Assembly (NCBI GenBank): GCA_025964625.1
Contig: JAOPYL010000326.1
Coordinates: 1-35,434, forward strand
Source of the DNA: Actinoallomurus sp.
GTDB lineage: Bacteria > Actinomycetota > Actinomycetes > Streptosporangiales > Streptosporangiaceae
Length of the DNA: 35,434 bases
Reading direction: 5' to 3'
In this document: positions 1 through 35,434 of the stretch, in pieces
Numbering within the stretch: position 1 is the stretch's first letter
Layout of the letters: the number at the start of each line of letters is the position of its first letter
Notes under the pieces: generated by a model
What the model was told of the DNA's origin: nothing
Databases searched by the model: none
The model's input: only the letters and a program-made list of their open reading frames with translations
Translations under genes and position numbers: made by a program

Positions 1-224
1 GCCACCGCGCGGGTGGGTATTCGGCCGGAACCGACAGACCGGACTATCTGGCCTCATTGGGACAAACTGCTGTGTTCCATTGACTCCCGGACTAACGTTC
101 CCAGCCGTAGAAGGCGGAGGTGACGCCGGAACGGAAGGGAGGCCAACGCGACCAGCGCGCAGGAAGCTCATGATGCCTGGCGCCGGCGTACGACGGGTGC
201 GGTGCGATCGGGATGGGAGCCCAT

Positions 225-3200
225 ATGACTGGGATCAGAAGACGGAACCTCTTGGCGGGCATGGCCGGCGCGGCGGCGATCGCGGGGGTGGGTACGGGTA
301 CGGCCGCTCCAGCGGAGGCGGCGACACCCCAGGTGCCCGGCCGCGACGCGCCCGCCCGCAAGGGGAGAGGTCGGACGGTCACCCTGCGCGAGGGTACGGA
401 CGTGGCGGCCCAGCTGTCGCCCGACGGACGGACGATCGCGATCGACGTCGTCGGAGTGCTGTGGGTACTGCCCTCGTCCGGCGGCCCCGCGCGCCGGCTG
501 ACAAGCGACCTGTTCGACATCGCGCAGCCCGAGTGGTCGCCGGACAGCCGGCAGATCGCATTCCAGTCCTACCGTGACGGCGCGTTCAACATATGGCTGA
601 TCCGCCCCGACGGGTCGGGATTGCGCCAGCTCACACACGGACCCTACGACCACCGCGAGCCGCGCTTCTCCCCCGACGGAAAGCACATCGTCTTCTCGTC
701 GGATCTGTCGGGAAGCTACGGCATCCACACTCTCGAGCCGGCCACCGGCGCCGTCGCCCAGGTCACCGACACTCCGGTCGAGGAGTACGAACCGGCGTGG
801 TCGCCGGACGGGACCCGCATCGCGTTCGTGGTGGCCAACACCCGCATCGACGTCGTCGACGTCGCGACCGGCGCGCGCAGCACGCCGGTCACCGTACCCG
901 CCGACCAGGTGATCCACAGCCCGGCGTGGACGCCCGACGGCAAGGACCTCGTCTACACCCTCGTGGCGAACGGCCGCAGCGAGCTGTGGCGCTCCGGCAA
1001 GGCGCTGGTGACCGGCGAGGAGGTCTTCCCCTTCCGGGTGTCGTGGCGTTCACCGGGCGAGTTCCTCTACACGGCCGACGGCAGGATCCGTCGCCGGTCG
1101 CTGGATGGCGGCAGGCCGCACGACATCGGCTTCGTCGCGCCCGTCACGGTCGCCGCCCCGGCGTACCGCAAACGCCGGCGCGACTTCGACTCCGCGACGC
1201 CCAGGCCCGTCGTGGGCATCGGCAGCCCCGTGCTGTCCCCCGACGGCGAACACGTGGCGTTCCGGGCGCTCAACGACATCTACACGATGACGATCGGGCA
1301 GACGCCGCGGCCGCTCACCGGCGACCACTGGTGGAAATGCGACCCTGCCTGGTCGCCGGACGGACGCTACCTGTCCTACTCGTGCGACCGTGCCGGAAAA
1401 CTGGACATCTGGATCCGTGACCTGCGGACCGGCAAGGACCGCCGGCTCACCGACCTGCCGGGCGCCGCGGCGGTGTCCGGCAGCTGGTCACGCGACAGCT
1501 CGCACCTGGCGTTCCTCGACCAGACCGGGGCGGTGTACACCGTCGAGGTCGCCTCCGGCAACGTCCAGCGCGTCTACCCGGCCACCTTCGAGCCGGGCCG
1601 GCCGACCTGGTCCTCCGACGGAAACGTCATCGCCCTGGCGGCGATCAAACCCTACTCGGCGCGTTACCGCGAGGGTCTGAGCAAGATCCTGCTCATCGAC
1701 CGTCGCACCGGCGCCGGTACCTACGTCGACCCGCTGCCCGATCGGTCGATCCAGACGCGGGGCGACGACGGACCGGTCTGGTCCCCCGATGGCACGAAGA
1801 TGGCCTTCGTCGTGGCGAGCGTCCTGTGGGTGGTCGACGTCCACCGTGACGGGACGCCCGCGGGCACGCCCCGGCAGCTCAGCCACGAGGTCACCGACGC
1901 CGTGAGCTGGAGCGGCGACTCCTCGCAGTTGCTCTACCTCAACAACGGCCGGCTCCGCCTCGTCTCCGTCGACGGCAAGCGCACCCGTACGGTGCCCATG
2001 CGACTGACCTGGACCAACACCCAGCCACGCGGCCGCATTGTCATCCACGCCGCACACATGTGGGACGGCAGCAGCCGGCAGCTACGCCACGACGTGGACA
2101 TCGTCGTCCAGGGTCACCGCATCGTCGCGGTCGAGCCGCACCGGAACGGCCGCGACGGCCGGCTGATCGACGCCGGCGACTCGGTCGTCATCCCCGGCCT
2201 CATCGACATGCACAACCACCGGGAGATGCAGGGCTACTGCTACGGCGACCGGCAGGGCCGGCTGTGGCTGTCGCTGGGCATCACGACGACCCGCTCGCCG
2301 GGAAGCCCGGCGTACCACATGGTCGAGGACCGTGAATCGGTCCAGTCCGGCGCACGCGTCGCGCCTCGCTACTTCGCCACGGGCGAGGCGGTCGACGGTC
2401 CCCGCATCTTCTACAACTTCATGCGCCCCACCTTCGACGAGAAGCAGCTCGCCCTCGAGCTCGAACGTGCCGGCGCGCTCGACTACGACCTCATGAAGGC
2501 GTACGTGCGGCTGCCCACCGAGTGGCAGCAGAAGGTCATCACCTGGGCACACGAGCACCGCGTACACGCCACCTCGCACTACCACTATCCGGCCTTCGCC
2601 TTCGGTGGCGACGGCATGGAGCACATCGGCGCGACGAACCGCTTCGGTTACTCCCGGACCGTGACCGCCCTCGGCACCGGATACAGCGACGTCATCGACA
2701 TCTTCAACGCCTCCGGCGCGGCGCGCACCCCGACGCTGTTCGTGTCGGCGACCCTCTTCCGGGACGACACGTCGCTGGTCACCGACCGGCGGGTGACCAC
2801 GCTCTACCCGTCGTGGGAGTACGCCTCACTGCAGGCCGCCGTGACAGCGGCGAAGACCAACGACCAGACCGTCACGCGGGAGAACCTCGCCCGCCAGGTC
2901 GCGCAGATCGCCGCCATGATCCGCGGGGGCGGACGGGTCCTCACCGGCACGGACTCGCCCATCGACCACACCGCGGTCAGCACCCACATGAACCTTCGCG
3001 CCATGGTGAAGTACGGCCTCACGCCCTACGAGGCCCTCACCACGGCCACCCGGGTTCCGGGCGAGTTCCTCGAGGAACCCCTCGGTCAGATCCGACCGGG
3101 CATGTACGCCGATCTGACCTTCCTGGGCGGCAACCCATTGGAGGACATCGACCAGGCGGCCAATGTGCGGCAGGTGATGGTCAACGGGGAGCTGCGCACC

Positions 3201-3365
3201 GTCGACGAGCTTCTCGCCCCCTTCACCACGGCCGAGCACACCGCCGCGGCCCCGGCCGGCAGAATGCTCGCGCCGGTCCCCAACCACCCCTCCAACAAGA
3301 AGTACTGGTGGCACGACCCGCACTACCTGGAGGAGAGCAAGCGTTCCTGCTGCGCAGGGGCGTAA
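225..3365 (+). CDS. Secreted TolB-like beta-propeller / amidohydrolase fusion protein
   Basis: Predicted 1046-residue exported hydrolase. The N terminus MTGIRRRNLLAGMAG followed by an Ala-rich stretch to about residue 33 is a twin-arginine-type signal (RRxxL). Residues ~45-600 hold repeated blades of the WD40/PD40 type (recurrent 'WSPDG', 'SPDGKHI'), as in TolB. Residues ~615-1000 are an amidohydrolase domain: HNH metal motif at His663/His665 after 'GLID', Lys758 in 'LMKAYV', His785, His800 and Asp910 in 'TGTDSP', as expected of a metal-dependent amidohydrolase barrel. ATG 225 is chosen because GGGAG lies 5 nt upstream and the Tat motif begins there; ATG 213 is possible. Family members are annotated as amidohydrolases or peptidases; the substrate cannot be read from sequence. 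It stands alone and converges on the SDR gene at a terminator. Confidence 0.88.
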   Translation: MTGIRRRNLLAGMAGAAAIAGVGTGTAAPAEAATPQVPGRDAPARKGRGRTVTLREGTDVAAQLSPDGRTIAIDVVGVLWVLPSSGGPARRLTSDLFDIAQPEWSPDSRQIAFQSYRDGAFNIWLIRPDGSGLRQLTHGPYDHREPRFSPDGKHIVFSSDLSGSYGIHTLEPATGAVAQVTDTPVEEYEPAWSPDGTRIAFVVANTRIDVVDVATGARSTPVTVPADQVIHSPAWTPDGKDLVYTLVANGRSELWRSGKALVTGEEVFPFRVSWRSPGEFLYTADGRIRRRSLDGGRPHDIGFVAPVTVAAPAYRKRRRDFDSATPRPVVGIGSPVLSPDGEHVAFRALNDIYTMTIGQTPRPLTGDHWWKCDPAWSPDGRYLSYSCDRAGKLDIWIRDLRTGKDRRLTDLPGAAAVSGSWSRDSSHLAFLDQTGAVYTVEVASGNVQRVYPATFEPGRPTWSSDGNVIALAAIKPYSARYREGLSKILLIDRRTGAGTYVDPLPDRSIQTRGDDGPVWSPDGTKMAFVVASVLWVVDVHRDGTPAGTPRQLSHEVTDAVSWSGDSSQLLYLNNGRLRLVSVDGKRTRTVPMRLTWTNTQPRGRIVIHAAHMWDGSSRQLRHDVDIVVQGHRIVAVEPHRNGRDGRLIDAGDSVVIPGLIDMHNHREMQGYCYGDRQGRLWLSLGITTTRSPGSPAYHMVEDRESVQSGARVAPRYFATGEAVDGPRIFYNFMRPTFDEKQLALELERAGALDYDLMKAYVRLPTEWQQKVITWAHEHRVHATSHYHYPAFAFGGDGMEHIGATNRFGYSRTVTALGTGYSDVIDIFNASGAARTPTLFVSATLFRDDTSLVTDRRVTTLYPSWEYASLQAAVTAAKTNDQTVTRENLARQVAQIAAMIRGGGRVLTGTDSPIDHTAVSTHMNLRAMVKYGLTPYEALTTATRVPGEFLEEPLGQIRPGMYADLTFLGGNPLEDIDQAANVRQVMVNGELRTVDELLAPFTTAEHTAAAPAGRMLAPVPNHPSNKKYWWHDPHYLEESKRSCCAGA

Positions 3366-3413
3366 TGGGCGTTCCCGCTCGACATCGGCTCACTCGCGAT
3401 GGCCCCTCGGTCA

Positions 3414-3444
3414 GGGCCCGGTGCGCGGCTGCCGCGCCGGGCCC
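3414..3444. terminator. Bidirectional hairpin terminator between convergent genes
   Basis: GGGCCCG(gt)GCGCGG pairs with CCGCGC-CGGGCCC across a CTG loop: a 13-bp stem with a 2-nt bulge. It lies between the stop of the amidohydrolase (3365) and the stop of the converging SDR gene (3456). No long T-run follows, which is usual in high-GC actinobacteria. Confidence 0.65.
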
Positions 3445-3455
3445 CTCTTCCGGTT

Positions 3456-4199
3456 TCACCGCGGATGAATGCCGCCGTCGAGGCCGAGCACCTGGTCCGT
3501 GAGGTAGCCGTTGCGGAGCACCGCCATGGACAGGTCCGCCACCTCCTCGGGACGTCCGTACCGGCCGACCGGTATCGGCAGCGCGGGGCCGCCGTCGGGT
3601 GCCGCCGGGAGCATCCGCGTACCTTCGATCAGCGCCGGTGCCACGGCGTTCACGGTGACCCCGTGCCCGGCGACCCGTGGTGCCAGATGGTGGAGGAGGC
3701 CGTGCAGGCCGGCCTTGGACGCGGCGTAGTGCGGGCCGACGACGCCCCCCGTGAAGGCGGCTACCGAGGACATGAAGAGCACCCTCCCCCACCCGCGCTC
3801 GACCATGCCCGGCAGCACCGCCTGCGCCAGCAGGAAGGGCGCCCGCAGGTTGACGGCGAGAGTGCGCTCCCAGGCCCGCGGGTCGACGTCGGTGTACTCC
3901 TGCCGCACCGAGTAGCCGGCATTGGAAATCAGGATGTTGATCGGGCCGAGCGCCTCCACCGTCTCGCCGACAAGTCGCGCGGGGGTACCCGGATCGGCCA
4001 GGTCTCCCGCCGGCGCGACCGCGTCCAGCCCCGCGTCGTTCGCCTCGGCCACCAGTTGTTCGGCCTCTTCGGAATGACTCCCGTACGCGAAGGCCACCCG
4101 CGCGCCGGCCGCGATCAGTCGCCTGCCGAGCGCGCCCCCGATACCGCCACTGGCCCCGGTGAGTAGCGCCACCCGCCCCGCGATGTCCATGTCAGCCAT
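3456..4199 (-). CDS. SDR-family NAD(P)-dependent oxidoreductase (3-oxoacyl-ACP reductase-like)
   Basis: 247-residue classical short-chain dehydrogenase. Cofactor motif TGASGGIG at residues 14-21, 'SNAG' near 92-95, catalytic Ser144/145, Tyr158 and Lys162 (YAASK), and a C terminus of the '...LDGGIHPR' type found in FabG-like enzymes. Cytosolic; substrate unknown. ATG 4199 gives the usual N terminus (MADMDIAGRVALL); a GTG at 4208 in the same frame almost touches the stop of the upstream debranching-type gene (4210), so translational coupling is likely. It is the last gene of the maltodextrin operon, so a role in sugar or polyol oxidation is possible but unproven. Confidence 0.85.
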   Translation of the reverse strand: MADMDIAGRVALLTGASGGIGGALGRRLIAAGARVAFAYGSHSEEAEQLVAEANDAGLDAVAPAGDLADPGTPARLVGETVEALGPINILISNAGYSVRQEYTDVDPRAWERTLAVNLRAPFLLAQAVLPGMVERGWGRVLFMSSVAAFTGGVVGPHYAASKAGLHGLLHHLAPRVAGHGVTVNAVAPALIEGTRMLPAAPDGGPALPIPVGRYGRPEEVADLSMAVLRNGYLTDQVLGLDGGIHPR

Positions 4200-4209
4200 G
4201 AAGATCACA

Positions 4210-6129
4210 CTAGATGACGGTCACGCCGGGTGGTCCGCCGCCGGTGGAGACGGTGCCGTCGGAGTCCACCCGGACCGACAGAGCGGCCGAGCCGATCCGG
4301 ACATTGTCCACCGACAGGTCGCGGAAGCCCGGCAGCGGGGACAGCGCCACCCTGCGGGCCGGCACGTCGACGTCGAGACCGAGCAGCGCGGTGACCAGGG
4401 CCGAAGAGAGTGCGGCGGCCCACGCCTGGGGGCGGCACGCCGACGGGTAGGGCACGGGCGGTACGCCGGAGTCGTGGCCGCCGAACAGCTCGGGGAGGCG
4501 GTAGGCGAACGAGGGCGCGGCGGCGATCAGCCCTCGCGCCAGCCGGACGGCGAGCTCGTGGTGGCCGGCACGGGTGAGGCCGAGGATCGCGATGGCGGTG
4601 TCGTGTGGCCACACCGACCCGAGGTGGTAGGAGAGCGGGTCGTATCCGGTGGCCCGGCTGGTCAGGGTCCGCAGCCCCCATCCGGAGTCCAGCTCGGCGA
4701 GCCGAAGCGCGACCTGTTCGTCCTCGGCCGCGGTGAGCAGGCCGGTTCCGAGCAGGTGCCCGAGGTTGGAAGCGGCTCCGTCGACCGGCTTGCCCTCGCC
4801 GTCGAGCGCGATCGCCGGATAGCCGTCCACCCAGTACCGGGCGCGGAACCGCTCCGCCAGCTCCGCGGCCCACTGCCGCCGGCGCTCGCCGCCCGCCCTG
4901 CCGAACGCGTCGAGCAGGTCGGCGCCGAGCGTGGCGGCCTGGAAGGCGTACGCCTGGACCTCCGACAGCGCGACCGGTGGCGACGCCAGAGTGCCGTCGG
5001 CGTGCTGGACGCCGTCGGCGGAGTCCTTTCAGCCCTGGTTGAGGAGCTTGCCGGCCGAGCCCCGGTAGGACACGAACTCATCGAAGGAGCCGAGCCAGGC
5101 CAGCGCCCTCTCGACGGCCGGCAGCAACGCCTCGACCTCGGATGCGGGCATGCCCCAGCGCCACGCCTCGGCAAGCGTGATGACGAAGAGCGGCGTCGCG
5201 TCGACCGATCCGTAGTACACCGGCGGCAGCCAGTTGGTGGCGTGGGCGGGGCGCAGCTCGTGCGGGATCTTGCCGGGCTCCTCCTCGGTGACCGGATCGT
5301 GGCGGGTCCCCTGATGCCGGGCCAGGGCTCGCAGCGTGCCGGCGGCGAGCTCGTGGCCGAGCGGAAGCGCCAGCCGGGCGGTCCACAGGGCGTCCCGGCC
5401 GAACAGGGTGAGGTACCAGGGGCTGCCGGCCGCGCAGTACAGATCGCCCTCGTCGGTGAGCAGCAGCGCGCTCAGGTCCTCGATGCCCTGGGCGACCAGC
5501 GCGTCCAGCCGGTGATCGGCGGAGCGCACCGTCAGCGGCTCGCCTGACCACGGAGCGGGTGCGGCCGGCGGCGCGGGACGGAACCCCGTCGTCGGCGGCG
5601 GGGTGGCCCGCACGGTGATGACCGTCTCGAAGCTCTCGCCGGGGCTCAGGGACAGTTCGGCGTGGGTCCGGCCGTCGAGGCGCACCTGGTAGCCGTCTGC
5701 GGCGGTCCACTCGGAGCCGTCGTGCAGGGGCGTCTCCCAGCGGCCGGGGTCCTCCTCACCGTCCTTCACGGCGCTGATCGGGGCGAGGTCCGCCGCCGCC
5801 GCGACCTCGAGCGTGGTCGTGACCGTGCTTCCTCCGCGGTTGTGAAGGATGATCCGCTCGGTGCCCCCGTCGGGGTTGACGGTGCGAAGCCGCTCGACCT
5901 CCACGGCACCGGACGCCGCCGTGAAACCGGCGCCGCCCGCGCCCCGCAGCGCCGCGCCGACCGGCTCGGGCTCCACCCCGTCCAGGGTCACCACCAGCCG
6001 CGACAGCACGCGACGGTCGGCCACGTACAGGCCGTCGACGCCCCCGGTCAGCTGGCCGCTGCGCGGTGAGAGCCAGATCGCGGGCGCCGCCACGCAGGTG
6101 AGGTGCTCGTGGAGGGATGGCTGGGGCAT
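4210..6129 (-). pseudogene. Glycogen-debranching-type glycosidase interrupted by an in-frame TGA
   Basis: One reading frame of 639 codons resembling actinobacterial amylo-alpha-1,6-glucosidase/debranching proteins: an N-terminal beta domain (residues ~1-200, 'GGVDGLYVADRRVLSRLVV', a start like the GDE_N domain) followed by an (alpha/alpha)6 glucosidase domain ('LFGRDALWTARLALPLG', 'NWLPPVYYGSVDATPLFV'). The frame is broken once, at codon 367 (5029-5031), where LLNQG-stop-KDSADG replaces the family's NQGWKDS. Coding resumes in the same frame without loss of similarity to the stop at 4210. A TGG-to-TGA transition explains it. The start at 6129 has GGGAG 6 nt upstream. No signal peptide is seen, so the intact enzyme would be cytosolic. 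It is either a young pseudogene, a 366-residue truncated protein, or a sequencing error. Confidence 0.8.
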
Positions 6130-6152
6130 GGGGGTCTCCCGGGGGATGGGAA

Positions 6153-6180
6153 GCCGGGCGCCGGTGGGGGGACGCCCGGC
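6153..6180 (-). other. Intercistronic hairpin
   Basis: GCCGGGCG (6153-6160) pairs perfectly with CGCCCGGC (6173-6180) around a 12-nt loop. It fills the 60-bp gap between the secreted glycosidase stop (6190) and the next start (6129). It could reduce read-through or protect the 3' end of the upstream message. Confidence 0.45.
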
Positions 6181-6189
6181 CTCCCCGGA

Positions 6190-8778
6190 TCAGTGCAGGG
6201 TGATGACGAGAACGGACGCGCCGCGATGGGATCCGGCGTCGGTCACGACCTCGCTGCCGCGCGCGGTCCGCCGCACCGTGTAGGCGGCCGACCGTCCATC
6301 GAGCGTCACCGACGCGACCGTGGCGCCGGAGGGCAGCACCTGGCCGATCAGCAGTGCGGCGCCGGTCCGGGAGTTCACCACGGTGCGCAGCGATCCCTTT
6401 CCGGCCTCGGCGGTGACGTCGACCGCCCCGTCACCGAGCCGGATGTCGCGAGCCGCCACGCGGGACTGCCCGGCCGGGACCTGCGGCACGACCTCCAGCC
6501 GTCCCCGTCCCATGTCCGGGCTGACGCCGAGCTGCTGGTGCACCACCGGCCAGAGGTTTCCGTACGCCCCCCATGCCTGCAGGACCATGGAGCGCTCGGT
6601 CAGCTTGCGGTCGATGTTGGGCGGGTCGAAATCCGGGCTGGGCGCGATCTCCGGCATCGCTCCGGGCATCTCCCACAGGGCGGGGTCGAGCTGGAGCCGC
6701 GCGTTGGCGTCGGTGTACCGCCGCTGCTGGGCCAGGCGCCCGAAGTTGCCCTCGGCGACCGCCATGATCCCGGTGTTGATGGTGAAGGCCTCACGGTCGC
6801 TCTGCACGCTCGACACCGCACTGTCGCACGACGGCCCCTTGTTGCCGCCGTCGGCCGAGGTGGGCCCGGTGCCCGTGTGGTAGAGCCCGTTCGCGCCCGT
6901 GTAGCAGGGCTCCTCGCGCTTGGCCAGGGCCGCGCCCGCGTGCTCGTCGGTGGAGAGCGGACGCGTGACCTGGCCGGGGCGCACGAGCTCGGCGTCCATC
7001 GGGGTCACGCCGATCCAGTGCCGCTGGAAGATCTTCGTGTTGTCGTTGGCGGGGTTGGCGGGATCGTCGAGGGAGTCGGCGAACTGGTTCGTGTCGCCGC
7101 CGTACCACCACGCCTGGTCGAAGCGCTTGGTCATCCAGTCGGCGTGGCCGGTGGCCCACTTGGCGGTGGCCGAGTCGCCCTTCGCCCGCGCCATGTCGGC
7201 GAGGTCGTACAGGCCCCTGATCGTGTAAACCGTGTTGTCGAGCTTCTCCACGCCCATGCCGGGCCGCTCGACGTTGCCGAGCCCCTCCGGCCAGCCGTCG
7301 CCGTCGCTGTCCAGCTTGGTGACGATGTAGCGCATGTTCCGTACGGAGAAGCCGTACATGTCGTTCAGGAAGGACCGGTCGCCGGTCCAGCGCCAGACGA
7401 GTGCGACCGCGCTGGGGAATTTCGCCGTCTCATCCGTGTTGCCGGCCTCGTCGTTGGCGCCGAAGTACACCGAACCGTCCGAGACGACCTCGTGGACCAC
7501 CTTGCCGCTGCGGTCGTTGACCGTGTCACTGACGTCGCGGAGCGTCCGCAGGTGGTTCTCGATGGGGTCGAACTGGCCGGCGGCGACGGTGGCGAAAGCG
7601 GTGAACTCGCCGTCGGTTCCGAAGATCCACGGGTAGTCCGGCCAGCCCGCGCCGATCCATCGGGCCCGTGCGAGGGTCCCCTTCGGGCTCGGATACCGCG
7701 TGCCCTCCTCGGTGACCCGCAGCTTCAGGTCACGTGCCTCCTGCACGGAGTCGGCGAGGTTCTGCTTGCTCCATTCGACGCTCTGCTGCAGCAGCCGGTC
7801 ACCGGGGAGATCGACGACGGTGTCGCCGGCGACGGCCCGCCGTGCGGCGATCTTGCGGGCGAGCAGACCCGCGGGGTCGCGCAGCGCGGTGCCGAGCGCG
7901 GCGCGCGCCTCGGAGGTGCCGTGGTCCGAGCCGGCGATCGCGATCCAGACGGTGGTCCCGTGTCCGGCGGGAACCTTGACCTCATAGGAGAGGCGGCCGC
8001 CGGTCCCCCTGCCGAATGCCGAGTCGTCGCAGCGCTTCGGCGTGGTACCCGTCGCGGGGCAGATGACCGGCGGGTCCTGCGGCCCGCGGTGCCCCGGCCC
8101 CAACTGGTGGGCGGCGGGGGTGCGGTCGGCGGCGACCATCGCCGCGAAGTCGTGCCGGGTCGCGTTCGGCACCTTCGGTGTGCCCTGTTCGCGGAAGACC
8201 AGCGCGCCGTTCTGATAGGCGCCGGTGTCCGGGAGATTGGACGCCTGCTGGTCGGGCGTCGTCGATCCCCACGGGTAGGCCGTCATCAACTCCGAGTGCG
8301 CGTCCAGATCCAGGCGCACGGTCCGGCTTGTCCCCGAGGTGAGCGTGAGGCCGATGAGCCCGGCGCGGACCCCGTCGGGCGCCACGTCCGTGCGCTCGAC
8401 GCGCACGCCGTCCGGCGCGGCATAGCGGATCTTGGTGTAGCCGTGCCCCGCGGTGAACCTCTGCGCGGGAGCCTGCTTGCCGAGCCAGGCTCCGTCCAGG
8501 CCGAACCAGACGCCGTCGAGCAGCTTGAGCGGAGGTGTCCAGAAGCCGCCCATCTCGCCGAGCGTGTGCCAACCCATCGCCGGGTAGAGCCCGTCTTCGG
8601 TGGACACCGAGTAGAAACGGTCACCGATGACGACCGAACGCCGGTCCGGAAGCCGGGTGTTCGTGGTCAGTTCCGCCGATGACGGTGGATCCGCCGCATG
8701 ACCCGGAACCGCATGCACGGCGCCGATTCCGGCGGTGAGGACGAACGTGACCGCAAGGGCGGCTGCACATCTGGACAT
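6190..8778 (-). CDS. Secreted six-hairpin glycosidase (debranching-enzyme type)
   Basis: 862-residue exported protein. The start is fixed by GGGGAGG 6 nt before ATG 8778 and by a Sec signal peptide (MSRCAAALAVTFVLTAGIGAVHA, cleavage near VHA or GHA-A, residues 23-28). The mature protein has an N-terminal beta-rich domain and a long (alpha/alpha)6-type domain with 'WPDYPWIFGTDGEFTAF', 'FPSAVALVWRWTGD', 'DSDGDGWPEGLGNV' and 'WGAYGNLWPVVHQQ', typical of six-hairpin glycosidases annotated as debranching proteins. It probably cuts alpha-glucan or a related polysaccharide outside the cell to feed the adjacent ABC importer. The exact GH family and bond specificity are not clear. It is 40 bp from the GH13 gene and in the same operon. 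Confidence 0.8.
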   Translation of the reverse strand: MSRCAAALAVTFVLTAGIGAVHAVPGHAADPPSSAELTTNTRLPDRRSVVIGDRFYSVSTEDGLYPAMGWHTLGEMGGFWTPPLKLLDGVWFGLDGAWLGKQAPAQRFTAGHGYTKIRYAAPDGVRVERTDVAPDGVRAGLIGLTLTSGTSRTVRLDLDAHSELMTAYPWGSTTPDQQASNLPDTGAYQNGALVFREQGTPKVPNATRHDFAAMVAADRTPAAHQLGPGHRGPQDPPVICPATGTTPKRCDDSAFGRGTGGRLSYEVKVPAGHGTTVWIAIAGSDHGTSEARAALGTALRDPAGLLARKIAARRAVAGDTVVDLPGDRLLQQSVEWSKQNLADSVQEARDLKLRVTEEGTRYPSPKGTLARARWIGAGWPDYPWIFGTDGEFTAFATVAAGQFDPIENHLRTLRDVSDTVNDRSGKVVHEVVSDGSVYFGANDEAGNTDETAKFPSAVALVWRWTGDRSFLNDMYGFSVRNMRYIVTKLDSDGDGWPEGLGNVERPGMGVEKLDNTVYTIRGLYDLADMARAKGDSATAKWATGHADWMTKRFDQAWWYGGDTNQFADSLDDPANPANDNTKIFQRHWIGVTPMDAELVRPGQVTRPLSTDEHAGAALAKREEPCYTGANGLYHTGTGPTSADGGNKGPSCDSAVSSVQSDREAFTINTGIMAVAEGNFGRLAQQRRYTDANARLQLDPALWEMPGAMPEIAPSPDFDPPNIDRKLTERSMVLQAWGAYGNLWPVVHQQLGVSPDMGRGRLEVVPQVPAGQSRVAARDIRLGDGAVDVTAEAGKGSLRTVVNSRTGAALLIGQVLPSGATVASVTLDGRSAAYTVRRTARGSEVVTDAGSHRGASVLVITLH

Positions 8779-8818
8779 GGGTACCTCCCCATCTATGTCC
8801 CCCGATGTGCGAACGGAG

Positions 8819-10456
8819 TCAGTCGTTGACGGTGATCCACGCGGCCGTGTCGGGCGGCAGCGAGCCGCCGTCGAGCGGGCCGCTGGCGAGCAGCACCTCG
8901 GAGTCGGCGGGCGGTTCGTACGGTGTCCCGGACAGGTTGACCGCGCAGGCGAAGCCGGGCGAGCGCGAGAACAGCAGCACCCCCTCGGGCGCGGTCTGCC
9001 AGCGCAGCCCGCCGTCGCCCAGGGCCGGGTGCTCCCGCCGGAGGCGTAGCGCGGCGCGGTACAGGTCGAGCATCGAGCCGGAGTCACCGGCCTGCGCCTC
9101 GGCCGTGAACTCCTTCCACGTCTCTGGCTGGGGCAGCCACGGACTCGCCCCATCGGGGCCGAACCCGTACGGCGGCGCGTCCCCGGACCATGGCAGCGGC
9201 ACCCGGCACCCGTCCCGGCCACGGACGCGGTGCCCGGAACGCTCCCAGACCGGATCCTGGAGAAGGGTCTCTGGGATGTCCTCCGCCTCGGGGAGGCCGA
9301 GTTCCTCCCCCTGGTAGACGTACGCCCCGCCGGGCAGGGCGAGCATGAGCAGTGCGGCCGCGCGGGCGCGGCGTGTCCCGAGCCCCAGGTCGAGCGGCTC
9401 ACGGACGTCGTGGCGCGGCCCGTGCCCCTCCGTGTGCGGCCGGCCGTACCTCGTGACGTGCCGCACGACGTCGTGGTTGGACAGGACCCAGGTGGCGGGT
9501 GCGCCGGCCGAACCGAGTGCCTCCAGGGTCGTATCGATCACGGCGCGCAGCCCTCCGGCGTCCCAGGGAGCCCGCAGGAAGTCGAAGTTGAACGCCGTGT
9601 GGAGCTCTTCCGGCCGCACGTAACGGGCGAGACGCCCCGGGCCGGCCACCCACGCCTCCGCGACGAAGGTCCGCTCCCCCGTGTAGCCGTCGGCGACCCG
9701 GCGCCACGCACGGTAGATGTCGTGGACTCCGTCGCGGTCCCAGTGCGGGTGGTCGATCCGCTTCGTCGGCTCGAGGACGTCCTCTCCGTCGGCGCCCAGG
9801 TCCGGCATGCCCTCCTGCTTGATGAGCCCGTGGGCGACGTCGATGCGGAACCCGTCGACGCCCCGGTCGAACCAGAACGCCAGCACGTCCTCGAAGTCGC
9901 GCCGGACGTCCGGGCTCTCCCAGTTCAGGTCCGGCTGCTCCTTCGCGAACAGGTGCAGGTACCACTCCCCGTCCGGCAACCGGGTCCAGGCACTGCCGCC
10001 GAAGACGCTGCGCCAGTCGTTCGGCGGCAGCTCGCCGCCGGAGCCGCGTCCGGGCCGGAAGACGTACCGGTCGCGCGCGGGGCCGCCGGGGGCCGCCGCC
10101 AGCGCCGCCTGGAACCACGGGTGCCGGTCGGAGGTGTGGTTGGGGACGATGTCGGTGATCACCCGCAGGCCGTGGTCATGGGCCTCCCGGATCAGGGCCT
10201 CGGCATCCGCGACGCTGCCGAAGAGCGGGTCGATCCCGGTGTAGTCGGCGACGTCGTAGCCCGCGTCCACCATCGGCGATGGGTACCACGGTGTGATCCA
10301 TACGGCGTCGACGCCCAGGTCGCGCAGGTAGGGCAGCCGGGACCGGATGCCGGCGATATCGCCGACGCCGTCACCGTTCTGGTCGGCGAAGCTCCGGATG
10401 TAGATCTGGTAGATGACGGCGCTGCGCCACCAGGGCGCGGAGTCCTTGACGTGCAC
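8819..10456 (-). CDS. GH13 alpha-glucosidase (oligo-1,6-glucosidase/maltase type)
   Basis: 545-residue cytosolic alpha-amylase-family enzyme. Region I DIVPNHTS (102-109); region II GFRIDVAHG with nucleophile Asp206; region III FVAEAW with acid/base Glu267; region IV SNHD with His328/Asp329. 'QIYIRSFADQNGDGVGDIAGI' near the N terminus and the overall layout fit the alpha-glucosidase / oligo-1,6-glucosidase branch of GH13. It would hydrolyse imported malto-oligosaccharides to glucose. GTG 10456 is used: GAAGGGA lies about 5 nt upstream and no earlier start fits. The gene follows the permease gene by 28 bp. Confidence 0.9.
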   Translation of the reverse strand: MHVKDSAPWWRSAVIYQIYIRSFADQNGDGVGDIAGIRSRLPYLRDLGVDAVWITPWYPSPMVDAGYDVADYTGIDPLFGSVADAEALIREAHDHGLRVITDIVPNHTSDRHPWFQAALAAAPGGPARDRYVFRPGRGSGGELPPNDWRSVFGGSAWTRLPDGEWYLHLFAKEQPDLNWESPDVRRDFEDVLAFWFDRGVDGFRIDVAHGLIKQEGMPDLGADGEDVLEPTKRIDHPHWDRDGVHDIYRAWRRVADGYTGERTFVAEAWVAGPGRLARYVRPEELHTAFNFDFLRAPWDAGGLRAVIDTTLEALGSAGAPATWVLSNHDVVRHVTRYGRPHTEGHGPRHDVREPLDLGLGTRRARAAALLMLALPGGAYVYQGEELGLPEAEDIPETLLQDPVWERSGHRVRGRDGCRVPLPWSGDAPPYGFGPDGASPWLPQPETWKEFTAEAQAGDSGSMLDLYRAALRLRREHPALGDGGLRWQTAPEGVLLFSRSPGFACAVNLSGTPYEPPADSEVLLASGPLDGGSLPPDTAAWITVND

Positions 10457-10484
10457 GATGTCCCTTCAGTGGTCGGCCGGGCGG

Positions 10485-11342
10485 CTACTTGACGCCTCCG
10501 GCGGTCAGGCCCGCGATGATCCGGCGCTGGAAGATCAGCACGACGACCACGAGAGGCACCGTGACGATGACACCCGCGGCCATCTGGGTGCCGAACGGCT
10601 GGTCGAAGCCGTATGCCCCGGTGAACTTCGAGATCGACACGGTCGCGGTCTGCATCTCCTTCTTGTTGACCATGCTCAGCGCGATGATGAACTCGTTCCA
10701 CGCGGCGATGAACGCGATGATCGCGGTGGTGAAGACCCCGGGCGCCGCGAGCGGGATGATGATCTTGCGGAACGCCTCGCCGCGGGTGCACCCGTCGACC
10801 ATCGCCGCCTGTTCGAGCTCGAAGGGCAGCTGGCGGAAGAACGTCGTGAGGTTCCAGACGGCGAGCGGGAGCACGAAGGACAGGCTGGGCAGGATCATCG
10901 CCTGGTAGGTGTTGATCCAGCCGATGTTCGTGAACAGCTTCAGCAACGGGATGATCAACGAGACCCCGGGGAACATCGAGGTCGCGATGGTGATGCCGAG
11001 CACGGCGTTCTTGAAGCGGAAGTCCAGCCGGGCCAGCGCGTACGCGGTGAAGGTACCGACGAGCAGGACGAGGATCGTCGTCGTCCCGGCCACGATGAGG
11101 CTGTTGAGCAGCGCCCGCTGGAACCCCACGCCTGGCTTGAAGACCGCGGTGAAGTTCTTGATCGACCATGGCGACGGCAGCGGCGCGTTGTCGAACTGGT
11201 CCTGCGGACGCCGGAACGCCGAGACGACCATCCAGTAGAACGGCACCAGGCAGTAGAGCGCCACGACGGCGATACCGACATAGGTGAACACCCGGCGCAT
11301 GCTCACGGACCGGCGCGCCACGGGCGCGGATGGAGCGGTCAT
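10485..11342 (-). CDS. Sugar ABC transporter permease, MalG type
   Basis: 285-residue inner-membrane protein with about six hydrophobic segments (first at ~20-42, last at ~257-272). The EAA-type cytoplasmic loop for contact with the ATPase is at ~177-196 (ELEQAAMVDGCTRGEAFRKI). It pairs with the MalF-type subunit, whose stop overlaps its start as ATGA (11339-11342), a sign of translational coupling. Substrate is inferred from neighbours to be maltose/maltodextrin or a similar alpha-glucoside. Confidence 0.93.
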   Translation of the reverse strand: MTAPSAPVARRSVSMRRVFTYVGIAVVALYCLVPFYWMVVSAFRRPQDQFDNAPLPSPWSIKNFTAVFKPGVGFQRALLNSLIVAGTTTILVLLVGTFTAYALARLDFRFKNAVLGITIATSMFPGVSLIIPLLKLFTNIGWINTYQAMILPSLSFVLPLAVWNLTTFFRQLPFELEQAAMVDGCTRGEAFRKIIIPLAAPGVFTTAIIAFIAAWNEFIIALSMVNKKEMQTATVSISKFTGAYGFDQPFGTQMAAGVIVTVPLVVVVLIFQRRIIAGLTAGGVK

Positions 11343-12349
11343 GCTGTCACCTCCTGGCGAACCGGCGCGGTGTTCTTCTTCCGCTTGGAGGTCGCCTTAC
11401 CCTGCTGGCGCATCTGGCCGATGACGTCGGTGCCGAGCAGCTTGACGAAGGCGTAGGCGACGAGGGCGACGTAGACGAACAGGATCGTCGCGTACGCCGC
11501 GGCCGGGCCGTAGCGCAGGTTGTTCGCCTCGTCCAAGGCGAGCATGGTCAGTGTCTCGACCGACTGCTTGCGCTCACCGATGAGCACGTACGGAAGGTCG
11601 AACATGCGCAGCACGTCGAGCAGCCGGAAGAGGACGGCGATGAGCAGGACCGGCTTGACCATCGGCAGGGTGATCCGCCAGAACTGCTGCTGCGCGCCGG
11701 CTCCGTCGACCCGTGCCGCCTCGTACACGTCGCGCGGGATCGTCTGGAGCCCGGCGAGGACGAGCAGGCCGACGAACGGAGCCGTCTTCCACGTGTCGGC
11801 GATGATCACGGCGACCTTCGCGTGGAATCCCTCTGTCGTCCACAGCACCTGCGTGCCGATGAGGGCGTTGGCGACGCCGTCGGCCTGGAAGATCCAGCGC
11901 CACAGCAGGCCGGAGACCACCGTCGGTATGGCCCACGGAACGAGGATGCTAGCCCGCACCAGCCCCCGGCCGCGGAAGGCCTGGTGCATGACGAGCGCCA
12001 TCGTGACACCGAGGACGGTCTCGATGACGACGGTGGTCACGGTGAAGAACGTGGTGTTCCAGAACGCGTTCCAGAACATGCTCGAGCTGTCACCGCTGAA
12101 GATGTCGAGGTAGTTCTTCAGGCCGACGAACCTGTCGCCCTGAACGACGAAGCCCTGTGCGTCCAGCCCCTGACTGCGCTGGTACAGCGAGTCATGGAGC
12201 GCCTTGATGATGGGGTAGCCGACGACCAGTGCGAGCACCAGGAGGGTCGGCGAGAGCAGCAGGCCGGCCAGGCGGCCGGAGCCCTGGACGTCCCGGCCGG
12301 AGCCCCTGCGGACGGACCCGGTCTCCGGCTCGGCGGTTGTCGTGGTCAT
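11339..12349 (-). CDS. Sugar ABC transporter permease, MalF type
   Basis: 336-residue membrane subunit with a hydrophilic N-terminal tail, about six transmembrane segments and an EAA loop containing 'YEAARVDGAGAQQQFWRITLP'. ATG 12349 (MTTTTAEPETG) is preferred over the upstream ATG 12406 because GAGGAGG sits 6 nt before it and the longer form would read through an intercistronic hairpin. With the MalG-type subunit it forms the transmembrane channel for sugars delivered by the lipoprotein encoded just upstream. No ATPase gene is in the operon, as is common in actinobacteria where MsiK-type ATPases are shared. Confidence 0.93.
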   Translation of the reverse strand: MTTTTAEPETGSVRRGSGRDVQGSGRLAGLLLSPTLLVLALVVGYPIIKALHDSLYQRSQGLDAQGFVVQGDRFVGLKNYLDIFSGDSSSMFWNAFWNTTFFTVTTVVIETVLGVTMALVMHQAFRGRGLVRASILVPWAIPTVVSGLLWRWIFQADGVANALIGTQVLWTTEGFHAKVAVIIADTWKTAPFVGLLVLAGLQTIPRDVYEAARVDGAGAQQQFWRITLPMVKPVLLIAVLFRLLDVLRMFDLPYVLIGERKQSVETLTMLALDEANNLRYGPAAAYATILFVYVALVAYAFVKLLGTDVIGQMRQQGKATSKRKKNTAPVRQEVTA

Positions 12350-12364
12350 GGAGCCCTCCTCGGG

Positions 12365-12402
12365 CCCACGGCGGGACGCGGAGCGAGCGCCCCCGCCGTG
12401 GG
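12365..12402 (-). other. Long hairpin between binding-protein and permease genes
   Basis: CCCACGGCGGG (12365-12375) pairs perfectly over 11 bp with CCCGCCGTGGG (12392-12402), with a 16-nt loop. It lies 7-44 nt after the solute-binding-protein stop (12409) and before the malF-type RBS. Such hairpins in other transport operons reduce read-through or stabilise the upstream message, giving more binding protein than permease. Confidence 0.6.
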
Positions 12403-12408
12403 GCACCG

Positions 12409-13704
<1,296 letters not shown>

Positions 13705-13710
13705 CGTTCC

Positions 13711-13751
13711 GTCCTTTCTCTGGGGAGTTCGGTCCTTATCTCTGGGGAGTA
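13711..13751 (-). repeat. Imperfect tandem duplication in the binding-protein leader
   Basis: gtcctttctctggggagt (13711-13728) is repeated as gtccttatctctggggagt (13732-13750). On the transcribed strand each copy has a purine-rich AAGGAC segment, so the ribosome-binding region of the sugar-binding-protein gene is duplicated; the copy nearest the GTG start is the functional one by spacing. Confidence 0.7.
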
Positions 13752-13757
13752 TCGCCT

Positions 13758-14780
13758 TCAACGGCCGGGTTCCGGCCGCGAGACCAGTTCTGGACGCAGC
13801 ATCACCCCCTCGGGCGGAGTGCAGGGCCCCTGAATCTCTTCGACGAGCAGGCCGACGACTCTGCGTGCGATCTCGGCGAGAGGCTGTCGCACGCTCGACA
13901 TCGGCGGTGACATCAACGTCGCGGCCGGTGAGTCGTCGAAGCCGACCACCTCGACCTTCGGGTACCCGCCGGCGTCGGTGCCGCCCGCGAGCCGTACCGC
14001 GACGGCGTAGGTGTCACTGCCGCAGACGAAGGCGGTCGGCGGCTCGGGCCGGGCCAGCAGGCTCCCGGCCACCGCGGCCGCCACGGCGACGTCCTCGGTG
14101 CACCCGCCGGAAAGACCTTCGTCCCCCAGCCCGTGACGGCGCATGCCCTCCCGCCAGCCGCTCTGGCGCTCGTCTCCGAATCCCGTACCCGCCGGCCATC
14201 CGAGATAGGCGATGCGCCGATGGCCGCGGGACACCAGGTGGTCGACGGCCTGCGCGACGCCGGACGCGCCGTCCACGTCCGCCCAGGAGAACCGCGCGTG
14301 ATCGAGACCCCAGGGCCGGCCGAAGCACACGAACGGAATGCCCCGCTTGGCCAGCCACGGCAGGCGCCGGTCCTTCACCCCGACGTCGGCGAGCACGAAG
14401 CCGTCGACGGTGCCGGTGCGGATGAGTTCCTCGTACGCCACGACCTCTTCGTCCACGCCGGCGGAGGTGAACAACAGCAGGTGGTAGCCGGCGGTGCCGG
14501 CCGCGTCGGCCAGTGCGTGCAGGAAGCGGTCCAGGAGGTTGCTCATCCCGGCCGGGGAATCGATCTTGAAGCCGATGCACCGGCTCGCGCGCTCGCGCAG
14601 ATTCTGTGCCGCCCGGTTCGGGCGGTAACCGAGCTCTTCGACCGCGCGGCGTACCCGCGCCGCCGTCTCCGGCGCGACGCGACCGGGCCTGTTCAGCACG
14701 TTCGACACGGTCTGGCGAGAAACACCGGCGGCCGCCGCGACCTGAGAGATCGTCACACCGCTGCTGTCCCGACCGATCAT
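13758..14780 (-). CDS. LacI-family transcriptional repressor
   Basis: 340 residues. N-terminal helix-turn-helix at ~9-30 (VTISQVAAAAGVSRQTVSNVLN) followed by the hinge helix ('YRPNRAAQNLRERAS'), then a periplasmic-binding-protein-like effector domain. The start ATG 14780 has GAGGGGAG about 5 nt upstream. It is the first gene of the maltodextrin operon, 53 bp before the binding-protein gene, and its own promoter carries a palindrome overlapping the -10. It therefore probably represses itself and the whole operon until a maltodextrin or other sugar binds. The ligand is inferred from context. Confidence 0.92.
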   Translation of the reverse strand: MIGRDSSGVTISQVAAAAGVSRQTVSNVLNRPGRVAPETAARVRRAVEELGYRPNRAAQNLRERASRCIGFKIDSPAGMSNLLDRFLHALADAAGTAGYHLLLFTSAGVDEEVVAYEELIRTGTVDGFVLADVGVKDRRLPWLAKRGIPFVCFGRPWGLDHARFSWADVDGASGVAQAVDHLVSRGHRRIAYLGWPAGTGFGDERQSGWREGMRRHGLGDEGLSGGCTEDVAVAAAVAGSLLARPEPPTAFVCGSDTYAVAVRLAGGTDAGGYPKVEVVGFDDSPAATLMSPPMSSVRQPLAEIARRVVGLLVEEIQGPCTPPEGVMLRPELVSRPEPGR

Positions 14781-14791
14781 GGCACTCCCCT

Positions 14792-14806
14792 CGGGAAATA
14801 ATCCCG
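14792..14806 (-). promoter_or_regulatory. Inverted repeat in the operon leader
   Basis: CGGGA-AATAA-TCCCG, 5-bp arms, 12 nt upstream of the LacI start. It may form a small hairpin near the RBS or serve as a second operator. Confidence 0.35.
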
Positions 14807-14817
14807 TGAAGGCCGTG

Positions 14818-14831
14818 TTTGATCGTTCAAA
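14818..14831. promoter_or_regulatory. Predicted LacI-type operator
   Basis: TTTGATCGTTCAAA is a 14-bp palindrome with one mismatched pair and a central CG, the usual form of LacI-family operators. It overlaps the predicted -10 of the operon promoter, suited to blocking RNA polymerase. Confidence 0.65.
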
Positions 14832-14857
14832 TTGTCACTGCGCGCTCGGTGTGTCAA
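14829..14857 (-). promoter_or_regulatory. Predicted sigma-70-type promoter of the maltodextrin operon
   Basis: On the minus strand a perfect -35 TTGACA (14857-14852) is followed after 17 nt by CAATTT (14834-14829) as a weak -10. The start ATG of the repressor gene is about 50 nt downstream. Confidence 0.6.
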
Positions 14858-14872
14858 GGCCCTCACGGGGCT

Positions 14873-14898
14873 GGTCCGCTGATCCGCCGGCGCGGACC
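14873..14898 (-). terminator. Possible terminator after the MarR/membrane-protein unit
   Basis: GGTCCGC (14873-14879) and GCGGACC (14892-14898) form a 7-bp stem with a 12-nt loop just after the stop at 14904. No T-run follows. Confidence 0.4.
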
Positions 14899-14903
14899 GC
14901 GTT

Positions 14904-15728
14904 CTACTTGAAGATGTTGACGGCCCTCGAGATGACCAGGGCGACGGTGACGATCGAGACCGCCGACTGGAGCAGCATCAGCATCTTCGACCAGCGGCTG
15001 AGCGGCATCACGTCTGTGGGGCTGAACGCGGTCGCGTTGGTGAAGGACAGGTACAGGTAGTCCGGGAACGCCGGCTCCCAGTCGGGCGGCGACATCTCCG
15101 GAGTGGCCATCTGCGGGAACAGGAAGTCCGGATGCGGCCGCCGGCCGATCGCGCGCGCCGCCGGGCCGCCCCGGTCCAGCTCCCAGTACCACAGGGCGAA
15201 GACGATGACGTTGGTCCCCCAGATGGCCAGGCCACTGGTCAGCAACGTTCCACCGCTGTTCCCGGCACTCCCGTTGACCAGGTCCCGCACCAGCAGGACC
15301 GCCGAGATCCCGTTCGCCAGGCCGATCACGGTGAGCAGGGCCAACCCCCCGACGCGGATGACCGTCGACTCGCGGTTGATGCGCACCGGGTTGGAGATGA
15401 TGAGGCCGATCAGCAGCGCGGCCTCCAGCGCCGGCAGCAGCAGGTGCGGCTGCACTGCGAACCGGCGCGGCAGCACCACCTGCAACGCGATCGCCACGAC
15501 GATCGCGAGCGCCGTCCATACCCGCTGCTCGCCGTCGGTACGGCGCAGCCAGGCGGGCAGATGGACCTCCCCCGTGCCGTCATCGCGCAGCACCCCCTGA
15601 AGCCGCATCATGTGTCCCCGCAGGGCCTCGGCCAGATACCGCTCCCGGCTCGTCTCGTGTTTCACTCCCACAGTCTGCTGGTACCGATACCGGGCCGGTG
15701 GCGTGACCCCCGAAGACGGCGGCATCAT
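14904..15728 (-). CDS. Integral membrane protein, DUF1345-like
   Basis: 274 residues. A hydrophilic N-terminal ~80 residues is followed by about five hydrophobic segments (two near 85-130, then near 145-170, 185-215 and the C terminus). The stretch 'FPDYLYLSFTNATAFSPTDVMPLSRWSKMLMLLQSAVSIVTVALVISRAVNIF' closely matches the DUF1345 / two-TM ion-channel-like pattern. Function unknown. ATG 15728 overlaps the MarR stop as ATGA and has GAGGA upstream, so both are translated together. Confidence 0.75.
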   Translation of the reverse strand: MMPPSSGVTPPARYRYQQTVGVKHETSRERYLAEALRGHMMRLQGVLRDDGTGEVHLPAWLRRTDGEQRVWTALAIVVAIALQVVLPRRFAVQPHLLLPALEAALLIGLIISNPVRINRESTVIRVGGLALLTVIGLANGISAVLLVRDLVNGSAGNSGGTLLTSGLAIWGTNVIVFALWYWELDRGGPAARAIGRRPHPDFLFPQMATPEMSPPDWEPAFPDYLYLSFTNATAFSPTDVMPLSRWSKMLMLLQSAVSIVTVALVISRAVNIFK

Positions 15729-16228
15729 GGTGGGTCCTCGTGGCCGGCGCTCCCCGCGCCGAGCCGGTCTTGATGCCGGGTGAGCTTGGCCAGCAGTGCG
15801 CGCAGCTGTTCGCCCTCCTGTGGCTCCAGGCGCGACAAGAGTGCCTGGTTGACCGTGTTCGCCGCGTGCGCGGCCTCGCGTAGCCGGTCGCGGCCGGCTT
15901 CGGTGAGCTCCAGGAGGCGCCGGCGGCGGTCGGCCTGGTCGACCGTACGGGACACCAGCCCGCGCTGCTCCAGGCGGAGCATCACGGTGGCGAGTGTGGC
16001 CTTGTCGATGGCGGCCACCGCTCCGGCGGACGCCTGATCGATGCCGGGCCGGCCGGCGATGGCGCACAGGATGGCGTACTGCGATTTGGTGAACCGAGGC
16101 ATGTGCTCCTGCCACGCCGCCGTGTGCTCCTGGAGGGCGCGCCGCATGAGGTGGTAGGCGGCCTCCTGAACGCCGCCACCGGCGGGCGCCGGCACTGATG
16201 ACGCGTCGAGCCTGAATTCGGAGTTCAC
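15725..16228 (-). CDS. MarR-family transcriptional regulator
   Basis: 167 residues with a winged helix-turn-helix. 'LTRHQ', 'IDKATLATVMLRLEQRGLVSRTVDQADRRRRLLELTEAGRDRL' at ~75-120 is the MarR DNA-recognition helix, wing and following helix. It probably acts as a dimer binding an inverted repeat in the intergenic region it shares with the divergent SDR gene, answering to a small phenolic or lipophilic ligand as is common in the family. GTG 16228 is the only convenient start; its RBS is weak. Confidence 0.88.
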   Translation of the reverse strand: MNSEFRLDASSVPAPAGGGVQEAAYHLMRRALQEHTAAWQEHMPRFTKSQYAILCAIAGRPGIDQASAGAVAAIDKATLATVMLRLEQRGLVSRTVDQADRRRRLLELTEAGRDRLREAAHAANTVNQALLSRLEPQEGEQLRALLAKLTRHQDRLGAGSAGHEDPP

Positions 16229-16256
16229 GCCGCGACGCTAGTCTGTAGCCGAACAG

Positions 16257-16272
16257 TTTGTCATCGAACAAA
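16257..16272. promoter_or_regulatory. Predicted MarR operator
   Basis: TTTGTCATCGAACAAA, with 5-bp perfect arms TTTGT/ACAAA, lies midway between the divergent MarR (start 16228) and SDR (start 16327) genes. The half-site CGAACA also occurs as a direct repeat at 16250-16255 and 16265-16270, 15 bp apart. Confidence 0.55.
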
Positions 16273-16326
16273 TCTCCTCGGGCACCTGGCGAGCGCCCGC
16301 CGCATTCCGGACAAGATGGAGGCCCC

Positions 16327-17130
16327 ATGCACACGAACCGGCCAGACGCCGCCACGGACGGCGACGCGCTCGCACTCGACGCGCGGAAGGTCCTGGTGAC
16401 GGGCGGCACCAGCGGTCTGGGCCTGGCGATGGCCACCGCACTGGCCGACGCGGGAGCCACCGTCGCGCTGACCGGCCGGTCGGGTGCACGCGCACGCGAG
16501 GTCGCGGCCCGCATTCCCGGTGCGACAGGCATCGAGCTGGACGTACGCGACGAGTCGTCGGTGAGCCGCGCCGTGGCCCAGGCATGGTCCGAGCTCGGCG
16601 GAATCGACATGCTCGTCAACAACGCCGGGATCGGCATGCGGACCGTCAATCCGCGGTTCCTCACCGACCCCGAGGGATTCTGGAAGGTCCCGGTCGACGG
16701 CTTCCGCGCCGTCATCGAGACCAACCTGACCGGCTACTTCCTCATGGCGCGTGAGATCACACCGCGGATGCTGGCGGCCGGTCACGGCCGCATCGTGAAC
16801 ATCTCCATGAACCACGCCACGATGAACCGCGCCGGCTTCGTCCCCTACGGCCCCTCACGGGCGGGCGCCGAGGCCCTCTCCCGGATCATGGCGGCCGACC
16901 TGGCCGGATCCGGTGTCACGGTCAACCTGCTGCTGCCCGGCGGAGCGACGGTCACGGGCATGCTGCCCGCCGAGCAGATATCCCGCGACCACGACTTCAT
17001 CGATCCCGCCGTCATGGGACCGCCGGTCGTGTGGCTGGCCTCCTCCCGGGCGGCCGGCGTCCATGACGAGCGCATCGTCGCCATCGAGTTCGACGAATGG
17101 CTGCGCCACCGGACCGGCGTCACCATCTGA
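16327..17130 (+). CDS. SDR-family oxidoreductase with Tyr-x-x-x-Arg active site
   Basis: 267-residue classical short-chain dehydrogenase. TGGTSGLG at 25-32, NNAG at 98-101, 'NISM' with Ser160, and Tyr174 in YGPSR. The usual catalytic lysine of YxxxK is replaced by Arg178. ATG 16327 is chosen because GGAGG ends 4 nt upstream; an in-frame ATG at 16258 would lie inside the MarR operator. The gene is divergent from the MarR regulator and is the likely target of that repressor. Reduction of a carbonyl substrate is the family role; the substrate is unknown. Confidence 0.86.
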   Translation: MHTNRPDAATDGDALALDARKVLVTGGTSGLGLAMATALADAGATVALTGRSGARAREVAARIPGATGIELDVRDESSVSRAVAQAWSELGGIDMLVNNAGIGMRTVNPRFLTDPEGFWKVPVDGFRAVIETNLTGYFLMAREITPRMLAAGHGRIVNISMNHATMNRAGFVPYGPSRAGAEALSRIMAADLAGSGVTVNLLLPGGATVTGMLPAEQISRDHDFIDPAVMGPPVVWLASSRAAGVHDERIVAIEFDEWLRHRTGVTI

Positions 17131-17134
17131 GAAC

Positions 17135-17171
17135 CGGCCGCGGCCGTCACTGGACGTGACGACCGCGGCCG
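17135..17171. terminator. Strong bidirectional terminator, SDR / gas-vesicle operon end
   Basis: CGGCCGCGGCCGTCAC (17135-17150) pairs with GTGACGACCGCGGCCG (17156-17171): 15 of 16 positions pair, with a 5-nt loop. It starts 4 nt after the SDR stop and lies downstream of the converging gvpK stop (17243), so it can serve both. Confidence 0.75.
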
Positions 17172-17242
17172 AACCTGGGCGCGACCATGCGGCTCCGGCG
17201 CTCCGCCCCCGCGGGAGCCCGGCCGCCCGGTCGCTCTTATGG

Positions 17243-17584
17243 TCAGTCCGCCGGCAGGAGAGTCCCGAGCGGTCCGAGATCGAGGTTCAAATCGCTCGGG
17301 GCCAGGCCGAAACGCTCGCACAGTTCTGTCATGGCATCTTCCAGCCGCATGAGTGTCAGGCCCAGTGCCTCCACCTGCTCCTCGGACAGGTCGCCTCGGT
17401 CGACGCGGTGGATGGCCTGACGCTCGACCAGTTGGCGGACGAGCTCGACGACGGTGAGCACGAGCCGCGTCAGATCACGCTCGACGTTCTCCGCGTCCGT
17501 CTCGATGCGCCGGCCGCCGGCTCGTGTCCCGTCTCGCGGGCCGGTGTCGGCGGACCGGCTGTACTCGTTCCCGGGCTCACTCAT
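17243..17584 (-). CDS. gvpK: Gas vesicle protein GvpK
   Basis: 113 residues with the GvpK signature: 'ENVERDLTRLVLTVVELVRQLVERQAIHRVDRGDLSEEQVEALGLTLMRLEDAM' followed by 'FGLAPSDLNLDLGPLGTLL'. It is an accessory protein required for gas-vesicle assembly in other organisms; its biochemical role is not settled. It is the last gene of the gvp operon. ATG 17584 overlaps the end of the preceding gvpS-type gene by 8 bp. Confidence 0.93.
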   Translation of the reverse strand: MSEPGNEYSRSADTGPRDGTRAGGRRIETDAENVERDLTRLVLTVVELVRQLVERQAIHRVDRGDLSEEQVEALGLTLMRLEDAMTELCERFGLAPSDLNLDLGPLGTLLPAD

Positions 17585-17804
17585 CCCCGTACCGCTCCAA
17601 CACGTCGAGCTCCCCTACCGACGTGATCAGCAGCCGCAACGAGATGTGGACGAGATCGATGTCGGCTATCGACAGGACCAGGTCGCCGCTCAGAGCGACT
17701 CCCCCGGACAGCAGGCGGTCGAGCAGGTCGACCAGCGCTACCCTCTCGGCCGGAATGCGGCCTTCGGCCGCGAGCGCGCCGCCCAGTGTGTGCTCGGCCG
17801 TCAC
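17577..17804 (-). CDS. gvpS: GvpA-family minor gas vesicle protein (GvpS/GvpM type)
   Basis: 75 residues, PF00741-like fold: 'ERVALVDLLDRLLSGGVALSGDLVLSIADIDLVHISLRLLITSV', the helix-strand-strand-helix core of gas-vesicle structural proteins. The sequence and position before gvpK match GvpS of Streptomyces clusters. Start is GTG 17804, overlapping the gvpL stop as GTGA, with GGAG 8 nt upstream. It is likely a minor shell or nucleation component rather than the main rib protein. Confidence 0.88.
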   Translation of the reverse strand: MTAEHTLGGALAAEGRIPAERVALVDLLDRLLSGGVALSGDLVLSIADIDLVHISLRLLITSVGELDVLERYGDE

Positions 17805-18589
17805 GCGCGGGTCTCCGTGCTCTGGCCGCCGAGTTCCGCGGTGAAGGAGTACGGCGCCCACGGACCGGTGAGCTGTACGTCGACTCCGCCCCCGGCCAGT
17901 GTGCCGGTGAGGGCCGCGAACTCCTGACCGCGGCCGGCGTCGACGAGGTAGGCGCCGTTGAGCACCATCCAGTCATCGCGGCCCGACAGTTGCGGATCCT
18001 GGGTGTGATGGCGCCGGGCGGCCACGGCGACGGCCGTCAGTGCGGCGTCGATCTCCTCCGCACGCTCGACCGCCGCGCGCCAGGTGGACTCCCGGCTGCG
18101 CAGACTCGTCCTCCGGCGTTTCAGGTATGCCGTCCCCGGCCGCCGCGCCCCCGTGCCGCCCTCGTCGGCGGGTTCTGAGGAGACGGCGTCTTTCGGATCG
18201 ACGTACACCTTCACCCCCCATTCCTGCCGCCCGGCCACGTTGCTGAGCACGGTGCCGAACTCCTCCGATCTGTCCTCCAACAGGCGGCACACCTGTTCGT
18301 CGCCGCTGTAGACGGTCACCAGCCGCACGGGCGCCGTGGGAGCCGCCCGCGCCACGCCGCCCACGACGCGATGGTGGGCGCGGGCGGTCGCCTCCAGCCA
18401 GGCGAGATCCTCCAGGTTGCGGCGCAACGCATCCTCCCCGAACTGTGTCAGCGGGACCGTGCTGACGTACGCGGTGAGGCCTCCTCGCGCAACTGCCCGC
18501 ACCGCCGTCTCCGCCACACCGGTCAGGCACGCCGGGACATCGCCGATGTCCCGCGCGACGGCGTACAGATAGGACCCGGACTCAGCCAT
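17801..18589 (-). CDS. gvpL: Gas vesicle protein GvpL (GvpF/L family)
   Basis: 262 residues. N terminus 'GSYLYAVARDI', middle 'APVRLVTVYSGDEQVCRLLEDRSEEF...GRQEWGVKVYVD' and C terminus 'LTGPWAPYSFTAEL' match the GvpF/GvpL family. Family members bind GvpA monomers during vesicle nucleation. It is one of two GvpF/L paralogs here; the other is at 19692-20462. ATG 18589 overlaps the gvpJ stop by 8 bp and is followed by gvpS with a GTGA overlap. Confidence 0.92.
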   Translation of the reverse strand: MAESGSYLYAVARDIGDVPACLTGVAETAVRAVARGGLTAYVSTVPLTQFGEDALRRNLEDLAWLEATARAHHRVVGGVARAAPTAPVRLVTVYSGDEQVCRLLEDRSEEFGTVLSNVAGRQEWGVKVYVDPKDAVSSEPADEGGTGARRPGTAYLKRRRTSLRSRESTWRAAVERAEEIDAALTAVAVAARRHHTQDPQLSGRDDWMVLNGAYLVDAGRGQEFAALTGTLAGGGVDVQLTGPWAPYSFTAELGGQSTETRA

Positions 18590-18983
18590 GACGCCCCCGT
18601 GATCTGTTCGAGCGCTCCCCGGCAGGCTTCTTCTCCGGACCTGCGACGGTCCGGCGCGCCCCGTCGCCCTCCTCCAGGGCGGCGAGCCGATCGCGAAGCC
18701 GCTCGTTCTCCTCCTCCAGCTCCCGCTGGTTCGAACTCAGCCAGGCGTCTTTCTCCCACCAGTCGATGCCCAGCTCGCGCGCGGTCTCGACGGAGACGAC
18801 GAGAAGCCGTAGCTTGATCGTCAGGAGCTCGATGTCGAGCAGGTTGACGCGGATGTCTCCCGCGATGACGATCCCCTTGTCGAGAACCCGTTCGAGGATG
18901 TCACCCAGACTGCCTGAGCCGGGGCTGGATACCTGCCCTCCGCCATAGGGCTGGGGAACCGCGGGACCCGATCCGCCCGGCAT
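18582..18983 (-). CDS. gvpJ: GvpA-family protein GvpJ with coiled-coil and basic tail
   Basis: 133 residues. A Gly/Pro-rich N terminus, the PF00741 core 'LGDILERVLDKGIVIAGDIRVNLLDIELLTIKLRLLVVSVETARELGIDWWEKD', then a short coiled coil ('QRELEEENERLRDRLAALEE') and a basic tail. The 'WWEKD' and coiled coil are typical of GvpJ in Streptomyces. ATG 18983 shares one base with the gvpO stop (TGATG) and has GAGG 7 nt upstream; GTG 18986 is the alternative. Confidence 0.88.
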   Translation of the reverse strand: MPGGSGPAVPQPYGGGQVSSPGSGSLGDILERVLDKGIVIAGDIRVNLLDIELLTIKLRLLVVSVETARELGIDWWEKDAWLSSNQRELEEENERLRDRLAALEEGDGARRTVAGPEKKPAGERSNRSRGRHG

Positions 18984-19405
18984 CACGACACCTCGCCAGT
19001 GTTGCTCCGGCCCCGCGTGTAGCGGCGGGTTCTGCGGTACGACGTCAACGACCCCTCCCTGTCGATCTGCACCTCATAAAGCGCGAGTACATTGCTCGAC
19101 GAGGGGACGCGGCGGTCCTCCAGTACCTCCACCTCGACGGTCCAGCCGTCCTCCGCCGGCACCAGGGACGTGATCCCCTCAGCGCGTCTGCCGGTCATGC
19201 CGGCGACGAGACGCAGCCCGGCCTCAGCTGCGGCCTGGGCCGTGAGCTCGAGAGACCCGCGCCGTCCGCGTTCCCCCGGTGGCACGTTGGCCCCGGGCTC
19301 GTCGTCGTAGTCCTCGTCGTAGTCCTCGTCGTAGTCGTCCTCCTGGTGCTCCGAATCGGATACGTCGTCCGTACGCTCATCGCGGTCGCCGCGATCGGTA
19401 GGCAC
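18983..19405 (-). CDS. gvpO: Gas vesicle protein GvpO with acidic repeat N terminus
   Basis: 140 residues. The C-terminal half is the GvpO domain: 'WTVEVEVLEDRRVPSSSNVLALYEVQIDREGSLTSYRRTRRYTRGR'. Residues ~19-36 are an acidic tract with a repeated DEDY unit. GTG 19405 is supported by AAGGAGG 4 nt upstream. In haloarchaea GvpO is needed for vesicle formation; its exact role is unknown. Here it follows gvpG by 52 bp, unlike Streptomyces clusters where gvpO comes first. Confidence 0.9.
   Translation of the reverse strand: MPTDRGDRDERTDDVSDSEHQEDDYDEDYDEDYDDEPGANVPPGERGRRGSLELTAQAAAEAGLRLVAGMTGRRAEGITSLVPAEDGWTVEVEVLEDRRVPSSSNVLALYEVQIDREGSLTSYRRTRRYTRGRSNTGEVS
19302..19337 (-). repeat. Three 12-bp tandem repeats inside gvpO
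   Basis: tcgtcgtagtcc occurs three times in a row (last base varies). On the coding strand each unit encodes Asp-Glu-Asp-Tyr or similar, building the acidic tract. Being in-frame 12-mers, copy changes would alter tract length without frameshift. Confidence 0.8.
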
Positions 19406-19457
19406 GGGTCCTCCTTCCCTGCGGGCGCAGACACTGTCGAGCCGCGACCGGACGGGG

Positions 19458-19679
19458 TCACGTGAGCATTCGGTTGAGGACTTCCTGCTGGGCCTCGGCC
19501 TCTTCCTCCGCGGAGATGAGGCCATCCGCCCTCGCCTGTTCGATCTTCTCCAGGTCGCGCCGGATCGCCATCGGCGAATACATCTCCTGCTCGACCTGTT
19601 GCCGCACGACCTCGGCGATCGCGACGAGTCCGTTCACCGGAGCGAACGGCAGCGTGACCAGCATCCGCAGCAGTCCCAT
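19458..19679 (-). CDS. gvpG: Gas vesicle protein GvpG
   Basis: 73 residues, the full length of the family: 'MGLLRMLVTLPFAPVNGLVAIAEVVRQQVEQEMYSP' then a charged helix with 'RRDLEKIEQARADGLISAEEEAEAQQEVLNRML'. Accessory assembly protein, found next to gvpF in most clusters. The start lies 12 bp after the gvpF stop, with GAGGTGA 7 nt upstream. Confidence 0.93.
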   Translation of the reverse strand: MGLLRMLVTLPFAPVNGLVAIAEVVRQQVEQEMYSPMAIRRDLEKIEQARADGLISAEEEAEAQQEVLNRMLT

Positions 19680-19691
19680 GCCGCATTCACC

Positions 19692-20462
19692 TCAGTTCGG
19701 CTTGACGACGAAGTCGTACGGCGCGAGCGGACCGCGCAGACGCAGGTCGATCCGCTCCTCCCATCCGCGGGCGAGGCCGTCCAGGGCGTCCTCGAAGTCG
19801 GACCGCCGGGCGGTCTCGACGAGCAAGGCCACGTGAACGGCGTCCTGCTCATGTGTCGGCTCGCGTACCGCGGTCGCGACCGAGTGCGGGGACAATGCCT
19901 GCATAAACCTGTCGGTGTCCGCGTCACGCTTCGCCGCGAGGCCCTGCTGGATGATCTCTCCCAGCCGCATACGGACATCGCGTGTCGCGTCCTCCGTCGT
20001 GTCGCCGATCTCCTCACGCAGGCGAGCGGCCTCGTCGTTCTCCGCGAGCAGCTCGGTAAGCACGGCCCGTTCGACGTACCGGCCTTTCACGATGTACTCG
20101 GCGCGTCCCTCCAGTTCTTCGAGCGCGGCGAGGAACTGGTCATGATGGGGTGCGAGCAACTCCTCGGCGACGGCCTCAGGAGTTGTCATCACCGCGCCGA
20201 AGCGCAGGGGAAGGACGGGCGCCTCGATGACGGTGGCGTTCAGAAGCTCGTCATGAGCCTTGAGATCCTGTGGCGTGCCTATGGCATCGTCGGGGTGGAT
20301 CTCGCTGACCAAGGCCGCGATCTCCCCGTGGCGCACGACCGTCACCGGACGGTCGCCCAGACCGCGGGCGTCAGGCGTCGACTCGACGTCTCCCGGCACG
20401 ATGCCGTAGACGTAACAGGCGGCGTTGTGTTCCTCCTCGGATGCCCACTCAGGCGCGGCCAT
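19692..20462 (-). CDS. gvpF: Gas vesicle protein GvpF (GvpF/L family)
   Basis: 256 residues. 'ACYVYGIVPGDVES' at the N terminus, 'VIEAPVLPLRFGAVMTTPEAVAEELLAPHHDQFLAALEELEGRAEYIVKGRYVE' and C-terminal 'LRLRGPLAPYDFVVKPN' are GvpF signatures. In studied systems GvpF binds GvpA and acts in vesicle nucleation. ATG 20462 (MAAPEWASEE) is chosen over far-upstream starts: it has GGAGG upstream and lies one base after the gvpA stop. Confidence 0.93.
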   Translation of the reverse strand: MAAPEWASEEEHNAACYVYGIVPGDVESTPDARGLGDRPVTVVRHGEIAALVSEIHPDDAIGTPQDLKAHDELLNATVIEAPVLPLRFGAVMTTPEAVAEELLAPHHDQFLAALEELEGRAEYIVKGRYVERAVLTELLAENDEAARLREEIGDTTEDATRDVRMRLGEIIQQGLAAKRDADTDRFMQALSPHSVATAVREPTHEQDAVHVALLVETARRSDFEDALDGLARGWEERIDLRLRGPLAPYDFVVKPN

Positions 20463-20463
20463 G

Positions 20464-20889
20464 TCAGCTCTCCTCCACTCGACGGCGCTTGCGGCGAGGC
20501 GCCGGTTCTTCTTCGTCGTCATCGGGGTCGCCAATGAAATCGCGCAGTTTTTCCCCTGCCGCGTCGAGCACACCCTGCGCGGCGCCCTTCGTCTTCTTCT
20601 TGGCTCCGCTCTGCTGCATGCCCCCCACGAGATCCGGGAGACCGACCCCACCGGTCTTGGCGAGGTCCAGGCGGTTCGCCGCTTCCGCGAATCGCAGGTA
20701 GGTGTCGACACTCGCGACAACGACACGCACGTCGATCGTCAGCACCTCGATGCCGACCAGCGACACCCGGACGAACGCATCGATCACCAGCCCCTTGTCG
20801 AGGATCGTGTCGATGACATCGGCGAGCCCTCCGCCCGACGGACGTCCGCCCCCGCCTCCGCCGCCTGCTGCCTGTATGGCCGTGGTCAT
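20464..20889 (-). CDS. gvpA: Major gas vesicle structural protein GvpA (GvpA/J family)
   Basis: 141 residues. Core '[55 protein letters not shown]' at ~22-76 is the amphipathic rib-forming fold of GvpA. A Gly-rich N terminus precedes it, and a ~65-residue C-terminal extension ends in an acidic block (~120-127) and a basic block RRKRRR (131-136). Canonical cyanobacterial GvpA is ~70 residues; extended forms are known in Streptomyces. ATG 20889 has a strong GAGGAGGA upstream, fitting high expression. Confidence 0.9.
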
Positions 20890-20922
20890 TCCGTTCCTCC
20901 TCTTCCTGTCGCGTCGCGCGGA

Positions 20923-22002
20923 TCAACCGGCCTGGGCCCTGCTCCTCCGGCGTGCCGCACGTGGGCGCGCCGGCGGCTCGGGCTCCGAGTCGGGCTCCTC
21001 CTCGCCGTACTCCTCCTGCTCGTCTTCCTGCAATGCCTCTTCGTCGTCGTCTTCGGGTTCGGAGGTGTCGGCGTCCTCCTCGGCGCACTCCTGCTCTGCT
21101 TCGTCTTCCTCGCCGGCCGGCTCCTCCGGTTCCCGCTCTCGCCGGTCGGTGGCATCGTCCTCGTCGACCGCCTGACCGTCGCGGATCACGCCGCGCCATC
21201 CCTCAAGGTCATCGGGGTGCAGGACGGTCTGCGTCATCACATGCCGCTGGAAGTGCTTGAGTTCCAGGCGCACCCGCCGGCCCTGAGCGCGCCAGAGGTT
21301 CCCGGTCCGCTCGAACAACCCCTTCGGGTGGTACTCGAGGACGAGCAGGATGCGGGTGAGGTCCGGCGTGAGCTCGTGGAAGGTCACGGCCCCGTCGACG
21401 TGCCCTTTCTGGCCCCTCGATCGCCAGACGATCCGCTGGTCCGGGACCTGGTCGATGATCGTCGCATCCCACTCGCGGCGTGACCAGAAGATCTGCGCCT
21501 TCCAGTGCAGCTTCTCGTCGGCCTCCTGGGAGACGTTCTGCACCTTCTTCGTGAAGCTCGGGAAGTCCGCGAACTGGGTCCACTGGTCGTAGGCCAGGTC
21601 CACCGGCGCGCCCACATCGATCGCCTCGACGATGTTGGTGAGCTTCAGCTTCTTGCCCCTGCTGCCGCCTCCACCGCCGGTCGCCTGCTTGACCTTCTCC
21701 TTGACCGCGCCCATACCGGCGCCGAACATCGCCTTCGCGGGAGACTTTCCCTCGCCGGGCTTCTGCCCTCCGGTCAATGCGGCCATCAGCCCAGGGCTGC
21801 CGTTCTCGGCGTGGTCCGCCAGCCGATCCGTGGTGGCCTCGACCTTGTCCAGCATCGACGAGAGCGCACGGTTCCCGAGTGCGCCCACCAGGTTCCCGAC
21901 CTCTCCGATCAGGCGATCGGCGTGCAGTTCGCCGATGATCTCCTTGTCCGGGAGCTTTGCGGTGATCGCGTCCAGCGGCTTGCTCTTCGACTTCGAAGCC
22001 AC
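20923..22002 (-). CDS. SRPBCC-domain gas vesicle cluster protein with acidic-basic tail
   Basis: 359 residues in three parts: an N-terminal amphipathic and Gly-rich region (1-115), an SRPBCC/polyketide-cyclase-like domain (~120-260, 'IVEAIDVGAPVDLAYDQWTQFADFPSFTKKVQNV', 'WDATIIDQVPDQRIVWRSRG', 'TRILLVLEYHPKGLFE'), and a long acidic region (~280-343) ending in RPRAARRRSR. SRPBCC proteins occur in Streptomyces gvp clusters as GvpZ, so it is probably a GvpZ relative. GTG 22002 is preferred because GGAGGTGA lies 5 nt upstream, overlapping the previous stop; GTG 22011 would give a GTGA overlap. It may bind a hydrophobic ligand or shell surface; that is inference. Confidence 0.8.
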   Translation of the reverse strand: MASKSKSKPLDAITAKLPDKEIIGELHADRLIGEVGNLVGALGNRALSSMLDKVEATTDRLADHAENGSPGLMAALTGGQKPGEGKSPAKAMFGAGMGAVKEKVKQATGGGGGSRGKKLKLTNIVEAIDVGAPVDLAYDQWTQFADFPSFTKKVQNVSQEADEKLHWKAQIFWSRREWDATIIDQVPDQRIVWRSRGQKGHVDGAVTFHELTPDLTRILLVLEYHPKGLFERTGNLWRAQGRRVRLELKHFQRHVMTQTVLHPDDLEGWRGVIRDGQAVDEDDATDRREREPEEPAGEEDEAEQECAEEDADTSEPEDDDEEALQEDEQEEYGEEEPDSEPEPPARPRAARRRSRAQAG

Positions 22003-22007
22003 TCCAC

Positions 22008-22595
22008 TCACCTCCGTGTCCGCCGGACGGGCGACCGGCCCACGGCGCCACTGGGCCGCGGAGCACGCCGCCGCGGTTTCGCGGACTCCTCGGCTTCGGG
22101 CTCCTCCGGTTCGCGCCGTGCGCTGCCGCCGCCGGACTCCCGGCGGGTGCTCTTCGGGGCCGCACGCCGCTCAGGCTTCTTCCTCGCCGGCCTCTCCTCC
22201 TCCGGTGCTTCGTCCTCACCGGGCTCTTCGTCCCAGTCCCCCTCGTCCTCGTCCGCCGTCTCCTCGGCCGCATCCGCCGGCTTACCCGCCCGGCGGAGCA
22301 GCTCCGTACGTTCCTGCAGCCGGTCGCTCAGCGCGTCGATCTGGCTGGTGGCGGCCGACATCACCGCCGCCTTTCCGGTCTCGGCCAGACGCCCTCGGAC
22401 GGTCTCGGCGAGCGTCTTCAGCTCCGGAGACGAACCAAGCACCTTCGCCCCGTGCCGGGCCAGGTCGGACGGGCTGGTAGGCAGCCGACCGGCCGCTCCC
22501 GCCGTCACCAGCATGAGCGCCCAGCGCATCTTGCGAGTCCGCCCGAGCATGTAGCCGGCCGTGACGGCCAGGGCGATCTGTGGTCTCGCCTTCAA
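22008..22595 (-). CDS. Membrane-anchored polyampholyte protein of the gas vesicle cluster
   Basis: 195 residues, first gene of the gvp operon. 'MKARPQIALAVTAGYMLGRTRKMRWALMLVTAGAAG' gives hydrophobic segments at ~7-36; a helical region (~60-105, 'LAETVRGRLAETGKAAVMSAATSQIDALSDRLQERTELL') may be coiled coil; then an acidic block (111-134) and a long basic, disordered tail to RRTRR. Similar proteins accompany actinobacterial gvp clusters (GvpY or GvpT-like), but I cannot fix the family. Start is TTG 22595 with GAGGAG 7 nt upstream. Confidence 0.75.
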   Translation of the reverse strand: MKARPQIALAVTAGYMLGRTRKMRWALMLVTAGAAGRLPTSPSDLARHGAKVLGSSPELKTLAETVRGRLAETGKAAVMSAATSQIDALSDRLQERTELLRRAGKPADAAEETADEDEGDWDEEPGEDEAPEEERPARKKPERRAAPKSTRRESGGGSARREPEEPEAEESAKPRRRAPRPSGAVGRSPVRRTRR

Positions 22596-22611
22596 GATCG
22601 TTCTCCTCTTC

Positions 22612-22625
22612 GGTCACACGTGACC
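22612..22625. promoter_or_regulatory. Inverted repeat just upstream of the gas vesicle operon
   Basis: GGTCACACGTGACC has perfect 6-bp arms and a 2-bp centre. It ends 17 nt before the TTG start of the first gvp gene, beside the RBS, so a bound regulator or hairpin there could control translation or transcription. No regulator is assigned. Confidence 0.45.
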
Positions 22626-22884
22626 CCGGATCTCGGTATCCGCGCACCCTGGTTCGGATCCCCTGCCGTATGAGAGGATGACCGCCGAAACGATGGGGGA
22701 TTCGGCCACGTTCAACCGTTATGTCCCATTTGTTCGACTTCTAACATGCGAATCCTGGGACTCAGAGGACGACCCACGAACGTCGTGCACCGGAAGCCGT
22801 CACCTGTGGTCGCCCTGAAACCGGCCTCGTGACCTGCGCGGCGGCAGGGGCGCCGGCCGCAGTACGGCGGAACGGCCGCCGGTT

Positions 22885-22901
22885 CGCGGGTGCCACCCGT
22901 G
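22885..22901 (-). terminator. Possible terminator after the ADP-ribosylglycohydrolase gene
   Basis: A 7-bp stem (one G-T pair) with a GCC loop, CGGGT/ACCCG at its core, begins directly at the stop codon of the upstream minus-strand gene. Confidence 0.35.
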
Positions 22902-23951
22902 TCAGGCGGTGAGGAGAACCCAGCGGGGAAGCGGTTCGGCCAGATGGAGCCATTCGCCGGGAGCGATGGCCGGTCCCGCTCCTCCCATGTCGCCGCGGCC
23001 GGTGCGGGCCGCGACGACGCCTCCGGTGATGGCACAGGTGGTGTCGACGTCGCCGAGGCCTTCCGCCGTGGTCCACAACGCCTCGGTCAGATGATCGATG
23101 TGATGGGCGGCACTCCACAGGGCGAAGGGGACGGTGTCGTCGGCGCGTATGCGACTGCCGTTGCCGAGGATGTCCGCGGCCTTCCAGGCGGGGAGGTCGT
23201 CGGGCAGGTCCGCGGCGCGCAGGAGTCCCTCCCGGGTCGCGCTCGCGGGGGTGTTCGCGGCGACCTCCCTGAGCAGGTCCGCTCCGTAGAGCATGCCGGC
23301 CGTCGACTCCGGCGGCACGTCTCCCGCGCGCGTGTCATCACCCTGGCGGCCCGCCACAAGGTCACTCCAGCGCGCATCGTGATCGACCCAGCCGGCCACC
23401 GCCAAGGCCGCGGCGACGGCCACCGCCACGGCTCCGGCCATCCCCTCGGCATGGGCGTGGGTCACCCGGGCCGACCGGGCCGCCTGCTCCGCCGTCGATA
23501 CCAGATCCGGGCCGAACCAGGCACCGATCGGAGCCGCCCTCATCGCAGCGCCGTTGCCGAGGCTGCCCTGTCCGTCGAACAGGTCACGGGCGGCCGCCCG
23601 CCAGCCGGAGGGATCCGCGCGAAGGAGGGGCAGCAACTCGTGCATGCCCGCCCCATAGCCCCGCCCCGGATCGGCGGCATAGGTGTCGGCGAAGGCTCGC
23701 GCCAGGTCGTCCTCGACGATCTCGCCGTGGTCGTACAGCACCTTGAGTACGCCCAGCGCCATCGCCGTGTCGTCCGTCCACTTCCACGCCCCCGCGCCGG
23801 GAAGACGGTCGCCCCGCACATCGGGCAGACACCGCGCCAGGATCAGTCGGCGGGCCTCCGCCTTGGTGGGCGAGAACCAGCGCTGGCCGAACGCGTCCCC
23901 CAGCGAGAGCCCCATGATGCAATCGAGAACCGCGCGTCGATTGACCGGCAT
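22902..23951 (-). CDS. ADP-ribosylglycohydrolase family protein (DraG/ARH type)
   Basis: 349 residues. Metal-binding motifs of the family are present: WTDDT at 58-62, 'GSLGNGAAMRAAPIG' at 129-143, 'THAHAEG' at 164-170 and GDVDTT at 300-305, which together hold two Mg ions. Members remove ADP-ribose from modified proteins, nucleic acids or metabolites; the target here is unknown. ATG 23951 gives the typical start (PVNRRAVLDCIMGLSLGDAFG); an in-frame ATG at 23978 has no better RBS. It is a single gene with no dinitrogenase reductase nearby, so a nif-regulating DraG role is unlikely. Confidence 0.9.
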   Translation of the reverse strand: MPVNRRAVLDCIMGLSLGDAFGQRWFSPTKAEARRLILARCLPDVRGDRLPGAGAWKWTDDTAMALGVLKVLYDHGEIVEDDLARAFADTYAADPGRGYGAGMHELLPLLRADPSGWRAAARDLFDGQGSLGNGAAMRAAPIGAWFGPDLVSTAEQAARSARVTHAHAEGMAGAVAVAVAAALAVAGWVDHDARWSDLVAGRQGDDTRAGDVPPESTAGMLYGADLLREVAANTPASATREGLLRAADLPDDLPAWKAADILGNGSRIRADDTVPFALWSAAHHIDHLTEALWTTAEGLGDVDTTCAITGGVVAARTGRGDMGGAGPAIAPGEWLHLAEPLPRWVLLTA

Positions 23952-24070
23952 AGCCGCATTCTGCAATACGCCCGCCATCGCGGCGAGTGATACGCGAAGC
24001 CGGTCGAAGGGCCGCCACCGGCCCGTCGCATGTGAGTCACGCCGGCCGCCGCCGGTACCCGGTTCACGTT

Positions 24071-24101
24071 CCCGGGCACCCCGGCGATCGGGGCGCCCGG
24101 G
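24071..24101 (-). terminator. Strong terminator after the zinc dehydrogenase gene
   Basis: CCCGGGC-a-CCCCG pairs with CGGGG-c-GCCCGGG around a GCGAT loop: 12 pairs and one mismatch. It begins 18 nt after the dehydrogenase stop at 24120. Confidence 0.65.
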
Positions 24102-24119
24102 AGCCGACCCCCGGCTGGG

Positions 24120-25298
24120 TCAGCCGTGCGGGCGGAACACCACGCGCACGCAGCCGTCCTTCTTGTTCTTGAAGATGTCGTAGCCTTTGGGGCCCTCGTC
24201 CAGCGACATCTCGTGTGTGGCCAGATGGCGGGCCGACATCTCACCGTTGGCGATCCGTTTGAGCAGCATGGGGATGTAGCGGTGCCCGTGCTGCTGGGCG
24301 CCCGCGACCGACAGGCCCTTGTTCATCATCGGGCCGAGCGGGAACTTGTCGGCCAGGCCGCCGAAGACGCCGAGGATGAACACCGAGCCGCCCTTGCGGC
24401 AGGAGTAGATGGCCTCGCGGACGGCGATCGGCCGTTCCTGCTGCAGGCGGAGTTGCTGCTTGACCTTGTCGTACGCGTACTGCCCATCGGGGACGCTGAC
24501 GGCCTCCATGCCGACCGCCTCGATGCATACGTCGGGGCCGCGGCCGCCGGTGCGTTCCCGAAGCTCGGCGTCCACGTCGATCTTGGAGAAATCGATGGTC
24601 TCCGCGTCGATGTACCGTTCGACCATCGCCAGCCGCTCGGGCAGCCAGTCGATGACGATGACGCGCTCGGCACCGAGGATCTGGGCCGACCGGGCCGCCA
24701 TCTGACCGACCCCGCCCGCGCCCCACACGGCGACGATGTCGCCGGACTTGACGCCGCCCAGGTGGGCGCCCATCCATCCGGTGGGAGCGGCGTCTGACGC
24801 GTACAGCGCGTCCTTGTCGCTGACTCCGTCGGGGATGGGGAACGTGCCGTAGTCGGCGAACGGGATACGGATGTACTCCGAGTGGCTGCCCTTGAATCCG
24901 CCCATGGCGTGGGAGTAGCCGTAGACGCCACCCGTCTCGAAGCCGAAGATCTCCTGCGCCAGCTCCCAGTTGGTGTTGGTGTTGTCGCACAGCGACCACA
25001 GGTCGTGCGTGCAGTACCAGCAGCGGCCGCAGCCGATGAAGGAGCACACCACGACCCGGTCGCCCACCTTGCGGCGGCGCACGCCCGACCCGACCTCGAC
25101 GATCTCCCCCATGAACTCGTGCCCGATCACGTCGCCCGACTTCATGGTGGGGATGTAACCGCCGATGAGATGCAGATCCGAGCCACAGGTCGTGGTCAGC
25201 GTGACCTTGAGGATCGCGTCCTGGTCGTTGAGGATCTGCGGGTCCGGAACGCGTTCCACGGCCAGCTTGTTCACGCCTTCCCAGCACAGCGCCTTCAC
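24120..25298 (-). CDS. Zinc-dependent alcohol/formaldehyde dehydrogenase-like enzyme
   Basis: 392 residues, medium-chain dehydrogenase. Catalytic zinc ligands Cys38 (TTCGSD) and His60-Glu61 (GHEFMG); structural zinc cysteines 90, 93, 96 and 104 (CGRCWYC...C); NAD-binding GAGGVG at 193-198 with 'VIVIDWLPERL' after it. The long insertion near 265-290 and the C terminus resemble the glutathione-independent formaldehyde dehydrogenase-like subgroup. It would oxidise an alcohol or aldehyde with NAD. GTG 25298 overlaps the upstream gene's stop as GTGA, with a G-rich RBS. Substrate not determined. Confidence 0.88.
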   Translation of the reverse strand: MKALCWEGVNKLAVERVPDPQILNDQDAILKVTLTTTCGSDLHLIGGYIPTMKSGDVIGHEFMGEIVEVGSGVRRRKVGDRVVVCSFIGCGRCWYCTHDLWSLCDNTNTNWELAQEIFGFETGGVYGYSHAMGGFKGSHSEYIRIPFADYGTFPIPDGVSDKDALYASDAAPTGWMGAHLGGVKSGDIVAVWGAGGVGQMAARSAQILGAERVIVIDWLPERLAMVERYIDAETIDFSKIDVDAELRERTGGRGPDVCIEAVGMEAVSVPDGQYAYDKVKQQLRLQQERPIAVREAIYSCRKGGSVFILGVFGGLADKFPLGPMMNKGLSVAGAQQHGHRYIPMLLKRIANGEMSARHLATHEMSLDEGPKGYDIFKNKKDGCVRVVFRPHG

Positions 25299-25759
25299 AG
25301 TCGCCCCCCTCGCCGGCCCGCGAGCTCCAGCAGTTTCCCGGCCGGGGTCGGGTGCGTGGACGGCGGCCAGTCCGGACGCAGCACCTCTCCCGTCTCGATC
25401 AGTGACTTGGCGTGGCGCAACGCCTCTTCGACCATGCGCCGGGGATCGTCGTCCATGTTGCGAGTCGTGATACCGCTGATCCTCGTTCGCGGGAAGTCGC
25501 GCAGCCGGGCGCCGAGCTCGGTGCCGCGGTCACCGGGAGCCGGACAGATCTTGATGTCGACGGCGTCACCCAGCCGGGTTATCGGCTCGGGAAGGTCTGC
25601 TCGCGAGGCCAGCCGCTGCGGGGCGCAGTTGATCGTGACCATGATCCAGCGGTTCCTGGGGGTGCGGTCCCTCGTGATCTCGCTGGGGCGCGAGGACAGC
25701 CAGCGGACGACGCCCATGCCGGCCGCCAGCAGACCCAACCCCCCAACGATACGTTTCAT
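25295..25759 (-). CDS. Small membrane-anchored protein coupled to the zinc dehydrogenase
   Basis: 154 residues. An N-terminal hydrophobic segment (MKRIVGGLGLLAAGMGVVRWL) followed by a soluble domain: 'NRWIMVTINCAPQRLASRADLPEPITRLGDAVDIKICPAPGDRGTELGARL'. The last part, with '...APGDRGTEL', looks like a partial SRPBCC/cyclase-type sheet and recurs beside such dehydrogenases in actinobacteria as far as I recall. Function unknown. ATG 25759 has AAGGAG 5 nt upstream, and the stop overlaps the dehydrogenase start, so both form a two-gene unit. Confidence 0.75.
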   Translation of the reverse strand: MKRIVGGLGLLAAGMGVVRWLSSRPSEITRDRTPRNRWIMVTINCAPQRLASRADLPEPITRLGDAVDIKICPAPGDRGTELGARLRDFPRTRISGITTRNMDDDPRRMVEEALRHAKSLIETGEVLRPDWPPSTHPTPAGKLLELAGRRGGRL

Positions 25760-26615
25760 GTTCGCTCCTTCTCCGCGTGAGACGCCTCCTCGCGACTCGC
25801 CCCTTTCCCCCTTGATCATCCGGGTGAGCACCCGACGGGCGAGTAAGAGCGCGACGCCCATGACGCGGGCCGAGGACCCGAGTGGAACGTCGCGCGATGT
25901 TCGGCTGTTGGGTGTTCGCTTGGCGGCTTGACGCCAGCCGCGGATCTGCTCCTGCATGCGTTCGAACCGTTCCTGGGATCGTGGACGTGGCCGGCACGAG
26001 GACGGTGAGGTCCGCAGGGATCAGCGGCAGGCTCCTCAGATGATCCTCATCGGGCTCGAAGTGGCCGATGCCACCTGCCCTACCCCCACTGACCTGGACG
26101 TCACGCCCGGCCGGCCCGACGCGTGGAAGCTTTACCGGCACCCCACGAAGGCATGGCGCGGTGGATCCGGCATCAGGCGGTCATGAGATCGCGCACGCTC
26201 CGGGCCTGACCAGCCGGTCCATTCCTCACTCGGCACCGCATGCCTCCCCGACTGTAGGCGTGTGCCCGTGATAACCGGCAATGATCGGATTATGCCGCCG
26301 CGCTTGCCTCGTACAACTATTTCCGTGTAAGCGGAGATATCGCCCTCAATGGGATCAGATAGGCAATTTGCGCTGACGCACGCTCGGGGAATACCGGTCA
26401 CCTGACACGTCGGCCGTTCAGCCGCCGTTCGTCCTGCTCAAGAAGTTACCGCCACCCTTAAGTCTTTACCCGGGGTTGTCCGAATGAGGGTGTCGAATCG
26501 TAAGGGCGTGCCCATAGCGTCGCTGTACGTCCCCGGAATATCGGCGGGATGCCGGTGGCGTCGGCCCTGCGACAGATCGGGCAGGCTGTCGCCCCATCCG
26601 TCCGAGGGAGGCTGC
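25760..26615. other. 856-bp spacer between divergent dehydrogenase and hydrogenase units
   Basis: No open frame here has a convincing start, codon use or family match. The left part (25760-26250) is GC-rich and may be eroded coding sequence; 26270-26500 is clearly more AT-rich and should contain the hydrogenase promoter. CGGCA and TGCCG form a weak inverted repeat near 26275-26296. No confident -35/-10 pair was found. Confidence 0.5.
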
Positions 26616-27692
26616 ATGACGGCACCAACCGCGTCGCCGACGACCGGATCGCGGCAGCCGGAAGAGCCTGTCATCCATATTCTCTGGATCAACGCGGGCC
26701 TCAGCTGCGATGGCGACTCGGTCGCTCTCACGGCGGCGACACAGCCGAGCATCGAGGACATCGTCCTCGGCGCGCTTCCGGGGCTGCCCAAGGTCGCCGT
26801 GCACTGGCCACTGATCGACTTCGAGTCCGGACCCATGCAGGGCGCCGATCCCTTCATCGAGTGGTTCTTCAAGGCCGACCGTGGCGAGCTGGAGCCGTTC
26901 GTACTGGTCATCGAGGGATCCATCCCCAACGAGTCGATCAAGAAGGAGGGCTACTGGTGCGGGTTCGGCAACAATCCCGAGACCGGTCAGCCCATGACCA
27001 CCAGCGAATGGCTCGACCGGCTCGCACCGAAGGCGACCGCCGTACTGTGCGCGGGCACCTGCGCGACCTACGGCGGCATCCACGCCATGGCCGGGAACCC
27101 GACCGGCGCCATGGGCGTGGCGGACTACCTCGGCTGGGACTGGAGGTCCAAGGCCGGGCTGCCGATCGTGAACGTGCCCGGCTGCCCGATCCAGCCGGAC
27201 AACCTGTCAGAGACCATCCTCTACCTCCTCTACCAGCTGGCCGGCCAGGCACCGATGATCCCGCTCGACGAGGCGCTCCGCCCGACGTGGCTGTTCGGCC
27301 AGACCGTGCACGAGGGCTGCGACCGGGCCGGGTACTACGAACAGGGCCAGTTCACCACCGAGTACGGCTCGCCGAAGTGCCTGGTCAAGATCGGCTGCTG
27401 GGGACCGGTCGTCAAGTGCAACGTCCCCAAGCGCGGCTGGATGAACGGCATCGGCGGCTGCCCCAATGTGGGCGGCATCTGCATCGCCTGCACCATGCCC
27501 GGCTTCCCCGACAAGTTCATGCCCTTCATGGACGAACCGCCCGGTGCCCGGGTGTCCTCGACCGCCAGCGGCATCTACGGCGCGGTGATCCGCCGACTGC
27601 GCGCCATGACCCTGCGGACGGTCGACAAGGAACCCAAGTGGCGGCAGAAGGGCCGCGCACTGCTCACCGGATACAAGGCGCCCTGGAGCTGA
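26616..27692 (+). CDS. hhyS: [NiFe]-hydrogenase small subunit, group 1h/5 actinobacterial type
   Basis: 358 residues. It carries electrons from the active site through Fe-S clusters. 'LSCDGDSVALTAATQPSIED' is diagnostic for this subgroup. Proximal-cluster positions are Cys31, Asp34 (in place of the usual Cys), Cys149 and Cys190; distal His232, Cys235, Cys255, Cys261; medial candidates Cys268, Cys282, Cys289, Cys292. There is no Tat signal, unlike classical group 1 enzymes. The group oxidises H2 at atmospheric levels in dormant or starved cells and tolerates O2. ATG 26616 has GGGAG about 6 nt upstream; longer forms lack this. The gene leads the hydrogenase operon. Confidence 0.93.
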   Translation: MTAPTASPTTGSRQPEEPVIHILWINAGLSCDGDSVALTAATQPSIEDIVLGALPGLPKVAVHWPLIDFESGPMQGADPFIEWFFKADRGELEPFVLVIEGSIPNESIKKEGYWCGFGNNPETGQPMTTSEWLDRLAPKATAVLCAGTCATYGGIHAMAGNPTGAMGVADYLGWDWRSKAGLPIVNVPGCPIQPDNLSETILYLLYQLAGQAPMIPLDEALRPTWLFGQTVHEGCDRAGYYEQGQFTTEYGSPKCLVKIGCWGPVVKCNVPKRGWMNGIGGCPNVGGICIACTMPGFPDKFMPFMDEPPGARVSSTASGIYGAVIRRLRAMTLRTVDKEPKWRQKGRALLTGYKAPWS

Positions 27693-27696
27693 CCTG

Positions 27697-29481
27697 ATGA
27701 CCACCTCTTCGGAGAAGGACCGCGACCTCGTCGAGATGGCCTGGGATCCGATCACCCGGATCGTCGGCAGCCTGGGCATCTACGCGAAGATCGATTTCGC
27801 GAACCGTCAGGTGGCCGAGTGCTACAGCACCTCATCGATCTTCCGCGGCTACAGCATCTTCATGAAGGGCAAGGACCCCCGCGACGCGCACTTCATCACC
27901 AGCCGGATCTGCGGGATCTGCGGCGACAACCACGCCACGTGCTCGGTCTACAACCAGAACATGGCCTACGACGTACGGCCGCCTCATCTGGGCGAGTGGA
28001 TCATCAATCTCGGCGAGGCGGCCGAGTTCATGTTCGATCACAACCTCTACCAGGAGAACCTGGTGGGGGTCGACTACTGCGAGAAGATGGTGCGCGAGAC
28101 CAACCCCGGCGTGCTGGCGCTGGCCGAGCGCACCGAGGCGCCGCGCGCCGCCGACCACGGTTATAAGACCATCGCCGACATCATGCGCTCCCTGAACCCC
28201 CTCGAAGGCGAGTTCTACCGTGAGGCGCTCCAGGTCAGCCGCCTCGCCCGGGAGATGTTCTGCCTGATGGAGGGCAGGCACGTGCATCCCTCGACGCTGT
28301 ACCCGGGCGGCGTCGGCACGGTCGCGACCGTGCAGGTGTTCACCGACTACCTGGTCCGCCTGATGAGATACGTGGAGTTCATGAAGCGGGTCGTGCCGAT
28401 GCACGACGACCTCTTCGACTTCTTCTACGAGGCCCTGCCCGGCTACGAAGAGGTGGGCCGGCGGCGGGTGATGCTGGGCTGCTGGGGGGCGTTCAACGAC
28501 CCGGAGCACTGCGACTTCCGGTACGAGAACATGGCCGACTGGGGCCGCAGGATGTTCGTCACCCCGGGTGTGATCGTCGACGGCCGACTGGTCACCGGCG
28601 ACCTGGTCGACATCAACCTCGGCATCCGGATCCTGCTCGGCAGCTCCTACTACGACGACTGGGTGGACCAGGAGCCGTTCGTCACCCACGACCCGCTGGG
28701 GAACCCGGTCGACGTCCGCCATCCGTGGAACCAGCACACGATCCCGCACCCGCAGAAGCGCGACTTCGCCGACAAGTACAGCTGGGTGATGTCACCTCGC
28801 TGGTACGACGGGAAGAACCTGCTCGCGCTGGACACCGGCGGCGGGCCCATCGCCCGGCTCTGGTCCACGGCCCTCTCCGGGCTGGTCGACGTCGGCTATG
28901 TCAGGGCGACCGGCCACAGCGTCGTGATCAACCTGCCGAAGACGGCCACCCTGCCCGAGAAGACGTTCGAGTGGAAGATCCCGACCTGGAACGGAGAACC
29001 GCTGTCCAACGCGCTCGAACGCAACCGCGCGCGCACCTACTTCCAGGCCTACGCCGCGGCGTGCGCCCTGCACTTCGCCGAGCAGGCCCTTGCCGAGGTG
29101 CGACAGGGACACACCCAGACCTGGGCGCCGTTCACCGTACCGGAGGAGGCCGTCAGCGTCGGCTTCACCGAGGCGGTACGCGGACTCCTCTCCCACCACA
29201 TGGTGATCCGGAACGGCAAGATCGCTAACTACCACCCGTACCCGCCGACGCCGTGGAACGCCAGCGTCCGCGACGTGTACGGCACCCCGGGGCCGTACGA
29301 GGACGCGGTGCAGAACACCCCGATCTTCGAGGAGAACCCCCCGGAGACGTTCAAGGGGATCGACATCATGCGCACCGTGCGCAGCTTCGACCCGTGCCTG
29401 CCGTGCGGTGTCCACATGTACCTCGGCAAGGGCAATGAGCTGCGCAAGCTGCACAGTCCGCACGCCTTCACCACCCTGTGA
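27697..29481 (+). CDS. hhyL: [NiFe]-hydrogenase large subunit, group 1h/5 type
   Basis: 594 residues. Holds the NiFe(CN)2CO site. The N-terminal L1 motif is RICGICGDNH (70-79; Cys72, Cys75) and the C-terminal L2 motif DPCLPCGVH (565-573; Cys567, Cys570). Both Cys pairs ligate the metals. After His573 a 21-residue tail (to LHSPHAFTTL) follows, which in the wider family is cut off by an endopeptidase after metal insertion; no such protease gene is in the window. It starts 4 nt after the small-subunit stop, so the two are co-translated. Catalyses H2 to 2 H+ and 2 electrons. Confidence 0.95.
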   Translation: MTTSSEKDRDLVEMAWDPITRIVGSLGIYAKIDFANRQVAECYSTSSIFRGYSIFMKGKDPRDAHFITSRICGICGDNHATCSVYNQNMAYDVRPPHLGEWIINLGEAAEFMFDHNLYQENLVGVDYCEKMVRETNPGVLALAERTEAPRAADHGYKTIADIMRSLNPLEGEFYREALQVSRLAREMFCLMEGRHVHPSTLYPGGVGTVATVQVFTDYLVRLMRYVEFMKRVVPMHDDLFDFFYEALPGYEEVGRRRVMLGCWGAFNDPEHCDFRYENMADWGRRMFVTPGVIVDGRLVTGDLVDINLGIRILLGSSYYDDWVDQEPFVTHDPLGNPVDVRHPWNQHTIPHPQKRDFADKYSWVMSPRWYDGKNLLALDTGGGPIARLWSTALSGLVDVGYVRATGHSVVINLPKTATLPEKTFEWKIPTWNGEPLSNALERNRARTYFQAYAAACALHFAEQALAEVRQGHTQTWAPFTVPEEAVSVGFTEAVRGLLSHHMVIRNGKIANYHPYPPTPWNASVRDVYGTPGPYEDAVQNTPIFEENPPETFKGIDIMRTVRSFDPCLPCGVHMYLGKGNELRKLHSPHAFTTL

Positions 29482-29519
29482 CCGGTGGCCGGCGTGCCGT
29501 GGAGAGGGGGCCGGCGCGG

Positions 29520-30083
29520 ATGCCGGAGACTCATGACGTGCACGCGGCCGGTGACCGCGTCGAGGCGCTCCTGACCGACCTCGGCCGCCTGGCCGACGCC
29601 GCGACCCTGGCCAAGGCCGAAGAACTGGTCCGGACGCTGGTCGGACTGTACGGCGCCGGCCTGGACCGCATCATGGAGATCGTCACCGAGACCGGCGCCG
29701 CCGAGACGCTCCACCTCCTCACCGCCGACGATCTCGTCTCCGGGCTGCTCGTCGTGCACGACCTGCATCCGCTGACCACGGCTGAGCGGGTCGGAGCCGC
29801 GCTTGACGGGGTACGTCCATATCTGGGGCTGCATGACGGCGGCGTGGAAATGCTCGGCATCACGTCCGACGGGGTGGTTCGGCTCCGGCTGAAGGGCACC
29901 TGTAAGGGCTGCCCCTCGTCGCGGGCCACCATCACCGACACCATCGAACGCGCCATCACGGCGGCCGCTCCGGAGGTCTCCGGGGTGGACGTCGAGGGAC
30001 CGGCCGCCCAGGCGGGCCCGCTGCTGCGGATCGGCCCGCGGCCGCCGGGGCCGTGCCCGGTTCCGGAGACGTCCGGCCGATGA
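29520..30083 (+). CDS. NifU-domain protein of the hydrogenase operon
   Basis: 187 residues. The N-terminal half is helical ('VEALLTDLGRL...AKAEELVRTLVGLYGAGLDRIMEIV'); residues ~95-155 are a NifU C-terminal (Nfu) domain with 'VRPYLGLHDGGVEMLGI' and Cys128-x-x-Cys131 ('KGTCKGCPSS'). Nfu domains bind and pass on Fe-S clusters, so it probably supplies clusters to the hydrogenase small subunit. ATG 29520 is preferred since a G-rich RBS precedes it; GTG 29478 overlaps the large-subunit stop as GTGA and is the alternative. Confidence 0.85.
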   Translation: MPETHDVHAAGDRVEALLTDLGRLADAATLAKAEELVRTLVGLYGAGLDRIMEIVTETGAAETLHLLTADDLVSGLLVVHDLHPLTTAERVGAALDGVRPYLGLHDGGVEMLGITSDGVVRLRLKGTCKGCPSSRATITDTIERAITAAAPEVSGVDVEGPAAQAGPLLRIGPRPPGPCPVPETSGR

Positions 30084-30090
30084 GGAAAGA

Positions 30091-30127
30091 CCGCCCGGCG
30101 ACCGGTCCGGGACCGGTCGCCGGGCGG
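30091..30127. terminator. 16-bp perfect hairpin inside the hydrogenase operon
   Basis: CCGCCCGGCGACCGGT (30091-30106) and its exact complement at 30112-30127 flank a CCGGG loop. It lies 7 nt after the NifU-domain stop and 42 nt before the next start. It is a strong terminator or attenuator, splitting hhyS-hhyL-nifU from the peptide-hypA genes. Confidence 0.7.
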
Positions 30128-30169
30128 CTCACGGCCGCACCGGCCGCCGCGTTGGAGAGGGGAAGAACG

Positions 30170-30274
30170 GTGCTGAAACGCCTGTTCATCGGCGCGACCC
30201 TGGCCGGGCTGGCAGTACTGGTCGTCAAGACGGCGCCCGACATCAGGCGGTACTGGAAGATCAGGAACATGTGA
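30170..30274 (+). CDS. 34-residue single-span membrane peptide (DUF6893-like)
   Basis: GTG start gives MLKRLFIGATLAGLAVLV then KTAPDIRRYWKIRNM: one hydrophobic helix and a basic C terminus. GGGGAA lies 5 nt before the GTG. A longer frame from 30053 or 30080 would run through the perfect hairpin, so it is rejected. Short 'PDIRRYxKIR' peptides accompany hydrogenase genes in actinobacteria (DUF6893, from memory). It may help anchor or connect the hydrogenase to the membrane; unproven. Its stop overlaps a GTG in front of hypA. Confidence 0.65.
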   Translation: MLKRLFIGATLAGLAVLVVKTAPDIRRYWKIRNM

Positions 30275-30279
30275 GCGAG

Positions 30280-30618
30280 ATGCACGAACAGGGAATCGCC
30301 GAGGCCGTCGTGAACGCCGTGGAGCGTCGCGCAGGGGGGCACCGGGTACGCCGGGCGCGGGTACGGGCCGGGGTCCTGCTGCACATCAGCGAACCCGCTC
30401 TGAACCAGGCGTTCATCATGGTCTCCGACGGCACCGTGGCCGACGGCGCGCATCTGGACGTCGTCACCGAACCGGCCCGGCTCGCCTGCCGATCGTGTGG
30501 ACGCACCACCACGTCCGACCGGTTGCCGGCCGCCTGTCCCGAGTGCGGCGGGACCGACCTGGAGCTCCAGAGTGGCGACGGTCTCGTCCTCGAGTCCGTC
30601 CAGCTGGCGGAGGCGTGA
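30280..30618 (+). CDS. hypA: Hydrogenase nickel-insertion protein HypA
   Basis: 112 residues, normal length. Begins Met-His-Glu, where His2 and the N-terminal amine bind nickel, so ATG 30280 is chosen over GTG 30271, which would bury that motif. The zinc site has Cys70, Cys73, Cys86 and Cys89 (CRSC...CPEC). HypA delivers nickel, with HypB, to the large subunit precursor. hypB, hypC, hypD, hypE, hypF and the maturation protease are not in the window. Confidence 0.9.
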   Translation: MHEQGIAEAVVNAVERRAGGHRVRRARVRAGVLLHISEPALNQAFIMVSDGTVADGAHLDVVTEPARLACRSCGRTTTSDRLPAACPECGGTDLELQSGDGLVLESVQLAEA

Positions 30619-30640
30619 CATGGCCACGGGAGCTTCCGGC

Positions 30641-30667
30641 GCGACCGGGCGGAGCCCACCGGGTCGC
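30641..30667 (+). terminator. Possible terminator after hypA
   Basis: GCGACC/GGTCGC forms an outer 6-bp stem and GGGC/GCCC an inner 4-bp stem with a GGA loop. It starts 22 nt after the hypA stop. Confidence 0.4.
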
Positions 30668-30726
30668 CCTGATCCGCGTCCGCGCCGGATATCCCGGCAA
30701 CCGAGAACCGAACGGAGTGCTGGAAC

Positions 30727-31152
30727 ATGAACGATCCACGGGAACCCCAGGACACGAGCCGCCTGGAGGAGGACGACAAGGAGCATCACGGCTACTCGCC
30801 CGATGTCGGCACGGGAAGCGAGGAGGTGCGCCAGGCCGGTGACCGAGCCTTCGGCCCTCCCCCGCCGGGGCCGCAATGGCCCGGACGTGAGCCTTCCGAC
30901 CAGGAGCGCAAGGGCGTCCCGCCGACCGATACCGAGGCCCGGACACCGCTGGGCGTCGGCACCAGCACGTCCAGGCGAGCCGAGAAGATCGCAGCCAAGG
31001 AGGGCGAGGCCGGCCGCCGTACGAGGGGCACCCGCGGAAGGTCCGGCCGTCCCTACGGAACCTCCACGCCGGAGCACGCGACCGGAGTCGAGCCCCAGGG
31101 GCCGGCCGACGAGGAGAGCCCGCATCTGCCGCCCGGCGACCAGGGCGGGTGA
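30727..31152 (+). CDS. Disordered hydrophilic protein of unknown function
   Basis: 141 residues, low complexity, rich in Gly, Pro, Glu, Arg and Thr, with no hydrophobic core or Cys. Visible blocks include 'LEEDDKEHHGYSPDVGTGSEEVRQAGDRAFGPPPPGP' and a closing 'SPHLPPGDQGG'. I have seen similar actinobacterial hypothetical proteins but know no function. The third-position GC and the GGAG upstream support real coding. Position after hypA suggests, but does not show, a link with hydrogenase or stress. Confidence 0.65.
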   Translation: MNDPREPQDTSRLEEDDKEHHGYSPDVGTGSEEVRQAGDRAFGPPPPGPQWPGREPSDQERKGVPPTDTEARTPLGVGTSTSRRAEKIAAKEGEAGRRTRGTRGRSGRPYGTSTPEHATGVEPQGPADEESPHLPPGDQGG

Positions 31153-31493
31153 CCGAGCACGGGCTGACCTCGAACGGACCGTCGCCCGTCGTCTCCTGAA
31201 CCGGGACCTGTTGACCCGGTGGGCACTCCGGATTACGAGCCGGTCGGATTCATTAGGAACCCTTCTTAACAGTGCTCACGGGTCCGCGGTAAAGGTGCGC
31301 GTCTCCGGCTGGAACGTCCCGGTCCGGACCGTCTCCGGATGACGACGAACGCACATGTCCCTCTTTTGACTGACATCCTTTACTCGCAGCGCCGGATGCC
31401 CACTAGAATGATCATCGGATCGCGACGCTCCCGGGCCGCCATCAGAACCGGGTGTGGATCGGCTGCCGGGCGATCTCGGATGGAGGCCACGTC
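31153..31493. other. 341-bp spacer before the methyltransferase
   Basis: No gene seen. It contains an ACCGGG/CCCGGT inverted repeat (31200-31220, 9-nt loop), perhaps a terminator for the preceding gene, and a candidate promoter near 31379-31409. Confidence 0.5.
31379..31409 (+). promoter_or_regulatory. Candidate promoter of the methyltransferase gene
   Basis: TTTACT (31379-31384) and TAGAAT (31404-31409) are separated by 19 nt. The -10 matches five of six consensus bases; the spacer is somewhat long. The start codon is 85 nt downstream. Confidence 0.4.
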
Positions 31494-32297
31494 GTGGAGG
31501 AGCAAGGCGATCCCGGTCTGCCGGGTATCGACAGCAGCAGGCCGAGCGTCGCCCGGATGTATGACTATTACCTGGGCGGCAAGGACAACTTCCGGGCGGA
31601 TCGCACCGCTGTCGACCGGGTCGCCGAGGCGATGCCGGAGATTCGTGAGCTGGCGCGGGAGAACCGCGCGTTCTTGCGCCGCGCGGTGCGATTCATGGCC
31701 CGGCAGGGGATCCGGCAGTTCATCGACATCGGATCCGGGCTGCCCACCGCCGGCAACACACACGAGATCGCCCAGGAGATCGTCCCGGACGCCCGTGTCG
31801 TCTACGTCGACAATGACCCGGTGGTGCTGGCGCACGGCCGTGCGCTGCTGGCGGCCGACGACAACACGACGGTGGCGACCGCGGACATGCGCCGCCCCGC
31901 CGAGGTCCTCGAGCACCCGCAGACGAGGAAACTGATCGACTTCAACGCCCCGGTCGGCGTCCTGCTCATCGCCATGGTGCACTTCCTCACCATCGACGAG
32001 CGGCCTCGGATCATGGGCGACCTGCGTGACGCCCTGGCGCCCGGCAGCCACATCACGGCCACCCACGCCACCGTGGACGGCAAGTCGGCGGAGGCGGTCG
32101 CACAGATCGAGGCCGTCTACGCGACCACGCCGACGCCCATCTACTTCCGCGAGCACGCGGAGGTCGCGCGTTTCTTCGACGGGTTCGAGCTGGTAGAGCC
32201 CGGCCTGGTCACCCTCGACGGCTGGCGGCCCGACCCGGACGACCCCGCCCCGGCGGCCACCAAGTGGATGTACGGAGCCGTGGGCCGCAAGAACTGA
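31494..32297 (+). CDS. SAM-dependent methyltransferase, Methyltransf_19 (DUF574) type
   Basis: 267 residues. 'SRPSVARMYDYYLGGKDNFRADR' (15-37) is the hallmark of this actinobacterial family; SAM-binding motif 'FIDIGSGLPTAGNTHEIAQ' at ~77-94 and acidic residues 'VVYVDNDPVVLAHG' at 102-115. The family is large in actinomycetes and its substrates are mostly unknown. GTG 31494 has GGAGG 7 nt upstream; an in-frame ATG at 31452 lacks an RBS. It converges on the gluconate-permease gene. Confidence 0.88.
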   Translation: MEEQGDPGLPGIDSSRPSVARMYDYYLGGKDNFRADRTAVDRVAEAMPEIRELARENRAFLRRAVRFMARQGIRQFIDIGSGLPTAGNTHEIAQEIVPDARVVYVDNDPVVLAHGRALLAADDNTTVATADMRRPAEVLEHPQTRKLIDFNAPVGVLLIAMVHFLTIDERPRIMGDLRDALAPGSHITATHATVDGKSAEAVAQIEAVYATTPTPIYFREHAEVARFFDGFELVEPGLVTLDGWRPDPDDPAPAATKWMYGAVGRKN

Positions 32298-32298
32298 A

Positions 32299-32336
32299 GG
32301 GCGGCCGGCGCCGCGAACGCGCTCGCCGGGCCGCCC
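32299..32336. terminator. Bidirectional terminator, methyltransferase / gluconate permease
   Basis: GGGCGGCCGGCG (32299-32310) pairs with CGCCGGGCCGCCC (32324-32336), 12 pairs with one bulged base and a 13-nt loop. It lies between converging stops at 32297 and 32355. Confidence 0.65.
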
Positions 32337-32354
32337 CTCCTCCTGTCTCGGCCG

Positions 32355-33767
32355 TCACAACACCAGGCTGAGCAGCAGGATGCAGACCATCGACACGACC
32401 GAGATGATCGTCTCCATCAGCGACCAGCTCTTGATGGTCTGGCCGACGCTCATCCCGTAGTACTCCTTGACCAGCCAGAAGCCGGCGTCGTTGACATGGG
32501 AGAAGAACAGCGATCCGGACCCGATGGCCAGCACGAGCAGAGCCGTGTGCGTGGTACTGAGACCGGCGGCCAAGGGAGCCGCGATGCCGGCCGCCGAGAT
32601 GGTGGCGACCGTGGCGGAGCCGGTCGCGAGACGGATGGCGACGGCGACGAGCCAGCCCAGCAGCAGGACCGAGAGGTTCGCGCCCTGCGCGGCGTGCGTG
32701 ATGGCGTTGCCCACGCCGGAGTCGACCAGGGTCTGCTTGAAACCACCACCGGCGCCGACGATCAAGAGGACGCTCGCGATGGGCGGGAGCGAGTCGGCGA
32801 CGGTGGCCGAGATCCGCTCACGGTCGAAGCCCGCGCTGCGCCCGAGCGTGAACATCGCCACGACGACGGCGGCGAGCAGGGCGAACAGCGGCGTGCCGAT
32901 CGCGTCGAGCACCTGACGGAGGGGGCCGTTCTTGCCGAGCCAGATGTCGGCGACGGCCTTGCCGAGCATGAGCACGACGGGCAGGAGCACGGTCGCCACG
33001 GTCACGGCGAAGCTCGGCCGCCGCGCGGCGGCCTCCTCGTCCTTTTCATCCGTGACCAGGTCCGCCGGCTCGTCCATGACCAGGTCCGCCGGCGGGGTCG
33101 CGTCCACCCAGCGTGCGGCCACGCGCCCGAACATCGGGCCCGCGATGACCACGGTCGGCACGGCGACGAGCAACCCGAGCGCCAAGGTGACCCCCAGGTC
33201 GGCCTTGACCGTGCTGATGGCGACCAGCGGCCCGGGATGCGGGGGCACGAGACCGTGCAGCACCGAAAGGCCGGCCAAGGCGGGGATGCCGATGCGCATC
33301 AGCGGCTGCCCGGAGCGTTTGGCGACGAGCAGCACGACCGGGACCAGCAGCACCAGCCCGATCTCGAAGAACATCGGCAGCCCGATCAGGACGGCGATGA
33401 GCGTCATCGCCCAGGGCAGCGCGCGGCGGCCGCCGGCCCGGGCGAGGATGGTGTCGACGATCTGGTCCGCGCCGCCGGAGTCGGCCAGCAGCTTGCCGAG
33501 CATCGCGCCCAGGGCGATGAGCACGCCCACGCTGGCGACGGTCGCGCCCAGACCATTGCTGAAGCTGATGATGAGTTTGTCGAGCGACATGCCGGCGACG
33601 GCGCCGAGCACCCCGGAGCCCAGCATGAGGGCCAGGAGCGGGTGAACCTTCAGCTGGGTGATCAGCACCACGATGGCGGCGATGCCGACCAGCGCGGCCA
33701 CGATCAGCCGAGTGTCGTGGCCGCTCCATGCGGAGGCGGCCAGCGCGCCGTGTGCGAGCGCTGTCAT
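32355..33767 (-). CDS. GntP-family gluconate:H+ symporter
   Basis: 470-residue polytopic membrane protein. 'LLALMLGSGVLGAVAGMSLDKLIISFSNGLGATVASVGVLIALGAMLGKLLADSGGADQIVDTIL', 'LHGLVPPHPGPLVAI' and 'GSGSLFFSHVNDAGFWLVKEYYGMSVGQTIKSWS' are GntP-family hallmarks. It would import gluconate or a related hexonate. ATG 33767 (MTALAHG) is chosen with GGAAGAGA upstream; longer forms extend into the spacer. No gluconate kinase is adjacent. A 24-bp tandem repeat encodes a doubled PADLVxDE in the central cytoplasmic loop. Confidence 0.92.
   Translation of the reverse strand: MTALAHGALAASAWSGHDTRLIVAALVGIAAIVVLITQLKVHPLLALMLGSGVLGAVAGMSLDKLIISFSNGLGATVASVGVLIALGAMLGKLLADSGGADQIVDTILARAGGRRALPWAMTLIAVLIGLPMFFEIGLVLLVPVVLLVAKRSGQPLMRIGIPALAGLSVLHGLVPPHPGPLVAISTVKADLGVTLALGLLVAVPTVVIAGPMFGRVAARWVDATPPADLVMDEPADLVTDEKDEEAAARRPSFAVTVATVLLPVVLMLGKAVADIWLGKNGPLRQVLDAIGTPLFALLAAVVVAMFTLGRSAGFDRERISATVADSLPPIASVLLIVGAGGGFKQTLVDSGVGNAITHAAQGANLSVLLLGWLVAVAIRLATGSATVATISAAGIAAPLAAGLSTTHTALLVLAIGSGSLFFSHVNDAGFWLVKEYYGMSVGQTIKSWSLMETIISVVSMVCILLLSLVL
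33053..33092 (-). repeat. 24-bp period tandem repeat inside the gluconate permease gene
   Basis: tgaccaggtccgccgg occurs at 33053-33068 and 33077-33092. It encodes two copies of Pro-Ala-Asp-Leu-Val-x-Asp-Glu in a hydrophilic loop. Confidence 0.75.
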
Positions 33768-34035
33768 AGGGGCTCTCTTCCTGTCAGGGGCGTTCAGGGG
33801 ATCATGCCGTCGTCCGGGCCGGCGGGGCCGTATCGGGGGCGAGCGGCCGCGTCCATACTGTCCGGTTCGGGGATGTCCCACCAGAGGTGGCCGGGCGGCC
33901 GCCTTCCCCCCTCGCGAGCCCGCGTCAATTGTCCGCGATGGGGCGGGAGATTAATAATGACGCGCGTCGCACCATTGTTTACTATTCGGCACCTTGACTG
34001 CGTAGGTCGCCGAGCGCAGAGTAGAAGAGATCGCA

Positions 34036-34047
34036 CATTGTGCAATG
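34036..34047. promoter_or_regulatory. Inverted repeat, possible operator upstream of the gluconate permease
   Basis: CATTGTGCAATG has perfect 5-bp arms around TG, in the AT-rich part of the spacer. Its shape is like GntR-family sites; no regulator gene adjoins it. Confidence 0.35.
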
Positions 34048-34142
34048 TTGCGGTCGATTCGGAATGCGATGGCGCATTTATCGCCAGCCGGATAACTCGG
34101 TCTTCGGGTATTCACACGTCGGCCTAACGTGCGAATGGCGGG

Positions 34143-34278
34143 ACGGGACTCAGCTCACATCCCGTTGGCGCGGGGATGATGACGGGGGAAACGCCCGTAT
34201 CCGGAGCCGGGCCCGTCCGGCTCGCAGGGGAGAGCAATTCCCAGGAGCGGGCGATCGGGATGCCATCCCGATCGCCCG
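34143..34278. ncRNA. Candidate structured RNA or regulatory element: four consecutive stem-loops
   Basis: Perfect stems follow one another: ACGGGA/TCCCGT (34143-34165, loop 11), ACGGG/CCCGT (34182-34198, loop 7), GAGCCGG/CCGGCTC (34204-34223, loop 6) and a 14-bp stem CGGGCGATCGGGAT with its complement (34248-34278, loop GCC). It lies between two divergent genes, where no terminator is needed. Strand cannot be decided. It matches no riboswitch that I recognise. Confidence 0.35.
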
Positions 34279-34373
34279 TCGCTGCGACTCCGGACGTCCG
34301 CCGGCATCGGCCCCCCGAAGGCGGTGTGACGGCCGCGGGAATGGCGCGTCAACGAGGCCACCAGGGTACTTCG

Positions 34374-34402
34374 TTGGCTCATACCTAACCGGGGTATAGC
34401 AT
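34374..34402 (+). promoter_or_regulatory. Predicted promoter with embedded inverted repeat for the PF03773-type permease
   Basis: TTGGCT (34374-34379) and TAGCAT (34397-34402) are 17 nt apart. The repeat ATACC-N7-GGTAT (34381-34397) fills the spacer. Such C/G-flanked TAC...GTA repeats resemble CsoR-type metal-sensor operators; this link is inference. Confidence 0.5.
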
Positions 34403-34448
34403 CCATAGTGATCGTTCCTGTCACACCGCGGTCCAGGAAGGTTCACGT

Positions 34449-35434
34449 ATGAGCGCCATCGGTCGTGCGCTGGCGATCGCCGGATCGATGACCTGGGAGA
34501 TCCTGTGGGCGTTGATTCTCGGGTTCGCATTGTCGGCGGTGGTACAAGCCGTCGTCCGCAGGTCAACGATCGTGCGACTGCTGGGCGATGACCGGCCTCG
34601 CACGCTCGCGATCGCGACCGCGCTCGGGATCGCGTCATCATCGTGCTCGTACGCCGCCGTCGCGCTGGCCCGCTCGCTCTTCCGCAAAGGGGCGAGCTTC
34701 ACGGCGGCGATGGCCTTCGAGATCGCCTCCACCAACCTGGTCATCGAGCTCGGCATCATCCTGGCACTCCTCATGGGCTGGCAGTTCACCGCCGCCGAAT
34801 TCGTCGGCGGGCCGATCATGATCGTGGTCGTCGCGGTGCTGTTCCGGCTGTTCCTACGCGAGCGACTGCTGCGGGAGGCCCGCGCGCAGGCCGGACGCGG
34901 GATCGCCGGGTCGATGGAAGGACACGCCGCGATGGACATGGCCGTCCAGCGGCAGGGCTCCTTCTGGCGACGCCTGTTCTCGGGCGAGGCGTTCACCGCG
35001 ATCTCGCACGTGTTCGTTATGGAGTGGGCGGCGATCCTGAAAGACCTGGTCATCGGCCTGCTGATCGCCGGGGCGGTTGCCGCCTGGGTGCCCGGCTCCT
35101 TCTGGCAGAGCTTCTTCCTGACCGGCCACCCGGTGGCGGCCAGGCTATGGGGACCGCTGATCGGGCCGGTCGTCGCCGTGGTGAGCTTCGTCTGCTCGAT
35201 CGGCAACGTCCCGCTGGCGGCCGTGCTGTGGAACGGCGGCATCAGCTTCGGCGGCGTGATCGCCTTCATCTTCGGCGATCTGATCATTCTGCCGATCATC
35301 AACATCTACCGGAAGTACTACGGCCTGCGGATGGCCCTGTTCATCACCGGCGTGTTCTACGCCGCCATGGTCATCGCGGGCTACCTGGTGGAGCTGATCT
35401 TCGGTGTCGCCGGGCTCAGTCCGCGGGAGCGCCG
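34449..35434 (+). CDS. Permease of the PF03773 (ArsP/DUF318) family, truncated by the window edge
   Basis: At least 328 residues, open to the window end. 'LGIASSSCSYAAVALARSLFRKGASFTAAMAFEIASTNLVIELG' and 'CSIGNVPLAAVLWNGGISFGGVIAFIFGDLIILPI' form the two duplicated halves of the family, each with a Cys-Ser-containing membrane helix, separated by a hydrophilic loop (~135-190). Relatives include ArsP, which exports organoarsenicals; most members are uncharacterised. ATG 34449 has AGGAAGG 7 nt upstream. The inverted repeat in its promoter suggests control by a metal or metalloid sensor. C terminus not seen. Confidence 0.85.
   Translation, partial: MSAIGRALAIAGSMTWEILWALILGFALSAVVQAVVRRSTIVRLLGDDRPRTLAIATALGIASSSCSYAAVALARSLFRKGASFTAAMAFEIASTNLVIELGIILALLMGWQFTAAEFVGGPIMIVVVAVLFRLFLRERLLREARAQAGRGIAGSMEGHAAMDMAVQRQGSFWRRLFSGEAFTAISHVFVMEWAAILKDLVIGLLIAGAVAAWVPGSFWQSFFLTGHPVAARLWGPLIGPVVAVVSFVCSIGNVPLAAVLWNGGISFGGVIAFIFGDLIILPIINIYRKYYGLRMALFITGVFYAAMVIAGYLVELIFGVAGLSPRER

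Follow-up and report, generated by a model that had tools for sequence, protein, structure and literature searches.

Why do several proteins of a single gas vesicle (gvp) operon end in an acidic and then a basic block, and could such tails help to arrange gas vesicles in the cell? The question is raised by a 35,434-nucleotide stretch of DNA from Actinoallomurus sp. (contig JAOPYL010000326.1 of assembly GCA_025964625.1), hereafter the window, which contains an actinobacterial gvp operon. A preliminary description reported acid-then-base tails on the first gvp protein, an SRPBCC protein and GvpA, an acidic DEDY repeat in GvpO and a basic tail on GvpJ, and proposed electrostatic clustering or a condensate-like arrangement of these subunits while vesicles grow, as an idea not yet described. 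We followed up these observations computationally; published work is cited from excerpts of the papers named.

Genes of the gvp operon

Pfam placed GvpA, GvpF/L, GvpG, GvpJ/S, GvpK and GvpO proteins together in the window (PF00741 three times, PF06386 twice, PF05120, PF05800 and PF05121), with all genes on the minus strand. The first gene (22008..22595, TTG start) encodes a GvpY-like protein of 195 aa, named from its place in the gene order, and overlaps by 4 bases the gene for a GvpZ-like SRPBCC protein of 362 aa (20923..22011; PF03364, E=3.2e-16, residues 133-254). These are followed by the long form of GvpA (141 aa, 20464..20889; PF00741), which matches NCBIfam PRK09368 with 170 bits against a cutoff of 151; 29 out of 29 aligned GvpA sequences match this model at E<=0.001. 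Downstream lie GvpF (19692..20462; PF06386), GvpG (19458..19679; PF05120), GvpO (18983..19405; PF05800), for which we inferred a GTG start at 19405, and GvpJ (18582..18986; PF00741), whose GvpA-like part is followed by a coiled-coil-like region and, at the end, a basic tail. The operon ends with GvpL (17801..18589; PF06386), a GvpS-like GvpA paralog with a mechanically assigned start (17577..17861; PF00741) and GvpK (17243..17584; PF05121). For the GvpN ATPase, said to occur in all gas vesicle clusters (PMC10903477), we found eight weak AAA-type matches genome-wide, none reaching the cutoff of TIGR02640 and none lying on either of the two gvp contigs of this assembly, which is about 95% complete. 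The gvp gene list for Streptomyces coelicolor, as excerpted from PMC5839063, is likewise without gvpN.

The names GvpY and GvpZ follow gene order only, by which the two proteins may correspond to gvpY and gvpZ of S. coelicolor (SCO6503/SCO6504; PMC5839063). The two genes adjoined in every locus holding both (72/72 and 31/31 in our two sets of relatives). The pair lies upstream of gvpA in the window and in 67 of the 72 named loci with GvpY, whereas in S. coelicolor it lies between gvpG and gvpK according to the same excerpt. This latter position recurred in five named loci (Nocardiopsis, Streptomonospora and Glycomyces) and in 11 out of 37 other loci.

GvpZ belongs to the SRPBCC/START superfamily, as indicated by profile and Foldseek searches. 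Its residues ~125-292 share their helix-grip fold with DR_A0006 (3ggn) and the aromatase/cyclase ZhuI (3tfz), with Foldseek E values of about 1e-8; sequence identity to these proteins is 12-21%, and GvpZ differs in its long acidic tail. GvpY had no Pfam or NCBIfam family. Its weak, composition-type library matches (capsid protein, RNase E, PARP and similar, and one to a GvpA model at E 0.0053) were set aside as products of charged low-complexity sequence. A helical domain common to GvpY and GvpZ is not claimed, the profile match covering 23 columns with only 35% probability.

Charge-blocked tails in the window

In GvpY, acid, base, acid and base blocks alternate from about residue 109 (residues 109-195, 22011..22271), ending in PVRRTRR (residues 189-195, 22011..22031). 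The net charge of this tail is -3, and its SCD is -7.12, against -1.04 +- 0.68 for shuffled sequences. The GvpZ tail (residues 279-362, 20926..21177) consists of a long acidic block of ~60 residues and then RPRAARRRSR (RPRAARRRSRAQAG), with a net charge of -28 and an SCD of 14.4 against 21.7 +- 1.2 for shuffles. AlphaFold gave low pLDDT, mostly <60, for the GvpY and GvpZ tails beside a confident GvpZ core, with most of each tail lacking secondary structure; both are predicted to be unstructured. The shorter GvpA tail (residues 117-141, 20467..20541) is also more charge-segregated than its shuffles.

For comparison between proteins, we defined an acid-to-base tail test requiring at least 6 net negative charges in 12 residues and then at least 5 net positive charges in 10, near the C terminus. 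GvpY, GvpZ and GvpA of the window passed, and GvpF, GvpG, GvpO, GvpJ, GvpL, GvpS and GvpK failed. Because the thresholds were set after the window had been seen, its own passes are not independent, and support comes from the relatives. The pattern was rare elsewhere: none of 454 called genes passed in 40 stretches from five Actinoallomurus genomes (the gene caller covers 0.77 of bases and recovers 85/107 GvpY), and 1 out of 867 neighboring genes in gvp loci did so, second-set repeats included.

Conservation among relatives

The first set of loci drew on a search from which the 80 best-scoring of 542 related stretches were kept; these lean toward the GvpA of the window, because the query contained tail peptides. 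We left out L110 and L126 as duplicates of the L026 and L021 contigs, and nine GvpJ rows that were actually the GvpA ORF. A second set of 40 stretches from 39 genomes was fetched by GvpO and core-only models, without tails, that had been built from the first set; its genomes were picked for genus spread from the 89 of 150 genomes of the order and 54 of 246 genomes of the class with GvpO. Three second-set loci (L182, L190 and L199) repeat named loci and were removed for the 31-, 37- and 102-locus counts and for the tail counts pooled over both sets. Among the 40 loci fetched by GvpO, 35 had an ortholog according to the GvpY core HMM.

The acidic block preceded the basic block in all 72 GvpY tails of the first set, representing 26 out of 26 genera, and in all 31 of the second. 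For GvpZ, this order was found in 68 of the 69 testable first-set tails and 29 out of 31 second-set tails; for GvpA, in 82/89 and 33/37, respectively. Across both sets, 102 of 104 GvpY, 105 of 107 GvpZ and 119 of 126 GvpA tails were more charge-segregated than their shuffled mean. The strict tail test was passed by 55/72 GvpY and 43/76 GvpZ relatives. The GvpA pattern was weaker, with 19 out of 89 tails passing the strict test and 14 out of 89 reaching p<0.05 as single tails; for GvpF, which is without a charged C-terminal tail, the number was 0/89. Outside the class, two out of two GvpZ tails ended acidic, and the GvpA tails of three out of three clusters were without a basic block. An acidic and then a basic block make up the C-terminal tails of GvpY and GvpZ and, to a weaker degree, that of GvpA, and the pattern is neither chance nor private to this genome.

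The preliminary description was accurate for GvpY and GvpZ, and their tails recur in most of the examined Actinomycetes clusters holding these genes; it had named missing tails in close relatives as grounds for giving up its idea, a test that the pattern therefore survives for these two proteins. For GvpA, the acid-then-base order was also borne out, with the qualification that the basic block of the window protein is followed by a short acidic end. The DEDY repeats of GvpO are present (19295..19384) but N-terminal rather than in a tail, and the block was not conserved, an acidic block anywhere in the protein being found in 25/88 relatives; N-terminal counts are approximate because ORF starts were set mechanically to the longest frame. 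The DNA of this block overlaps a tandem repeat with a 12-base unit, present in 2.9 copies with 100% match (19302-19336). The GvpJ tail is basic, with a net charge of +5 over 28 residues, but it was no more charge-segregated than its own shuffles and was not conserved, a basic block occurring in 15/80 relatives.

The C-terminal motif of GvpY was widespread as well. P[VIL][RTHLAS]R occurred within the last 14 residues of 50 out of 72 GvpY orthologs, 18 of 26 genera had at least one member with a PVRRTRR-like motif, and at least 90% of the sequences in alignment A1 have R192.

Substitutions and charge covariation

Substitutions that change charge were depleted in the tails. In a BLOSUM alignment, we counted 75/290 for GvpY against 154.0 expected, 120/335 for GvpZ against 193.2 and 36/84 for GvpA against 49.6. 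The very low p values from this version were rejected, since the alignment favors like-charged pairs, and the test was repeated with a nucleotide-identity alignment, for 17 of 25 GvpY pairs and 19 of 26 GvpZ pairs (mostly the more divergent pairs were left out, as was GvpA). In this amino-acid-blind alignment, charge-changing substitutions in GvpY tails were 0.51 of expectation. The same ratio was 0.54 and 0.69 for folded cores and 0.50 for GvpO; depletion in the tails is thus similar to that of folded cores and indicates constraint, not special constraint.

Complementary charge between GvpY and GvpZ was considered and rejected. The raw rank correlation of tail charge was negative (rho -0.38, 105 loci), as were two group-wise values (rho -0.36 and -0.42; 60 groups, second-set repeats included). 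With independent contrasts, computed on a tree of GvpF, GvpK and the GvpZ core, the correlation vanished: r was 0.01 (p 0.91), and 0.02 (p 0.86) for the 102 loci that stay when repeats are removed. The raw correlation is therefore a lineage effect, and the group-wise values fall with it.

Possible roles of the tails

An electrostatic organizing role for the tails is plausible but unproven, and it would not be new in kind. The claim that such clustering had not been described was mistaken in this respect: Li et al. 2024 reported that a phase transition of GvpU regulates gas vesicle clustering (cited in PMC11445434), and GvpU/GvpT are described as acting through the elongated C terminus of GvpA in Bacillota (PMC10903477), although one laboratory could not confirm the effect of GvpU on clustering (PMC11223475). 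On the reading that we tentatively favor, GvpA tails would probably extend outward from the vesicle wall, as has been suggested for the elongated GvpA C terminus of B. megaterium, where extra surface density on vesicles was tentatively assigned to that C terminus (PMC10185304), and would coat the vesicle densely with charge-patterned chains. GvpY, with its helical N-terminal part and basic last segment often ending in PVRRTRR, and GvpZ, with its SRPBCC/START-type domain and acidic tail, would be accessory proteins with multivalent tails. These tails would engage the GvpA layer and one another, and would keep subunits or vesicles close to each other as vesicles grow or pack.

Several results favor this reading: the pattern recurs far above background and in a constant order, charges are more segregated than in shuffles, the GvpY and GvpZ tails are predicted to be unstructured, charge-changing substitutions are depleted, and the two genes adjoin. 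Others speak against it: charge complementarity between GvpY and GvpZ is lost under independent contrasts, constraint on the tails does not exceed that on folded cores or GvpO, the GvpA pattern is weak, and outside the class GvpA tails are without a basic block and GvpZ tails end acidic. Also against it, GvpY had no match in any of six Actinomadura genomes that carry gvp clusters; the absence of GvpZ there was read from the retrieved loci alone, some of them cut off by a contig edge. The failure of one laboratory to confirm the GvpU effect counts against it too, as does the statement in PMC5839063 that gvp disruption leaves the buoyancy of Streptomyces in liquid culture unaffected.

Such a mode of action would resemble that of GvpU/GvpT of Priestia (Bacillus) megaterium, gvp-cluster accessory proteins proposed to organize vesicles via the elongated GvpA C terminus, with no sequence relation detected. 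GvpY and 32 relatives had no match to the GvpT/GvpP family (NCBIfam NF041669) at E<=0.01, and Pfam and NCBIfam scans named no GvpU family for them, library content for GvpU being unconfirmed. GvpZ also differs from the GvpU/GvpT system in being an SRPBCC protein, and excerpts describe GvpU/GvpT as exclusive to Bacillota, whereas GvpY and GvpZ here are actinobacterial. A further parallel is GvpC of cyanobacteria and haloarchaea, likewise an accessory protein, which acts on GvpA from its outer side (PMC10185304, PMC10903477); a GvpC-type repeat was not evident by eye in GvpY or GvpZ, and none of the ten operon proteins had a GvpC match in Pfam. It is rather doubtful that GvpY, GvpZ and the GvpA tail make up an actinobacterial vesicle-organizing system based on disordered, charge-blocked tails and evolved independently of GvpU/GvpT, with GvpY central and PVRRTRR as its docking point.

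The conserved block pattern on two little-studied accessory proteins offers a handle on gvpY/gvpZ function in soil actinobacteria. If the organizing reading is true, charge-blocked tails would give cells a second means of arranging their gas vesicles, independent of the first, that could be useful for engineered acoustic reporters.

The tails could instead be solubilizing shields, an entropic bristle or polyampholyte brush that holds the hydrophobic GvpA and its helper proteins in solution and stops vesicles from coming together, the opposite of clustering. We consider this somewhat unlikely. Their charged fraction is high, with medians of 0.50, 0.59 and 0.56 for the three tails, and GvpA tails persist in loci that did not yield both GvpY and GvpZ. 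In these loci, which are largely from Actinomadura, the tails were longer (median 27 versus 22, uncorrected for relatedness), and 8/23 passed the strict test versus 12/103 (Fisher p 0.011, likewise uncorrected, with several of the 23 ending at a contig edge). A simple shield, however, would need neither ordered acid-then-base blocks nor a recurrent C-terminal motif, and segregation of charge blocks is expected from polymer physics to promote attraction.

It is improbable that the basic ends bind nucleic acid and tether the assembly to the nucleoid or RNA, with the acidic blocks serving solubility or autoinhibition. Five of the six GvpY tails read in a large genus from a different family, inferred to be probably Streptomyces, are of a KKAPAKK type resembling histone H1, and a Kitasatospora GvpY gene is annotated 'histone protein'. 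Against this, most other lineages have R/P-rich tails unlike H1, and GvpZ is strongly net negative (median -34).

We give similarly little credence to PVRRTRR as a docking motif for one partner, such as GvpO, GvpL/F or GvpZ, with the remaining tail as a spacer. The frequency of the motif in orthologs and genera speaks for docking, but it was absent from the Brevibacterium, Nesterenkonia, Nocardiopsis, Streptomonospora and Glycomyces loci read, where the acid-base order stays.

Drift of low-complexity sequence in high-GC DNA, or nitrogen storage in arginine-rich proteins, with no vesicle-organizing role, is also quite unlikely: tail DNA has short tandem repeats, and storage has been proposed for the S. 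coelicolor Gvp proteins, which are high in R, E and P (PMC5839063), but the pattern seldom occurs in other genes of these genomes and loci, GvpY block order is the same in every genus, and charge-changing substitutions are depleted.

Charged tails in the gas vesicle operon

The operon consists of ten same-direction genes with short gaps or none between them (22595-17243, minus strand), in the order GvpY (195 aa), an SRPBCC protein (GvpZ), GvpA, GvpF, GvpG, GvpO, GvpJ, GvpL, a GvpS-like GvpA paralog and GvpK. Upstream on the same strand lie genes for an ADP-ribosylglycohydrolase (22905-23978; PF03747, E 8e-49) and a zinc-type alcohol dehydrogenase (24123-25298; PF08240, PF00107), and a short-chain dehydrogenase gene (plus strand) and a MarR-type regulator gene (minus strand) occupy 15728-17127, downstream of gvpK. 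A genome search for GvpN yielded no match above the model cutoff.

Reading the charges bore out the acid-then-base C-terminal ends that the preliminary description had reported for GvpY, GvpZ and GvpA; the GvpY tail runs through acid and base twice, and in GvpA a short acidic end follows the basic block. Sequence charge decoration was -7.12 for the GvpY tail (shuffles, -1.04 ± 0.68), 14.4 for GvpZ (21.7 ± 1.2) and -1.62 for GvpA (-0.01 ± 0.47). The net tail charge is near neutral for GvpY (-3) and strongly negative for GvpZ (-28), and the GvpZ tail by itself should therefore repel rather than condense. The acidic DEDY block described for GvpO is present, but it is N-terminal and overlaps a 12-base tandem repeat rather than forming a tail. 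GvpJ does have a basic tail, although its charge segregation was no greater than in its own shuffles.

To pass our strict tail test, a protein needed a net negative charge of at least 6 in 12 residues, then a net positive charge of at least 5 in 10, near the C-terminus; a looser test used 5 in 12 and 4 in 10. Among 454 genes predicted by a codon-based gene caller in 40 stretches of five Actinoallomurus genomes, none passed the strict test and 7 passed the looser one. A second run gave 0 strict passes among 494 genes, and 1 of 867 genes flanking gvp clusters passed (128 loci from many genera, 3 repeat loci counted). Because the thresholds were chosen after seeing the window, the three passes in the window itself do not count as independent support.

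Recurrence in relatives

The first comparison set comprised 89 loci: the 80 best of 542 from named genomes, ten more Actinoallomurus loci and the genome's own second cluster, minus two duplicates. Here the GvpY and GvpZ pattern was kept, with strict passes in 55/72 and 43/76 proteins, respectively. GvpA retained the acid-base order in 82 of 89 tails (25/27 genera), but just 19/89 passed the strict test. GvpO (16/88) and GvpJ (5/80), put forward earlier as members of the same group, do not belong among the conserved acid-to-base tail bearers. There were no strict passes among GvpF (89), GvpG (88), GvpL (86), GvpS (85) or GvpK (82). Under the looser test, passes rose to 69/72 for GvpY, 53/76 for GvpZ, 27/89 for GvpA and 71/88 for GvpO; on reading the sequences, we attribute the GvpO rise to its folded C-terminal domain, not a tail. 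Acid preceded base in all 72 GvpY tails (26/26 genera) and in 68 of 69 testable GvpZ tails (24/24 genera; 7 were not testable), and single-tail permutation gave p<0.05 for 58 GvpY, 61 GvpZ and 14 GvpA tails.

Since the first-set query was GvpA including its tail, we assembled a second set of 40 stretches from genomes of the order and the class through the GvpO Pfam model, identifying orthologs with core-only models; three stretches repeat first-set loci, and counts use the other 37. Acid preceded base in 31/31 GvpY, 29/31 GvpZ and 33/37 GvpA tails, and strict passes numbered 11/32, 12/31 and 6/37, respectively. Across both sets, charge segregation exceeded the shuffled mean in 102/104 GvpY, 105/107 GvpZ and 119/126 GvpA tails. 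We conclude that the tails of GvpY and GvpZ are genuine and conserved and stand out in these genomes; the GvpA tail is weaker.

In all loci with both genes, gvpY adjoins gvpZ (72/72 and 31/31 in the two sets). The pair lies upstream of gvpA, as in the window, in 67 of 72 first-set loci with gvpY, and between gvpG and gvpK in 5 first-set loci (Nocardiopsis, Streptomonospora, Glycomyces) and 11/37 second-set loci. A table in PMC5839063 places S. coelicolor gvpY and gvpZ between gvpG and gvpK, with the order O-A-F-G-Y-Z-J-L-S. Because the pair takes that place in the Nocardiopsis, Streptomonospora, Glycomyces and 11 second-set loci, we use the name GvpY for the 195-aa protein and GvpZ for its SRPBCC neighbor; both names follow gene order. 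We take gvpK to be last in the S. coelicolor order, O-A-F-G-Y-Z-J-L-S-K.

Pfam and NCBIfam scans of 33 GvpY members (E<=0.01) assigned them to no family; the hits were of the charged low-complexity type. AlphaFold predicted, with modest confidence (mean pLDDT 62, pTM 0.30), helices at residues 4-104 and a tail mostly below 50. GYxLGR is conserved at the start, and the last residues, typically PVRRTRR, match P[VIL][RTHLAS]R in 50/72 relatives (at least one member in 18/26 genera). In GvpZ, residues ~125-292 are confidently predicted to adopt an SRPBCC/START fold, and confidence in the tail is low.

Tail composition differed between lineages. Most Streptosporangiales have arginine-rich tails and one large genus has KKAPAKK-like ones; GvpY of Brevibacterium and Nesterenkonia is Ser/Lys-rich there, and tails in family f19 are weakly charged. 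The f19 loci L219, L220 and L227-L230, with such weakly charged tails, also differ in gene arrangement, which runs O, J, L, K, A, F, Y, Z. In three clusters outside the class, we found no GvpY and no basic block on the GvpA tails (3/3); GvpZ occurred in 2/3, with an acidic end, preceded in one by a basic stretch. A second Actinoallomurus cluster type (L020, L021, L022) has an SRPBCC gene downstream of gvpK, with a Ser/Lys-rich tail replacing acid-base, and no GvpY was found within these loci. Locus L237, from another family of the class, encodes a GvpZ-like SRPBCC protein with a long lysine-rich tail (KKSTPRKSTAKK); GvpY was likewise not found within the locus. In the Nonomuraea genome of locus L080, a GvpY-like match (L242) contains one in-frame TGA; no GvpY was seen in the gvp locus retrieved there.

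Possible roles of the tails

We counted single-base charge-changing substitutions on amino-acid-blind alignments under a simple mutation model. GvpY tails had 61 against 119.0 expected (ratio 0.51; 17 of 25 pairs) and GvpZ tails 115 against 159.0 (0.72; 19 of 26 pairs). The core ratios were similar (GvpY 0.54, GvpZ 0.69), and tail charge is therefore constrained about as strongly as the folded core; other proteins gave 0.62 (GvpF), 0.91 (GvpL), 0.50 (GvpO), 0.83 (GvpJ) and 0.83 (GvpK). This depletion is moderate evidence against pure drift, and the persistence of block order across lineages is the stronger argument.

We tentatively favor an electrostatic organizing role, in which the tails hold subunits or vesicles together. 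Three tests were set against this reading. Across loci, the tail charges of GvpY and GvpZ are inversely correlated, but this complementarity was lost after phylogenetic contrasts. GvpY had no match in 6/6 Actinomadura genomes searched (in one, scoring covered 150/157 candidates); vesicle clusters can therefore occur without it. Where GvpY and GvpZ were not both found, GvpA tails were longer (median 27, versus 22 elsewhere), and strict GvpA passes were 8/23 versus 12/103 (Fisher p 0.011, ignoring relatedness). These three results fit a redundant or lineage-specific role. Among the GvpY-negative Actinomadura genomes, the gvp clusters L104, L114, L099, L084 and L122 mostly have long acid-base-acid GvpA tails; L108 is weaker.

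Only slightly less likely is a solubilizing shield that would keep proteins soluble and vesicles apart.

An organizing role had been presented as undescribed; its kind is already known from B. megaterium, where the discussion in PMC11445434 links GvpU to vesicle clustering and section 8 of PMC10903477 has GvpU/GvpT acting via the elongated GvpA C-terminus. PMC10185304 tentatively attributes additional density seen on B. megaterium vesicles to that C-terminus, and a later paper was unable to confirm the GvpU effect on clustering (PMC11223475). The tail system, if organizing, would possibly be a variation on this known kind rather than a new one. In S. coelicolor, Gvp proteins are rich in R, E and P, and nitrogen storage was suggested (PMC5839063). 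Among the open-licence gas vesicle papers listed, no title or opening of an abstract dealt with charged GvpY or GvpZ tails.

Contig C164 of the same genome (locus L007) carries a further gvp cluster, which the contig end cuts off just upstream of its gvpA. The ORF there (11035-11292) is a repeated acid/base stretch, RRRPSDEAGERPQRPARRRP, and probably represents the terminal part of another GvpZ. Contig C164 also carries a putative trigger-factor-like ORF and a putative ClpP-like ORF.
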